NCBI GenBank assembly: GCA_019459485.1
Contig: JAIBEZ010000002.1
Span: forward strand, 1-58,166
Direction: 5' to 3'
Length of the DNA stretch: 58,166 nucleotides
Source: Prolixibacteraceae bacterium
Lineage (GTDB): Bacteria; Bacteroidota; Bacteroidia; Bacteroidales; Prolixibacteraceae
The translations under genes and the position numbers were made by a program. The notes under the pieces are model-generated. The model ran no database searches and had not been told where the DNA came from. It worked only from the letters and a program-made list of their open reading frames with translations. Shown in pieces: positions 1 to 58,166 of the stretch. The number at the start of each line of letters is the position of its first letter. Within the stretch, counting starts at the first letter, position 1.

Positions 1-139
1 AGGGGATATGAGGCTTTACTAACGTATTACGAGAAAGTTGCTCCACATCTTAATGAACCGCTGTATACGAGAACCGTACGTACAGTGGTGTGAGAGGCGC
101 ACTCCGTCAGCTTACTACTGGCGGAGCCGTCTACTCGAT
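1..139 (+). mobile_element. 3' end of a group II intron (domains V and VI)
   Basis: Positions 56-89 fold as a domain V hairpin: ACCGCTGTA pairs with TACAGTGGT across an inner TACG...CGTA stem. Positions 92-139 fold as domain VI, with CTCCG-CAG pairing with CTG-CGGAG, and end in CTACTCGAT. This order and wording is typical of group II introns in Bacteroidetes. The intron's 5' part and any reverse transcriptase lie outside the window. Frame 1 is open from position 1 to the TGA at 91-93 (last residues LYTRTVRTVV), but whether that is the end of the intron-encoded protein is unclear because it runs through domain V. The exact 3' splice point (139 or 140) is inferred. Confidence 0.75.
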
Positions 140-327
140 TACCGGTTCGGTTTTCGGTCACTTGAAACATTTGCATATTTTGTCTTTTTGTAAATCACTA
201 ATAATTGCTGTTGGTCAATAAATTCCGAGTCAAATTGCAAAATTTTCTCAACCAGATTCTCCGATGACGAGTCAACGAAGTTAAAAACTTTGTCCGCGAA
301 AACGTTTCCAGTTGGAGTCTGTGTCAA
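139..327 (-). pseudogene. small reading frame cut at the intron boundary
   Basis: A 62-codon frame (MTQTPTGNVF...) reads toward the intron, and its TAA stop at 139-141 overlaps the inferred intron/exon junction. That is what one would see if the intron had interrupted a gene and supplied an early stop. I do not recognise the protein, and it lies next to low-complexity repeats, so it may equally be a chance frame. Confidence 0.2.
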
Positions 328-352
328 GTTGAAAATGAACGTTTTAACCGAG

Positions 353-600
353 ATTGTCTCTCAACGAAAGCGAAAACCTGTCAAAAGCGAAAACTTGTCA
401 AACCGAACCCAACTAAAAACCAATTTTAAAAAAATCTTTCCAAGAGTTCGGCTCTCTCAAAATGCGAGAACCTGTCAAAGCCGAAAACTTAAAAACCAAT
501 ATTCCAAAAATTTCTCAAACAGCTCGGCTCTGTCGCACCGCCAAAACCTATCAAGCCGCTCGAAAAGTCAATTTTTAAAATCTGTCAAAACCACAACTGT
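353..600. repeat. degenerate tandem repeat region
   Basis: Two roughly 75-bp units start near 414 and 490. Each begins with AAAAACCAAT and contains TCGGCTCT, followed by a variant of AACCTGTCAAAGCCGAAAACTT. Further diverged copies of CTGTCAAA-CGAAAACTT occur near 377, 393, 545 and 580. The + strand is open here (290-616), but the protein would be low-complexity and basic, and I treat it as non-coding. No gene is supported between the intron and 762. Confidence 0.5.
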
Positions 601-604
601 TTCA

Positions 605-755
605 ATGAGCGACTAAACTGACCGGTAACGTAGGAAGCTACACGCAGGGGCGGATTGCGGGCGATTTCCTGTCAAGCCGAAAAGCCGCCTGAGCGGAAAG
701 ATGCCCACCGAAAACCACCGCTGCCGCACTTGACGGGTAGCTGAAGTTATACGCC
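605..755. repeat. GC-rich repeat with a palindromic core, cassette-boundary-like
   Basis: This block is much more GC-rich than its surroundings. It contains an imperfect palindrome (GTCAAG...CTTGAC arms about 60 bp apart, with AGCTAC/GTAGCT outside) and ends in AGTTATACGCC at 745-755. An inverted copy, GGCGTATAACT, lies at 1480-1490. The two copies bracket a pair of minus-strand genes exactly, as recombination sites do around integron cassettes. The core does not match the strict attC consensus GTTRRRY, so only an attC-like role is suggested. Confidence 0.45.
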
Positions 756-761
756 GTATAT

Positions 762-1133
762 TCATATCAATCTTTTTTTTGGTCTTATTTTCCAGTATAA
801 AAATCCTAAGCTTAGGTATATCAAAACCAGCATACATTGAATAATAAATTCTTGCATATCAATTTTTGCACCCAAATCATCAATAGAACTTAATACTCCT
901 TTACTAATCAGAAAAAGAAAAATCAAGTATAAAATTATTGCAGAGAGCCAACCTATAATGGAGTTCCTAAACGACTGATATAAAAAAACAATCATTGGAA
1001 TTACAATCCAAAAATCCACCTTTCTAAATCTTTCGTCAACAAGGAATCTTTCATCGATGAATGTATATGCAAAAATCAAGAATGGAATTATATAACAAAT
1101 CCGAATTAATATGTTTTTAGACTTTAAATTCAT
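762..1133 (-). CDS. small membrane protein of unknown function
   Basis: This 123-residue protein has about four hydrophobic segments (near residues 8-22, 40-55, 59-78 and 97-115), so it is probably an inner-membrane protein. I do not recognise the family. Its ATG overlaps the TGA of the upstream L,D-transpeptidase remnant (ATGA), which points to a former two-gene operon with translational coupling. It lies inside the unit bounded by inverted GGCGTATAACT copies and is AT-rich compared with the core genome, which suggests an acquired cassette. It ends in a basic tail (RPKKRLI). Confidence 0.6.
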   Translation of the reverse strand: MNLKSKNILIRICYIIPFLIFAYTFIDERFLVDERFRKVDFWIVIPMIVFLYQSFRNSIIGWLSAIILYLIFLFLISKGVLSSIDDLGAKIDMQEFIIQCMLVLIYLSLGFLYWKIRPKKRLI

Positions 1134-1461
1134 GGTTTTATCTCTATCAGTGTGCCAATCGTAAGTTTCTCATATAGTTCGTCAATTACTTTATTAGTCA
1201 ATGCAATACAACCTAATGTCCAGTCAAAAAGCAAATAAAATCGTATTCTTTATGTCCTTTTGGAACTCGTCCAAGTGAAATTTTATATGATTTTATAATC
1301 TGGTTGTTTGAAATCAAATCAAGTCTACGTTTTTGTTTGGTTACTACAATTTTGTCAATTGAAACAGACTTATCAAGTGGTTTAAATGGCTTAAAATAGA
1401 AAATCAATCCGAAACCAATTAGTCCAAAAATCAGAGTCAATATGATGAGCTTTCGTTTCAT
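1130..1461 (-). pseudogene. L,D-transpeptidase (YkuD-like), internally deleted
   Basis: The first 80 or so codons give a signal-anchor segment followed by DKIVVTKQKRRLDLISNNQ and SYKISLGRVPKGHKEYDF, the usual start of a YkuD-type murein L,D-transpeptidase. The frame then breaks. In another frame at 1213-1130 the sequence reads DWTLGCIALTNKVIDELYEK and ends LTIGTLIEIKP, which is the catalytic Cys motif and C-terminus of the same family. The middle of the catalytic domain, including the conserved His region, is missing. An internal deletion with a frame change best explains this. The full-length family enzyme forms 3-3 peptidoglycan cross-links or attaches lipoproteins; this copy should be inactive. 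Confidence 0.8.
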
Positions 1462-1479
1462 GCAGGGCTTTCTTTATAT

Positions 1480-1490
1480 GGCGTATAACT
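1480..1490. repeat. inverted copy of the 745-755 repeat
   Basis: GGCGTATAACT is the exact reverse complement of 745-755. It sits 19 bp upstream of the L,D-transpeptidase remnant start and so marks the other border of the cassette-like unit. Confidence 0.5.
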
Positions 1491-1638
1491 AGCGAATAGC
1501 GGAAAGTTTACAGTACTTTTTTGTATTCCGATTGTTTCCAGCCCGCTGTTGCCAATCATTTTTCAAAGTTTTAAAAGAAGGCGGTTATGTTATCAAAACA
1601 AAACGATTGCCTAACTTTTTCAGCTATTCATGTTTTGA

Positions 1639-1818
1639 TCATTTACCTGTACTTTCTGTAAAAACAATTTTGCCGGCCATTTCAGGGTCTGTACCCTTAT
1701 GTCGTCCCGGGTATTCGGTCCGAATCTCGCTGATCGTCTCAGCTATGTGAACAGTTTCTTGCCCTACGAAGGCAGGTTCAGGGTGCCGCTCGTTATTTTC
1801 GTTGCTAAAAGTAATCGG
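1639..1818 (-). pseudogene. start-less coding remnant
   Basis: An open minus-strand frame of about 59 codons (NENNERHPEP...VGQETVHIAETISEIRTEYP...DPEMAGKIVFTESTGK) has protein-like composition but no ATG; a stop lies just upstream at 1819-1821. It looks like the 3' end of a gene whose front was lost. I do not recognise the family. The overlapping + strand frame at 1532-1750 is less protein-like. Confidence 0.35.
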
Positions 1819-1956
1819 TTATGTTTATAAAACAAACTAAATAACTACTTATTTTCAATCTTTTAATAACTAAATCCCATTAAATTAAATGATCCAACTA
1901 CCTGATGATCTTTTCCCCCGTTTAGCCCTCTTTTGAGCGATTGCATTAATAGCTTG

Positions 1957-1974
1957 TCCCGATGAATATCGGGA
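1957..1974. repeat. short palindromic repeat (TCCCGAT/ATCGGGA)
   Basis: TCCCGATGAATATCGGGA is preceded by GCTTG. The same word family occurs at 32150-32170 as ACTTG-TCCCGATTTTCGGGA. This is a dispersed hairpin with no gene of its own. Confidence 0.4.
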
Positions 1975-2048
1975 GGCGGCGGTTGTTTTTGCGTTTTTAG
2001 TGCAATTTATTTTTGGATTCACCCCCTCAAAGCTTTTTTTGGCCTCCG

Positions 2049-2335
2049 GAAATTTCTTGTTGTGCTTTAAAATATTTTTTACCCGAATTGAAATTTCTTA
2101 TTGTGCCTTAAAATGTCCATACGCATTCGCGAAATTTCCAGAATGGCTTAAAACGTTTTTTTACTTCCTGCGAAATTTCTTTTTTGGTTTAAAACTGCCC
2201 AAATCCAATCAGGAAATTTCTTTAGCTGCTTTGGACGGTTTTTTACCTGTCGCGAAATTTATTTTGCCACTGAATCTGTTTTTTCGGCGTTTCCAGATTT
2301 CGTTGTTGCCTTTATTGGCGGAAACAAACGCTTCG
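2049..2335. repeat. seven 41-bp tandem degenerate repeats
   Basis: Unit starts fall exactly at 2049, 2090, 2131, 2172, 2213, 2254 and 2295. Units 1-5 start with the palindrome GAAATTTC, unit 6 has GAAATTTA and unit 7 AGATTTCG. Several share a TTTAAAA block near column 18. Units 1, 3 and 5 carry TTTTTTAC near column 27 while units 2 and 4 have a C-rich replacement, which hints at an 82-bp higher-order unit. The period is not a multiple of 3, so the 139-codon + strand frame across it is unlikely to be a gene. A weak copy (GCAATTTATT) lies at 2002. Confidence 0.75.
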
Positions 2336-2665
2336 CAAAAACTTTTCCGAATTTGGAGCCTGCGGCATAAATATTTTGTCCGTATTGCCGCGTTAAATTC
2401 GTTTTTGCAATGTTCGTAAGTGTCGTGTACAAAGACTATGATTCTGCGGACAGCATATACATCAGGCGGTTAGACTTAAAACTTCACCCGCAATGTGTTT
2501 CGAATGGTAAGTATTTCCATGCGAATTGCCCGTTTTCGATGTCGAATGGTAAAATTTATTCCCCTGTGATACATCCTCAACCGAAAAATTGACACCTGAT
2601 TCACATCAATTTGTTTTGTAACTGCAACAATACGCCCCGTTGTTGGTTTCATTCAGTATATAAAA

Positions 2666-3025
2666 ATGGAAAGACCGCGCAGACATATCAACTTTTTGGC
2701 ACTGCTCCTGATTCCGGTTTATTTGCTGGTACTGGCGAGCTGGGTGAAAAACAGGCACACCCACATGTTGCCCAACGGGACAATCATTACCCATTCGCAC
2801 CCGTTTACCGATGCAAAAACCGGATTACCGCTGAAGCATGGCCATACCCAAAATCAAATTGTTTTTCTTCAACTTTTTTCTTTCGATTTTTTCGAGTCTT
2901 CTCCTGAAGTATTTATTGCAGAAGACTTCAGTAATTTCCGTAGTGAAACCAATACTGTTTATACAGCTCAAATTTCAATTTCTTTCAGGACAACAGCCTT
3001 TCTCCGGGGTCCTCCTGAAGTGTAA
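2666..3025 (+). CDS. small histidine-rich membrane-anchored protein
   Basis: This 119-residue protein has an N-terminal hydrophobic anchor (about residues 9-27) followed by a His-rich stretch: RHTHMLPNG, THSHPF and HGHTQ. Its second half is Phe/Ser-rich and ends in RGPPEV. I recognise it as a type of unnamed small protein that often precedes TonB-dependent receptors in Bacteroidetes. The His pairs suggest periplasmic metal binding, which is inference. It lies about 210 bp upstream of the receptor on the same strand, with a palindromic repeat between them. The start is the ATG after TATATAAAA. Confidence 0.7.
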   Translation: MERPRRHINFLALLLIPVYLLVLASWVKNRHTHMLPNGTIITHSHPFTDAKTGLPLKHGHTQNQIVFLQLFSFDFFESSPEVFIAEDFSNFRSETNTVYTAQISISFRTTAFLRGPPEV

Positions 3026-3120
3026 AACAGACCGCCCTTACCGAAAACCGGCGAACCAAAGTTCATTTATCCGGGGCAACCTTGAGTAAGGGAAACAATT
3101 TATTGTCGTATTCAATAATT

Positions 3121-3202
3121 AACTCACCCCCAAGTCCGCAAGCGGCCTTCTCCCCTCTCTTTTAAAAGAGGGGAAAGCATCGCAGATGCGACGGGGTGAG
3201 TT
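3121..3202. repeat. nested palindromic intergenic element
   Basis: The outer arms are AACTCACCCC (3121-3130) and GGGGTGAGTT (3193-3202). An inner hairpin, CCCCTCTCTTTTAAAAGAGGGG, follows. It resembles a non-autonomous palindromic repeat and sits between the His-rich gene and its receptor, where it could also act as a partial terminator or mRNA stabiliser. Confidence 0.7.
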
Positions 3203-3236
3203 GAAATGTTTCAACTAATTTCTATTTCCATTTATC

Positions 3237-5567
3237 ATGAAGATACAATCCTTTGCAGTACTGACGGTGCTGCTATTTAGTTCCCTGATTTCAGGAGCCA
3301 ACGAGCCTGAAAAAAAGACCGACTCAAACATTTTTGGCGATGTGCAATCGAACGGTGAGCACATCCCGTTTGTAAGTATTTACATTAAAGGTGCTTCGAT
3401 CGGAACTACAACCGACGCCTCCGGTCATTATACCATGATCAACCTTCCGGTAGGAAAACACACACTGGTTGCCAAAACCCTTGGATACAAACCTGCGGAG
3501 AGAACGGTCACTGTTGCCCTGGGACAATCTCAGGAAATCAATTTTGTGTTGGAAGAAGAGCACATGGCGCTCAACCAGGTGGTGGTAACCGGCACAAAAA
3601 CGTTCAAGCGGCAAACCGAATCGCCGGTAATCGTAAATGTGCTGGGAAGTGAGGCGCTAAACCTTGTTCAGGCATGTAATATTTCTGAAGGACTGCGTTT
3701 TCAGCCCGGACTGCGCGTTGAAACCGATTGCCAGACCTGCAATTATACGCAACTCAGGATGAATGGCCTTGGCGGTTCGTATTCCCAGATTCTGATCAAC
3801 GGTCGTCCGATATTTAGTCCGCTTACCGGACTTTACGGAATGGAGCAAATACCTGCCAACATGGTCGAGCGCATCGAGGTGGTGCGTGGCGGCGGATCTG
3901 CCCTTTATGGTTCGAGCGCCATCGGCGGAACGGTAAACATCATTACCCAGATACCCAAAGAAAGCAGCTACGAATTCAGTACCCTCACGCAAAGCACAAA
4001 TGGCGCTGCGCAGGACAATATCGTGAACGGAAATCTCACGATGCTCACCAAAAAGCGGACTGCCGGCGCCGCCATCTTTGTGAACCGACGTCACCGCGAA
4101 GCTTACGATCACAACGGCGATAATTTTTCTGAACTTCCTGAACTGCGAAACAACTCGTTCGGGGCCAACCTGTTTTATAAACCAACTTACAACCAGAAAC
4201 TTGAAGTGAATTTCAGCAGCCTGAACGAATACCGGTATGGCGGCGAAATAACTGATAAACCGGCCTATCTGGCGCAACAATCGGAAGAGCGAACGCACAA
4301 TGTATTCATGGGCGGGGTCGATTATCAGCTCAACTTCAATGGAGATAACAGCGCTTTCATTGCCTATTTTGCCGGACAACAAACCGACCGCGACCATTAT
4401 ACCGGTATTGTTCCTGATGACGAAGCCGGAAGGAACATTCATGTAAACAAACCTCCCTACGGAACGACCGAAAACATCACTTTGCAGGGCGGACTGCAAA
4501 TCAATCACCGTTTTCAGGAATTTCTCGGCGGAACAAATGTGGTAACTTTTGGGGGTGAATTTGTATTCGACGATGTTTTCGACACCATTCCGGCGTACAA
4601 TTACGAAATCGATCAGCAAACCAAAAACTTCGGCTTTTTTGCCCAAAGCGACTGGGAAGTCAGGCCAAAACTTACATTTCTGGCAGGTGTGCGTGCCGAC
4701 AAACACAACCTGGTCGACAAGGTAATTGTCAGCCCGAGGTTTTCGCTGTTGTCGCGACATTTAACCAATACACAGTTTCGTCTTACCTGGGGAACCGGTT
4801 TCCGTGCACCGCAATCGTTCGACACCGACATGCACATTGCTTTTGCCGGAGGGGGCGTTTCGCGCATTACCCTCGATCCATCGCTGAAGGAGGAGCGTTC
4901 GAACAGTTTCAGCGGATCGGTGAATTACGACCGACCTACTGAAAAATTTATTCTGGGTTTTACCCTTGAAGGTTTTTATACCCATTTGAAAGACGTCTTT
5001 TATTTGCAGCCAATCGGATCAGATGAATTTGGCGACCGTTTCGAAAAACGCAACGGTTCAGGAGCAACAGTGCAGGGTGGAACCCTCGAATTGCGCGGAA
5101 ATTACAACCGTCAGGTTCAGTTGGAAGCCGGAATCACCGTTCAGTCGAGTTTATACGACGATGCGGTTGAAAACATTGCGGGATTGGCGCCAACACGCCG
5201 TTTCCTGCGTTCGCCCAACGAATATGGGTATTTCACCCTGTCGTTTACACCTAATACAAAGTTCAATGCTTCTGTAAGCAGCGTTTATACAGGTAAAATG
5301 CAGGTTGCCCATTTAGCGGGTGCGCCCGAACAGCTCACCGACGAATACTTCACATCGCCATCGTTTACCGAGCTGAATACAAAGATTTCATACACTTTCA
5401 ATTTGCCGTCGGTCGATTCGGGTTTGGAAATATTTGGAGGGGTAAAAAACATCACCAATGCCTACCAGTCTGATTTCGATTCAGGGAAAAACCGCGACAG
5501 CAATTACGTGTATGGTCCCGGTTTGCCACGTTCAATTTATATAGGAGTAAAATTAAAGTCGTTTTAG
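3237..5567 (+). CDS. TonB-dependent outer-membrane receptor
   Basis: The 776-residue protein has a signal peptide (residues 1-21), a carboxypeptidase-regulatory-like beta domain (about 30-110: GDVQSNGEHIPF...TDASGHYTMINLPVG), a plug domain (about 120-235, with QIPANMVERIEVVRGGGS and GSSAIGGTVNII) and a 22-strand barrel ending in YIGVKLKSF. The plug carries a Cys pair, ETDCQTCNYTQLRMNG, typical of one receptor clade. Such receptors import scarce substrates using TonB energy. The neighbouring His-rich protein and the Cys pair make a metal or metal chelate plausible, but the substrate cannot be read from sequence. No SusD partner follows, so it is not a glycan (SusCD) system. Confidence 0.92.
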   Translation: MKIQSFAVLTVLLFSSLISGANEPEKKTDSNIFGDVQSNGEHIPFVSIYIKGASIGTTTDASGHYTMINLPVGKHTLVAKTLGYKPAERTVTVALGQSQEINFVLEEEHMALNQVVVTGTKTFKRQTESPVIVNVLGSEALNLVQACNISEGLRFQPGLRVETDCQTCNYTQLRMNGLGGSYSQILINGRPIFSPLTGLYGMEQIPANMVERIEVVRGGGSALYGSSAIGGTVNIITQIPKESSYEFSTLTQSTNGAAQDNIVNGNLTMLTKKRTAGAAIFVNRRHREAYDHNGDNFSELPELRNNSFGANLFYKPTYNQKLEVNFSSLNEYRYGGEITDKPAYLAQQSEERTHNVFMGGVDYQLNFNGDNSAFIAYFAGQQTDRDHYTGIVPDDEAGRNIHVNKPPYGTTENITLQGGLQINHRFQEFLGGTNVVTFGGEFVFDDVFDTIPAYNYEIDQQTKNFGFFAQSDWEVRPKLTFLAGVRADKHNLVDKVIVSPRFSLLSRHLTNTQFRLTWGTGFRAPQSFDTDMHIAFAGGGVSRITLDPSLKEERSNSFSGSVNYDRPTEKFILGFTLEGFYTHLKDVFYLQPIGSDEFGDRFEKRNGSGATVQGGTLELRGNYNRQVQLEAGITVQSSLYDDAVENIAGLAPTRRFLRSPNEYGYFTLSFTPNTKFNASVSSVYTGKMQVAHLAGAPEQLTDEYFTSPSFTELNTKISYTFNLPSVDSGLEIFGGVKNITNAYQSDFDSGKNRDSNYVYGPGLPRSIYIGVKLKSF

Positions 5568-5650
5568 GAATGATTGATAAATATTGATGAGTTCATAGGT
5601 TTATGCAAAAAATCACTTTTAAAAATAAAAACCACAGAGTGGTTGAATTT

Positions 5651-5800
5651 GAATAGCCCCGGGTAAAACCCGGTTAAAAAGTGCAAATAGATAGAGGTAA
5701 CCCTGTAAGGGTTGAATATTACATATAAACATATTCAACCCTTTGCAGGGTTGCTGTTTGTCACCGCATTTTTATCCCCGGATTACATCCGGAGCTATTC
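5651..5800. repeat. REP-like composite inverted repeat
   Basis: The ends are GAATAGCCCCGGG (5651) and CCGGAGCTATTC (to 5800), in inverted orientation. Inside are CAACCCTGTAAGGGTTG and its inverted partner CAACCCTTTGCAGGGTTG. This fills most of the 350 bp between the receptor and the next gene and resembles Bacteroidetes intergenic REP/BIME elements, which RAYT-type transposases are thought to mobilise. No transposase is nearby. Confidence 0.65.
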
Positions 5801-5875
5801 ACATTAAATCCCTTCAGGATTCACCAAAAGAACTCTCCTGAATTCCTTACCACTTGAAAGGCCGTAAAATATTGT

Positions 5876-5883
5876 TACTTTTG
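5876..5883 (+). promoter_or_regulatory. Bacteroidetes -7 promoter box
   Basis: TACTTTTG matches TAnnTTTG, with TTG at 5854-5856 as a possible -33 part. It lies about 35 bp before the ATG at 5917. Confidence 0.6.
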
Positions 5884-5916
5884 CCTGCGTTTTAAGAATT
5901 CTAAAACTCAGTGACA

Positions 5917-6834
5917 ATGGATGAATTTGGGAAAAAGAAAGGCGGCTTTTCACTTGGTGAGACCGATAAGGAGAGAAGAAATAATCTGATTATTATCTTT
6001 CTGTCGGTTGTGTTGTTGGCAGTGGTGGTGGTATTCTTTGTTCAGCACAGCGAAAACAAGAAGATATTAAATGCATTGAACGAGGAGAAAGTTTCGATTC
6101 AAACCGAACTGAACTCGATGATGACCAATTACGATTCGATTCATACCAACAACGAAACCCTTCAGACGGAATTATCGTTTGCGCAAACCAAAGTGAAAGA
6201 TTTACTTCTCGAAGTTGGCCAAGTGAAAAAAGTGAGTTACGACGAGATTGCAAGATACCGTCAGGAGGTAACTACATTGCGCACCATCATGAAAAATTAC
6301 ATCATTCAGGTCGATTCGCTCAATCGCCGCAATGAATTGCTGATGGCCGAAAACAGTCAGGTAAAAGAGGAATTTGCTGAGTCAGAGTCAAAAAACGTTC
6401 AGCTCGAAAAGGAGAAAGACCGCCTTCAGGAAAAAATAAAAATGGCGGCACAGCTTGAAGTTACCGAATTGATTGGCGTTGGAATTAACGATCGTGGCAA
6501 GGAAGCTGAAAGTGCAAGACGGGCCGTGCAAATCAGGGTAAGTTTTGTAATTAGTAAAAACGTTACAGCACCCCGCGGAAACAAGGTGATTTATGTGCGG
6601 ATTCAAAAACCCAATCAGGTATTGTTCCAGAAATCGGCCAGCGATTTGTTCCCATTCGAAGACCTGAAAATCCCATACTCAGCCAAACGCGAGGTAACTT
6701 ATGAAGGAAATTCGTTGCCTGTCAATATTTTCTGGGACAACGAAGGAGCCGAATTCCTGCCCGGCGAATACACCATCGATATTTTTGCCGATGGAAGCAA
6801 CATCGGAACCACCAAGTTTGTGATGAAACGATAG
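5917..6834 (+). CDS. membrane-anchored coiled-coil protein, unknown function
   Basis: The protein has 305 residues counted from ATG 5917; a GTG at 5911 is in frame but less likely. A short polar start (MDEFGKKKGG) is followed by one transmembrane helix (about residues 24-44), a long charged coiled coil (about 48-185, with few prolines) and a C-terminal beta-rich domain (about 190-305: ELIGVGINDRGK...PGEYTIDIFADGS). It is probably anchored in the inner membrane with its coil and beta domain in the periplasm. I recognise the architecture as a conserved unnamed Bacteroidales protein; any SMC-like label would only reflect the coiled coil. It has its own promoter and is convergent with riboflavin synthase. 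Confidence 0.75.
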   Translation: MDEFGKKKGGFSLGETDKERRNNLIIIFLSVVLLAVVVVFFVQHSENKKILNALNEEKVSIQTELNSMMTNYDSIHTNNETLQTELSFAQTKVKDLLLEVGQVKKVSYDEIARYRQEVTTLRTIMKNYIIQVDSLNRRNELLMAENSQVKEEFAESESKNVQLEKEKDRLQEKIKMAAQLEVTELIGVGINDRGKEAESARRAVQIRVSFVISKNVTAPRGNKVIYVRIQKPNQVLFQKSASDLFPFEDLKIPYSAKREVTYEGNSLPVNIFWDNEGAEFLPGEYTIDIFADGSNIGTTKFVMKR

Positions 6835-6856
6835 GAAAGTTTACAGTCGCAGTGAT

Positions 6857-6882
6857 CAGTCGCAGTTTGCACACTGCGACTG
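6857..6882. terminator. hairpin between convergent genes
   Basis: CAGTCGCAGT and ACTGCGACTG form a perfect 10-bp stem with a 6-nt loop, between the stops of the coiled-coil gene and riboflavin synthase. There is no clear T-run. The arm is one of the dispersed ACTGCGACTG words seen at several gene ends here. Confidence 0.45.
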
Positions 6883-6899
6883 AACACTGAACACTTTCG

Positions 6900-7508
6900 T
6901 TATACGAAACTCATCATTTTACTCAAATATTTCCCGATAATATCGAATTCAAGATTCACAGTTGTGCCTACCTCAAAAGTGTGAAAATTGGTTTCGTGGT
7001 AGGTGTATGGAATAATGGCCACCTGAAATGAATTGTCTTTCGAGTTCACTACCGTCAGGCTGACGCCATTTACTGTCACCGAACCTTTTTCAACCGTCAT
7101 GTAACCCTTCCTGGCCATTTCCTTGTCGAACAGATATTCGAAGGTGAAATACCAGCTTCCATCAGCCTCTTCAACACTGGTGCAGGTTGCAGTCTGATCA
7201 ACATGTCCCTGAACGATGTGACCGTCCAAACGGCCGTTCATCATCATGCTGCGTTCCAGGTTCACTTTGCTTCCGGCAACAAGTTTGCCCAGATTGGTTT
7301 TCAGTAAAGTTTCCTTGATGGCGGTTACCGTGTAAGTTTTTGCTTCGCGGTCGATTTTTACCACCGTCAGGCAAACGCCGTTGTGCGAAAGGCTTTGATC
7401 AATTTTCAATTCATCAACAAACGAGCAGGTGAGTGTAAAATGTACATTTTCCTGGTCTTTTTCAATGGCAATCACTTTGCCGGCTTCTTCTACAATTCCT
7501 GAAAACAT
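6900..7508 (-). CDS. ribE: riboflavin synthase (alpha subunit)
   Basis: This 202-residue protein starts MFSGIVEEAGKV, the signature of riboflavin synthase. It has two lumazine-binding repeats: residues 1-97 with HNGVCLTVV, and 98-195 with VNGVSLTVV. It converts two 6,7-dimethyl-8-ribityllumazine molecules into riboflavin plus a pyrimidine product in the cytosol, the last step of riboflavin synthesis. Length is normal. It stands alone here, with no other rib gene in the window and no FMN riboswitch visible upstream. Confidence 0.95.
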   Translation of the reverse strand: MFSGIVEEAGKVIAIEKDQENVHFTLTCSFVDELKIDQSLSHNGVCLTVVKIDREAKTYTVTAIKETLLKTNLGKLVAGSKVNLERSMMMNGRLDGHIVQGHVDQTATCTSVEEADGSWYFTFEYLFDKEMARKGYMTVEKGSVTVNGVSLTVVNSKDNSFQVAIIPYTYHETNFHTFEVGTTVNLEFDIIGKYLSKMMSFV

Positions 7509-7601
7509 GATGGGTCGGTTTTAAATTTGGCTACGAAGTTACAAGTTTTGGATGGAGTGGCAAATTGAACTGAAAAAAGTCAGGGCTTCACTTCACAAGC
7601 G

Positions 7602-7634
7602 TAGTCAGGGCTTCACTTAAAGTGAAACCCTGAC
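7602..7634. terminator. hairpin upstream of the GldL-like gene
   Basis: GTCAGGGCTTCACTT pairs with AGTGAAACCCTGAC. The same hairpin with compensatory changes is found at 8016-8048 on the other side of the gene. A half copy (GTCAGGGCTTCACTT) precedes it at 7579. Confidence 0.6.
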
Positions 7635-7745
7635 TCTCATAAAAATTCAGTTCGAATTTTATTGGCAATAACTTATTTTCATAGTTTTATCCTGAAATTT
7701 ATGAAAACACCAACCCAAACTTTAATTACCTATAAACTGAACACT

Positions 7746-7961
7746 ATGAATGAAAAGACAATTGACACGGTAATAAATATCCTTTATTCACTTTCGGTAA
7801 CTGCAATATTATTGGGCGCATTTTTTAAACTTCAGCATTATCCTTATGGGAATCAACTTGTCTGGGGTGGAATAATCGCACAGTTTATATTTAGCAGTAT
7901 CGAAATAAGCAGATTAAAGAAGACCATCAAAAAGCTGGAAGAACGGAAATTGGCAGAATAA
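7746..7961 (+). CDS. small GldL-like membrane protein
   Basis: The 71-residue protein counted from ATG 7746 (MNEKTIDTVINILYSLS) has two transmembrane helices (about 8-27 and 35-52) joined by FFKLQHYPYGN, and a short basic coiled tail (KKTIKKLEERKLAE). The helix pair and the K-x2-H-x-P turn resemble the N-terminus of GldL, the gliding/T9SS motor subunit, but the long GldL C-terminus is absent and no GldKMN is present. Upstream in-frame ATGs at 7701 and 7662 are possible. It is bracketed by two matched hairpins. Confidence 0.65.
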   Translation: MNEKTIDTVINILYSLSVTAILLGAFFKLQHYPYGNQLVWGGIIAQFIFSSIEISRLKKTIKKLEERKLAE

Positions 7962-8015
7962 GCTGGCACAAAAAAAGTCAGGGCTTTGCTTAATATAAAA
8001 CCCGATCCACAAAAA

Positions 8016-8048
8016 AGTCCGGGCTTCACTTGGAGTGAAACCCGGACT
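8016..8048. terminator. hairpin downstream of the GldL-like gene
   Basis: GTCCGGGCTTCACTT pairs with AGTGAAACCCGGAC. Relative to 7602-7634 the fourth stem base pair changed from A-T to C-G on both arms, so the structure, not just the sequence, is kept. A degenerate copy (GTCAGGGCTTTGCTT...AAACCCGAT) sits at 7977-8004. Confidence 0.65.
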
Positions 8049-8147
8049 ATCAAATGTATATGATATGTCATCCGATGAATGCTTTGTTAAAAGCTTAGGT
8101 GCTAAGAAATAGCGGACAGTCAATTATGACTTCATCCGATGACTTAT

Positions 8148-9752
8148 TTACTGAATGGAATCGTTCAACGCCAGGCCGTTGGCAGTCATAATCCATTTTT
8201 TGCCAACCATGTCGCCATCCCACATGTTATTTACATTTTCAATGTCGTAAATAATCGACTTCATTTTTTCATTCATGAAAACCGATTTTCCTTCCGGAAC
8301 TTTCAGAATCATTGAGACTTCCTGCTGGCGCCATTTCGCATTTTCCTTCAGGAAATAATACGGATCGAGCAACAGTGTTGAATCTTTTTGCGTGAAATTG
8401 TAGTCGATCTGTTCAACATTCGTCTGGGCATCGTCGGTGTTGCTTCCACGTGCGCGTTTTTTGATCTGAAGCAAAAACTCACCTGTTGAGCTTTGTTCGA
8501 TGGTAAACCGCGGATGTCCGAGCAGTTTTTCTTTACCGTTTACCTCTGCAATTTTCATACGGTCGAGCGAAATATGATCCTCGATCAAAGACTCGTACAA
8601 ATCGTCGTTCATTTCAAGATACAGGGTTTTACATTGATTGCATTCAACGTTTTGGGTAACCGTCTGGCTGGTTTGTTTCGAAAAATTTTCGGCCTGACTT
8701 ACGCCTACAACAATCAATGTTATCAATGCCAGCAACCATACTGCAAAAGTTCCCAACCCAATCAGTTTGTTATTGGTTTTGTACCTGAACAATAGTTTTG
8801 TACCGATGAAAAGCAAAATCAGGATTGGAATACCAACCAGGATCGAAATCGCGATCATTGAAGTTGTATATGCTCCGGGACTTACAAAGTGGTTGATAAT
8901 ATTGGCCATGTTGATGTTTGAATCCCATCCGAAGTTCCATGGGCCACCTTGCAGAAATGAATGTCCGACAGCCAGTGAAGTTACAAACATGATTAAAGTT
9001 ACAATGCCACCAATGAGCAGCGCGGCGCCAAACAGCAACACAACAACACGAACCACCACCCGAAGAACGCTGCCTACCACATCGCCAAAACGGTCCATGC
9101 GGGTAACGCCTTTTTCGTACGAAGCCGAATTCCTGAAACGGTTGTAGCTATCGCCAATCTCGGTTACTTCTTCCTTGATTGATTTTTCGATATTTGAAAC
9201 CGTGGCTTCCTTTCCGCGCATTTCCAACCGCTGGGCAGTGGTCTTGGCTTTCGGAACTACAATCCAGAGAATAATATAGATGAGAAACGACGCACCAACT
9301 CCCAGGAAGAAAAGCACCACAAAAATAACACGCAGGATAACCATGTCGATATTGAAATAGGCGCCCAGACCAGAGCAAACTCCGCCGATTACCCGGCTTT
9401 CGCCATCGCGGTATAGGCGGCGGCGTGTTTTCTGTTCGCTATCCTGAAAGGCTCCTTCTGCCTGTGTTTTTGCTGAAGCTTCCTCTTCAGGTTCCATAAA
9501 ATCTTCGGGTTTCCCCATTCGGGCGATCACCTCGTCAACCATCTCGTTGGTAACTACTTCAACTTTGTTACCGGTCTTTTCGATAAAGAGTTCGGCAATA
9601 CGGGCTTCAATATCCTGAAGTATTTCCTGGCCTTCGATAGCAGTTCCAAAATGTCGGTTCAACAATTGTAAATATTTCTGGAGTTTTTCGAACGCATCAT
9701 CGTCGATGTGGAAAACGCTCCCGCTTATGTTGATCGTAAATGTCTTTTTCAT
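8148..9752 (-). CDS. PspC-domain envelope stress membrane protein
   Basis: In this 534-residue protein, residues 1-90 form a soluble domain (MKKTFTINISGSVFHI...) common ahead of Bacteroidetes PspC proteins. Residues 110-170 are the PspC domain (RRRLYRDGESRVIGGVCSGL, GAYFNIDMVILRVIFV) with one or two membrane helices. Three more transmembrane segments follow (about 240-262, 300-322, 330-350), then a C-terminal periplasmic beta domain (about 365-534) resembling the GIN/DUF4097 class. PspC-like proteins sense or buffer inner-membrane stress. It follows a PadR gene by 128 bp on the same strand, and PadR-PspC pairing is common. Confidence 0.85.
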   Translation of the reverse strand: MKKTFTINISGSVFHIDDDAFEKLQKYLQLLNRHFGTAIEGQEILQDIEARIAELFIEKTGNKVEVVTNEMVDEVIARMGKPEDFMEPEEEASAKTQAEGAFQDSEQKTRRRLYRDGESRVIGGVCSGLGAYFNIDMVILRVIFVVLFFLGVGASFLIYIILWIVVPKAKTTAQRLEMRGKEATVSNIEKSIKEEVTEIGDSYNRFRNSASYEKGVTRMDRFGDVVGSVLRVVVRVVVLLFGAALLIGGIVTLIMFVTSLAVGHSFLQGGPWNFGWDSNINMANIINHFVSPGAYTTSMIAISILVGIPILILLFIGTKLLFRYKTNNKLIGLGTFAVWLLALITLIVVGVSQAENFSKQTSQTVTQNVECNQCKTLYLEMNDDLYESLIEDHISLDRMKIAEVNGKEKLLGHPRFTIEQSSTGEFLLQIKKRARGSNTDDAQTNVEQIDYNFTQKDSTLLLDPYYFLKENAKWRQQEVSMILKVPEGKSVFMNEKMKSIIYDIENVNNMWDGDMVGKKWIMTANGLALNDSIQ

Positions 9753-9880
9753 ATGGCTATAATTTGTTTTTTAATTGTCATATGGAACTCGCCAATCTTC
9801 TGTTTTCTGTGTAAGAAGTAATTGTCATGGCTCGTTTCATTTCGTTTATATTTTTCCGTTTTGTTTATACTGAAAATGAC

Positions 9881-10210
9881 CTATTTATGTTCCTTGATCA
9901 TTCTGACTGCCTCTACCAGCTCGTCCCACGATTCGCCCATTTCATTCAGAAAAAACCGTCCTTCTTCTGTAAGTTCATAATATTTCCGGGGGGGGCCCTG
10001 GGTCGATTCTTCCCATTTGTACGACAGCAAACCGTCGTTCTTCAGCCGGGTAAGCAGCGGATAAAGCGTACCTTCCACCACAATCATTTTAGAGCTTTTC
10101 AATTCCTCGATGATGTCGCTTGCGTACAAAGGCTTCCCGTCGATTACCAGCAAAATGCAGTATTCGAGAACCCCTTTGCGCATTTGAGCTTTTGTATTGT
10201 TCAGATCCAT
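9881..10210 (-). CDS. PadR-family transcriptional regulator
   Basis: This 109-residue winged-helix protein has KAQMRKGVLEYCILLVID at the start, YASDIIEELKSSKMIVVEG as the recognition region, TLYPLLTRLKNDGLL and GPPRKYYELTEEGR as the wing. It is the short PadR-s2 type with a C-terminal dimer helix. PadR proteins repress nearby membrane or efflux genes, and the likely target is the PspC gene directly downstream or the operon itself. Translation is set by an unusually strong Shine-Dalgarno sequence, 7 nt before the ATG. Confidence 0.9.
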   Translation of the reverse strand: MDLNNTKAQMRKGVLEYCILLVIDGKPLYASDIIEELKSSKMIVVEGTLYPLLTRLKNDGLLSYKWEESTQGPPRKYYELTEEGRFFLNEMGESWDELVEAVRMIKEHK

Positions 10211-10217
10211 TGTTTTT

Positions 10218-10224
10218 CCTCCTT
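10218..10224 (-). promoter_or_regulatory. strong Shine-Dalgarno sequence
   Basis: AAGGAGG stands 7 nt upstream of the PadR ATG (10210). Strong sites of this kind are uncommon in Bacteroidetes mRNAs, so it supports this start and suggests efficient regulator translation. Confidence 0.6.
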
Positions 10225-10269
10225 AAAATTTCGTTCAAACTAATCTCTCTCTGTCTATTTAAATCGGTA

Positions 10270-10710
10270 TTACTTGTTCCAGATCAATTCATCCAACATC
10301 CAGGCTTCAACCTGTATGTCCGAATCACTCTCATTTATTATCGTTGTACCTGAAAAATTTTGGTTGGCAAGCATCCAGTCTTCAACACTCAGCGATTCTT
10401 CCGTTTCCAATGCAAGGCCGGTCATCTGAGAACCAAAATAGTTTACATCTGTCATCCATTTTTCAAGTTCAAGACTTTTTTCTACGGAAGTTTCAATAGA
10501 AAAAGCGTTCGAAGAATGTTTGACTTCAGAGGTAGTTGTGTACGCTAAAAGTCGCTCATTTTCCAGACCAATTAGCTGGGTCTTAAAAATTCCGCTTGCA
10601 CTCACTGAAATGCTGATCAATACCAAACCGATTACTACTGCGAATGATTTCATTGCTGTTTTTTCAATTTTCTTGTTTCCTGTTTTCTGAACATTGTTTG
10701 TTGTTTTCAT
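10270..10710 (-). CDS. exported WxM-repeat protein, unknown function
   Basis: The 146-residue protein is counted from ATG 10710 (MKTTNNVQKTGNKK); an in-frame ATG at 10755 would add 15 low-complexity residues. A basic start and hydrophobic segment (SFAVVIGLVLISISVSASG) suggest export. The rest holds three spaced copies of an acidic-W-M motif: LEKWMTDVNYFG, VEDWMLANQNFSG and VEAWMLDELIWNK. I know such WxM repeats only from unnamed Bacteroidetes proteins. It is 60 bp upstream of PadR on the same strand and is preceded by an ECF-like promoter, so it may be the first gene of an envelope-stress operon. Confidence 0.7.
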   Translation of the reverse strand: MKTTNNVQKTGNKKIEKTAMKSFAVVIGLVLISISVSASGIFKTQLIGLENERLLAYTTTSEVKHSSNAFSIETSVEKSLELEKWMTDVNYFGSQMTGLALETEESLSVEDWMLANQNFSGTTIINESDSDIQVEAWMLDELIWNK

Positions 10711-10712
10711 GG

Positions 10713-10800
10713 CTTTGAGTTTTGTTTCTGTTTTCTGTTTTTGTTTTCTGAACACGTTTTCTTGTTTTTCTGATCTTTGTTTTCTTGTTTTTCTGTTGGT
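10713..10800 (-). repeat. low-complexity 5' leader
   Basis: Read on the minus strand, words such as CAGAAAACA and AGAAAAACAAGAAAAC repeat for about 85 nt between the promoter and the start codon. Such unstructured A-rich leaders are common in Bacteroidetes and probably aid ribosome loading in place of a Shine-Dalgarno sequence. Confidence 0.4.
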
Positions 10801-10801
10801 A

Positions 10802-10827
10802 AGACGAACGCTTTTTGTTTTCGTTAC
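10802..10827 (-). promoter_or_regulatory. ECF-sigma-like promoter GTAAC-N16-CGTCT
   Basis: On the minus strand GTAAC (10827-10823) is separated by 16 nt from CGTCT (10806-10802). The same pair with the same spacing precedes the GIN-domain operon at 20547-20572. GTAAC/CGTCT is the kind of -35/-10 pair used by ECF sigma factors; no sigma gene is in the window. Confidence 0.55.
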
Positions 10828-11189
10828 AGATGCAAGGAACTTTTTTAAAACCTTTACCTTCTCTTACCTTGTTATTGGCTTTACAAACATACAACATTTA
10901 AATGGTTCTATGCAACACAAAGTACTAAAATATTTAATATTTTCTGAAATATTTTTTAGTGCATTGATATTTAATATTTTAAAAATTGAAATATTTTTTA
11001 TCCTGAAGAAAAAAGTTCAAAATAAATTGTTTCGACCCTGAAAAATGAACTGAAGTCGGATATAAAAAAGAGATTTTGGAAGACGACGGGGCATCATCCG
11101 GAGTGAATTCTCACTTTTGGGTTAAGATTTAATTGTTAACATCAACGGTTCGGCAAACCGATTTCCTACCCGTCAGTTTTTAATTTACC

Positions 11190-11197
11190 TACTTTTG
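11190..11197 (+). promoter_or_regulatory. -7 promoter box for the MFS gene
   Basis: TACTTTTG matches TAnnTTTG and lies 63 bp before the chosen ATG at 11260. The -33 element is weak. Confidence 0.45.
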
Positions 11198-11259
11198 CAA
11201 AAGTTTGGTTGTTCAGAAGAAAACAAAATGAACAACTCACTAGTACACAACAAAATATC

Positions 11260-12447
11260 ATGACAGTATTTAAACTTACAGCAACAGCCGAAACCGCCGT
11301 CCCTCCCGAAAAAAGAAGGATGCGAATCGCTGTGGCGCTGTTCTATTTCAGTATGGGGCTTTGTTTTGCCTCTTGGGCAAGTCGTATTCCGGATATCAAA
11401 ACAGCCCTTCACCTGAGCGATGCCGCGTTTGGTAGTATTCTGTTTGCTTTGCCTGTCGGTCAGTTTCTGATGATGCCCTTTTCAGGAAAACTGGTAACCC
11501 GCTACGGCAGCCACAAAGTGCTTTTGTATGCACTCCCGGTCTATACAATTTGTTTAAGCAACGTCGGTTTGGTTACCGAAGGCTGGCAATTGGCCATCGC
11601 CCTGTTTCTGTTCGGGGTTTCGGGTAACATGTGCAACATTGCGATCAACACACAGGGAATCGCCGCCGAAAAACTTTACGAGCGCCCAATCATGTCAATG
11701 TTTCATGGAGGATGGAGCATTGCCGGTTTTACCGGGGCGCTGATCGGACTGGCCATGATCAACCTGAAAATTGTTCCGTACATGCATTTCTGGATCGTTA
11801 TTCTGGTGGTATGGGCGATTGTGTGGAGCAATAAACAATTTTTGGTTCCATTTAAATCAAATGTTGACAAGGAAGAGCCGCGCCGGAAATTCTTTTCAAA
11901 ACCCGACAGTACTTTGCTTCAGCTTGGAATAATTGGCTTTTGCAGCATGGCGAGCGAAGGGGCGATGTTCGACTGGAGCGGCATCTATTTTAAGGATGTT
12001 GTAAAAGCGCCTTCATCGCTGGTAATTTTAGGCTATACTTCGTTTATGATCATGATGGCTTCCGGACGTTTTGTGGCTGACCGCCTGATTGCTAAATTCG
12101 GGAGAAAACACCTGCTTCAGGTGAGTGGTGTCATGATTTCTTCCGGATTGTTTATTTCAGTCATTTTTCCTTACCTGATTCCGTCAACCATTGGGTTTAT
12201 GCTGGTCGGACTCGGAGTTTCGAGCATTGTTCCCACTGTATATAGCACTGCAGGCAAGAACGGTAAAGTCGCACCGGGCATCGCACTTGCAACTGTTTCG
12301 AGCGTCAGTTTTCTTGGTTTCCTGATGGGGCCACCGCTGATCGGTTATATTTCGGCAGCTGCCGGATTGCGATATTCCTTCGCGGTTATCGGCGTCTTTG
12401 GCCTTTTTATCACTTTGCTGGTTTCAAAGCTGAAAGTGATTCATTAA
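11260..12447 (+). CDS. major facilitator superfamily transporter
   Basis: The 395-residue protein is counted from ATG 11260 (MTVFKLTATAETAV); an in-frame ATG at 11209 would add a 17-residue polar extension. It has twelve hydrophobic segments in two halves with the MFS loop 2-3 (KLVTRYGSHKVLLY) and its second-half counterpart (DRLIAKFGRKHLLQ). The pattern CFASWASRIPDIK near TM1 and the NTQG motif in TM5 recall the YbjJ/FucP-like branch of sugar or drug carriers. The substrate is unknown. It ends at a clear terminator and is convergent with hcp. Confidence 0.9.
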   Translation: MTVFKLTATAETAVPPEKRRMRIAVALFYFSMGLCFASWASRIPDIKTALHLSDAAFGSILFALPVGQFLMMPFSGKLVTRYGSHKVLLYALPVYTICLSNVGLVTEGWQLAIALFLFGVSGNMCNIAINTQGIAAEKLYERPIMSMFHGGWSIAGFTGALIGLAMINLKIVPYMHFWIVILVVWAIVWSNKQFLVPFKSNVDKEEPRRKFFSKPDSTLLQLGIIGFCSMASEGAMFDWSGIYFKDVVKAPSSLVILGYTSFMIMMASGRFVADRLIAKFGRKHLLQVSGVMISSGLFISVIFPYLIPSTIGFMLVGLGVSSIVPTVYSTAGKNGKVAPGIALATVSSVSFLGFLMGPPLIGYISAAAGLRYSFAVIGVFGLFITLLVSKLKVIH

Positions 12448-12454
12448 CGCAAAA

Positions 12455-12483
12455 AACCTCCTGACCAAAGCGATCAGGAGGTT
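12455..12483. terminator. hairpin terminator between MFS gene and hcp
   Basis: AACCTCCTGA and TCAGGAGGTT form a 10-bp stem preceded by an A-run, so it can serve both convergent genes. Confidence 0.75.
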
Positions 12484-12519
12484 CAACCTAAAACATATCA
12501 ACCAACCTTATTTTATCAA

Positions 12520-14193
12520 TTACTCATAAGCTTGTTCCACTTCCTTTTCAATATCGAGGAACAACTTCAAGTCTTCGTCAACCGTTTGAATTCCTGCAAT
12601 TCCAAAGTTCTGAACCAGCACATTGACTACGTTTGGCGACAGAAAAGCCGGCAATGTTGGTCCGAGGTGAATATTTTTCACACCCAATGACAGCAGTGCA
12701 AGCAATACAATCACAGCTTTTTGTTCGTACCACGCAATGTTGTAGGCAATCGGCAATTCGTTGATGTCTTCCAGCTCAAATATTTCTTTTAGTTTCAGGG
12801 CTACAACAGCCAGTGAATACGAGTCGTTGCACTGTCCGGCATCGATTACGCGCGGTATTCCGTTGATGTCGCCTAATGGCAGCTTGTTGTAGCGGTATTT
12901 GGCACAACCGGCTGTCAGAATCACGGTATCAGTTGGAAGCTTATCAGCGAATTCGGTATAATAATCGCGCTCTTTCATGCGGCCATCGCAACCGGCCATC
13001 ACAAAGAATTTACGGATTGCGCCCGATTTAACTGCTTCAACAATGGGTCCGGCCAGCTCGAAAATCTGGTTGTGTGCAAAACCTCCCAGGATTTCACCGG
13101 TTTCGATTTCAGTTGGCGCACCGCAAATTTTGGCATGTTCAATAATGGCATGGAAATCTTTCCGCTGCCCCGGTTTGCGGTCTGGAAAATGAACTGCTCC
13201 GGGCAATCCGCTTGCTCCGGTGGTGTAGATACGATCGCGGTAACCGGCTTTTTCCATTGGCGGAACGATGCAGTTGGTGGTGAAAAGAATCGGTCCGTTG
13301 AAACTTTCGAATTCTTCTTTCTGTTTCCACCAGGCGTTTCCGTAGTTGCCCACCAAATGTTTGTATTTTTTGAATGCCGGATAATAATTTGCCGGAAGCA
13401 TTTCGCTGTGTGTATAAACATCCACTCCGGTTCCTTCGGTCTGAATAAGCAAATCTTCCATATCGCGCAGGTCGTGGCCTGAAATCAGGATCGCAGGATT
13501 TTTACGAACACCGATGTTTACTTTTGAAATTTCAGGATTTCCGTAGGTAGAAGTATTCGCTTTGTCGAGCAGCGCCATTACCTCAACGCCAAACTTGCCG
13601 GTTTCGAGTGTCAAAGCTACCAATTCATCAACCGACAAATCCTGGGTTGTTGCGGCCAGAGCGCGTTCCAAAAATGCAAATACTTCCTGATTCTCGTGGT
13701 TCAGGTTAAAAGCATGTTCGGCATAAGCTGCCAAACCTTTCAATCCATAAATAATCAACTCTTTCAGCGAGCGGACATCTTCGTTAAGTTCGCTCAAAAT
13801 ACCAACCTCGGCAGCTTTTGCTTCAAATTCAGCACCGGTAACAGCCGTCCAATCGATTGAATCGTGTTTTGGCAACGCAATTCCGGCTTCCAGCGCTTTG
13901 GCTTTTAACTCATCCCGCACTTTCAGCGTTTTTTTGATACGAATTACGAAAGCCACTTCGTCGAAATTGGCATTGGTGATTGTACTGAACAAACCATCGA
14001 AAATCACTTTATCCACTTTTGGCTCGGCTAATCCAGCTTCGCGCAACTTGTTGTTAATGGTTGCAACACCTTTTAAAACAAATAGCAAAGTATCCTGAAG
14101 ATTGGCTACTTCAGGCTCTTTACCGCACACACCTTTTACTGTACAACCAATTCCTTTGGCTGCTTCCTGACATTGAAAACAAAACATGTTCAT
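12520..14193 (-). CDS. hcp: hybrid cluster protein / hydroxylamine reductase
   Basis: This 557-residue protein starts [11 protein letters not shown]. Its N-terminal cysteines C5, C8, C17 and C23 (C-x2-C-x8-C-x5-C) match the class I enzymes of anaerobes and bind the cubane cluster. Later Cys/His/Glu residues for the hybrid Fe-S-O cluster are in [28 protein letters not shown] and [10 protein letters not shown]. It acts in the cytosol as an NO or hydroxylamine reductase during nitrosative stress. It lies downstream of a ferredoxin-type protein that probably supplies electrons, and that unit has an HcpR-like site. Confidence 0.95.
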
Positions 14194-14407
14194 AGCTAAT
14201 TTTTTGGAAATGAGAAGGTCCGTCCACATTGTTTTGCGGATCAGCTTCTCAATTAATTATTGAATTTTTAATTGATAAGATACAGGATGATTTTGATGAA
14301 TTTTTGGTTTAAGTTCCTGAATGGATTGTTTGCCATTTCGTCCGAAACAAGGGAAAAGCCTTGATCATTGTTTTCGCGCGGACGATTCATGAATACCTTC
14401 TATTTAT

Positions 14408-14428
14408 CCGTTGGCTAAAGCCGAACGG
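14408..14428. other. hairpin in the 313-bp Fd-hcp spacer
   Basis: CCGTT-GGC-TAAA-GCC-G-AACGG folds as an 8-bp stem with one bulged base. The 14194-14506 spacer otherwise holds only low-complexity words such as AACTTGAAACC and no gene. The hairpin could set the relative level of the two genes by processing or partial termination. Confidence 0.4.
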
Positions 14429-14506
14429 CAAAGGATAGACTCTTTTCATATTTGAATACCCGAACAATGCAAACTTGGAACTTGAAACCTTGAACTTGAA
14501 ACTGAT

Positions 14507-15385
14507 CTATACCCAGGCTTCGTCCAGAATTTCGCCTTTTATACTTACGATGATTTCTTTTACCGGAACTTTGCGTGTGGCCTGAGCAGCAGCCATCTTT
14601 ACCAGTTGCGACAATCCTCCGCAACACGGAACTTCCATCATCATAACAGTAATTGTATTTACACGGGCTTCGTCAATCAGACGGCGGATTTTCTCCACGT
14701 ATATCTCTTTTCCCTGATCGAGTTTCGGGCAGGCGATGACCAGCGATTTTCCGGCCAAATGTTTTGAATGAAAATTACCCAAACTGAATGCGACACAGTC
14801 GGCAGCCAAAAGCAAATCAGTTCCCTGGAAACTGGATGCTGCCGGATTAATGAGGTGCATTTGAACCGGCCATTGGCGCAGGGCCGAAGGCGCTTCGGTT
14901 GCAGCAGCTGCCGGAGCAAAGCGCAGATTTTGCGGTTCAAAACTCACAGCTTGCGAGCTGGGGCAACCTCCGCTTGCACAACCCGATGACTCAACTTTTG
15001 TGGAATGAACTTCAGCAATCACTGCATCAATGCTGAAAGGAATTTCGCTGGCATGAGATTTCAGGTAACCAACGGCCTGTTTCAAAAATGTGGTTTCGCC
15101 ATGTTCTTTCAAATGTTTCATGTGAGCAACCAGCGTATTTTTACCTTTTGGTATAATTTGCTGAACAACCATTACTTCGTCGTACTCGTCGGCTTCGCGT
15201 TTTTCAATGGTAATCGCTCCTTCAGGGCAATGGCCAAGGCAGGCTCCCAATCCGTCGCACATCAGTTCACTAATGAGCCTGGCTTTTCCATCTATAATTT
15301 GCAATGCGCCTTCGTGGCAGTTTGGAACACAAAGTCCGCATCCGTTGCATTTTTCATCGTCGATATTTACAATTTCGCGTATCAT
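14507..15385 (-). CDS. two-[4Fe-4S] ferredoxin-domain protein, hcp partner
   Basis: The 292-residue protein is counted from MIREIVNIDDEKC; an earlier in-frame ATG at 15415 overlaps the promoter box and is rejected. Residues 10-60 hold two 4Fe-4S motifs, CNGCGLCVPNC and the variant CDGLGACLGHC, followed by PEG. A middle region has CASGGCPSS, and the C-terminus has a conserved VPCCGGLSQL. Such proteins occur next to hcp in many anaerobes and are thought to pass electrons to Hcp. It is the first gene of the unit, with an HcpR-like site 29.5 bp upstream of its -7 box. Confidence 0.9.
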   Translation of the reverse strand: MIREIVNIDDEKCNGCGLCVPNCHEGALQIIDGKARLISELMCDGLGACLGHCPEGAITIEKREADEYDEVMVVQQIIPKGKNTLVAHMKHLKEHGETTFLKQAVGYLKSHASEIPFSIDAVIAEVHSTKVESSGCASGGCPSSQAVSFEPQNLRFAPAAAATEAPSALRQWPVQMHLINPAASSFQGTDLLLAADCVAFSLGNFHSKHLAGKSLVIACPKLDQGKEIYVEKIRRLIDEARVNTITVMMMEVPCCGGLSQLVKMAAAQATRKVPVKEIIVSIKGEILDEAWV

Positions 15386-15412
15386 CTGGATAATTTTGTA
15401 TTTTTTCTGAAA

Positions 15413-15458
15413 CAAAAGTACGACGGTTCGGTTTTCTGAAATGTATCAAATGTTACAA
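15413..15458 (-). promoter_or_regulatory. promoter and HcpR-like operator of Fd-hcp
   Basis: On the minus strand a perfect -7 box TACTTTTG lies at 15420-15413. Upstream, at 15441-15458, is ATGTATCAAATGTTACAA (given on +), a near-palindrome fitting GTAAC-N4-GTTAC with one mismatch. Its centre (15449.5) is 29.5 bp from the first base of the -7 box, about -40.5, the place of a class II Crp/Fnr activator. Confidence 0.65.
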
Positions 15459-15569
15459 ACAGTGGAAATCTATTTCTTTTATAAATTCCGGATTCTCATT
15501 TATATGTAGTATTTTGCAGCAAGCCTGAAAAAAGGTGATGCAGAAATGAAATAGAAGATCTGTAAATAT

Positions 15570-16562
15570 ATGGAACAGAACAGCGAAATAATCCTTTACC
15601 AAACCGAAGATGGTATCACTAAAATTGATGTCCGTTTGGAAAATGAAACCGTGTGGCTAACTCAAAAGCTTATGGCCGAGCTTTTTCAAACAACGCCCCA
15701 GAATATCACTATTCATCTTAAAAATATATTTGAAGAAGGTGAATTGGATGAGATTTCAACTTGTAAGGATTTTTTACAAGTTCAAAAAGAGGGAAACAGA
15801 CAGGTAGAGCGTACCCAGAAGTTTTACAATCTTGATGCGATTATTTCTGTGGGATATCGTGTTAAGAGTCACGTTGCCACGAAATTTCGCATTTGGGCAA
15901 CTCAGCGACTAAAAGAATACATCGTCAAAGGTTTTACGATGGACGATGAGCGGTTAAAAGTTGCCGGACAAATCCATTATTTCGATGAGTTGGTTGAACG
16001 TATTCGCGACATTCGCAGCTCCGAACGTATTTTCTACCAGAAAGTAAAAGATATCTTTACGCTTAGTGTCGATTATGATGCTAAAACCAGTTGGGCAAAA
16101 GACTTTTTTGCAACTATCCAGAACAAACTACACTGGGCAATCCATCAACATACCGCGGCTGAACTGATTGCCCAACGTGCGATTGCAACAGAGAAGAATA
16201 TGGGACTAAGCTCTTGGCAAGGCTCTAAAATCAGAAAAACAGATGTTGGGATTGCCAAAAATTACCTGAGCGAAGCAGAACTGAGTCAATTGAATTTGTT
16301 GGTCGAGCAATTTCTGGCCTTTGCCGAGAATCAGGCGCGCCAGAAAAAAGTAATGTACATGTCCGACTGGATTAGAAAACTGGACGACATACTTACGATC
16401 AACGAAAACGAAATTTTGGCACATGCAGGAAAAATTTCGCACGAACTGGCATTGCAGATGGCCGAAACCGAATACGAAAAATACAACAAGGAAAGATTGG
16501 TCGCTGAAGATATAAAAGCCCTCGAAAACCTAAATGAGGAAATAAAGAAGCTTAAAAAGTAG
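15570..16562 (+). CDS. RhuM-family protein
   Basis: This 330-residue protein belongs to the virulence RhuM family: IILYQTEDGITKIDVRLENETVWLTQ at the start, LFQTTPQNITIHLKNIF (phage-antirepressor-like fold), then SVGYRVKSHVATKFRIWAT and LKEYIVKGFTMDDERLK, and a helical C-terminal part ending in a Lys/Glu-rich coil. Biochemical function is unknown; genes of this type move with islands and phage-like elements. It sits between the Fd-hcp unit and the Crp/Fnr regulator that normally neighbours it, and ends 54 bp before that regulator, so it is probably an insertion. Confidence 0.9.
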   Translation: MEQNSEIILYQTEDGITKIDVRLENETVWLTQKLMAELFQTTPQNITIHLKNIFEEGELDEISTCKDFLQVQKEGNRQVERTQKFYNLDAIISVGYRVKSHVATKFRIWATQRLKEYIVKGFTMDDERLKVAGQIHYFDELVERIRDIRSSERIFYQKVKDIFTLSVDYDAKTSWAKDFFATIQNKLHWAIHQHTAAELIAQRAIATEKNMGLSSWQGSKIRKTDVGIAKNYLSEAELSQLNLLVEQFLAFAENQARQKKVMYMSDWIRKLDDILTINENEILAHAGKISHELALQMAETEYEKYNKERLVAEDIKALENLNEEIKKLKK

Positions 16563-16616
16563 CCAGCCGATATCAGTTTATACAATAGAAAAGTCAAAAA
16601 GAATAATCAAAATTAT

Positions 16617-17291
16617 ATGATTCAGCCCGAAATACTTTGCCAGTCTCCCATTTTCAGGGGGATTTCTCCTGATGAACTTCAGGAATTGTTCCGCCAGATC
16701 CATTATCAGGTTAAAACATACCAGAAAAATGATTTGATCACAATAGCCGGCGAGGTTTGCGACCGCTTGCTGATTATTCAGGAAGGCACCGTGAAAGCCG
16801 AAATGAATGACTATTCAGGAAAAACAATTAAGATTGAAGACATGTCGGCGCCCTGGCCATTGGCGACCGCCTTTTTATTTGGGAAAGAAAACCGTTTTCC
16901 GGTAACTGTTTCGGCAACTTCTGAAGTAGAAATGGTATCGATACCCAAACCTGAGTTTGTGAAACTTTTGCAACTGAATTCACTGATCCTGAACAATTAC
17001 CTGAACACAATTTCAACACGCGCCCAATTCCTGTCGCAAAAGCTAAAATTCCTGTCGTTTAAAACCATCAGGCAAAAAATTGCACATTACCTGCTCGAAA
17101 AGGCGGGCGACCGGCTTCAAACAGTTGATGTTCCTCAATCGCAGGAGCAGCTTGCCGAAATGTTCGGAGTTACCCGACCCTCGCTTGCCCGTACTTTGGG
17201 CGAAATGGTTCAGGAAGGTTTGATTGAAACCCAACGCAGAGCAATAAAAATACTGGATAAGGATCGAATGAATCAATTGCTGAAAAATTAA
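16617..17291 (+). CDS. Crp/Fnr-family regulator, probable HcpR
   Basis: In this 224-residue protein, residues 1-120 form the cyclic-nucleotide-binding-like beta barrel (VCDRLLIIQEGTVKAEM, PVTVSATSEVEM), then comes the dimer helix (about 125-150) and a winged helix-turn-helix with SQEQLAEMFGVTRPSLARTL. The Fnr-type Cys cluster is absent, as in HcpR, which senses NO through heme. That function is inferred from family and place: it lies near Fd-hcp, and two matching operators (15441-15458, 29866-29883) occur upstream of Fd-hcp and nrfHA. It is closely followed by pgeF (27 bp), so the two may be co-transcribed. Confidence 0.85.
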   Translation: MIQPEILCQSPIFRGISPDELQELFRQIHYQVKTYQKNDLITIAGEVCDRLLIIQEGTVKAEMNDYSGKTIKIEDMSAPWPLATAFLFGKENRFPVTVSATSEVEMVSIPKPEFVKLLQLNSLILNNYLNTISTRAQFLSQKLKFLSFKTIRQKIAHYLLEKAGDRLQTVDVPQSQEQLAEMFGVTRPSLARTLGEMVQEGLIETQRRAIKILDKDRMNQLLKN

Positions 17292-17318
17292 TTAATATTG
17301 CGCCAAAATTTTTCAACG

Positions 17319-18092
17319 ATGAGGAAAATGGTTCAGGGACGGCTTTCGGTTTTTAAGTTCGAAAGTTTTAGAAAATACAAGGATATCGCCCATTTTATCA
17401 CTACCAAAGAAGGATGGATTTCGGGCAATAAACCGCGTTTTACAGGCGACCAGGAAGCTGACTATTCCGGTTTCCGCAAAGAACTGGCAATTTCGTGCGA
17501 AGTGAAAGTCGAAAAGTTTATGTTTCCCCGACAAACACATTCCGATCATATTGTGGAGGTGACTTCAGGAACAGATAGTACTATTATTTCAGGAACAGAT
17601 GCACTGATAACCAATGAACCCGGTTTATTTATTTGTGTACAGACTGCCGATTGTGTGCCCATTCTGTTGTTCGATCCGCAAAAGAAAGTGGTGGCCGCCA
17701 TTCATGCAGGGTGGCGTGGTACGGTTTCTAAAATCGCACAGAAAACCATTCAGCAAATGACTGAAAAGTTTGACTGCCAACCAACCGACATCGTTGCAGG
17801 AATCGGGCCTTCCATTCACATGCACGCTTATGAAGTCGGGGCGGAAGTGGTTGAGGCTGTAAATGCCAATTTCAACAATTCATCTGCTTTGCTGAAACCA
17901 TCGCTGAACGAAGGACGGGCTTATTTTGATTTGTGGGAAGCCAATCAAACAGTGCTCATTGAATCAGGAATTCCGGAAGAAAACATTGAACTGATGGGTT
18001 TGTGCTCATTCGAACATTCCGACCTGTTTTACTCGGCCCGCCGCGATGGTGCGGATACCGGCAGAATGGTGAGCGGCATCAGGCTGGTTTAA
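17319..18092 (+). CDS. pgeF: peptidoglycan editing factor PgeF
   Basis: This 257-residue protein of the laccase-domain (YfiH) family starts at ATG 17319 (MRKMVQGRLS; ATG 17328 is an alternative). It shows FPRQTHSDHIVEV, the metal-binding TADCVPILLFD and AIHAGWRGTVSKIA, and GLCSFEHSDLFYSARRDG. The His and Cys metal ligands are present. PgeF removes wrongly used L-Ser from peptidoglycan precursors; other family members act on purine nucleosides. Length is normal, and a strong terminator follows at once. Confidence 0.93.
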   Translation: MRKMVQGRLSVFKFESFRKYKDIAHFITTKEGWISGNKPRFTGDQEADYSGFRKELAISCEVKVEKFMFPRQTHSDHIVEVTSGTDSTIISGTDALITNEPGLFICVQTADCVPILLFDPQKKVVAAIHAGWRGTVSKIAQKTIQQMTEKFDCQPTDIVAGIGPSIHMHAYEVGAEVVEAVNANFNNSSALLKPSLNEGRAYFDLWEANQTVLIESGIPEENIELMGLCSFEHSDLFYSARRDGADTGRMVSGIRLV

Positions 18093-18095
18093 AAA

Positions 18096-18125
18096 AACCT
18101 TTCAGGAAACGAATCCTGAAAGGTT
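18096..18125 (+). terminator. terminator after pgeF
   Basis: AACCTTTCAGGA pairs with TCCTGAAAGGTT (12-bp stem), preceded by seven A, giving a bidirectional intrinsic terminator; the next gene is convergent. Confidence 0.8.
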
Positions 18126-18171
18126 CAAACTAACTAAATCCAAAACCAACTCACATGACGGAACAAATATT

Positions 18172-18762
18172 TTATCTGATATCAATTGGATACCTGTATT
18201 CTTTGCCGCCTGCAGCAATAATTGCAACATAATTTCCCTCTCTCAGTTTCGAAAGATTCAAAGCGCTGTTTACATTAAAATCACGGCCGATTTTCTTTGA
18301 ATAGACCAGGTCATTTTTGTCGAAAAAGTAGAGGCTAACGTTTTCTTTGTTAAAGTTCAGGTAGGAAAATTTGAGATAGCCATCTTCATACGTGAAGAAA
18401 GGTTCGAGCATTGTTTTTTCTTCGCCAACCGCAATCGTTTTGTTGCCGATCTCAAACTGACGTTCAGTGGTGAGGTTGTCGCTAACGACTGAAAGATTGT
18501 ATTTTCCATCTTCGAGATCCGAAAAATTATAAACTTTTCGGTAATTATCGCCTGGTTCGGTCGTTTCCTTGTAATAAACCAATCTCCCCATGTCATCTGT
18601 AACCGAAATTTTCAGATTGGCGTCGGTGAGGCTCGAGATCGCAACCACTGCTTTTTCAGCGGATAAGGGGATGATGTTTACTTTCAGGTTTCCAACTGCA
18701 AATAATGTGTTCACAAATGCTACAAACGCGAACATTAAAGTCACTTTCAAAATTGTTTTCAT
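18172..18762 (-). CDS. secreted beta-sandwich protein, unknown function
   Basis: The 196-residue protein has a signal peptide (residues 1-22, ending TLFAVG). The mature part reads like two beta-sandwich domains of the DUF3244/T9SS-sorting type: ANLKISVTDDMGRLVYYKE...YNFSDLEDGKYNLSVVSD and then ENVSLYFFDKNDLVYSKKIG...LSKLREGNYVAII. The second half imitates a type IX sorting domain (LREGNYVAII...YRYPIDIR) but lacks a typical cargo domain. It is probably periplasmic or surface-exposed, and function is unknown. Upstream on the minus strand TTTG-N18-TAAATTCA may be its promoter. Confidence 0.7.
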   Translation of the reverse strand: MKTILKVTLMFAFVAFVNTLFAVGNLKVNIIPLSAEKAVVAISSLTDANLKISVTDDMGRLVYYKETTEPGDNYRKVYNFSDLEDGKYNLSVVSDNLTTERQFEIGNKTIAVGEEKTMLEPFFTYEDGYLKFSYLNFNKENVSLYFFDKNDLVYSKKIGRDFNVNSALNLSKLREGNYVAIIAAGGKEYRYPIDIR

Positions 18763-18988
18763 TGTTTCTGTTTTTAAATTGTTAATTGTTATTTATTTGT
18801 AATTAGTTGATCTGCATGGCGTCAGATCAGTTTTTAATAGGCTGAATTTATTTGAAATAAGCGTAACAAATCCTGTGTCAGGAATAAACCGACATACAAT
18901 TCAATATAAATGTTCTGAACTTTTTCGTCCTGCCTCATTGTTTAAGCATGGACAACTTGAAACTTTGAACCTGGAACTTGAAACTTAT

Positions 18989-19708
18989 TTACCTTCCGTG
19001 GACGTCTCCGCCGCTTGATTCGTTGATGTCTTTTTGGGCAGGGTTACCTGAATATATAATCTCGCCGCCGCTGCTTGCATTGGCATCGAGTTCGTCGGTT
19101 ACATAAACCCTGATGTCAGATCCGCTGGAAACACTTGCAGTACATTTTTTTGTTTGAAGTTCGCTGGCATTGATATCGCTTCCGCTCGATGCATTTGCCT
19201 GCATGTTTGTTGCTTTTCCTTTCAATGAAATGTCTGATCCGCTGCTCGATCCAACACTCAATTCATTGACCTCCAATTCGAGTCTAATATCCGATCCGCT
19301 GCTGGCATCCACATCAAGCTTTTCCAATCGCAAAATACCCTGTGAATTTGCATCCGATCCAGCGGAAGCTTCCAGTTTATCAAGGGTTTTAAACGAAACA
19401 AACACTTTACGGGGGTTGGTGTTCCAATTCATGTTGAACCACGATTTCTCCTTGATGTAAATTTTCAGGATGCCACCTTCCACCTTGGTAATTATTTTTT
19501 CCAGGTCGTCGGCATCTGCTTCAACTACCACTTCCTCAACGTTTTTCTGTGTCAGGTAAAGATCTATTCCGGTGCTTACCGAAACTCCGTGAAATCCGCT
19601 GACCTGCCTTGTCTGACGACTGCTGCCTGCATTGCCGGCCTGTACTGCCGAAGTTTGAAATAAAGCAATTGAAAAAAGAATAAGTGTAAATAGTTTAATT
19701 GTTTTCAT
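18989..19708 (-). CDS. GIN-domain (DUF2807) secreted protein, SSGSD type
   Basis: The 239-residue protein is counted from ATG 19708 (MKTIKLFTLILF); the in-frame ATG at 19735 is rejected because the signal peptide begins at 19708. After the signal (to about residue 25) is a head-GIN domain (VSGFHGVSVSTGIDLYLTQK...VVVEADADDLEKII), followed by a beta-solenoid with regular SSGSD/SSGGE turns every 15-20 residues. It is the downstream member of a diverged tandem pair on the same strand, about 90 bp apart. Such proteins are called putative adhesins; a role in envelope stress is also possible, given the promoter shared with the PadR/PspC group. Confidence 0.85.
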   Translation of the reverse strand: MKTIKLFTLILFSIALFQTSAVQAGNAGSSRQTRQVSGFHGVSVSTGIDLYLTQKNVEEVVVEADADDLEKIITKVEGGILKIYIKEKSWFNMNWNTNPRKVFVSFKTLDKLEASAGSDANSQGILRLEKLDVDASSGSDIRLELEVNELSVGSSSGSDISLKGKATNMQANASSGSDINASELQTKKCTASVSSGSDIRVYVTDELDANASSGGEIIYSGNPAQKDINESSGGDVHGR

Positions 19709-19800
19709 GGCTTCTATGTTGATTAATTGTTTCATGTATTTCAGGACAATGCTGCTTTCTGCTTTTTCTGATAACTGACCACTGCGACTGCCAGCTATTT

Positions 19801-20523
19801 TTATCTGCGATTAACGTTTCCACCTGACGAGGCGTCGATTTCGGTCGAGGAAGGTTCGCCATAATAGTGTACGTTCCCCCCGCTCGATGCTTTTGCCTCC
19901 AACCGATCAACTACTGTTGCCCAAACATTTGCTCCACTCGACGCCTGCATTCTGCAATTGTCGGCTTTCAATTCCTGAGCTTTCAGATTGGCTCCCGAGG
20001 AGGTTTCCAGTTCTGCTTCTTTTGCCAGACCCGACAAGTGAATATTTGCTCCCGATGAACAATCCGCTTTAAGGCGTTTGGCATTCACATCCATCTTCAT
20101 ATTTGCTCCTGAAGTTGCTTTAAGTTCCAGATCTTCTGACATAATTTGCGATTGCGACCAAGCATTTGAACCGGAAGTAACTTCAACTCCGGAAAGTTTT
20201 TCAACCGTAACCATCACCTTTTTTTCTTTCGCCCAACGGACATTTTCGTTGACAAATACTTTCAGTACCCCACCTTCAACATCTGTTTCTATCACTTCAT
20301 GCAAATTGTTGTCGGCAATTACCACCACTTTGGCCGGACTTCCCTGGGTGATATATACATTCATTCCACGGCTCACTTCAATTTCGTCGAATTCATCGAC
20401 TTGCCTGATCTCTTCGGTTACATTTCCGTCACCCTTCACCGATGGTCCCAAAAACCAGCAGGAGGAAAACAGGATTGTTAAAAATGCCACGACCACAATA
20501 AGTTGAATGTATTTCGTTTTCAT
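19801..20523 (-). CDS. GIN-domain (DUF2807) lipoprotein, SSGAN type
   Basis: The 240-residue protein has a lipoprotein signal with lipobox FSSC (Cys22), so it is anchored in a membrane. The GIN domain (QVDEFDEIEVSRGMNVYITQ, VVVIADNNLHEVI) is followed by solenoid turns SSGAN/SSGGN. It is the same architecture as its downstream neighbour but has Ala-Asn where that one has Ser-Asp at each turn, so the pair diverged in a coordinated way after duplication. It is the first gene of the pair, 24 bp from an ECF-like promoter. Confidence 0.88.
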   Translation of the reverse strand: MKTKYIQLIVVVAFLTILFSSCWFLGPSVKGDGNVTEEIRQVDEFDEIEVSRGMNVYITQGSPAKVVVIADNNLHEVIETDVEGGVLKVFVNENVRWAKEKKVMVTVEKLSGVEVTSGSNAWSQSQIMSEDLELKATSGANMKMDVNAKRLKADCSSGANIHLSGLAKEAELETSSGANLKAQELKADNCRMQASSGANVWATVVDRLEAKASSGGNVHYYGEPSSTEIDASSGGNVNRR

Positions 20524-20546
20524 GTGTTTTGGTTTTATGATTTTAT

Positions 20547-20572
20547 AGACGTTTGAATTTCGATTTCGTTAC
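20547..20572 (-). promoter_or_regulatory. ECF-sigma-like promoter of the GIN-domain pair
   Basis: On the minus strand GTAAC (20572-20568), 16 nt, then CGTCT (20551-20547) followed by ATAA. Spacing and words match 10802-10827 exactly. The leader to the ATG would be only about 17 nt. Confidence 0.58.
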
Positions 20573-20682
20573 CAAATTTATGGAGAGAGTTACAGAAAAA
20601 TTTATTTTTTTCGTTGAATGACTGTTTTTCATCGGTGAAAATGAAAATAGAAGGTTAAAAGGTGAAAATCAAATTTTAGATG

Positions 20683-20690
20683 TAAATTTG
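20683..20690 (+). promoter_or_regulatory. -7 promoter box for the aldo/keto reductase
   Basis: TAAATTTG matches TAnnTTTG and is 36 bp upstream of the ATG at 20726. No clear -33 element. Confidence 0.4.
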
Positions 20691-20725
20691 AATTCTCAGG
20701 CTTCTTAAACAAAAAACGCAAACAC

Positions 20726-21787
20726 ATGGAAAAGAAAAACATTACCCGTAGAAATTTTCTGGGCACGAGTCTGGCTGCTGCGGCTTCTGTAACTGCCATA
20801 AATTCATTGGGTTCTGAAAACGTTCTCAAACAGGTTCCTGTAAAAAAGAACGATGAACATCCGTTTAATGAGCGAACCTACAGCGCAATGCCAACCCGAT
20901 CGTTTGGTAAGACCGGTTACAAAGTTGGTGTTCTAAGTCTGGGCGGACAGGCAACCATCGAGATGAAAGGAACCGAAACCGAATCGGAGAAAATTATTAA
21001 CCGGGCCATCGATCTGGGCGTAAATTACATTGATACTGCGGCTTCGTACGGAGGCGGAATTAGTCAGCTTAATATTGGAAGAGTGATGAAAACCCGCCGA
21101 CGTGAAGTTTGGCTTTCCAGCAAAACGCATGACCGGAAGTTTGATGGTTCGATGCGCTTGCTCGAAGAAAGTTTGAAAAACCTGCAAACCGATCACCTTG
21201 ATACCTGGCAACTGCACAATGTTCAGACCATGGCACAATTGGATCAGATTTTTGCAGCCGATGGTGCAATAAAAGCCATGGAAAAAGCAAAGGCTGAAGG
21301 GATGATCCGAAATATCGGAATTACAGGGCATTTCGAACCACTCGTACTTATGGAAGCGATCAAAAGATATCCGTTTGATTCAATCCTGATGGCCGTTAAT
21401 GCTGCCGACATTCACTACCTTAGTTTTATAAATTACCTGCTGCCGGAAGCGCAGAAACAGGGAATAGCCATTATTGGAATGAAAGTGGCAACACGCGGAC
21501 GGATGATTTCGACCTGGACTCCACCGCCACTCGAAGAACAGCCGGAACGGTTGAGAACTCCAAAACCCGGAACCATCACCATAAAAGAAGCATTGACTTA
21601 CAACATGAGTTTGCCGGTGAGCACCACAATTATCGGAATTGACAATGTGGCGCAAATTGAAGAAGATGTAAAAATCGCCTCCGAATTTTCTCCACTTTGT
21701 GAAGCTGAAATGAAAGAAATAGAATTCAAAACGTTGCCAATTGTCCGTCAGGGATTGTATTTCCGGAGATGGGATTTAGGTGCATAA
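20726..21787 (+). CDS. Tat-exported aldo/keto reductase
   Basis: The 353-residue protein has a twin-arginine signal (TRRNFLGTSLAAAASV), so it is exported folded, probably with its cofactor. The TIM-barrel of the family covers about residues 45-300: GVNYIDTAASYGGGISQLNIG (catalytic Asp and Tyr), EVWLSSKTHD (Lys) and DTWQLHNVQ (His). Bacteroidetes have many such Tat-exported oxidoreductases of unknown substrate, often in sugar or glycoside catabolism. The C-terminal NADP part is shorter than in cytosolic enzymes. A PIG-L deacetylase follows 13 bp later in the same direction, suggesting an operon. Confidence 0.88.
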   Translation: MEKKNITRRNFLGTSLAAAASVTAINSLGSENVLKQVPVKKNDEHPFNERTYSAMPTRSFGKTGYKVGVLSLGGQATIEMKGTETESEKIINRAIDLGVNYIDTAASYGGGISQLNIGRVMKTRRREVWLSSKTHDRKFDGSMRLLEESLKNLQTDHLDTWQLHNVQTMAQLDQIFAADGAIKAMEKAKAEGMIRNIGITGHFEPLVLMEAIKRYPFDSILMAVNAADIHYLSFINYLLPEAQKQGIAIIGMKVATRGRMISTWTPPPLEEQPERLRTPKPGTITIKEALTYNMSLPVSTTIIGIDNVAQIEEDVKIASEFSPLCEAEMKEIEFKTLPIVRQGLYFRRWDLGA

Positions 21788-21800
21788 AAACGTAACAGGT

Positions 21801-22676
21801 ATGATAAAAAGAATCATCATTGTGGGATTATTTCTTATCTCACTTCAGACTACTTTTTCACAAGATCAAAAAATCAATGTTGTAGTTATCGGAGCCCATC
21901 CGGATGATTGCGATCTTGATGCAGGAGGAACAGCCATTCAGTTTGCGAAGATGGGACATCGTGTACTTTTTGTTTCAGCGACCAACGGCGATGCCGGTCA
22001 TTTTAACAAGGGTGGCGAAGTGCTGGCAAAAATCAGGAAAGCTGAAGCAGTCGAGGCAGGCAAACGCTTTGGAATTACTTACAAAGTACTCGACAATCAC
22101 GACGGATTGCTGATGCCTGATTTAAAACTTCGATTGGAACTTATCCGGTTAATCCGGGAATGGAATGCCGATGTGGTAATCGGGCCCCGAACGAATGACT
22201 ACCATCCCGATCACCGGAACACTGCAATTGCCTTACAGGACGCGGCTTATCTGGTCATTGTTCCGAACATCGCTCCTGAAACGCCAGCGCTAAAAAAGAA
22301 CCCGGTTTTTCTATATACCGAAGACCGGTTTCAGCAACCAAATCCATTTAGACCTGATATTGTCGTGGATATTTCTGAAGTTTTCGAACAGAAAATATAT
22401 GCTTTAGCGGCTCACGAGTCTCAATTTTTCGAATGGCTGCCCTGGACTTCAGGACAATTGGCAAATGTTCCGGAAACAGAAACTGACCGCATCAAATGGC
22501 TGGCTGAAAAAAGAAAAGGAAGTCTCTCAAAAGAGATGAAGGCCGGATTAATCAAATGGTACGGCGAAAAAGGAAATCAGGCAAAATACGCCGAAGCCTT
22601 TGAAATTTGCGAATACGGCAGCTACCCGGATGAAGCAGAAATCAGGAGGATATTTCCGATGTTGGGGAAGGACTGA
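21801..22676 (+). CDS. secreted PIG-L family deacetylase
   Basis: The 291-residue protein is counted from ATG 21801 (MIKRIIIVGLFLISLQ; an in-frame ATG at 21780 would precede the signal peptide). The LmbE/PIG-L zinc motif AHPDDCDLDAGG is at about residues 34-45 and the second His set is in NDYHPDHRNT. Enzymes of this family remove N-acetyl groups from amino sugars; the exact substrate is unknown. Export by a Sec signal, next to a Tat-exported aldo/keto reductase, suggests both work on the same periplasmic carbohydrate. Confidence 0.9.
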   Translation: MIKRIIIVGLFLISLQTTFSQDQKINVVVIGAHPDDCDLDAGGTAIQFAKMGHRVLFVSATNGDAGHFNKGGEVLAKIRKAEAVEAGKRFGITYKVLDNHDGLLMPDLKLRLELIRLIREWNADVVIGPRTNDYHPDHRNTAIALQDAAYLVIVPNIAPETPALKKNPVFLYTEDRFQQPNPFRPDIVVDISEVFEQKIYALAAHESQFFEWLPWTSGQLANVPETETDRIKWLAEKRKGSLSKEMKAGLIKWYGEKGNQAKYAEAFEICEYGSYPDEAEIRRIFPMLGKD

Positions 22677-22798
22677 TCTACTGTTAGATTGTCGAATTGA
22701 CTTTAGATTAAGGATTTCGAATTCCGGGTTGAGTGATAATTCTTCAGATAAATCCGCAACCCGTAACAGTTTGTCTGTAAACTGCGACTGAACACTGT

Positions 22799-24439
22799 TT
22801 ACTTCTTGGTTCGTTCAATTTCTTTCAGGTTGTCCATCTTTTTCTTCAGCAGGAAGCCTTTAATATCTTCAAGGTGTTCCTTCACCTGTTTGTTGCCGAA
22901 TTCATATACTTTGGTTGCCAGTCCGTCGAGAAAATCGCGGTCGTGTGAAACAAGGATAATCGTTCCGTCGAAATCCTGCAGGGCACTTTTCAGGATGTCT
23001 TTGGTGCGCATGTCGAGGTGATTGGTCGGCTCATCCAGAATCAGCAGGTTTACCGGTTCGAGCAGCAGTTTAACCATTGCCAGGCGGGTTCTTTCTCCTC
23101 CTGAAAGCACTTTCACTTTTTTGGAAATATTGTCTCCACCGAACATGAATGCCCCGAGAAGGTCTTTTATTTTGGTGCGGATATCGCCCACCGCCACATC
23201 GTCGATGGTCTGGAAAACAGTCAGTTCCTCATTCAGGAGCGATGCCTGATTTTGTGCAAAATACCCAATCATGGTATTGTGCCCAAGCGCCATTTTTCCT
23301 TCGTAATCAATTTCACTCATAATGGCTTTAACGAGCGTCGATTTTCCTTCGCCGTTTTTACCCACGAATGCAACTTTTTCGCCCCTTTCAATCGTCAGCG
23401 AAGCATTTGCAAAAACAAGGTGATCGCCGTAACTTTTGCTCAGATCTTCCACAATTACAGGGTAATTTCCTGAACGTGGCGATGGCGGAAATTTCAGGCG
23501 CAATGCCGAAGAATCCACTTCATCCACTTCGACAATTTCAAGTTTTTCGAGCATTTTTACCCGCGAACCAACTTGCAGTGTTTTGGAATAAGTTCCCTTA
23601 AAGCGATCGATAAACTCAGTTGTTTCAGCAATGAATTTTTGCTGCTCGTCGAAAGCTTTTTGCTGCTGTTCGCGGCGTTCGCGGCGCAGTTCAAGGTAAT
23701 GCGAGTAGTTAACTTTATAGTCGTAAATACGCCCCATCGTAACTTCAACGGTGCGTGTGGTGATGTTGTCGATAAATGCCCGGTCATGTGAAATCACAAT
23801 CACCGCTTTTGCGCTGTTTATCAGGAATTCTTCGAGCCACTGAATCGACTCAATGTCCATGTGATTGGTCGGCTCATCCAACAAAATCAGGTCAGGTTTT
23901 TGCAGAAGGATTTTGGCCAGTTCGATGCGCATCCGCCATCCACCGCTGAATTCGCTGGTCGGTCGGGTAAAATCTTCCCGCAGGAAACCCAATCCGAGCA
24001 GGATTTTTTCAACTTCAGCATCGTAATTGATCTCTTCAATCGAATAATATTTTTCGCTCAAAGTAGAAACCCGTTCAATCAAATCAGAATAATAATCTGA
24101 TTCATAATCTGTACGGGTTGCCAATTCATCGTTCATGGCAGCAATATCGCTCTCCATTTCCTTGATGCGCGAAAAGGCCTGTGCTGCTTCTTCAAAAACA
24201 GTGCGGTTGTCTTCGGTTAACAAATGCTGTGGCAAATAGGCAATCACTGCATCTTTGGGCGCCGAAACCCTCCCTTTATTGGGCGTTCTTTCCCCTGCAA
24301 TCACTTTCAGAAGCGTCGATTTTCCTGCCCCGTTTTTCCCCATCAATGCAATGCGGTCCTTTTCGTTGATCACAAATGAGATATCCGAAAAAAGGGCCGA
24401 TCCGCCAAACTCAACCGTAAGTCCATCAACTGAAATCAT
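22799..24439 (-). CDS. ABC-F family ATPase
   Basis: The 546-residue protein is counted from ATG 24439 (MISVDGLTVEFGG); an in-frame ATG at 24706 runs back through the promoter into the divergent gene and is rejected. It has two ABC domains with Walker A GKNGAGKST and GKNGEGKST, signatures FSGGWRMRIELAKILL and LSGGERTRLAMVKLLL, and Walker B LILLDEPTNH twice. The inter-domain arm (about 225-310) is rich in Arg/Gln/Glu. There are no membrane segments. ABC-F proteins act on the ribosome; which subtype (Uup-, EttA- or YdiF-like) cannot be fixed here. No resistance-type leader peptide is seen. Confidence 0.9.
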   Translation of the reverse strand: MISVDGLTVEFGGSALFSDISFVINEKDRIALMGKNGAGKSTLLKVIAGERTPNKGRVSAPKDAVIAYLPQHLLTEDNRTVFEEAAQAFSRIKEMESDIAAMNDELATRTDYESDYYSDLIERVSTLSEKYYSIEEINYDAEVEKILLGLGFLREDFTRPTSEFSGGWRMRIELAKILLQKPDLILLDEPTNHMDIESIQWLEEFLINSAKAVIVISHDRAFIDNITTRTVEVTMGRIYDYKVNYSHYLELRRERREQQQKAFDEQQKFIAETTEFIDRFKGTYSKTLQVGSRVKMLEKLEIVEVDEVDSSALRLKFPPSPRSGNYPVIVEDLSKSYGDHLVFANASLTIERGEKVAFVGKNGEGKSTLVKAIMSEIDYEGKMALGHNTMIGYFAQNQASLLNEELTVFQTIDDVAVGDIRTKIKDLLGAFMFGGDNISKKVKVLSGGERTRLAMVKLLLEPVNLLILDEPTNHLDMRTKDILKSALQDFDGTIILVSHDRDFLDGLATKVYEFGNKQVKEHLEDIKGFLLKKKMDNLKEIERTKK

Positions 24440-24463
24440 TCTATCCTGTTTTTTTTGAAGGCG

Positions 24464-24471
24464 CAAAGATA
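24464..24471 (-). promoter_or_regulatory. -7 promoter box for the ABC-F gene
   Basis: TATCTTTG on the minus strand, 25 bp before the start codon. It supports starting the protein at 24439. Confidence 0.55.
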
Positions 24472-24587
24472 TACGTTTTGCCGAAAGAAAATTAAGCCGC
24501 TGTTTTATCGTTTCATCATCATTGTGAATGTCGGCCTCGTTGTTTACATTTACCCAAATTATTAATTCCTGAAAAATTTCACCTACA

Positions 24588-25364
24588 ATGAAACGAATTA
24601 TAACACTGTCCATTTTTCTTTGTGCTTTTGCAGCAGTCAGCTTTGCCCAGAAAACTGTTGGTTTAGACAACTGGTTCAACCACGAAACCAATGCCAAAAC
24701 CGGCAAAATTTTCCATTATACCTGGAACGACAGCGCAATGAGCGGCTTTTCGCAACTTGGCGATTTATTTGTAAACCGCGGCGCCGTATTAAAAACCATT
24801 GCCTCTAAACCCAACAGCAAGTCGATGAAAGGTGTTGATATTTATATTATTGTCGATCCGGATACCACCAAAGAAAACCCGAATCCAAATTATGTGGGTG
24901 CCGGCGATGTTAAATTCCTGAAAAAATGGGTAAAAAAAGGTGGAGTTCTGTTGCTGATGGCCAACGACGGCCCCAACTGCGAATTCACCCATTTCAATCA
25001 ACTGGCCGAAGTGTTTGGATTTAGGTTTCAGACTCAATCGCTGAATCCGGTGGTTAACCGTGTTTGGGAGATGGGCGCCGAAACCAATCTACCCGACCAT
25101 CCGCTGTTTTCAGGAGTGAATAAAATTTACATGAAAGAAGTTGGGCCAATCGTTTTAACTAAAGATGCAAAATCTGTTTTGAAAGATGGTGACGGCAAAT
25201 CTGTTTTTATTGCCGAAACCCAATTCGGTAAAGGTTATGTGATGGCTGTCGGCGATCCGTGGCTTTACAACGAATATATCGACCATTGGTTGTTGCCTGA
25301 AAGTTTTGAAAACCTGAAAGCCGCAAATAATCTGGTGGATTTACTACTAAAAAAGTCAAAATAA
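24588..25364 (+). CDS. secreted DUF4350-type protein
   Basis: The 258-residue protein has a signal peptide (residues 1-20, ending SFAQ). The rest has a flavodoxin/glutamine-amidotransferase-like pattern (GVDIYIIVDPDTTKENPNP, GGVLLLMANDGPNCEFTHFNQLAEVFGFRF, GYVMAVGDPWLYNEYID), as in the DUF4350/ThuA-like group seen beside rhamnogalacturonan and other glycan-degrading enzymes. No catalytic Cys-His pair of a true amidotransferase is apparent. It is 81 bp upstream of the adenine deaminase gene on the same strand. Function is unknown; periplasmic. Confidence 0.75.
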   Translation: MKRIITLSIFLCAFAAVSFAQKTVGLDNWFNHETNAKTGKIFHYTWNDSAMSGFSQLGDLFVNRGAVLKTIASKPNSKSMKGVDIYIIVDPDTTKENPNPNYVGAGDVKFLKKWVKKGGVLLLMANDGPNCEFTHFNQLAEVFGFRFQTQSLNPVVNRVWEMGAETNLPDHPLFSGVNKIYMKEVGPIVLTKDAKSVLKDGDGKSVFIAETQFGKGYVMAVGDPWLYNEYIDHWLLPESFENLKAANNLVDLLLKKSK

Positions 25365-25397
25365 TTGCAGACAGGCATTTCTGAAAACTGAGACTGA

Positions 25398-26456
<1,059 letters not shown>

Positions 26457-26462
26457 TATTAC

Positions 26463-27042
26463 TCCCACTAAGCCTCAAAGAAAAAAGAAAAACTTTGTGG
26501 CCTTCGTGCCTTCGTGGGATTTGTTTTCAGAATTGCTTAACTAAAAAAAGAAAACAAAAGCTTATATTAGTTGGCCAAAATCCTACAACTATGACAGAGA
26601 ATGAATTAGCCAAAATTGCCGTTGACATTTGTTTTAAAATACATACAACCCTCGGACCCGGATTATTGGAAAGTGTGTATGAAGCTGCCTTTGCCTATGA
26701 ATTGAACAAACGAGGAATTGCTTATACACGCCAGCAGCCAATCATTGTAATTTATGAAGATGTGGTTCTTGATGTTGGGTTCAGGGCAGATATTATTATG
26801 GAGAAAAAACTGATCATTGAATTAAAATCAGTGGCGCATTTAGAAAGAGTTCATCACAAAACCGTTCTCACATACATGAAACTTGCCGGAATAAAGTTGG
26901 CCCTTTTGGTTAATTTCAATGTTGATTTGATAAAGGATGGCATACACAGAAAAATATTGGGTGAATTGTTATAGAATGTAATACACCCGCAAAGCCACAA
27001 AGATTACGAAGAAATATTAAAACTTTGTGGCTTTGTGGAAAT
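26463..27042. repeat. repeat element enclosing a GxxExxY gene
   Basis: The left end (26463-26519) has TCCCAC...GTGGGA arms and CTTTGTGGCCTTCGTGCC. The right end has a perfect hairpin CAAAGCCACAAAG (26990-27002)/CTTTGTGGCTTTG (27023-27035). Both belong to the same 'CTTTGTGG' word family and enclose one small gene. GxxExxY genes in many phyla have such borders. A related hairpin without a gene lies at 32134-32220. Confidence 0.55.
26591..26974 (+). CDS. GxxExxY protein (PDDEXK-like)
   Basis: The 127-residue protein is counted from ATG 26591 (MTENELAKIAVDI); the longer frame from 26495 includes the repeat and is rejected. The naming motif GPGLLESVYEAAFAYEL is at about residues 23-39, and the nuclease-like core GFRADIIMEKKLIIELKSV (D-x-E-x-K type) at about 70-90. 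The family is related to PD-(D/E)XK nucleases; function is unknown. It is enclosed by CTTTGTGG-type hairpins, which suggests that the gene and its borders form one mobile unit. Confidence 0.9.
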   Translation: MTENELAKIAVDICFKIHTTLGPGLLESVYEAAFAYELNKRGIAYTRQQPIIVIYEDVVLDVGFRADIIMEKKLIIELKSVAHLERVHHKTVLTYMKLAGIKLALLVNFNVDLIKDGIHRKILGELL

Positions 27043-27125
27043 TACCTTTCAGCCGCTCTTGCAAGCTTTCAGAATTTTCTACAACTTAAACCCCTGAACC
27101 ATTTAACCTAAAACGAACGAATATC

Positions 27126-28235
27126 ATGACTAAACTAACAACTTTCCTTATTGTACTCATCTCTGTTTTCTTCGTGAATACAACATTTGCGCAAAACGTT
27201 ACCAAAGACGAACTGCCCGTCAGGGGATTTTGCATTGCAGCGCCCGGCGCTGACAGAATCGATGATTTTGTGAAGTTCATAAACGAAGAACTGGCATCGA
27301 GAAAAGTAAATACGCTGATTCTGCGGGTCGATTACAATTTCCAGTACGAGAGCCATCCTGAATTGCGCGATCCAAAGGCACTTTCGAAAGCTGACGTGAA
27401 AAAGCTGGTCGATGTTTGCCGCAAAAACCAGATTCATATTATTCCGCAGGTCAATCTGCTCGGCCATCAATCGTGGGCTGGTAAAACCGGGAATCTGTTG
27501 GATGTTTATCCGCAATTCGACGAAACGCCGCATGTAAAAATGCCCGAAAAATACGAATGGCCCAATGCCGACGGACTCTATTGCAAAAGTTACTGTCCGC
27601 TGCATCCCGATGTGCATCCCATCGTTTTTGAGTTGATGGACGAGATTTGCGATGCTTTCGAAACCAATGCTTTCCACGCCGGAATGGACGAAGTTTTTTA
27701 CATTGGCGACGACAAATGTCCGCGTTGTTCGGGCAAAGACAAAGCCGAATTGTTTGCCGGCGAATTGAACCTGATTCGCAACCATCTGGCGCTTAAAAAC
27801 CGGAAACTGTGGATTTGGGGCGATCGCCTGATTGATGGCAAAACCACCGGAATAGGTATGTGGGAAGCCAGCATGAACAACACACACCGTGCCATCGACC
27901 TGATTTACAAAGATGTGGTGATTTGCGACTGGCACTATGAACGCCCCGATCAAACCGCCGTTTATTTTGCCACCAAAGGATTCAACGTGGTAACCTGTCC
28001 ATGGCGAAATCCTGAAAATGCGGTAAAGCAAACCCAAGATATGTTCCGTTACAGGGCTTCGGTGACTCCTGAAATGAAAGACCGTTTTCAGGGAATGATG
28101 CAGACAGTATGGTCAGGTGCCGAGCAATTTATGGACGAATTTTATGGTCGCAAAACCGACGAGAAACAAGGCGTAAACACTTCAAGCAACTGCTTTAAGG
28201 CCATGTTCGCTGAAATAGAAGCCCAAAACAAGTGA
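27126..28235 (+). CDS. secreted glycoside hydrolase family 20-like protein
   Basis: The 369-residue protein has a signal peptide (1-22, ending TTFAQ). The rest is a TIM barrel of the GH20 type without the usual N-terminal domain: FVKFINEELASRKVNTLILRVDY, IHIIPQVNLLGHQSWAG, and FHAGMDEVFY with the paired Asp-Glu of beta-N-acetylhexosaminidases. Cys pairs in LYCKSYCPLH and DKCPRCSG may bind metal. It probably acts in the periplasm on N-acetylhexosamine glycans, which is inference. The DUF5009 acyltransferase-like gene downstream fits amino-sugar handling. Confidence 0.8.
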   Translation: MTKLTTFLIVLISVFFVNTTFAQNVTKDELPVRGFCIAAPGADRIDDFVKFINEELASRKVNTLILRVDYNFQYESHPELRDPKALSKADVKKLVDVCRKNQIHIIPQVNLLGHQSWAGKTGNLLDVYPQFDETPHVKMPEKYEWPNADGLYCKSYCPLHPDVHPIVFELMDEICDAFETNAFHAGMDEVFYIGDDKCPRCSGKDKAELFAGELNLIRNHLALKNRKLWIWGDRLIDGKTTGIGMWEASMNNTHRAIDLIYKDVVICDWHYERPDQTAVYFATKGFNVVTCPWRNPENAVKQTQDMFRYRASVTPEMKDRFQGMMQTVWSGAEQFMDEFYGRKTDEKQGVNTSSNCFKAMFAEIEAQNK

Positions 28236-28274
28236 GCAGTATTCAGTGATCAGTCGCAAAATGCACTCAACCTT

Positions 28275-28373
28275 CGTCATTCGTTTTACGTCATTTGATT
28301 GTCATTTGCTTCGCGTCATTGCTCCTAAAAGCGATTTAAATGACTATTGAATGACAATCAATGACTTAATGAC
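28275..28373. repeat. GTCATT/AATGAC word cluster (multi-hairpin)
   Basis: Four GTCATT words are followed by four AATGAC words. The best pairing is GATTGTCATT (28297-28306) with AATGACAATC (28350-28359), a perfect 10-bp stem. It lies between the GH20-like and DUF5009 genes and may be a terminator or mRNA end structure. Confidence 0.45.
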
Positions 28374-28409
28374 AACTTTATCCGCTGGAACCTGAAACTT
28401 TTCTCCCAC

Positions 28410-29567
28410 ATGCAAAACCGTATCTTCTCCATCGATGTTTTCCGGGCAATCACCATGTTGCTGATGATTTTTGTAAACGATTTCTGGTCGTTAACAGGTA
28501 TTCCTGACTGGCTCCAACATGCAGAAGCCGATCAGGATTTTCTGGGCTTCTCCGACATCATTTTTCCCTGCTTCCTTTTTATCGTCGGAATGTCAATTCC
28601 TTATGCGATCCGCAACAGGATTGGAAAAGGAGAAAATAACCTGAGAATTTTGGCGCACATCCTGATCCGGTCGCTGGCCTTGCTGGTGATGGGACTTTTC
28701 ACCGTCAATATTTCTGATTTGAATGTGGAGGTTTCGGGTCTGAGCCGTCAATGGTTTCAAATACTGATGGTCGCAGGATTTTTCCTGATCTGGAATGTCT
28801 ATCCGAAATCAAAAGACTGGAAAAAATACCTTTTCGCCGGAATGCAAGTCGCCGGAATCGCGATTTTACTTGCATTGTTCCTGGTTTTCAAAGGTGGCGA
28901 AGATGGCTCGGCAAGCATGACTCCGCAGTGGTGGGGAATTCTGGGACTCATTGGCTGGACGTATCTGATTTCGGCGCCCATCTATCTTTTTGCCCGAAAA
29001 TCAACCGTGCTGATACTTGGTGCGTGGCTGCTTTTTACTTTGCTGAACATCGCCGAACATGCAGGTTGGCTTAAAACTCCCATTCCCGGAGGTGGAGCAT
29101 TTCAGGGTTTTGCATTTGCCGGAATAGCTGCCAGCCTTCTGCTCGACCGCGCCACCGATCCTGAAAAACGCAAAAAGCTACCTCTATTTTATATCGGAAC
29201 CGGAATTCTTTTACTGATTGGCGGACTGGTTTTGCGAAACTTTTTCATCATCTCGAAAATTCAGGCAACCCCAAGCTGGGTGTTTTTGTGCAATGCCATT
29301 GCATTCGGTTTTTTTGCCCTGATTTATTTTGTGGTCGATCTGAAAGGAAAAGCCAGTTGGTTCGACCTGATAAAACCTGCCGGAACCAGCACCCTTACTT
29401 GTTACCTCATTCCGTATGTTTATTACAGCCTGGCAACTTATGCGTTTACGCTTCCCATCTTCCTGAAAACCGGTATCATCGGTCTAGGCAAATCAATGAT
29501 TTATGCGATGATTATCATCGGCATCACTGCGTTATTGGGAAAAATGAAAGTGAAGTTGAAGATTTAG
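28410..29567 (+). CDS. DUF5009/HGSNAT-like membrane acyltransferase
   Basis: The 385-residue polytopic protein has about ten transmembrane helices. The start RIFSIDVFRAITMLLMIFVN and FSDIIFPCFLFIVGMSIPYA are the hallmarks of the DUF5009/heparan-alpha-glucosaminide N-acetyltransferase-like family, which moves acetyl groups across a membrane to amino sugars. The substrate here is unknown. It follows a GH20-like enzyme by 174 bp in the same direction, and such pairs occur in Bacteroidetes glycan loci. No SusCD pair is present nearby. Confidence 0.85.
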   Translation: MQNRIFSIDVFRAITMLLMIFVNDFWSLTGIPDWLQHAEADQDFLGFSDIIFPCFLFIVGMSIPYAIRNRIGKGENNLRILAHILIRSLALLVMGLFTVNISDLNVEVSGLSRQWFQILMVAGFFLIWNVYPKSKDWKKYLFAGMQVAGIAILLALFLVFKGGEDGSASMTPQWWGILGLIGWTYLISAPIYLFARKSTVLILGAWLLFTLLNIAEHAGWLKTPIPGGGAFQGFAFAGIAASLLLDRATDPEKRKKLPLFYIGTGILLLIGGLVLRNFFIISKIQATPSWVFLCNAIAFGFFALIYFVVDLKGKASWFDLIKPAGTSTLTCYLIPYVYYSLATYAFTLPIFLKTGIIGLGKSMIYAMIIIGITALLGKMKVKLKI

Positions 29568-29598
29568 GGGATTGGGGTTTAGATTGTCGAGACTATGA

Positions 29599-29799
29599 CA
29601 TTACTCCGGAAGCCGGTTGAATGAAATGCAGCTCGAAATTTGCGATGTCGCCGGAAGAACAATTTCAACGCGGAAGTTCTTTGATGTCGGTTCAGGTCAA
29701 CAAATCAGCCGGAACGTGAATTCACTGCGGCAGAGAATCTACGTCTGTAAGATGTTCTCCGGAAATCAGCTCATCCGAATAGAAAAATTCAGTAAATAA
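29599..29799 (+). pseudogene. orphan T9SS sorting-domain remnant
   Basis: A 66-codon frame without a good start reads SGSRLNEMQLEICDVAGRT...GQQISRNVNSLRQRIYVCKM and ends LIRIEKFSK. This is the pattern of the type A C-terminal sorting domain of type IX secretion (IYDVAGR..., L..GIYICKI, ...KFVK). No cargo domain precedes it: a stop lies at 29596-29598. It is the tail of a lost secreted protein and is followed by an intact terminator. Confidence 0.7.
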
Positions 29800-29808
29800 A
29801 TCCGGAAA

Positions 29809-29838
29809 TGCGGACGTCGAAGCCTCCGCAATTTTTTT
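29809..29838 (+). terminator. terminator after the sorting-domain remnant
   Basis: TGCGGA pairs with TCCGCA, followed by a T7 run. Confidence 0.7.
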
Positions 29839-29865
29839 GTCCGCATGTTCAATAACAATTATAAA

Positions 29866-29911
29866 TTGTAACATTGGGTACAATTTGTTACTTCCAATAA
29901 ACCTACCTTTA
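29866..29911 (+). promoter_or_regulatory. promoter and HcpR-like operator of nrfHA
   Basis: TTGTAACATTGGGTACAA at 29866-29883 is an 18-bp near-palindrome (GTAAC-N4-GTTAC with one mismatch). A -7 box TACCTTTA follows at 29904-29911. The operator centre (29874.5) is 29.5 bp from the first base of the -7 box, exactly as at the Fd-hcp promoter. Confidence 0.65.
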
Positions 29912-29987
29912 TACTGCAAATTAAAATCAGGTGGTTTCACATTTTCTGAACCGGATTTTTCCTGAAATAACATTGAAGTGCAGACTT

Positions 29988-30566
29988 ATGAAACTTATTT
30001 TTAAACTACTTCCGCCAAAAGAATGGAGATTTCCTGTCCTGATGATGGTAGGAATTTTTGCCGGACTTTTCTTTTTTCTGATTTACATCAGCAAAGCGCA
30101 TTCTTATCTCTCTGATGACTCAGAAACCTGCGTTAATTGCCACATCATGGCACCGCAATATGCAACATGGTCGCACGGTTCGCACCGCGAACATGCCAAT
30201 TGCAACGATTGCCATGTCCCCCACAACAATGTATTCAACAAATATTTTTTCAAGGCCAAAGACGGAATGCGCCATGCTTCCATGTTTGCCCTCCGGCTCG
30301 AACCTCAGGTGATTTTCATTCACGAAGCCGGGCAGGGAGTGGTTCATCAAAACTGCATCCGCTGTCATTCGGAGTTATTGCTCGATCCGAAATTGGTTTC
30401 TTCGGTCGAAAATCAGAAAGTACACGCTACCGACCGTGTTTGTTGGGAATGTCACAGGGAAGTTCCGCATGGCAGGGTAAACAGCTTAAGCAGTACTCCC
30501 AATGCAAAGGTTCCGCTGCCTGAAAGTCCGGTTCCTGCATGGCTCAAAGAGTATCTATCAGAATAA
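29988..30566 (+). CDS. nrfH: cytochrome c nitrite reductase small subunit NrfH
   Basis: The 192-residue protein is counted from ATG 29988 (MKLIFKLLPPKEW); the frame is open further upstream but includes the promoter. An N-terminal membrane helix (about 15-34) is followed by four c-type heme sites: CVNCH (48-52), CNDCH (72-76), CIRCH and CWECH. NrfH takes electrons from menaquinol and hands them to NrfA in the periplasmic complex. It is 21 bp upstream of nrfA, so they form one operon. An HcpR-like site precedes it. Confidence 0.96.
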   Translation: MKLIFKLLPPKEWRFPVLMMVGIFAGLFFFLIYISKAHSYLSDDSETCVNCHIMAPQYATWSHGSHREHANCNDCHVPHNNVFNKYFFKAKDGMRHASMFALRLEPQVIFIHEAGQGVVHQNCIRCHSELLLDPKLVSSVENQKVHATDRVCWECHREVPHGRVNSLSSTPNAKVPLPESPVPAWLKEYLSE

Positions 30567-30587
30567 ATTTACATAAAATATAAAGAC

Positions 30588-32105
30588 ATGAAACCCGTAT
30601 CACAACTTATTGAGAATCGTCCGTGGATGGCCTGGCTCATCTTTTTTATTACCATTGTAGTAGTTTTTCTTATTGGTTTGCTGGCCTCGTCGGTCATTGA
30701 ACGTAGGGCTGAAGCTGTTTTTGTGAACGTACCAAGAACAGTCGTCTCGCAGTTTGAACCCCGGAATGAAGTTTGGGGCGAAAACTACCCGCGCGAATAT
30801 CAGTCGTATTACCAAACTTCCGATACCGCTTTTGCCAGCAAATACAATGGTAGCCGGATGATTGACATGCTCGAAGTTGATCCTCGGATGGTAGTACTTT
30901 GGGCGGGTTACGGATTTTCAAGAGATTACAGCCAGGGACGCGGGCACTTTTATGCGGTGGAAGACATCTGGAATACTTTGCGCACCGGCGGTCCAACTGA
31001 TGAAACAGATGGCCCTCAGCCGTCAACGTGCTGGACCTGTAAAAGCCCGGATGTTCCGCGAATGATGCAGGAAGAAGGCGTTGAAGAATTCTATAAAGGA
31101 AAATGGTCCCGGTTGGGAGCCGAAGTGGTGAACCCGATTGGTTGCGCTGACTGCCACGATTCGAAAACAATGAACCTGCAAGTTTCGCGTCCGGGATTGA
31201 TTGAAGCGTTTGCCAGGCAGGGAAAAGACATCACCAAAGCTTCGCACCAGGAAATGCGGACACTGGTTTGTGCGCAATGCCATGTTGAATATTATTTCGA
31301 CAAACACAAAGTGGAAGGCGCCAATTACCTGACTTTCCCTTGGGACAAAGGCATGAGCGCCGAAGCGATCGAACAATATTACGATGAAATTGAATTTTCA
31401 GACTGGACGCATTCACTGAGCAAAGCGCCAATGCTGAAAGCCCAGCATCCTGAATATGAAACGCATTCGATGGGAATTCATGCTGAACGTGGGGTTTCGT
31501 GCGCCGATTGCCACATGCCTTACAAAAGCGAAGGCGGCCAGAAATTTACAGATCACCACCTTCAGTCGCCACTCAACAACGTAGCCAATTCATGTCAGGT
31601 TTGCCACCGCGAGGAAACGGCCAAACTGATCCAAAGCGTTTACGACCGTCAGGATAAAATAATTGAAAACCGCGATAAGCTTGAAGAACATCTGGTTCAC
31701 GCACATGTTGAAGCCAAAAAAGCCTGGGATTTGGGAGCTACCGAGGCGGAAATGAAAGATATCCTTCAGGGAATTCGCCATGCGCAATGGCGCTGGGATT
31801 TTGCTGCTGCCAGTCATGGCGCTTCGTTCCACGCACCGATCGAAATTGGCCGGATTATTTCTACCGGAATTGCCATTACCGGCGAAACACGCGTAAAACT
31901 GGCCCGGTTACTTGCCAGCAAAGGGTTTAATCAGGAAGTTCCCTATCCGGATATCGACACCAAGGCCAAAGCACAGGAATTTATCGGGCTCGACATGAAA
32001 AAGCTGAAAGAAGAAAAACAGACTTTCAAGCAAAACCTGTTGCCAAAATGGATTGAAGCTGCCGAAAAACGCGAAGCCGGCTGGGGCAAAAAAGTAGAAT
32101 TATAA
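30588..32105 (+). CDS. nrfA: ammonia-forming cytochrome c nitrite reductase NrfA
   Basis: The 505-residue protein has an N-terminal signal anchor (about 14-34) and five heme sites: the catalytic CWTCK (148-152, Lys as iron ligand), CADCH (186-190), CAQCH (228-232), CADCH (305-309) and CQVCH (336-340). All are intact. It reduces nitrite to ammonium with six electrons in the periplasm and also handles NO and hydroxylamine. This supports anaerobic respiration or NO defence and fits with hcp elsewhere in the window. Heme attachment genes are not in the window. Confidence 0.97.
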   Translation: MKPVSQLIENRPWMAWLIFFITIVVVFLIGLLASSVIERRAEAVFVNVPRTVVSQFEPRNEVWGENYPREYQSYYQTSDTAFASKYNGSRMIDMLEVDPRMVVLWAGYGFSRDYSQGRGHFYAVEDIWNTLRTGGPTDETDGPQPSTCWTCKSPDVPRMMQEEGVEEFYKGKWSRLGAEVVNPIGCADCHDSKTMNLQVSRPGLIEAFARQGKDITKASHQEMRTLVCAQCHVEYYFDKHKVEGANYLTFPWDKGMSAEAIEQYYDEIEFSDWTHSLSKAPMLKAQHPEYETHSMGIHAERGVSCADCHMPYKSEGGQKFTDHHLQSPLNNVANSCQVCHREETAKLIQSVYDRQDKIIENRDKLEEHLVHAHVEAKKAWDLGATEAEMKDILQGIRHAQWRWDFAAASHGASFHAPIEIGRIISTGIAITGETRVKLARLLASKGFNQEVPYPDIDTKAKAQEFIGLDMKKLKEEKQTFKQNLLPKWIEAAEKREAGWGKKVEL

Positions 32106-32133
32106 TTGTAATACAATCATAAAAACTTAAAAA

Positions 32134-32220
32134 TAACCACATAGACACAACTTGTCCCGATTTTCGGGATAGTTCACATAGAAAAATAATAACTATGTTT
32201 TCTATGTGCCTATGTGGTTA
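32134..32220. repeat. solo palindromic element (CACATAG family)
   Basis: TAACCACATAGACACA (from 32134) pairs with TGTGCCTATGTGGTTA (to 32220): 16-bp arms with one mismatch. A TCCCGA/TCGGGA mini-hairpin sits near the middle (32155-32169). It resembles the borders of the GxxExxY element but holds no gene, and fills the nrfA-porin gap. Confidence 0.6.
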
Positions 32221-32232
32221 AAAAATATTCGA

Positions 32233-33459
32233 ATGAAAAAGTCAATCATTATTGCAATATTCTGCCTTTTTGTGGGCAGTCAGGTAAAGGCTCAGTTCAG
32301 CCTTTCCGGCGAATTCAGACCGCGCACCGAATACAGTCACGGATATTCAACGCTTGCAGCCAAAGACCAGAAAGCATCTGTATTTACATCGCAGCGTACC
32401 CGACTGAACTTCGATTACAAAATGGATTTGCTGAAGGTCGGTCTGGTATTGCAGGATGTCCGCACGTGGGGAAACCAGCCTCAACAAGTATCGAATCAGG
32501 ACTTTGCAACCTCAGTACATCAGGCATGGGCCGAAATAAATTTCACTCCTGAAATCAGCCTGAAGGCCGGGCGACAAGAATTGGTTTATGACGATCACCG
32601 CATTTTTGGCAATGTTGCCTGGGCTCAGCAAGCCCGGTCGCACGATGTGGCCTTGTTTAAATACACAAAAAAAATAAATGTTCATTTGGGGATTGCCCAC
32701 CACGAAAATACCAACCGGAAAGACAATATTTATGATGGTCCCGATGCTTACAAGGACTTGCAGTTTTTGTGGATCAACCAAAAATTGGCCAATTTTAGCT
32801 GGAGTTTGCTGTTTCTGAACAACGGGAGACCGGTGACAGAGGGAACTGAACAAACCTCAAAATACAGTCAGACTTTCGGCACACACCTCGAAGTTCCGAT
32901 GGACAAACTGGCTTTTTCGGGTAATTTGTATTTTCAGACCGGAGAGGATGGCCTACGCAAGTCGCTGAATGCATACAATTTGATGGCTGAAGCGACGTAC
33001 AAATCGTCAGAAAAAACGCAGTGGCAACTTGGTTACGAAATACTTTCCGGCACTGATTATGACATTGAGGAAAAGAATGCATCATTTACACCGCTTTACG
33101 GAACCAACCACAAATTCAACGGGTTCATGGATTATTTCTACGTAGGCAATCACCTCAGCAGCGTTGGATTGGCTGATGGCTATGCTAAATTCGTAACCAG
33201 TAAAAACAAAACGGCCTTCAACGCCGACGTGCATTTCTTTGCCAGTACTGCCAGAATTTCAGAAACAGCCGACAATTATCTGGGAACCGAAATTGATTTG
33301 AGCTTGACTCAAACAATCAATCCGTCAGCAAAAATCACTTTTGGGTACTCGCAAATGTTTGGCAGCGAAAGTCTGGAAATTCTGAAAGGCGGGGCAAAAG
33401 GAACCACCAACAATTGGGCTTACATCATGATTGCCGTTACTCCTAAGTTTATTCCATAA
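32233..33459 (+). CDS. outer-membrane porin, alginate-export-like
   Basis: The 408-residue protein is counted from ATG 32233 (MKKSIIIAIFCLF); the longer frame from 32206 reads through the repeat. After the signal peptide (to QVKAQ, about residue 20) the mature protein is beta-barrel-like, starting FSLSGEFRPRTEYSHGY and having LKAGRQELVYDDHRIFG, the signature of the alginate-export porin family, and ending in a Tyr/Phe-rich strand. Substrate is not known. It follows nrfA in the same direction, with a repeat element between them; a nitrite or small-anion role is possible but unproven. Confidence 0.82.
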   Translation: MKKSIIIAIFCLFVGSQVKAQFSLSGEFRPRTEYSHGYSTLAAKDQKASVFTSQRTRLNFDYKMDLLKVGLVLQDVRTWGNQPQQVSNQDFATSVHQAWAEINFTPEISLKAGRQELVYDDHRIFGNVAWAQQARSHDVALFKYTKKINVHLGIAHHENTNRKDNIYDGPDAYKDLQFLWINQKLANFSWSLLFLNNGRPVTEGTEQTSKYSQTFGTHLEVPMDKLAFSGNLYFQTGEDGLRKSLNAYNLMAEATYKSSEKTQWQLGYEILSGTDYDIEEKNASFTPLYGTNHKFNGFMDYFYVGNHLSSVGLADGYAKFVTSKNKTAFNADVHFFASTARISETADNYLGTEIDLSLTQTINPSAKITFGYSQMFGSESLEILKGGAKGTTNNWAYIMIAVTPKFIP

Positions 33460-33473
33460 ACATAAATTGCCCA

Positions 33474-33599
33474 CTACTGTCGTGTCAACGAATTATTGTC
33501 GCAAGGTCATGCCGAACTTGTTTCGGCATCTCTTCGTTGATGAGACCCTGAAACAAGTTCAGGGTGACGATCCATCGACAGGATAACGTTGACATAACA

Positions 33600-33600
<1 letters not shown>
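33474..33600. repeat. MITE-like element with inverted ends
   Basis: The ends TGTCAACG (33483-33490) and CGTTGACA (33587-33594) lie in about 30-bp imperfect inverted repeats. Inside are two hairpins: GCCGAACTTGTTTCGGC and CCCTGAAACAAGTTCAGGG. It separates the porin from the sugar operon and contains no gene. Confidence 0.65.
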
Positions 33601-35158
<1,558 letters not shown>

Positions 35159-35240
35159 CTCAAGTATTTACGATTGTTTTAGTTATAATTTACGATTTGG
35201 TGTTTTGCAAACACTGCGACTTCCATGTTAACGGCGCGTC

Positions 35241-35993
35241 TTATTTTTGATTTTTTTCAATCTCCTTTTTCATGGCTTCCAGCGCTTCCGGGTGGCTGTC
35301 GAGCCATTTGACGATTTCACGAATGGCAAAATTAGGGTTTTCCTTGCTGATTGCAGCAAATATTTTTTGCTGAATTTCGAAATCTTCCGGAGTATCCAGC
35401 GTCATCCTGACATCGGTGCGCATAAAAACGATGGGATCAGCCGGAATAAACCGGACATTGAACAGCGTTGGATTACCGTAAATGAAGTTTGTGACATGCT
35501 CGCGGTACAACTTTTCGGAGGTCAATCGCTGAGCTTTTTCGAGTGCATCGAAACTTACGGCTTCGGCCCAAAAACCAAAATGGGTGAGGATGGAAGGTTT
35601 ATCGCCCGCCAGTTGAAAACCAAGGTAATCTGCATCCGACTGGCTGAATTCGTTGATTAATATTTTCATTCCGGCCAAATCCAGGAACGGATTATCGGCA
35701 CAAACCCGTATGATTTTGCTAAATCCAGACTGTTGAGCTGCCTGAATAAAACGGTCGAGCACATCGTTTTCCGAACCTCTGAAAACCGGCACATCGTGTT
35801 TTTCGGCAAGGGTGCAAATCCGGTCGTCTGAAGGATTGACGGTTGTTGCCAGCACTACCGGAACTCCGGGTTTTTTCACTTTCTCAAGTAGCAAATCCAA
35901 AATAGTCTGCTCCTGAAAAAACGGCTGGATTACTTTCTCCGGCATTCGGGTGGAGCCGGTTCGTGCTTGTATGATGATTCCTAATTGGGTCAT
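35241..35993 (-). CDS. SpsF/NeuA-like cytidylyltransferase
   Basis: The 250-residue nucleotidyltransferase has LGIIIQARTGSTRMPEKVI (nucleotide-binding start), VVLATTVNPSDDRI, PVFRGSENDVLDRFI and RVCADNPFLD. It is of the SpsF branch related to CMP-sugar synthetases and would activate the nonulosonic acid with CTP for use in surface glycans. It follows a truncated upstream frame with an ATGA overlap and precedes the NeuB-like gene by 82 bp. Confidence 0.88.
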   Translation of the reverse strand: MTQLGIIIQARTGSTRMPEKVIQPFFQEQTILDLLLEKVKKPGVPVVLATTVNPSDDRICTLAEKHDVPVFRGSENDVLDRFIQAAQQSGFSKIIRVCADNPFLDLAGMKILINEFSQSDADYLGFQLAGDKPSILTHFGFWAEAVSFDALEKAQRLTSEKLYREHVTNFIYGNPTLFNVRFIPADPIVFMRTDVRMTLDTPEDFEIQQKIFAAISKENPNFAIREIVKWLDSHPEALEAMKKEIEKNQK

Positions 35994-36088
35994 TTTCTCT
36001 TTATTTTAGCCAACGCATTTTGGGTGATATAGTATTTGCCAGTTTTAAACTCCTCGCTAATAACCTTTTCCAATGCTCTCCGCAAGTC
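35990..36088 (-). pseudogene. C-terminal remnant upstream of spsF-like gene
   Basis: A 32-codon frame (DLRRALEKVISEEFKTGKYY, then ITQNALAKIKRK) runs from just after the AlbA_2 gene's stop to a TGA that overlaps the ATG of the SpsF-like gene (ATGA). The tight overlap is what one expects of a real operon neighbour. The piece looks like the tail of a sugar-pathway gene whose front was replaced when the AlbA_2 gene came in. The family is not identifiable with confidence. Confidence 0.4.
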
Positions 36089-38002
36089 TTATTTCGTGTG
36101 GTATTCAAATTTAGTTTTTATCTCATTCATAAAATAACTTCCTATTGAACCTGCATTCAGTAATCCGTTATACACTTCTTTCGGCACGTCAAGATACTGA
36201 TAGATAGCACCATGCTGCATTTCAATCTCTAAAATTTGTTTTTCAGCATCATATCCTACAGAAGCTATGTTTGATGAAGCAACGGGAGTTCTTTTTATAT
36301 TGACATTTTCTTCTTCAATCCATTTGATTACATACGGTGCAGTTATGTACTTTTGATTTTTGCTGGTTGGTTTGTCTGGTATTGTATATTGCAGCCAATG
36401 AAGCTCAATTACGGGTTTTATATATTCACTGAAATTACGACTATTGTTGTATATCTCAATATGTTTAAATATTTCTTCTCTGGTTTTTGGTGTATTACAG
36501 TACATTAAGGTTTTTACAACAACTAAATCTCCCTTATTTCTATATTGCTTTTCTTCTTGGGCCAATCTTAGGTCATTAACTGACCTAAGATGCCTTGCAA
36601 TATTTCTTAACATGTTTATTATTTGCACATTATCTTTGGTCGTAATTTGAATATCTGATGACCTAAGATAAAAAATGGCATCTTTCAACGAGTTAAATTG
36701 TAATACATTATCGGTAGTTTCAATATCCATCTCTTCCGTAGATCCTTTTTGGGTCAGAGGATGAATTTTGATAATGCTTAAGAAATACAAAAGGTTATCA
36801 TCCGTCTCAAATACAGGTGGAGGTGAACCATTCTCCTCAAGACTTCTGTAAATAATAGGTAATCCGGTTCCCCTGCCTTCGGTTAATTTCAGTTCTTTTA
36901 AAAAACTACCTAACTTTCGGTTTCTGTATTCTCTTGCAACAACCCTTTCCATTTTAAGCATTTTTTTGTCAATAGGAGGCATTGGCCCGGGGAAGCTCAA
37001 TATTTCAATTTTATCGGGATGAACCTGTATTTCTACCGGGTTCTCACGTTCGTAACTTTTGTGATAAGCAGCATTAACCAGAGCCTCTTCAATTGCCTGG
37101 TAGGGATAGTCAAAGTATCTTACCGCTTCTGCTTGATTTGGGGCTTTTGAAACGTACTCCTGAATAATGTTGGATTTAATAAAACTCAGAGCATCTCTGA
37201 GTTGTTTAACAATTGAGCCTGTGAAAATCTTTTCAGAATAATCTTTACCAACTTTCCCTTTGTGAACTACTATTTCGATTTTCGCACCAGCAAAGAATTT
37301 GTCAGGATTTTCATTAAACATTAATAATCCGGCATTGGTGGGTCTCAAATTTTCATCGGTACCTTTCGCGATTTTCATTTGTTTACATAAATCAGCAAAA
37401 GATATTTTTGTGCTTTCATCATACAAAGAACTCATTATCTCTTTAAGATGTTCCTGAATCAAATGTAAACTTAAATCGTTAAGTGTTGAGTGTTGATTTA
37501 TTCTATCATCAAAGGGTATGCGGGCAGTAAGTTCCAGTAATCTTCTTTCGTCATCTGAACTTTCTTTCACTTTAATCGTCATTGATCCACGTTTAATGTA
37601 CCAAGCCTTTTCAGTTTTCTTATCACTTAGGCTAACCGGTGCTTTGTATGGACGATTATCACCAGCCGGAGCCCAGATAATTAATATGTGTTTTCCGTTT
37701 ATAGCATAAGGTTGTGAAACAGGCACATAACTTGGTGAAATTTTATACGTCAATTCAATTAATTTTTTCTGAAATGAATCCATTTGTTCGGGATTTAGTC
37801 CCAAAGGCGGAAGTTTGGCTATTCCATTTTCTTCTTCTACCCCAACGATGATGTACCCGCCATCCCAATTATTAATATCATTGGCAAAAGCACATAGGGA
37901 ATGAATAATGTCTTCCGGATTCCATCCTTTTTTCAATTCAATACGATCCCATTCAATGGTATTGCCATGCAGCAATTCATTAATATTTATTGGTAAGGCC
38001 AC
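36089..38002 (-). CDS. AlbA_2 / HATPase / KTSC domain protein
   Basis: The 637-residue protein has an N-terminal Schlafen AlbA_2 domain (about 10-140: EWDRIELKKGWNPEDIIHSLCAFANDINNWDGGYIIVGVEEE), an HATPase_c_4-like region (about 290-400: YPYQAIEEALVNAAYHKSYE, GSFLKELKLTEGRGTGLPII), a helical linker with winged-helix character and a C-terminal KTSC domain (about 570-637: SSNIASVGYDAEKQILEIEM, FMNEIKTKFEYHTK). The KTSC fusion is unusual. AlbA_2 proteins are transcription or defence factors. It is AT-rich relative to its neighbours and lies inside a glycan operon, between flippase and SpsF-like gene, so it was probably acquired. Confidence 0.85.
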   Translation of the reverse strand: MALPININELLHGNTIEWDRIELKKGWNPEDIIHSLCAFANDINNWDGGYIIVGVEEENGIAKLPPLGLNPEQMDSFQKKLIELTYKISPSYVPVSQPYAINGKHILIIWAPAGDNRPYKAPVSLSDKKTEKAWYIKRGSMTIKVKESSDDERRLLELTARIPFDDRINQHSTLNDLSLHLIQEHLKEIMSSLYDESTKISFADLCKQMKIAKGTDENLRPTNAGLLMFNENPDKFFAGAKIEIVVHKGKVGKDYSEKIFTGSIVKQLRDALSFIKSNIIQEYVSKAPNQAEAVRYFDYPYQAIEEALVNAAYHKSYERENPVEIQVHPDKIEILSFPGPMPPIDKKMLKMERVVAREYRNRKLGSFLKELKLTEGRGTGLPIIYRSLEENGSPPPVFETDDNLLYFLSIIKIHPLTQKGSTEEMDIETTDNVLQFNSLKDAIFYLRSSDIQITTKDNVQIINMLRNIARHLRSVNDLRLAQEEKQYRNKGDLVVVKTLMYCNTPKTREEIFKHIEIYNNSRNFSEYIKPVIELHWLQYTIPDKPTSKNQKYITAPYVIKWIEEENVNIKRTPVASSNIASVGYDAEKQILEIEMQHGAIYQYLDVPKEVYNGLLNAGSIGSYFMNEIKTKFEYHTK

Positions 38003-38032
38003 TCTATGATATTTTATTTATTTGTCTGCCCA

Positions 38033-39514
38033 TTAAATTTTGATTGTTTTTTTCAAAAACTTATTTGCAATCTTACTCAGATCGTCCGAAATATTGAACC
38101 AATAGCTTAACCCGATAAACACCACGCTAATAGCTGAACAACGGATGAATAAATCGATAATATAATGATCGAATACCGGGATGATTTTGCCGATTGCAAA
38201 AGCCAGAACTCCGATTGCCAGACATTTGAGGTGGGTGATCCGAAACGGAAACAGTTTCATGTTCCAGTTGAGGTAGAAAACACGCAGGGCCGATGCAAGC
38301 GCCATTGAGAACAAAGAGGCAAGTGCAGCGCCATTCATTCCCCAAAGCGGAATCAGTATCAGGTAAAAAATTACCACCAAAACTACCAGCACACCTTGCG
38401 AGTAAGTCTGAATTTTGTATTTGTGCGAAGTGCTGATAATCTGAATACTTACCCCGGTGGAGGCGACAATCAGGTTCGACAATGAAATCAGGATAATTAC
38501 CCATTCGCCACCACTGTATTCAGGAGGCAAAATTTTGAAAATATTGTGAAGGTTGGTAACCATCAGAATAAACAGCAGCAACCCGGCAAAAAGCTGATTG
38601 ATGCTGCTTTTGTAATAAATATCGTCGATCGTTTCCAGATCGTTGTCTTTCCATGCATCGGCAATAATGGTGGATGAAATTTTGCCAAGTGCCCGGTTTG
38701 GAATCAGGATAATGGAACCAAAGAAAAAGCTGATGGAATATACTCCCGTCATCGAAAGGTTGTAATATTCGTTCAGCAGTATTTTATCGATGCTTGTCAG
38801 GGCAACAGAACTCAGACCACCGATAATTCCATACAAAGCAAGGCTGATCATTTCCTTCCGGAGTGGCGGCTGAATAAATTGAAGGTTTGGTTTCAGGTTG
38901 AACTGTTTACGGTAAACGAGCAACCCAGCCAGATAAACTGCCGGAAAACTAAGAATGACAACGTAGCCAAAAACGTACTGAGAGAAGTCGATCAAGTGAA
39001 AGAAATAAGCGATCAGTAAAAAAAGGTTTCCTATGCGGTAAAGCAAATCGCTTAAAAATGTGCCGGTGGTGGCATCGAAAAGCATTTTGTTGTAAGTATC
39101 CAGAATCAGAAAAAACATCCGGAAGAAAATAAGCGGAACAAGATACCAGATGTACTGCACCAGAAGTGGCGACTTTTCAATATTGCTCTCAACAATGCCC
39201 GGTTTCAGAATAAAAAAACTGATAAGCGCGATGGCAAAACCCACCATCCCCACCACTACCGCAAGAAATACAAAACCATTGTTATTTTTATCCTTGTCCC
39301 TGAAATAGGAAAATAACCGTGCGGTAACATTGGTGAATCCGAGTGTCGAAAACTGGGCAAAAAGTGCAGAAACCGCTACCAGCACGCTGATAAGGCCGAT
39401 TTGATCCTGCGACATTAGCTTGGGCATAATCAGTGCGGTGGTAAAAAAACCAACGACAACGCCCAGGTACGAGTACGCCGATCCCCTGATTGTTTGCCTT
39501 TTAATTACGCCCAT
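38033..39514 (-). CDS. polysaccharide flippase (Wzx/MATE-like)
   Basis: The 493-residue membrane protein has 12-14 transmembrane helices, starting IKRQTIRGSAYSYLGVVVGFF and ending with a short basic tail. This is the polysaccharide-biosynthesis/oligosaccharide flippase family that moves lipid-linked glycan units across the inner membrane. It is the first gene of the minus-strand group that goes on to SpsF-, NeuB- and KdsC-like genes, so it may export a glycan carrying the nonulosonic acid. No glycosyltransferases lie in the window. Confidence 0.88.
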   Translation of the reverse strand: MGVIKRQTIRGSAYSYLGVVVGFFTTALIMPKLMSQDQIGLISVLVAVSALFAQFSTLGFTNVTARLFSYFRDKDKNNNGFVFLAVVVGMVGFAIALISFFILKPGIVESNIEKSPLLVQYIWYLVPLIFFRMFFLILDTYNKMLFDATTGTFLSDLLYRIGNLFLLIAYFFHLIDFSQYVFGYVVILSFPAVYLAGLLVYRKQFNLKPNLQFIQPPLRKEMISLALYGIIGGLSSVALTSIDKILLNEYYNLSMTGVYSISFFFGSIILIPNRALGKISSTIIADAWKDNDLETIDDIYYKSSINQLFAGLLLFILMVTNLHNIFKILPPEYSGGEWVIILISLSNLIVASTGVSIQIISTSHKYKIQTYSQGVLVVLVVIFYLILIPLWGMNGAALASLFSMALASALRVFYLNWNMKLFPFRITHLKCLAIGVLAFAIGKIIPVFDHYIIDLFIRCSAISVVFIGLSYWFNISDDLSKIANKFLKKTIKI

Positions 39515-39543
39515 TTATTTTTAGTTATTGACTTAAAAAGGTT

Positions 39544-39551
39544 TATTTTTG
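39544..39551 (+). promoter_or_regulatory. -7 promoter box for the YfhO gene
   Basis: TATTTTTG matches TAnnTTTG and is 44 bp upstream of ATG 39596, in the divergent gap with the flippase gene. Confidence 0.5.
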
Positions 39552-39595
39552 CTTCGCACGAAAATACGAATTAATAATATACTCCTGAAAATAAT

Positions 39596-42103
39596 ATGAA
39601 TACAAAAAACCTTCTTCACAAATCAGGGCCGGTTATCCTGGCTGTTGTTCTGTTTCTGGTGATCAGCGTAATTTATTTTTCACCTGTTTTGGAAGGAAAG
39701 AAGCTGCAAAGCTCTGACGGAACACAGTTTAAAGGAATGTCCAAAGAAATTGTGGATTACCGCGAAGCAACCGGAAAAGAAGCGCTTTGGTCGAACAACA
39801 TGTTCTCCGGAATGCCGGCTTACCTTACTTCGACATTGTATCCGGGCGAATTGTTTGCAAAAGTGCAGCGAACCATCACTGCCATCTCGCAACCGGTCAT
39901 GATCCTCACCTTCAGTTTTCTGTTTTTCTTTATATTGTGTATTCTGCTCGATATTGGTGTCTGGACAGCTTTTGCGGCAAGTCTGGCTTATGGTTTTATG
40001 ACTTTCACGTTTGTGGTAATGGTGACCGGCCATTTGACAAAAGCACACGCTTTAACTTATATGTCCCTCATTGTAGCCGGAATATTATTTGCCTTCAGGA
40101 AAAATAAAATTGGCGGAAGTCTGATTGCTGCGCTCGGGCTGACCTGGATGTTAAGCGCCAATCACCTTCAAATGACTTATTATGTGGCCATTCTGGTGTT
40201 GATTCTCGGAGTCACCTATCTGATATTCGCCATCAAGGAAAAAACCTTGCCCGATTTTGCAAAAACGGCTGCTCTCTTAATTATTGCAGCAATTATTGCT
40301 GTGGGCGCCAACTATTCACGCCTTTCAACGACCTACGAATACGGCAAATTTTCGATGCGCAGCCAATCGGAATTAAGTCTGAACGACGAGAACAAAACCA
40401 GTGGACTCGATCAGAATTACATCCTTGATTACAGCTACGATTTGGGAGAAGCGTTGACAGCTTTCATTCCGCGTTTCAAAGGTGGTGGCATGAGCGAATC
40501 GTTGAGTACAAGTTCGGAAACTTACAAATTTCTGGCAGAATCGCAGGGTGCAGGTCCGGCAAAAAAAGCGGTTGAAGGTGGAATGCCGATGTACTGGGGA
40601 AGTCAGCCCATTTCGGGAGCACCCTTCTATTTCGGCGCAGTATTGTGTTTCTTGTTTGTGCTTGGTTTGTTCGTGGTAAAAGGCAAAGACAAATGGTGGC
40701 TTCTGGCGGTTTTCGTAATCTCGTTGCTTTTATCGCTTGGCAAAAATTTCTCCATATTGACCAATCTTATGCTCGACTATTTCCCCGGATACAACAAATT
40801 CAGGGATGTTAAAAATATCATCGTCATTCAGCAATTTTCCATGGCTTTGCTCGGAGTGCTTGCTATTAAAGAAACATATCAACGAAAAATAAGCGATGCC
40901 GAATTTATGAAAGGCCTGAAATATGCTTTCGGAATCACCGGAGGTCTTGCCCTTATTTTTGCTGTTTTGCCCGGTATGGCTGGTAGTTTCTCCGGAAGTT
41001 CAGATGCTCAGTACCTGCAGGCCGGCTATCCGCAACAATTTATCGATGCTTTGATGTCCGACCGTGAAAGTGCCTTGCGCACAGATGCTTTCCGTACTTT
41101 TATATTTGTAGCATTGGCCGCTGCCGGTTTGTGGGCATACTGGAGCAAAAAAATCAAGGCCCAATATGCCATCGTTTTATGGGTTGCTCTCATCATGATC
41201 GATATGTGGCCAGTGAACAAAAAATATTTCAACAACGGACATTTCACGTCTAAAAAGGAAGTGGCAGTTCCTTTCAAGGAAGCTACAGTTGACAAGGAAA
41301 TCAAGAAAGACAAAGATTTGTATTACCGCGTGCTGAACCTGCAAAATCCGTTCAACGATGCACGTACTTCGTTCTTTCATAAGTCACTGGGCGGCTATCA
41401 CGGAGCGAAGATGAAACGCTACAATGAATTGATTTCATACGGTATCACTCCTGAAATGCAAACCCTGATTGCCGGATTCAAACAACCTGAGTTGATTGAT
41501 TCGGTGATGAACACTTTGCCGGTAATCAACATGCTGAATACCAAATACTACATTTATGATCTGAATAGTCCGCCGCTGGCAAATTCTCACGCGCTGGGAA
41601 ATGCATGGTTTGTGAATGAAGTAAAACTGGTTGACAATGCCGATCAGGAAGTAATGTCGCTTAAAAACTTTGATCCGAAATCGACAGCAATAGTGAATAA
41701 AAGCTTCGGAAATGAATTGGGTGGCTTTAAAACTGCTTCAGGAGAAGGAGAAATTAAACTTACTGAATACAAACCCAATTACCTGAAATACGAGGCAAAC
41801 GTTACAGGTAGCGAACAATTGGCCGTTTTTTCAGAGATTTATTATCCAAAAGGATGGATTAGCCTGATTGATGGCAAAGAAACAGACCATTTTCAGGTAA
41901 ATTTCGTTCTACGTGCAATGGTTATTCCGGCAGGCAAACACCAAATTGAATTTAAATTTGAACCACAATCTTATTTCGTTGGAAATAAAGTTTCGCTGGC
42001 CAGTTCAATCTTGTTACTTTTGGCAATTGCCGGTTACCTGATTTATGTTTTCAAATTAAAAAATAAAAATAATGGCAGTCAAAGTACAGCCTCAAAAGCT
42101 TAA
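39596..42103 (+). CDS. YfhO-family membrane protein
   Basis: The 835-residue polytopic protein has an N-terminal helix (about 11-30), the acidic periplasmic loop SSDGTQFKGMSKEIVDYREATGK followed by SGMPAY, typical of YfhO/GT-C-like proteins, about twelve further helices, a soluble C-terminal domain (about 600-790) and a last helix. YfhO is linked to glycosylation of lipoteichoic acid in Firmicutes; in Bacteroidetes the role is unknown but probably transfer of lipid-linked sugars. Its end overlaps ftsX by 32 bp, showing co-transcription with the cell-division gene. Confidence 0.88.
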   Translation: MNTKNLLHKSGPVILAVVLFLVISVIYFSPVLEGKKLQSSDGTQFKGMSKEIVDYREATGKEALWSNNMFSGMPAYLTSTLYPGELFAKVQRTITAISQPVMILTFSFLFFFILCILLDIGVWTAFAASLAYGFMTFTFVVMVTGHLTKAHALTYMSLIVAGILFAFRKNKIGGSLIAALGLTWMLSANHLQMTYYVAILVLILGVTYLIFAIKEKTLPDFAKTAALLIIAAIIAVGANYSRLSTTYEYGKFSMRSQSELSLNDENKTSGLDQNYILDYSYDLGEALTAFIPRFKGGGMSESLSTSSETYKFLAESQGAGPAKKAVEGGMPMYWGSQPISGAPFYFGAVLCFLFVLGLFVVKGKDKWWLLAVFVISLLLSLGKNFSILTNLMLDYFPGYNKFRDVKNIIVIQQFSMALLGVLAIKETYQRKISDAEFMKGLKYAFGITGGLALIFAVLPGMAGSFSGSSDAQYLQAGYPQQFIDALMSDRESALRTDAFRTFIFVALAAAGLWAYWSKKIKAQYAIVLWVALIMIDMWPVNKKYFNNGHFTSKKEVAVPFKEATVDKEIKKDKDLYYRVLNLQNPFNDARTSFFHKSLGGYHGAKMKRYNELISYGITPEMQTLIAGFKQPELIDSVMNTLPVINMLNTKYYIYDLNSPPLANSHALGNAWFVNEVKLVDNADQEVMSLKNFDPKSTAIVNKSFGNELGGFKTASGEGEIKLTEYKPNYLKYEANVTGSEQLAVFSEIYYPKGWISLIDGKETDHFQVNFVLRAMVIPAGKHQIEFKFEPQSYFVGNKVSLASSILLLLAIAGYLIYVFKLKNKNNGSQSTASKA

Positions 42104-42953
42104 AAAACGAATTTCGAGATCATATCTGACCTCAACCATCAGCATATCAATGGTTCTGTTCCTGATTGGCATGTTGGGCCTGGTATTACTGAATGCAGAA
42201 CGGCTTGCCAAATATGTACGCGAGAACATTGGTTTTACCTTGGTTTTAAACGATACAGTTCAGGAGTCGGAAATAGATGGGTTGATGAAAACATTGTCGG
42301 CCACCGATTTTGTAAAATCAGTTGAATACATCGACAAGGAGACCGCCGCCGAAAGGTTGAAAGTTGAACTGGGCGAGGATTTTATGGGCTTCCTCGGATA
42401 CAATCCATTGCTGTCGTCGATTGATGTGAAATTGCTTGCAGATTATGCCACCCCCGAAAAACTGGTTGTTCTGGAAAAGAAATTTATGGAATATTCGCAG
42501 GTGAAGGAGGTTTTGTTTCAGCGCGACATGGTGAATATTATCAACGAGAATGTGAAGAAAATCGGGATAATTCTGGTCTTTTTTTCCGGATTACTGCTGT
42601 TTATTTTCTCGGCACTCATCAACAATACCATCCGGATTTCAATTTATTCACAGCGGTTTATCATCAATACCATGTTGCTGGTTGGCGCCACCAACAGGTT
42701 TATCAGGAATCCGTTTGTGAAAAGAAGTGTTATTTACGGAATTGCCGGGGCGTTGGCTGCCAATATTCTTTTATTTATCCTGATGTTTACATATTCTCAG
42801 GAACTGAAAGGCATTGTTGACACGGAAGATTATAAGATATTCGCGGTGGTTTTTGTCGCTGATTTGCTAATTGGTGTGCTCATTTCGTGGAGTTCAACTT
42901 ACTTCGCTGTCAATAAATTCCTACGGCTCAAATTTGATGAATTGTTTTATTAG
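42072..42953 (+). CDS. ftsX: cell-division ABC permease FtsX
   Basis: The 293-residue protein has four transmembrane helices (about 20-45, 165-187, 220-240, 260-285) with a large periplasmic loop after the first, and ENIGFTLVLNDTVQESEI and FVKSVEYIDKETAAERLK typical of FtsX. With FtsE it controls peptidoglycan hydrolases at the septum. ftsE is not in the window. It begins inside the 3' end of the YfhO gene and is followed by DUF3098 and truB, a usual Bacteroidetes order. Confidence 0.92.
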   Translation: MAVKVQPQKLKKRISRSYLTSTISISMVLFLIGMLGLVLLNAERLAKYVRENIGFTLVLNDTVQESEIDGLMKTLSATDFVKSVEYIDKETAAERLKVELGEDFMGFLGYNPLLSSIDVKLLADYATPEKLVVLEKKFMEYSQVKEVLFQRDMVNIINENVKKIGIILVFFSGLLLFIFSALINNTIRISIYSQRFIINTMLLVGATNRFIRNPFVKRSVIYGIAGALAANILLFILMFTYSQELKGIVDTEDYKIFAVVFVADLLIGVLISWSSTYFAVNKFLRLKFDELFY

Positions 42954-43002
42954 TTTTTACGTTTCAACTTTTCGGCTAACTTTACACAAAATTTTGAACG
43001 AG

Positions 43003-43254
43003 ATGGCAAAAAAATATTTTGAAAATATGGATGGCTTTGCATTGGGCAAAGAAAACCTGAAATTACTGGTTATCGGATTTGTGATCATAGTCGTGGGTTT
43101 TATACTTATGACCGGCGGAAAAGCAAGTGACCCATCGGTTTTTAATCCTGAAATATTTAGCTTCCGCAGAATAACACTTGCGCCAATGGTGGTGCTTTTT
43201 GGCTTTTTGTTCGAGATTTATGCCATCATGAAAAAGCCAAAACCAGAAAAATAA
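43003..43254 (+). CDS. DUF3098 membrane protein
   Basis: The 83-residue protein is counted from ATG 43003 (MAKKYFENMDGFALGKEN). It has two transmembrane helices (about 20-38 and 57-76) around the loop GGKASDPSVFNPEIFSFRRI, the DUF3098 signature. It is found almost only in Bacteroidetes, next to ftsX, and function is unknown. In many relatives uppP follows; here the next gene is truB after a 123-bp promoter gap. Confidence 0.9.
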   Translation: MAKKYFENMDGFALGKENLKLLVIGFVIIVVGFILMTGGKASDPSVFNPEIFSFRRITLAPMVVLFGFLFEIYAIMKKPKPEK

Positions 43255-43310
43255 GCCAAAACATTCTTCGCTTTATTCCTGATTCCTTGCATAATTGATG
43301 TTTGAATCAC

Positions 43311-43318
43311 TATCTTTG
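43311..43318 (+). promoter_or_regulatory. -7 promoter box for truB-queA
   Basis: TATCTTTG matches TAnnTTTG; TTG at 43286 may be the -33 part. It is 60 bp before the truB ATG. Confidence 0.5.
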
Positions 43319-43377
43319 CCGCCTGAAATTTTGACCGGTTTCATTTTTACAAATCACTTATTTTAAAGCGTTTCAGG

Positions 43378-44091
43378 ATGGAAAGATCCATAGAAGGGTA
43401 TGATTTTCAAAAAGGAGAGGTTCTTCTTTTTGACAAGGAATTGGATTGGACCTCCTTCGATCTTGTTAGAAAGTTGCGAAATATATTGTACAAGGTAACC
43501 GGAATTAAAAAAATTAAGGTAGGCCATGCCGGAACGCTCGACCCAAAAGCAACCGGTCTGATGATCATTTGCACCGGAAAGGAAACCAAGAATATTGATT
43601 CGTATCAGGCAAAAGAAAAAGAATATGTTGCCACCATTAAATTGGGTGCGACTACTCCCTCATTTGATCTTGAATCAGCCGAAGATGCCGTCTTTCCGAC
43701 CGATCATATCACACCGGAACTCCTTGAAAATGCGTTAACAGGCTTTTTTGGCGAAATTGATCAGGTTCCACCCTTGTTCAGCGCTGTAAAAGTAGAGGGA
43801 AAGCGTGCCTATTTACATGCTCGCGCGGGAAGCGACATGGTACTTCAGGCAAAAAAAATTACCATTTCCGAACTCGAAGTCCTTAACTTTTCGCAGGAAG
43901 AAATCGTACTACGCATTGTATGCAGTAAAGGCACCTACATTCGTTCACTGGCGCGCGATTTGGGAATTGCACTTAACAGCGGGGCTTATCTGGTTGGTTT
44001 ATGCCGCACACGGATAGGCGAAATGACACTGGAAGATGCATGGAATTTGGAAAATTTTATGGAAAAAATCAATGCGAATGTAACTAATTGA
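43378..44091 (+). CDS. truB: tRNA pseudouridine-55 synthase
   Basis: The 237-residue protein has catalytic GHAGTLDPKATGLMIICTG (Asp), ATIKLGATTPSFDLES, VPPLFSAVKVEGKRAYLHAR and RIVCSKGTYIRSLARDLG. It makes the universal pseudouridine-55 in the T-loop of tRNAs. It is somewhat short because the C-terminal PUA extension is lacking, as is usual in Bacteroidetes. It is followed by queA 63 bp later; both act on tRNA. Confidence 0.95.
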   Translation: MERSIEGYDFQKGEVLLFDKELDWTSFDLVRKLRNILYKVTGIKKIKVGHAGTLDPKATGLMIICTGKETKNIDSYQAKEKEYVATIKLGATTPSFDLESAEDAVFPTDHITPELLENALTGFFGEIDQVPPLFSAVKVEGKRAYLHARAGSDMVLQAKKITISELEVLNFSQEEIVLRIVCSKGTYIRSLARDLGIALNSGAYLVGLCRTRIGEMTLEDAWNLENFMEKINANVTN

Positions 44092-44154
44092 GAAATGAGC
44101 CGTAAGAGGCTGTTCTGTGAAGTAGCTATTTAATAAATTAACAAATATATTAGG

Positions 44155-45204
44155 ATGAAATTATCGAAGTTCAAATACGATTTACCTGAAGAATTAATTG
44201 CGTTGCATCCTGCTCCAAACAGGGATGAGTCAAAACTGCTCGTTTTGCATCGTGCAACCGGAAAAATCGAACACCGGATTTTTAAAGATATAGTGGAATA
44301 TTTTGGCGATAAAGATGTGCTGATTTTCAACGACACAAAGGTTTTCCCTGCCCGCCTTTATGGTAACAAAGAAAAAACAGGCGCCGAAATCGAAGTTTTT
44401 TTGCTTCGTGAACTCAACCGCGAACAACGTTTGTGGGATGTTTTGGTTGATCCTGCACGTAAAATCCGCATCGGCAACAAATTGTATTTTGGCGAAGATG
44501 ATTTGCTGGTGGCCGAAGTGATTGACAATACCACCTCGCGTGGACGTACACTGCGCTTTTTGTTCGATGGACCTTACGATGAGTTTAAGAAAACCCTTTA
44601 CGGATTGGGCGAAACTCCACTTCCAAAATTCATCAAACGTTCGGTTCAACCTGAAGACAAAGATCGTTACCAAACCATTTTCGCAAAACACGAAGGCGCT
44701 GTTGCCGCTCCAACTGCAGGACTTCACTTTAGCCGTGAACTGATGAAAAGACTGGAAATTTCAGGCGTAAACTTCAGCTATATTACTCTGCACGTTGGAC
44801 TTGGAAATTTCCGCAGCGTGGATGTTGAAGATTTGACCAAACACAAAATGGATTCGGAGCAAATCTGGATTCCTGAAGAAGCCTGTAACATTGTAAATTC
44901 GGCAAAAGAAGCCCGTAAAAATATTTGTGCTGTTGGTACAACGGTGATGCGTGCTGTCGAGAGTTCGGTTTCAACGCAAGGACAATTAAAGCCTTTTGAA
45001 GGCTGGACCAACAAATTTATTTTTCCTCCATACGAGTTTAGTGTGGCCAACCGCATGATCACCAACTTTCACCTGCCACTTTCAACTTTGTTGATGATGG
45101 CTGCCGGATTTGCCGGTTACGACAATTTAATGAAAGCATACAAGGAAGCAATCAAAGAACAATACCGTTTCGGAACCTATGGAGATGCAATGCTAATTAT
45201 GTAA
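44155..45204 (+). CDS. queA: S-adenosylmethionine:tRNA ribosyltransferase-isomerase
   Basis: The 349-residue protein starts [19 protein letters not shown], then has [46 protein letters not shown] (conserved), [22 protein letters not shown] and [17 protein letters not shown]. It transfers and rearranges the ribosyl part of S-adenosylmethionine onto preQ1 in tRNA to give epoxyqueuosine. Length is normal and a strong terminator follows. Confidence 0.97.
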
Positions 45205-45223
45205 TTTCGTTTTCTCCGGAATT

Positions 45224-45260
45224 AAAAATCCCCGTCACATCGAAAGTCGCGGGGATTTTT
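45224..45260 (+). terminator. terminator after queA
   Basis: AAAAATCCCCG (45224-45234) pairs with CGGGGATTTTT (45250-45260); it can serve both convergent genes. Confidence 0.85.
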
Positions 45261-45285
45261 GTTTTCGGAATTAAACGATTCACTG

Positions 45286-46392
45286 CTATTGAGTTGCATG
45301 AAAAATGAGCAAAGGAGTGCGGGTATGCAACACCAGTTTTCGGGCAATGCTCGGATTAAACAGCATGGTCAACATATTTCGCCGGTGCGTAGTCAGGGCA
45401 AGAACATCAATTTGATTCTCCTGAATAAAATGATCGATTGCCTCGGGCAGGTTCTTGTTGTGAATCAACCGGCATTCGATATCCGCATCGGGATATTTTT
45501 CACACAAAGCATCTTTCAGCCCTTCGAGCCTGGCCTCCCCCAAACCACGGTTATTTCCCTGGTCAATGTGTAAACAAATCACTTTGGGCTTGAATGGAGT
45601 CATTAGCTTCACCAATCTGTCAACAGCAATAAAATCGCTTGGCTCGAAATTAGTTGCATACACAATTCTGCCGAAATTCTGCAGCCAGTTATCGGGAGTT
45701 GTTTCAGGAATGGTTAATACAGGCACTTTTGAATTAAAAATTACTCCGGCAGTGGTGGATCCGATGATATCGCCCGATTTGGCGTCGCCACCCCTGATGC
45801 CCATCACCACCAATTTTGGAGGATGAATTTGAATGTAGGAAAGTATATCATCTTCGGCTTCGCCTACTTTTACGATGTATTCGGGCTTGGCTTTATTCCA
45901 GCGGTGATAATCGATCAATGAGGTAAGCTTGTTCAGAAAAACTTCAAATTTTTTGTTGGTTTCCTTTTCTGTCATTTCGTAATTCAGGAAAAGGGCCGAA
46001 TCATATACAATCACATCCGAATATGGAATGGTCAGGAATTCAGGTTGCGGACTCGAGTGGTACAATACCATTTTTGACCCCAATTTTTCAGCAATGTCAA
46101 AACCCACTAACGCTGCTTTTAACGAATAATCAGAAAAATCGACTGGTATCAACACGTAATTTTCCCGTTTGATTTTATCGCTGATTACTTTTCCCATCAT
46201 CCTGTCAAGTATAGGGAAAGCCAGACTGGCATCCTTCTCATAAATACGGATACGAACCCCGGTATCCATTGCATTTTGAAGTAAATCAACATTTTCAAGG
46301 GAACAAACAATGTCCTCCGACTCCAAAAGCGAGCGTAGAATTTCAGCTTTGGAATACGGTAAAGTCGCGAGTGTGATCAGTTTTTCGTCCAT
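45286..46392 (-). CDS. universal stress protein with N-terminal DUF2007-like domain
   Basis: In this 368-residue protein, residues 1-70 (LITLATLPYSKAEILRSLLE...VRIRIYEKDASLAFPILD) resemble the DUF2007 'putative signal-transducing' domain. Two UspA-type domains follow (about 80-225: NYVLIPVDFSDYSLKAALVG...VVMGIRGGDA; about 230-368: RIVYATNFEPSDFIAVDRLV...LALTTHRRNMLTML). The second ends VLHTRTPLLIF. The GxxGG nucleotide motif is degenerate. Such tandem Usp proteins are tied to starvation or low-oxygen adaptation; the direct role is unknown. A 15-bp palindrome lies upstream. Confidence 0.85.
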   Translation of the reverse strand: MDEKLITLATLPYSKAEILRSLLESEDIVCSLENVDLLQNAMDTGVRIRIYEKDASLAFPILDRMMGKVISDKIKRENYVLIPVDFSDYSLKAALVGFDIAEKLGSKMVLYHSSPQPEFLTIPYSDVIVYDSALFLNYEMTEKETNKKFEVFLNKLTSLIDYHRWNKAKPEYIVKVGEAEDDILSYIQIHPPKLVVMGIRGGDAKSGDIIGSTTAGVIFNSKVPVLTIPETTPDNWLQNFGRIVYATNFEPSDFIAVDRLVKLMTPFKPKVICLHIDQGNNRGLGEARLEGLKDALCEKYPDADIECRLIHNKNLPEAIDHFIQENQIDVLALTTHRRNMLTMLFNPSIARKLVLHTRTPLLIFHATQ

Positions 46393-46446
46393 GGCTTTAT
46401 ATTTTAGTGGAATACGCTTTTACATACTTGTTCGCATTCTGATTGG

Positions 46447-46461
46447 TTTTGGTTACCAAAA
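46447..46461. promoter_or_regulatory. palindrome upstream of the stress protein
   Basis: TTTTGGTTACCAAAA is a perfect 7-bp-arm palindrome, 55 bp before the start codon, placed where an operator would be. The protein that binds it is unknown. Confidence 0.35.
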
Positions 46462-46514
46462 GAGTGTATTATTTTAAGTGATCTTCAACATCATAATATT
46501 TTGAATGCAGTTAC

Positions 46515-46557
46515 AAAAAAAGGGACTTTACCGCCAAAACGATAAAATCCCTTTTTT
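46515..46557 (-). terminator. terminator after gdhA
   Basis: AAAAAAGGGA and TCCCTTTTTT arms bracket ACTTTA...TAAAA, giving a stem with A/T tracts on both sides, downstream of the gdhA stop. Confidence 0.7.
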
Positions 46558-46685
46558 GAAAACTCACTGATCCTAGCAGATTTACCTGAAGTCATTAAGT
46601 TGCACTGAAACGATAAATGACAACCAACGACAACAATTTACTGCCGGCGATATGAACAAATACAATCATTAAACATGCGTTTTCT

Positions 46686-48038
46686 TTACACCACTCCCTG
46701 AGCGATCATTGCATCGGCAACTTTTATAAAACCGCCAATGTTGGCGCCTTTTACATAGTTGATGTGACCATCTTTTTCGGTTCCGTATTTCACGCATGTT
46801 TCGTGAATATTGATCATGATCTGGTGCAGTTTGGCATCCACTTCTTCTCTCGACCAAGGCAAACGCATCGAGTTTTGCGTCATTTCAAGTCCTGAAGTTG
46901 ATACACCACCGGCATTTGCTGCTTTGCCCGGTCCGTATAGGATTTTTGCAGCAAGAAATACTTCAACAGCTTCAGGAGTTGAAGGCATGTTGGCTCCCTC
47001 TGAAACTGCGAAACAACCATTTGCAACCATTACTTTGGCGTCGTCTTCGTTAATCTCGTTTTGAGTTGCACATGGGAAAGCCGCATCACATTTGATTCCC
47101 CATGGAGTCTGGCCTTCGAAATATTCAACTTTATATTTGTCAGCATATTCTTTGATGCGTCCGCGACGGATATTTTTCAATTCAAGCACATAAGCCAGTT
47201 TTTCTTCGTCGAAACCTTCCGGATCGTAAACAAATCCGGTGGAATCAGACATTGTAACAACTTTTGCTCCCATCTGAATCAATTTTTCAACGGCATATTG
47301 CGACACATTTCCCGATCCTGAAACGACCGCGGTTTTTCCGCTTAAATCCTGACCGCGGGTTTTAAGCATTTGATCGGCAAAATAAACTGCGCCATAACCC
47401 GTAGCTTCCGGACGAATCAAACTTCCGCCCCATTCAATTGCTTTTCCGGTCAACACACCGGTAAATTCATTCCTGATGCGTTTGTATTGTCCGAACATGT
47501 AACCAATCTCACGTCCGCCAACGCCTATGTCACCGGCTGGTACATCAGTATCGTTGCCAATATAACGTTGCAGTTCGGTCATAAAGCTTTGGCAGAAACG
47601 CATCACTTCATTGTCCGATTTTCCTTTGGGATCGAAATCAGAACCCCCTTTTCCACCACCCATCGGCAGCGTTGTCAGGCTGTTTTTGAAAACCTGTTCG
47701 AAAGCAAGGAATTTCAGGATCCCTAAGTTTACCGTCGGGTGAAAGCGGAGACCTCCTTTGTATGGGCCAATTGCGCTGTTCATCTGTATGCGGTATCCTC
47801 TGCTGATCTGAATTTGTCCGTTGTCGTCAACCCACGGAACACGGAACATCATCACCCTTTCAGGCTCTACCATGCGATCCAGTACTTTGGCATACTGGTA
47901 TTTTGGATTTTCCTGAATGAATGGCATCAGCGATTCAACCACTTCTTTTACTGCCTGATGGAACTCAGTTTCTCCCGGGTTTTTGGCAATTACTTTTGCC
48001 ATGAACTCGTTTACTTTTACGTCTAAAATGTTAGCCAT
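46686..48038 (-). CDS. gdhA: glutamate dehydrogenase
   Basis: The 450-residue hexameric-type enzyme has KGGLRFHPTVNLGILKFLAF, MGGGKGGSDFDPKGKSDNEV (catalytic Lys region), VPAGDIGVGGREIGYMFGQY, and a Rossmann domain GKTAVVSGSGNVSQYAVEKL (about 235-255). It interconverts 2-oxoglutarate plus ammonium and glutamate; NADPH preference is likely by family. It would assimilate ammonium such as that made by NrfA. A perfect palindrome lies upstream of its promoter. Confidence 0.96.
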   Translation of the reverse strand: MANILDVKVNEFMAKVIAKNPGETEFHQAVKEVVESLMPFIQENPKYQYAKVLDRMVEPERVMMFRVPWVDDNGQIQISRGYRIQMNSAIGPYKGGLRFHPTVNLGILKFLAFEQVFKNSLTTLPMGGGKGGSDFDPKGKSDNEVMRFCQSFMTELQRYIGNDTDVPAGDIGVGGREIGYMFGQYKRIRNEFTGVLTGKAIEWGGSLIRPEATGYGAVYFADQMLKTRGQDLSGKTAVVSGSGNVSQYAVEKLIQMGAKVVTMSDSTGFVYDPEGFDEEKLAYVLELKNIRRGRIKEYADKYKVEYFEGQTPWGIKCDAAFPCATQNEINEDDAKVMVANGCFAVSEGANMPSTPEAVEVFLAAKILYGPGKAANAGGVSTSGLEMTQNSMRLPWSREEVDAKLHQIMINIHETCVKYGTEKDGHINYVKGANIGGFIKVADAMIAQGVV

Positions 48039-48108
48039 AGTTGATTTATTTTTTTGTACTTAAAAATATTTTACCGATTGTTTCAATCTCTTTCTGAATA
48101 ATAAAGCA

Positions 48109-48170
48109 TAAAAGTAGCATCCATTCAGGAAGTTGCACTTCGCTGACATGCATTTACGTGTTTCACGTAA
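48109..48170 (-). promoter_or_regulatory. gdhA promoter with upstream palindrome
   Basis: TACTTTTA (minus strand, 48116-48109) is a -7-type box. Upstream at 48154-48170 is TTACGTGTTTCACGTAA, a perfect palindrome with 7-bp arms, centred near -57. It could be an activator or repressor site, or a weak end signal for modC, which stops at 48194. Confidence 0.45.
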
Positions 48171-48193
48171 GGAGAAAAAGAAAGAGAAAAATG

Positions 48194-49081
48194 TTACCGG
48201 AGTTTGCTGATAATCGGGTTGAATGCTTTTGAGAAAACCATTACCCTGTCGCCAATTTTTAAGTTTTCAAGGTCATTTTCGAAAGCAATGACTTTGATGA
48301 TTTGGTTGTTTCCGGAAATAACTGTCACTATATAAATCGTGTCCTGTTTTTCGATGCGTGCAATTTGCCCGGTAATCTGTACTTTTCCGCTGATGCTGTT
48401 GTCCAAAAACACATCTTCAGGTTTACCGGTTCGGGTAATTGTGCCGTTTTCGATGCAAAGCACCTGAGAGGCAAGTCGAAATACCTCATTTAAATCGTGA
48501 CTGACCATGATGGTGGTCACGCCCAACAATTGATGCGCCTGTGCAATTTCGTCCTGAAGTGTGGCGCGCATTTCAGCATCAAGCGCCGAAAGTGGTTCAT
48601 CAAGCAGCAAGAGTTGCGGCTTTCGGGCAAGGGCGCGCGCCAACGCAACCCGCTGCTTTTGTCCTCCGGATAAGCCATTGGGTTTCCGTTTTCGGAATTC
48701 CGACAAACCAAACATTTCCAGTAAATCATTCAGCGCTAACTGGTTTTTTTCGGGTTGGGCAAACTGAATGTTTTGTTCCACCGTCATGTTCGGAAACAGT
48801 GCATAATCCTGAAACATCAGGCTGATGTTGCGTTGCTGAGGTACAATGTTGATCTGCTTTGCCGAATCGAACCAAACTGTATTTCCAAACCGGATCAATC
48901 CTTTATCAGGAATTACCAATCCGGCCAGAATTCGCAGCAGGGTTGTTTTTCCTGCACCCGACTCACCAAACAAGGCAATCAATTCGCCCGCCGGAATAGT
49001 TGTCTGAATGTCCAGATTCATCGGTCCATTGGCAGTCAGCATCCGCTTTTCAACATCAATATAGATTACATCATTCGCCAT
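48194..49081 (-). CDS. modC: molybdate ABC transporter ATPase ModC
   Basis: The 295-residue protein has Walker A GESGAGKTT (about 39-47), Q-loop QDYALFPNMTVEQN, signature LSGGQKQRVALARALA, Walker B LLLLDEPLSALD, and a C-terminal TOBE-like domain (about 225-295: VQITGQIARIEKQDTIYIV). It powers molybdate (or tungstate) import with ModB. It is the last gene of the six-gene operon, overlapping modB by 16 bp. Confidence 0.9.
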   Translation of the reverse strand: MANDVIYIDVEKRMLTANGPMNLDIQTTIPAGELIALFGESGAGKTTLLRILAGLVIPDKGLIRFGNTVWFDSAKQINIVPQQRNISLMFQDYALFPNMTVEQNIQFAQPEKNQLALNDLLEMFGLSEFRKRKPNGLSGGQKQRVALARALARKPQLLLLDEPLSALDAEMRATLQDEIAQAHQLLGVTTIMVSHDLNEVFRLASQVLCIENGTITRTGKPEDVFLDNSISGKVQITGQIARIEKQDTIYIVTVISGNNQIIKVIAFENDLENLKIGDRVMVFSKAFNPIISKLR

Positions 49082-49746
49082 GTGTCGTATTTTTTATTGA
49101 CGCTGTAAATGGTGGTGAGCAAAACCAGCGAAATCAGGAATAAAATCAGGGCATATTGATTGGCAGCTTCAAAATTGAGTGCCTGTACTTCGTCGTAAAT
49201 GGCAATCGAAGCCACGCGGGTTTCGCCGGGCATGTTTCCACCCACCATCAGCACAATTCCGAATTCGCCAATGCTGTGTGCAAAAGTGAGGGCTACGGCT
49301 GTAATAACCGATGGTTTTATGTTGGGAAGCAATACCCTGAAAAATGTAATCATTTTTGATTTTCCGAGCGTGTAGGATGCTTCGCGCAAACTATCGGGCA
49401 AAGCGCGCAACCCGTTGTGCAACGGTTGAACCATAAAAGGCAGACTAAAAATGACCGAAGCAATCAGCACTCCTTCGAAAGAAAATGCCAGACGAACATC
49501 GAAAATCCGCCCCAGCCAGTCGCCAAACCAGTTGCGCGGACTGTAAATAACCAGCATGTAATACCCGATTACCGAAGGAGGTAAAACCATTGGTATACTT
49601 ACCAAAGCTTCAATGAGCGGTTTTATCCTGACCTTTGTGTAAGCCAGCCAATAAGCAAATGGCAGCCCAATCAGCACTAAAATAACTGTGGTCGAAACCG
49701 CCAGTTTCAGGGTAAGGAGTATCGTTTGTAAAAATTCATTGTCCAT
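49066..49746 (-). CDS. modB: molybdate ABC transporter permease ModB
   Basis: The 226-residue protein is counted from ATG 49746 (MDNEFLQTILLTLKLAVST); an in-frame ATG at 49800 is rejected because it adds a polar extension. About five helices are present, with the EAA-type loop EASYTLGKSKMITFFRVLLP contacting ModC, and SIGEFGIVLMVGGNMPG near the C-terminus, characteristic of ModB. It forms the inner-membrane channel for molybdate. Confidence 0.92.
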   Translation of the reverse strand: MDNEFLQTILLTLKLAVSTTVILVLIGLPFAYWLAYTKVRIKPLIEALVSIPMVLPPSVIGYYMLVIYSPRNWFGDWLGRIFDVRLAFSFEGVLIASVIFSLPFMVQPLHNGLRALPDSLREASYTLGKSKMITFFRVLLPNIKPSVITAVALTFAHSIGEFGIVLMVGGNMPGETRVASIAIYDEVQALNFEAANQYALILFLISLVLLTTIYSVNKKYDTWRMM

Positions 49747-49825
49747 ATTATTCCAATTTGAAGATTTGAAGATTTGAGAATGTGCAGGATTCATTTTCAA
49801 ATTTTCAAATCGTCACATTTTCAAA

Positions 49826-50230
49826 TTATTGTTTTTTCATCAGCGAAACCTCGTTTGCTTTTACCAGCGCTTCCGTTTCATCGCCAACTTTCAGATCGAG
49901 CGAATCGACTGAGCGGGTGGTAATGGCCGAAGTAATCGTGTATTTCAGAAATCGCAGGCTGATTTTGCTCAAAAGCTCGCCACGTTCAACATGCTTCACG
50001 GTGCATTTCATCCGGTTGCGCATACTGATGATTCCTGAAAGGTTTTTTGCCAGCGAAACTTCAGTTTCCTTAAATACCAGTTCAATGTTATGGCCGGTTT
50101 CCAGCCATTCCGGTCGGGTTGCCGATTCGATCAACATGGCCGAAAAGTTTTGTCCATCTACATCCACATCCACCAGGAGAATAGCTCCCGAATGCTGTAT
50201 TTTTGATATTATTCCGGATAATTTATTCAT
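49826..50230 (-). CDS. TOBE/molbindin-like molybdate-binding protein
   Basis: The 134-residue protein has two TOBE-like halves: KLSGIISKIQHSGAILLVDV...NIELVFKETEVSLAKN and LSGIISMRNRMKCTVKHVE...EALVKANEVSLMKKQ. Each has the LSGxI start and a (K)EVSLxK end of molybdate-binding Mop domains. It is a stand-alone di-Mop protein, likely a cytosolic molybdate store or sensor. It overlaps modA by 4 bp. No DNA-binding domain is present, so it is not ModE. Confidence 0.88.
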   Translation of the reverse strand: MNKLSGIISKIQHSGAILLVDVDVDGQNFSAMLIESATRPEWLETGHNIELVFKETEVSLAKNLSGIISMRNRMKCTVKHVERGELLSKISLRFLKYTITSAITTRSVDSLDLKVGDETEALVKANEVSLMKKQ

Positions 50231-50970
50231 TTTGGTAAAGTAAATCCATATTTTTCAAATATCAGCCTTGCAGCAGGGCCGGAAATAAATTCAGAAAATT
50301 CAAATGCTACTCTATTTTGTTTTGCATGATTTAGAATTACATACGCCTGCTCAAGTGGTCGATGCGATTTCTCGTCAATCAAAAAATATTTTCCCTGATT
50401 GCTCATGGATGGCGATAAGACCAGCGATAACGCAATCAAACCCGCCTCAGCATTTCCCGACAGGCAAAATTGAGCAGCCTGAGAGATGTTTTCACCATAA
50501 ATCAACTGTTTCTCAACTTTTTCGTAAAGCCTGTAAAACTTCAATACTTCCACCGACCGCTGCCCATAAGGTGCATGTTCCGGATTGGCAGTTGCTATTT
50601 TGATCTTTGGTTTCTCCGCCAAAACCGACAAGCCTTTGCTTACATCCAAACTTGCACTCCACAAAACAATGCGCCCGATTGCATAAAGTTTTGGTTCAGT
50701 AAGTGTTAACCCGGCTTCTTTTAATTTTTTTGGATATACAATGTCAGCAGAAAAATACAGATCGAATGGCGCACCGTTTGAAATCTGCGTAAAGGCATTG
50801 CCCGACGAACCGTAAATGACTTCTATATTTGCACCCGAATTGGTCTTTTTGAACTCTTTAACTACTTCATCCATTGCGTAACGCAAATCGGCTGCCGCTG
50901 CAACTTTTACTGTTTGCGCCTGAGCCGACATCGCAATCCAAAAGGCTATAATCGTAAGTATTTGTTTCAT
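50227..50970 (-). CDS. modA: periplasmic molybdate-binding protein ModA
   Basis: The 247-residue protein has a signal peptide (1-18, ending AQA) and the ModA pattern VKVAAAADLRYAMDEVVKEF (oxyanion-binding Ser/Ala loop), IEVIYGSSGNAFTQISNGAP and DLYFSADIVYPKKL. It binds molybdate or tungstate in the periplasm for ModBC. It is overlapped by the upstream regulator gene (ATGA, 50967-50970), so regulator and transporter are translated together. Confidence 0.92.
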   Translation of the reverse strand: MKQILTIIAFWIAMSAQAQTVKVAAAADLRYAMDEVVKEFKKTNSGANIEVIYGSSGNAFTQISNGAPFDLYFSADIVYPKKLKEAGLTLTEPKLYAIGRIVLWSASLDVSKGLSVLAEKPKIKIATANPEHAPYGQRSVEVLKFYRLYEKVEKQLIYGENISQAAQFCLSGNAEAGLIALSLVLSPSMSNQGKYFLIDEKSHRPLEQAYVILNHAKQNRVAFEFSEFISGPAARLIFEKYGFTLPK

Positions 50971-51620
50971 ATTTCTATGATATTGTTCTTGATGGCGAAT
51001 TTCACCATGTCAACCGTGCTTTTCAGGTTGAGTTTTTGCATGATGTGGTTTTTGTGCGACTCGACCGTGCGCACGCTGATGAAAAACCGGTCGGCAATTT
51101 CCTGATTGGTGTAACTTTCGCCCCACAATTTCAGGATTTCAATCTGGCGGGCGCTCAAACTGGCAATGTCCGTATTCTGACTCAGTTCATCTGCTTTCAG
51201 GTTTGAAATATAGCGGTTCAGCAAAATATGTGTGATCGATTTACTGTAATAATCGTGCCCGTTCCGGAGCGTATAAACGGCTTCGAGCAGATCGTTCCTG
51301 TCCGAATCTTTCCCAAGAAACCCCTTTGCCCCGGCTTTGATGGTCTTGAGCACAATATCTTCGCTGTCGATAACCGATACAATTAGTATTTTTAACTTGG
51401 GACTGCTGATATTTAACTGAATGATCAGGTTCAGGTTGCGCACCGAAATGTCGTGCATGTTCAGGATTAACACATGAACCTGAATTATTTTCAGCTTATC
51501 GGTCAGCACATTGCGATCGTCGCAGGCCAGCACAACCCTGAAATCAGAAATACCCGATAACAAACCCGAAAGTCCGTCGAGTACCAGTTTGTGTTCGTCA
51601 TAAATTGCGATATCAATCAT
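50967..51620 (-). CDS. LuxR/NarL-type regulator with Asn54 receiver
   Basis: In this 217-residue protein, residues 1-120 form a receiver fold: acidic D8-E9 (AIYDEHKLVLDGL) and Lys in AGAKGFLGKDS are kept, but the phosphorylated Asp is replaced by Asn54 (VLILNMHDIS). Residues 150-217 are a LuxR-type helix-turn-helix (SLSARQIEILKLWGESYTNQ, IADRFFISVRTVESHKNHIM). It lies 3 bp after the 1539-residue sensor gene and overlaps modA, so it probably controls this operon without ordinary phosphorylation of its own receiver. Confidence 0.9.
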   Translation of the reverse strand: MIDIAIYDEHKLVLDGLSGLLSGISDFRVVLACDDRNVLTDKLKIIQVHVLILNMHDISVRNLNLIIQLNISSPKLKILIVSVIDSEDIVLKTIKAGAKGFLGKDSDRNDLLEAVYTLRNGHDYYSKSITHILLNRYISNLKADELSQNTDIASLSARQIEILKLWGESYTNQEIADRFFISVRTVESHKNHIMQKLNLKSTVDMVKFAIKNNIIEI

Positions 51621-51623
51621 AGC

Positions 51624-54600
51624 TTAAATCATAATTGTCGAAGTTTTTAACCTTCCATCCATCAATATCGTCAGTGGGTTTTTAAACTGAACATGTTTGA
51701 AGAAATTGGTTTCGTGCACTACTTTCTGACTGTTCAGCATTTCCCAACTCACAAAATCGTTTGGCGACGAATGCTGAACCGAAAAATAGCCAATGTTCAT
51801 GGAAGTAACATTGTGGAAAAAGTGCGATCCCAATGAAGAATCGAGCGGATAATTATCGAGGCTCACCTCAACGATCACTTTCGCATTCGAAATCTGCGAC
51901 CAGTTAACCGGAATACCTACAAAACGGTCGCGACTTCCCCATCTTCCGGGGCCGATCAACACATATTTCCGGTCGTTTTCAACCATCATTTTATTCAGCT
52001 TTTCTATCTCTTCGGCCATTTCGATGGTTTTCAGTTTGCTGAATTTTTCATTGTCAACAAAAATTACATCCCTGATTTCCTTGATTTCGCCATTGCCAAC
52101 ACTCGATTTGGTGAACAAAACCATTTTCGAACGGTCCAGTTTATCGAGTTCGATGTTCTGCTTGATCTGGTCGCCGATCAGCGGCTTGATTTGCAAAAGG
52201 TAAAAAGTTGGCAAACCATTTTTCGACCGGTCGAGATCGACTGCATACTCAATTTCGACCGGCGAACCGAATGCCTCGTTGAGCGTGCTGAGCAATATGC
52301 TGATGGTTTCGGCAAGCGGAATGTAGCCGTAATTCAGAATGTCGGCAAAGTTGACAATCCGCGGCCCGTAAGCGCTCAGACCCGGCTCAACCCGATCGTT
52401 ATCAGGAATGTAAACCGAAGCGCAATGCGTCAGTGTTCCGTGTTTTTCTGCCTCGCTGATATTCAAAAGTTTGAGCGCTGCCAGTTCTCCGTGTTTCAGG
52501 AAGTCGAGTTCTGTTTCGCGGCAATCGAGTGCGTAAAACTGAACCTGCGAACTGTTCAGTAAATCTTTGATGCTGTAAATGGAAACCTGCGGGTATTTGG
52601 GTGAAAACCGGAACGATTTCCAGCCATCGACCACATACGTTCCCAAACCAACTGCTGCAACTGCAAAACCTTCTTCCGGTTTCATGTTGGCCACCGGATA
52701 ATAATTGTACGACTGCGCTACCCCGCTAATGTGCGGATAATAATAATCGCCGTATTGATTACCAACTAATTCCTGAAGAATGACAGCCATTTTTTCCTCT
52801 TCAATCTTGTGATGGATGACAGAGAAATAATTTCGTGCTTTTTCTGAAAATGTAGAAACAAAAACCAGTTTAATGGCAGTGGAAAGCCGTTCGAGCAGCA
52901 GTCGTTTATTCGTTTTGCTGTTTGGAACAATGTAGGTGTCGAACACCCCTGCAAATGGCTGCGTAATAGAATCTTCAGACGAACTTGATGATCTCACTGC
53001 GATGGGTTTGTCTATCTGCGATGTAAAAACTTTTAGCTTTTTCAGGAGCGAAATCGACAAATGAGCCTCCACAAACAGCGTTCTCAACTGATCGTAGGAA
53101 ATATCCGGATCTATGATTTTATCGAAAAGTTTGTTTTTCTGGATGAAATGCTGAAATTCATTTGAGCCGATTATTACTGTAATTGGCGCAAGAATGTTGA
53201 TCTGATTGGCCAGAGTTGGGAAATCCAGGTTGTAAATCAGCGTATTGATGAATGCCAGGCCGCGGCCTTTTCCGCCAAGCGAACCGCCTGAAAAGGAAAC
53301 AATGTTTTTTTCGTCGAGTACCGAAGTTTCATCGAAAGAAAGGATTTTGCCTTTTTTCTTTTCTTCCCGGTATTGTTTGATGGTATCCAGAAAGAATTGC
53401 CTTGTTTCGTCCATATCCTTAAACACACTGATCGATACCGGGTTGAGTGTTTTTGCCAGTTGAATTTCGCCACGAGCCATCAGCCAAAGCGAAAACTGGT
53501 TCTCGGAAGCGTGCAGGTACAACGATTCGTCGGGCACTTCCTGAAGCAGCGTTTCAAACTCGCGCAACGATTTTGCCACCCCAACTTTGTTTCCTTCCTT
53601 GTCGCGGAAAACAAAATTACCAAAACCCAGATAGCTGGTCAGGTAGTGTTTGAGGTCGTTCAACAGTGTTTCCGAATTTTTGTTGATGAAGGTAACTTCG
53701 AGCTCATTTGCAATTTTCTCGTTTCTGTTTTCCGACGATTGCAAAATGATTGGCAGCTTGGAAATGTGCGATTTAACGTATTTGATGAATTTTACCCCAG
53801 CATTTTTGTCCAGTTTTCCAACCCTGTCGAACTCAACATCCGAAATCACACAAAGCAAAAAGTCTTTGTACTTGTTGAAAATGGCGGTTGCTTCCTCATA
53901 ATTGCGGGCGTGCAGTATTTTCGGTCTCGAACGCATTTTGCAAATCTTGTCGAGTTCGTTTTTCTCCACTTCGGGCAACAATTGCTGCACCTGGCTAAAA
54001 ACGATGTCGTACAATATCTGAAGGTATTTCGAATAATAAAGCGGCGAATCCTCAATAAGTAGAATCACCCTGACAAGGCCAATTTTCGTGTCGTTCTCTA
54101 CATTTACTTTGTCCTCGGTCGATTTTACGATGGCGAACAGAATCAGCGAGTCGCCGTTCCAGACAAATAGTTTATCGACCGACCGGATGGTTGGAACCAG
54201 TTCTTCAAAATATTTGATGTCGCTTTTGTTGTTCAGCAATAAATAAATGGGCAGCGATTCGTTTCTGGCCCTGATTTGTTCGCTCAAATGCACAGGCGCT
54301 TCGCGGTCCATGCCTGCCATCAGGATAACCAAGTCGAAATGTGTAGTTTCCATCAACATCAGCGCCTCTTCATCAGAAGAAACCCCTGTAATCCGGGGAA
54401 CCGAAAAAAGGCTGTACTGGTAGGCCTCTCCCATGAATTTCTCGAAAAACGAGTCTTCGCTTTCGAGGGTAAAAGCATCGTACAAAGTAGCCACAAATAA
54501 AATATGCTTGACCTTGTACTTCATCATGTCGAGATAAATGTACTTGTCGATCGACTGCTGGTTGAAGTACAACTGGAGCGGTTTCTTGTTTTTTATCAGC

Positions 54601-56243
54601 GAATTGCGGAACTCTTCCGGCGGATGAATTACCTGACTTGGAACGCCTTTCCGGTGTATTATTTCACGGCCTTTGTAATTGTTGAGGTAGCCGCTGATCA
54701 GTTTTCCGATGTTAATCAGCAAATTACGTTCTTCATGAAGGAACAGCTTTTCATCTTCACTGTGTACTTTTTTCAGATAAAAAATTTCGATCGTCCCTTT
54801 TTTATTGTCGATGGTTACAAAGTTTTCTTTCTGAACCCATTCTGTTTCCTTGAAATTCTCGCTGGTGTACGATTTTCCTTCAAAGCTGATACGGGCGACC
54901 GCGTATTTAGGATATTGCCACGATTTGGGAAGCAAATGACTTATTTCCTGCAGGGTTTCATCAACCGGTTTGCCTTCTTCAATGATCAGTGATGTCAGGT
55001 TAATGGCTTTTAGTTCCTTTAAACGTTCCGTATTTTCGCGTTGCAGCTTATTAAAAACGTCGCGGGTGGCCGAACCTGCGATCAGGTTCGACAGGTTGAT
55101 CAGCATGTTTCGCTCTTCTTTCAGGAACGGCCCTTCATCGGCGTCGGGGAATTCCATCAGATAATAAACTTCGATTGTGCCCTTTTCCTTTCCGGGTGCT
55201 TCAAAGCTTTGCGTCATTTTCCAGGGCGTTTCCTTAAAACCGGGGCTAATAAAAATCTTTTTGTTGTAGTTAATCCGTGCGACAGTATATTCGGGATATT
55301 GCAGCGACTCGGGCAGGATGGTGCAAATGACCTGAAGCGACTCTTTCAGCGATTTACCATTTTGCAGTATTTCAGAAGTTTTGTTGATTCCCTTTATTTC
55401 TTTCAGACGCTCGGTGTTCCTGATCAGTAGTTCCTGCAAAGCCTTCTTCGAAGCAGTTCCTGAAATCAGGGCTGAAAGATTGTCGATCAGGCTGCGCTCT
55501 TCGGTTAGAAAGGGTCCTTCTCCGGCCTCCGGGAATTTCTTTAGGTAATAGATTTGAATGGCGCCTTTGTTATCATCGGGCGTATCGAATGTTTGTTCTA
55601 ATTTCCAGGGCGTTTCCCTGAAGTTGGGACTGGTAAAATTTCGTTCACCGTATTTGATGCGGGCCACGGTGTGTCCCGGATATTGCATGGCTTCGGGCAA
55701 AAAGGAACAGATTTCCTGCAGCAATTCGTTAAGCGAAGTGGTTTTTTTCAGGATTTCGGTGGTGCGGTTGATGCTTTTAAGCTCTTTTTGCCGTTCACCC
55801 ATGTCGATCGCCAACTTTTCGAGCTGAAATTTTGAGATCATGCCAACCAGTAACGGCACAATAATATTTAACGACGACTCGCTTTCGAGAATGGCTGTTC
55901 CCGATATTGGGTTGTTTTCCGGAGAAGAAAGGAACAGTTCTACAGATCCCTTTTTATTGTCGGGAGAATGAAAGTAATGTTTTAATGCTGAGGTTGTTTC
56001 ACTAAACCTTTTACTTCTGAACTCTTTCCCATTGAACGATATGCGTGCAAAAACCTTGTTTTCGATCAGTGTTGATTCAAGAATTGCATCACAAGCCAAT
56101 TGCAGCGATTGATCAAGGTTTTTGCCTTTGTCGAGTATTCCAATAAGCCGGTTTGTCAGTTCAGGCAGAACAAACAGTCCGTTCATTTTAAGTATAATAT
56201 CGTCCGTTCCTGAAGTATCTGAAATTTTTTCCATGGGTTTCAA
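51624..56243 (-). CDS. giant sensor with PEP-synthase-like ATP-binding domain
   Basis: The 1539-residue cytosolic protein has four related modules of about 120 residues (26-150, 152-270, 272-397, 400-525) sharing QYPxYTVARI, ETPWxxxQxF, KGTIEVYYL and EGPFLxEERxLI; they look GAF-like. A pseudo-receiver follows (about 578-705, no Asp), then a complete receiver (725-865: E731/D732, D802, K855). Next is a PPDK/PEP-synthase N-terminal domain (about 985-1370: GGSLGGKGRGLAFI, AVRSSSSSEDS, FAGVFDTYIV, AVGLGTYVVDG) and a conserved tail with GPGRWGSRDRFVGIPV. No histidine-kinase core and no PEP-domain phosphohistidine motif are present. It probably senses a signal and uses ATP or a phospho-compound in a way not yet defined. 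Confidence 0.88.
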   Translation of the reverse strand: MKPMEKISDTSGTDDIILKMNGLFVLPELTNRLIGILDKGKNLDQSLQLACDAILESTLIENKVFARISFNGKEFRSKRFSETTSALKHYFHSPDNKKGSVELFLSSPENNPISGTAILESESSLNIIVPLLVGMISKFQLEKLAIDMGERQKELKSINRTTEILKKTTSLNELLQEICSFLPEAMQYPGHTVARIKYGERNFTSPNFRETPWKLEQTFDTPDDNKGAIQIYYLKKFPEAGEGPFLTEERSLIDNLSALISGTASKKALQELLIRNTERLKEIKGINKTSEILQNGKSLKESLQVICTILPESLQYPEYTVARINYNKKIFISPGFKETPWKMTQSFEAPGKEKGTIEVYYLMEFPDADEGPFLKEERNMLINLSNLIAGSATRDVFNKLQRENTERLKELKAINLTSLIIEEGKPVDETLQEISHLLPKSWQYPKYAVARISFEGKSYTSENFKETEWVQKENFVTIDNKKGTIEIFYLKKVHSEDEKLFLHEERNLLINIGKLISGYLNNYKGREIIHRKGVPSQVIHPPEEFRNSLIKNKKPLQLYFNQQSIDKYIYLDMMKYKVKHILFVATLYDAFTLESEDSFFEKFMGEAYQYSLFSVPRITGVSSDEEALMLMETTHFDLVILMAGMDREAPVHLSEQIRARNESLPIYLLLNNKSDIKYFEELVPTIRSVDKLFVWNGDSLILFAIVKSTEDKVNVENDTKIGLVRVILLIEDSPLYYSKYLQILYDIVFSQVQQLLPEVEKNELDKICKMRSRPKILHARNYEEATAIFNKYKDFLLCVISDVEFDRVGKLDKNAGVKFIKYVKSHISKLPIILQSSENRNEKIANELEVTFINKNSETLLNDLKHYLTSYLGFGNFVFRDKEGNKVGVAKSLREFETLLQEVPDESLYLHASENQFSLWLMARGEIQLAKTLNPVSISVFKDMDETRQFFLDTIKQYREEKKKGKILSFDETSVLDEKNIVSFSGGSLGGKGRGLAFINTLIYNLDFPTLANQINILAPITVIIGSNEFQHFIQKNKLFDKIIDPDISYDQLRTLFVEAHLSISLLKKLKVFTSQIDKPIAVRSSSSSEDSITQPFAGVFDTYIVPNSKTNKRLLLERLSTAIKLVFVSTFSEKARNYFSVIHHKIEEEKMAVILQELVGNQYGDYYYPHISGVAQSYNYYPVANMKPEEGFAVAAVGLGTYVVDGWKSFRFSPKYPQVSIYSIKDLLNSSQVQFYALDCRETELDFLKHGELAALKLLNISEAEKHGTLTHCASVYIPDNDRVEPGLSAYGPRIVNFADILNYGYIPLAETISILLSTLNEAFGSPVEIEYAVDLDRSKNGLPTFYLLQIKPLIGDQIKQNIELDKLDRSKMVLFTKSSVGNGEIKEIRDVIFVDNEKFSKLKTIEMAEEIEKLNKMMVENDRKYVLIGPGRWGSRDRFVGIPVNWSQISNAKVIVEVSLDNYPLDSSLGSHFFHNVTSMNIGYFSVQHSSPNDFVSWEMLNSQKVVHETNFFKHVQFKNPLTILMDGRLKTSTIMI

Positions 56244-56292
56244 TTTATCACTCGACCAAACAGTACATTGCTTTTATGAAATTTGAGTTGGG

Positions 56293-56324
56293 TAAAAGTA
56301 CAAAAGCAAACGTACAAAGGCAAA
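56293..56324 (-). promoter_or_regulatory. promoter of the sensor-mod operon
   Basis: On the minus strand TTTG (56324-56321), 20 nt, then TACTTTTA (56300-56293). A second box TACGTTTG (56314-56307) overlaps, so two start sites are possible. The leader is about 45 nt. Confidence 0.6.
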
Positions 56325-56363
56325 AGTGAAAAATTGAAGAATAAAAGTATTCAACCCATCAGT

Positions 56364-56573
56364 TCAACAAGAGATATTCGCTTCCTGAAAAACCTCTGCG
56401 CAATGGTTTTCTTTCCCGACTTCGCTTCCAAAGCGTTGGATCAATTCCTCGTAACCATTGAAATAAGCATTAAAACTGACCCCATCGACACACAACGACT
56501 TTCCGTCGGAACAGATACTTACCCGAAAATCGCTCGTATTCCCGTAGCCTTGATTTCGAATTGCGTTAAACCT
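56364..56573 (-). pseudogene. start-less coding remnant upstream of the sensor
   Basis: A 70-codon open frame (NAIRNQGYGNTSDFRVSICS, NAYFNGYEELIQRFGSEVGK, ending ANISC) has protein-like composition but no start codon. It ends about 40 bp before the sensor promoter. It may be the 3' end of a decayed gene; family unknown. The + strand frame over it is less protein-like. Confidence 0.3.
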
Positions 56574-56639
56574 TTACGTAAAAAAAAGGAAGGTCACTAT
56601 TAAGCATAATGACACTTATTACGAATTTAACGCCCAAAA

Positions 56640-57034
56640 CCAACGGAAACACAATGAATCAAAAATTACTTCCAGACTTATTTATGCCTAACAATTTTTT
56701 TCTGGTGAAACTGAATTACTGGTTTTCTTTTAGAATAATCTATAAAGTAATAGATGACTTTTTCCCATAACAAAACCAGATAATTCTTCCTTTTTTTGAT
56801 TTTATTATTCATGTTATATTAACATCTATGTAACCTATTCCTAATCATTTTTAGTTTTCTTTGCATTTTTCATAATCAATACAGTAAAAGCATTTAATAG
56901 TGTTTATAAAATGTTAGTAACGATTTCAAAAAAGACCCCCAATGCAATTTCAAAAATATTAATTTGGAATTCAAATATTACCTTTATTAAAATCATCATT
57001 TCTATGAAAACAAAAATCTTAAAATTTACTATTT
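56640..57034 (+). promoter_or_regulatory. long AT-rich leader of the second TonB receptor
   Basis: About 400 bp, strongly AT-rich, with no gene. TTTCTTTG near 56858-56865 resembles a -7 box, which would give a leader of about 165 nt ending in TATGATT. No clear riboswitch fold was recognised. Confidence 0.35.
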
Positions 57035-58166
57035 ATGATTAAAAAAATCAGTTTTTTATTAGTAGCGCTCATTATTTCATCAGCTACTATTATGCAAGCA
57101 CAAGTAACCACATCCAGTATGGGTGGACGTGTTACTGATGCTGAAGAATCTGTGATAGGTGCAACGGTGATTGCTACACACACGCCTTCAGGAACAACTT
57201 ATGGTACTGTAACCAACATGGAGGGCCGATTCAACCTAAACGGTATGCGTGTAGGCGGACCTTATACTGTAGTAGTTACTTTCATTGGATATGGTGCATA
57301 CACACAAAACAACATTACATTGAGTTTAGGTGAAAACTATGTAATGAATGTTGTACTCTCAGAAGAAACAACATCATTAAATGAAGTTTTTGTTACGGCA
57401 ACCCGCACAAAATTCTCTAATGAGAGAACTGGAGCAGTGACCAATATCACTAACAGTCAGATAGCTAATTTACCTACAGTAAGCCGTAGCATTACAGACA
57501 TTACCCGCCTTTCACCTTATGGTGGTAATGGGATGAGCTTTGCCGGTACAGATGGTCGTACGTCTAACTTTACAGTGGATGGAGCTAATTTCAACAATAA
57601 CTTCGGTTTGAGTGATGCTCTTCCCGGTGGAGGTAATCCAATCTCGATTGAAGCTATTGAAGAATTGCAAGTTGTAATTGCTCCATACGATGTGCGTCAA
57701 ACTAACTTTATTGGTGGTGGTGTAAACGCTATTACAAAATCGGGTACAAATACCTTCAAAGCTAGTGCTTATACTTATCACAGAAATGAAAACTTACGCG
57801 GCGATGCTGTTAATGGTCAACAAATCCAAGGAGCACGTGAAAAAGACCGTAATACAACGTACGGTTTCACTTTAAGTGGTCCAATTATCAAAAACAAATT
57901 GTTTCTCTTCGTAAACGGTGAAATGGCTGAAACACCAACAATTGCCAATCGTTGGAGAGCTTCAACTGATGGTGTTGCTGATCCAGACAATTTTATCTCT
58001 CGCACAACAGAAAACGATCTAAAGACGGTTTCTGATTTTGTAAAAAGTAAATATGGATACGATACGGGATCTTACACAAGTTTCCCGGCAGATGAAAGCA
58101 ACAGCAAACTTCTTGCTCGTTTGGATTGGAATATCACAAACAAACATCGTCTGGCTTTGCGTTACA
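57035..58166 (+). CDS. TonB-dependent receptor (3' part beyond the window)
   Basis: The ATG at 57035-57037 opens a frame that runs off the window after 377 codons. It has a signal peptide (MIKKISFLLVALIISSATIM, ending QAQ), a carboxypeptidase-regulatory-like domain (about 28-115: GGRVTDAEESVIGATVIATH, NMEGRFNLNGMRVGGPYTV) and a plug domain (about 130-250: FTVDGANFNNNFGLSDALPG, IEELQVVIAPYDVRQTNFIG). It belongs to the large OmpA-like/SusC-distant receptors of about 1000 residues that are often abundant surface proteins. Codon use is more AT-rich and regular than in the other genes, suggesting strong expression. The substrate is unknown. Confidence 0.9.
   Translation, partial: MIKKISFLLVALIISSATIMQAQVTTSSMGGRVTDAEESVIGATVIATHTPSGTTYGTVTNMEGRFNLNGMRVGGPYTVVVTFIGYGAYTQNNITLSLGENYVMNVVLSEETTSLNEVFVTATRTKFSNERTGAVTNITNSQIANLPTVSRSITDITRLSPYGGNGMSFAGTDGRTSNFTVDGANFNNNFGLSDALPGGGNPISIEAIEELQVVIAPYDVRQTNFIGGGVNAITKSGTNTFKASAYTYHRNENLRGDAVNGQQIQGAREKDRNTTYGFTLSGPIIKNKLFLFVNGEMAETPTIANRWRASTDGVADPDNFISRTTENDLKTVSDFVKSKYGYDTGSYTSFPADESNSKLLARLDWNITNKHRLALRY

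Follow-up and report, generated by a model that had tools for sequence, protein, structure and literature searches.

In rifampin phosphotransferase and PigC/RedH-type proteins, a swivelling histidine domain serves chemistry other than PEP synthesis, and EI-Ntr (PtsP) joins a sensory N-terminus to a phosphohistidine swivel domain that regulates nitrogen metabolism, with PEP entering via a barrel. PorX, a receiver protein of the Bacteroidota, couples its receiver to a PglZ output. The protein described here is encoded in a 58,166-nucleotide stretch of DNA from a Prolixibacteraceae bacterium (the window) and shares features with each of these systems as well as with pyruvate phosphate dikinase (PPDK) and PEP synthase. 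Like the latter two, it carries a PPDK_N domain whose ATP residues are conserved and, directly behind it in the same order, a domain of predicted similar fold with an invariant histidine; unlike them, it lacks the PEP/pyruvate barrel, its tail is unrecognised by sequence, its receivers are N-terminal, and the Arg after the ATP-site Gln (K1353 in the window protein) is Lys in 86 of 137 aligned family members and Arg in 51. PPDK_N is also shared with rifampin phosphotransferase and PigC/RedH-type proteins, whereas the window protein has receivers instead of a recognised acceptor-binding domain. If the model proposed below holds, its working would resemble that of EI-Ntr, except that ATP enters via PPDK_N and no PEP-binding barrel is matched. 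Relatives of the N-terminal modules link the protein to Bacteroidota hybrid sensor histidine kinases, from which it differs in the absence of HisKA and HATPase, and PorX is likewise a Bacteroidota receiver protein with an enzyme-like output, although the output domain is unrelated. Each recognised domain is already known; what appears new is that a widespread family combines them, is tied to glutamate dehydrogenase (GDH) and likely hides a histidine domain, and our search of open-access titles and abstract openings found no description of these features.

To judge from its sequence, this large protein joins what resembles one half of a sugar-making enzyme to parts of signal receivers. Three codons after the TTG, an in-frame ATG (CDS 51624-56234) is an equally likely start. 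The gene and its parts, all on the reverse strand, are as follows.

51624..56243, reverse strand: whole gene, one open frame, 1539 aa from TTG
55794..56189, reverse strand: module M1, aa 19-150, the most diverged copy (29-30% identical to M2-M4; scores 18-22 s.d. above shuffles)
55389..55799, reverse strand: module M2, aa 149-285 (pairwise comparison against shuffles)
55008..55418, reverse strand: module M3, aa 276-412 (75 of 135 positions identical to M2)
54609..55037, reverse strand: module M4, aa 403-545 (pairwise comparison against shuffles)
54078..54506, reverse strand: pseudo-receiver REC1, aa ~580-722, Met642 replacing the phospho-Asp
53604..54074, reverse strand: receiver REC2, aa ~724-880, with E731/D732, D802 and K855
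53343..53576, reverse strand: DUF5752-like linker region, aa 890-967 (weak; Pfam E 5e-4, below cut-off)
52176..53282, reverse strand: PPDK_N ATP-grasp domain, aa 988-1356 (Pfam E 2.9e-35), with K992, R1084, E1330, E1332 and Q1351
51627..52160, reverse strand: tail, aa 1362-1539, with GPGRWGS and GSHFFHN motifs, a probable diverged swivelling phosphohistidine domain
51822..51824, reverse strand: codon of invariant His1474, proposed phospho-acceptor (alignment conservation)

A preliminary description of this DNA had read from the letters four homologous modules, a pseudo-receiver, a complete receiver, a PPDK_N-type domain and the absence of HATPase and HisKA, and all of these stood. Pfam and NCBIfam scans of the window protein gave zero matches to HisKA, HATPase and PEP-utilizers, and no ordinary kinase module was found in it. 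The PEP/pyruvate barrel had no Pfam match, and NCBIfam matches were restricted to the PPDK_N part, those to rifampin phosphotransferase and PigC being weak and partial. The modules are true repeats, with six of six pairwise scores 18-76 s.d. above shuffles and identities of 44-56% among M2-M4 and about 30% between M1 and the others. Since no module of the window protein has a credible Pfam match, the N-terminal module may be a shared, unnamed sensory domain. Stretches resembling the module, M2 included, recur in PAS-containing proteins of related genomes, two of the five examined also carrying HisKA, HATPase_c and a receiver; such stretches were seen in both PAS-containing and kinase-type proteins (L216-L218, L221, L223).

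REC1 is matched by Response_reg below cut-off (618-677, E 4.6e-6), and Met642 occupies its phospho-site position, as placed by us, in 129 of 137 aligned members. The fold of REC2 is recognised in the window protein with no Pfam match, while Pfam does match the REC2 of another locus (L054). The claimed REC2 residues are conserved in the family alignment (E731 in 137/137, K855 in 136/137, D802 in 135/137 and D732 in 125/137, with Asn in 11), and REC2 appears to be an active, intact receiver and REC1 a receiver without the phospho-Asp. The two are unsupported as recent duplicates, with a pairwise score of 44 against a shuffle maximum of 50.

Each of the ATP-site residues K992, R1084, E1330, E1332 and Q1351 is present in all 137 aligned members. 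When aligned with a PEP-synthase-type protein from a Thermoplasmatota MAG genome (L224) and with the PPDK of the window's own genome, K992, E1332 and Q1351 fall on matching motifs of both; R1084 falls on that of L224, the own PPDK being misaligned around the Arg. The PPDK_N part looks like an active enzyme half with a complete ATP-grasp site. The own genome also contains a fourth PPDK_N match, an 807-aa frame with an in-frame TGA (L155, own genome C85).

The protein extends 183 aa past PPDK_N, and this tail contains the highly conserved motifs GPGRWG and GSHFFxN. His1474 is invariant, in 137/137 sequences of the family alignment and in 100/100 of a second set. In a structural model of the tail, His1474 is the second residue of helix 121-129, and the top VIA-align matches of the model are PPDK phosphoryl-carrier domains. 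In our reading, its secondary structure would correspond to that of the PPDK carrier domain. By hhalign, the tail matched neither 13 PPDK sequences nor, in any of four settings, 46 PEP-utilizers sequences, and after these null results we confine the claim to structure and anatomy, where the model suggests that the tail is probably a histidine domain in diverged form. The preliminary description had seen no phosphohistidine domain and had named a hidden one as what would count against its reading: sequence searches detect none, whereas the tail structure probably contains one, with its top fold matches to PPDK carrier domains. Its premise that PPDK_N has lost its histidine is unsupported, since the GPGRWGS...GSHFFHN tail is probably that domain. 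A separate PEP-utilizers protein was considered as a partner; the sole PF00391 match in the own genome lies inside a 913-aa frame that also carries PPDK_N, which makes an enzyme divided between two genes improbable there. A weak PF00391 match in Labilibaculum (L242, 992-aa frame) was set aside as another protein with its domains reversed; by eye, a PEP-utilizers-like histidine domain apparently precedes the PPDK_N-like part, the opposite of the usual order.

The conserved unit of the family spans aa ~558-1539 of the window protein and includes both receivers. It is present in 57 of 61 genomes searched (own genome included) and in at least 102 of 118 good-quality genomes from a sample of the order, and the own genome encodes a second member of 996 aa without modules. 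A scan of named genomes recovered relatives at 37-75% identity in Bacteroidota and beyond (best 80 of at least 583), many of them metagenome bins whose single taxon assignments may be wrong. Among these best 80, non-Bacteroidota record titles included Spirochaetes/Spirochaetota, Acidobacteriota, Holophagaceae, Geothrix limicola, Cloacimonadota, Desulfobacterales, Gemmatimonadota, Neomarinimicrobiota, Myxococcales, Eisenbacteria, Krumholzibacteriia and one Thermoplasmatota MAG, besides others. The 137 aligned members (136 distinct sequences) come from loci partly hand-picked from the matches, and one region (L071 and L106) is counted twice both here and in the 120-locus neighbour count below. 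Their N-terminal extensions measure up to 120 aa in 79, 121-240 in 33, 241-320 in 6, 400-450 in 7 and more than 530 in 12, lengths that fit zero to four modules, the module numbers of other members being read from extension length. The earlier picture of a sensor with four modules thus holds for the window lineage and fails for the family, most examined members of which lack the four modules; the core family is common, and a regulatory protein fits the gene neighbourhood.

In the window, family gene, LuxR-type regulator and GDH lie in this order on the same strand, with four transport frames between regulator and GDH.

50967..51620, reverse strand: adjacent LuxR-type regulator, its receiver with Asn for Asp (Pfam scan)
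48194-50970: molybdate-type transport set of four frames (Pfam: solute-binding protein, TOBE, permease, ABC ATPase)
46686..48038, reverse strand: NADP-type glutamate dehydrogenase GdhA (450 aa; NF006929, 774 bits), the proposed target

A gene-neighbourhood survey, suggested in the preliminary description and run here on 120 loci, brought out a link absent from it: the NADP-type GDH cluster lies in the flank of 50 loci, within two genes in 47, and was not seen in 70. Twelve loci have family gene, regulator and GDH without inserted frames, and because the regulator directly precedes GDH in these related loci, the transport set seems to have been inserted into a gene order that is otherwise conserved. 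Among the matches listed from an evenly drawn sample of the order, GDH lies within 5 kb of 58 of 150 family matches and in 40 of 103 genomes. This sample contains two family sub-lineages, window-like and short (types A and B, assigned by us from the order of scores). Among the matches listed with a gap below 1.6 kb, 25 of the 26 window-like members lie next to a GDH with 70-79% identity to that of the window (the exception being G100) and 23 of the 26 pairs are head-to-head; all 21 of the short members lie next to a GDH with 59-67% identity. On a quick tree of 64 GDH sequences, near-copies included, the adjacent type changes 5 times versus about 19 in shuffles. The family gene is genomically coupled to GDH, and in the sampled order the pairing is matched by paralogue. 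Outside Bacteroidota the correspondence between sub-lineage and GDH type is not clean; 13 of 33 loci with non-Bacteroidota record titles have GDH in the flank. Other repeated neighbours are KorA/KorB, NfnA- and GltD/NfnB-like subunits and NuoE/NuoF-like proteins, from 2-oxoacid, glutamate or pyridine-nucleotide/ferredoxin metabolism. The regulatory role proposed earlier fits these surroundings of a central metabolic node (GDH, 2-oxoacid:ferredoxin oxidoreductase and a LuxR-type regulator), and the family is likely to be a functional partner of GDH.

Baggio and Morrison reportedly found in 1996 that a ~3-kb segment immediately downstream of gdhA of B. thetaiotaomicron, supplied in trans, restored GdhA activity in E. 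coli. A short family member is encoded in about 3 kb of DNA. In one coded family of the order (f58, which may not be Bacteroidaceae), GDH lies within 1.5 kb in 11 of 30 fetched loci; the family gene is directly downstream of gdhA in five of the 11 (L163 and L269 convergent; L288, L294 and L295 co-directional) and head-to-head with it in six. One f58 locus has the order malic enzyme, gdh, family gene (convergent), prolyl oligopeptidase and a second gdh. A 1996 paper on B. thetaiotaomicron GDH appears in the reference list of PMC4539542.

The family gene stands repeatedly beside a GDH gene, and its product is therefore probably an energy-driven switch for nitrogen assimilation, not a stand-alone new sensor. 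We propose that the core would act like the front half of PPDK or PEP synthase, with PPDK_N moving phosphate from ATP to His1474 on the diverged swivelling domain; the PEP/pyruvate barrel that normally comes next is absent, and a pseudo-receiver and an intact receiver stand in front, preceded in the window lineage by four sensory modules. The phosphate on His1474, which might move on to Asp802, or the conformation that it imposes, would switch the activity of the neighbouring GDH, such that ammonia assimilation would follow energy and carbon/nitrogen state. Three elements of this proposal are inferred: GDH as the direct target of the window protein, a phosphate on His1474 and a part played by the receiver. 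The most economical version has the ATP domain charging H1474 in a PPDK-like manner, and this charged state, alone or via D802, setting GDH activity. Histidine phosphorylation of the PPDK type has about an even chance of being correct, and whether the window protein belongs to a broad family of ATP-driven GDH regulators is similarly balanced. A role of the receiver as phosphate acceptor is possible and the least supported element, and transfer to D802 seems doubtful. The complete chain, in which a swivelling histidine receives phosphate from a PPDK-type ATP domain and hands it to a receiver Asp of the same protein, thereby controlling GDH, with the family being the trans-acting factor that GDH activity requires in Bacteroides, is rather unlikely as a whole.

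The regulation of GDH-based ammonia assimilation is poorly known in Bacteroidota, which are abundant gut and environmental bacteria. The proposed switch would give a function to a very common family annotated only via PPDK_N, and the trans-acting gene of 1996 downstream of gdhA would become directly testable. If true, the complete chain would give signalling one more ATP-dependent way of phosphorylating a histidine, and passage of phosphate from a swivelling histidine to a receiver would join two normally separate phosphotransfer systems.

Phosphate could instead flow into the receiver. The protein would then be a response regulator with enzymatic output, D802 being phosphorylated in trans by a histidine kinase, an Hpt protein or acetyl phosphate and gating a PPDK_N/His-domain phosphotransferase that acts on GDH or a small molecule. 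We give this only a modest chance. In its favour, REC2 is canonical and conserved, PorX sets a Bacteroidota precedent for a receiver with an unusual enzymatic output, and 5 of the 120 loci (L067, L068, L107, L109, L111) have a small putative Hpt protein close to the family gene (one member identified by Pfam, at 27.1 bits). Against it, inspection by eye of the 40 largest neighbour clusters, where an orphan kinase would be invisible, brought up, as two-component genes, only the LuxR-type regulator (23 loci) and the Hpt protein (5 loci). The former appears to be conserved beside the family gene in an Asp-less form, and we rejected it as a general phospho-acceptor because, in our reading of the alignment, the phospho-Asp is missing in 21 of 23 homologues.

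Rifampin phosphotransferase and PigC apply domains of the PPDK_N/His type to small molecules. The window protein could likewise be a metabolic enzyme that uses ATP to phosphorylate, pyrophosphorylate or ligate a small molecule of the 2-oxoglutarate/glutamate node; the receivers would then exert allosteric control, and the GDH/KorAB/Nfn linkage would mirror a pathway. Such an enzyme would suit the complete ATP-grasp site, the highly conserved GPGRWG and GSHFFxN motifs and the identified neighbours, which are enzymes of the same node. It is nevertheless unlikely, as the receivers belong to the conserved core, no substrate domain is recognised either between the ATP domain and the tail or beyond them, and no PEP barrel is matched. 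Less probable again is a non-catalytic nucleotide sensor or scaffold, in which PPDK_N binds ATP, ADP or AMP and GDH is activated by binding without phosphoryl transfer; this would suit a GDH activator and a tail that sequence profiles do not connect with PEP-utilizers, but neither the catalytic-type residues nor the histidine vary across the sampled phyla, which is more than sensing alone would require.

Two family members occur at 20 of the 120 loci, mostly in tandem (for example L044, L045, L047, L089, L125 and L136), which suggests a heteromer or a division of labour. At several of these double-member loci, the pair sits after KorA/KorB and before GDH.
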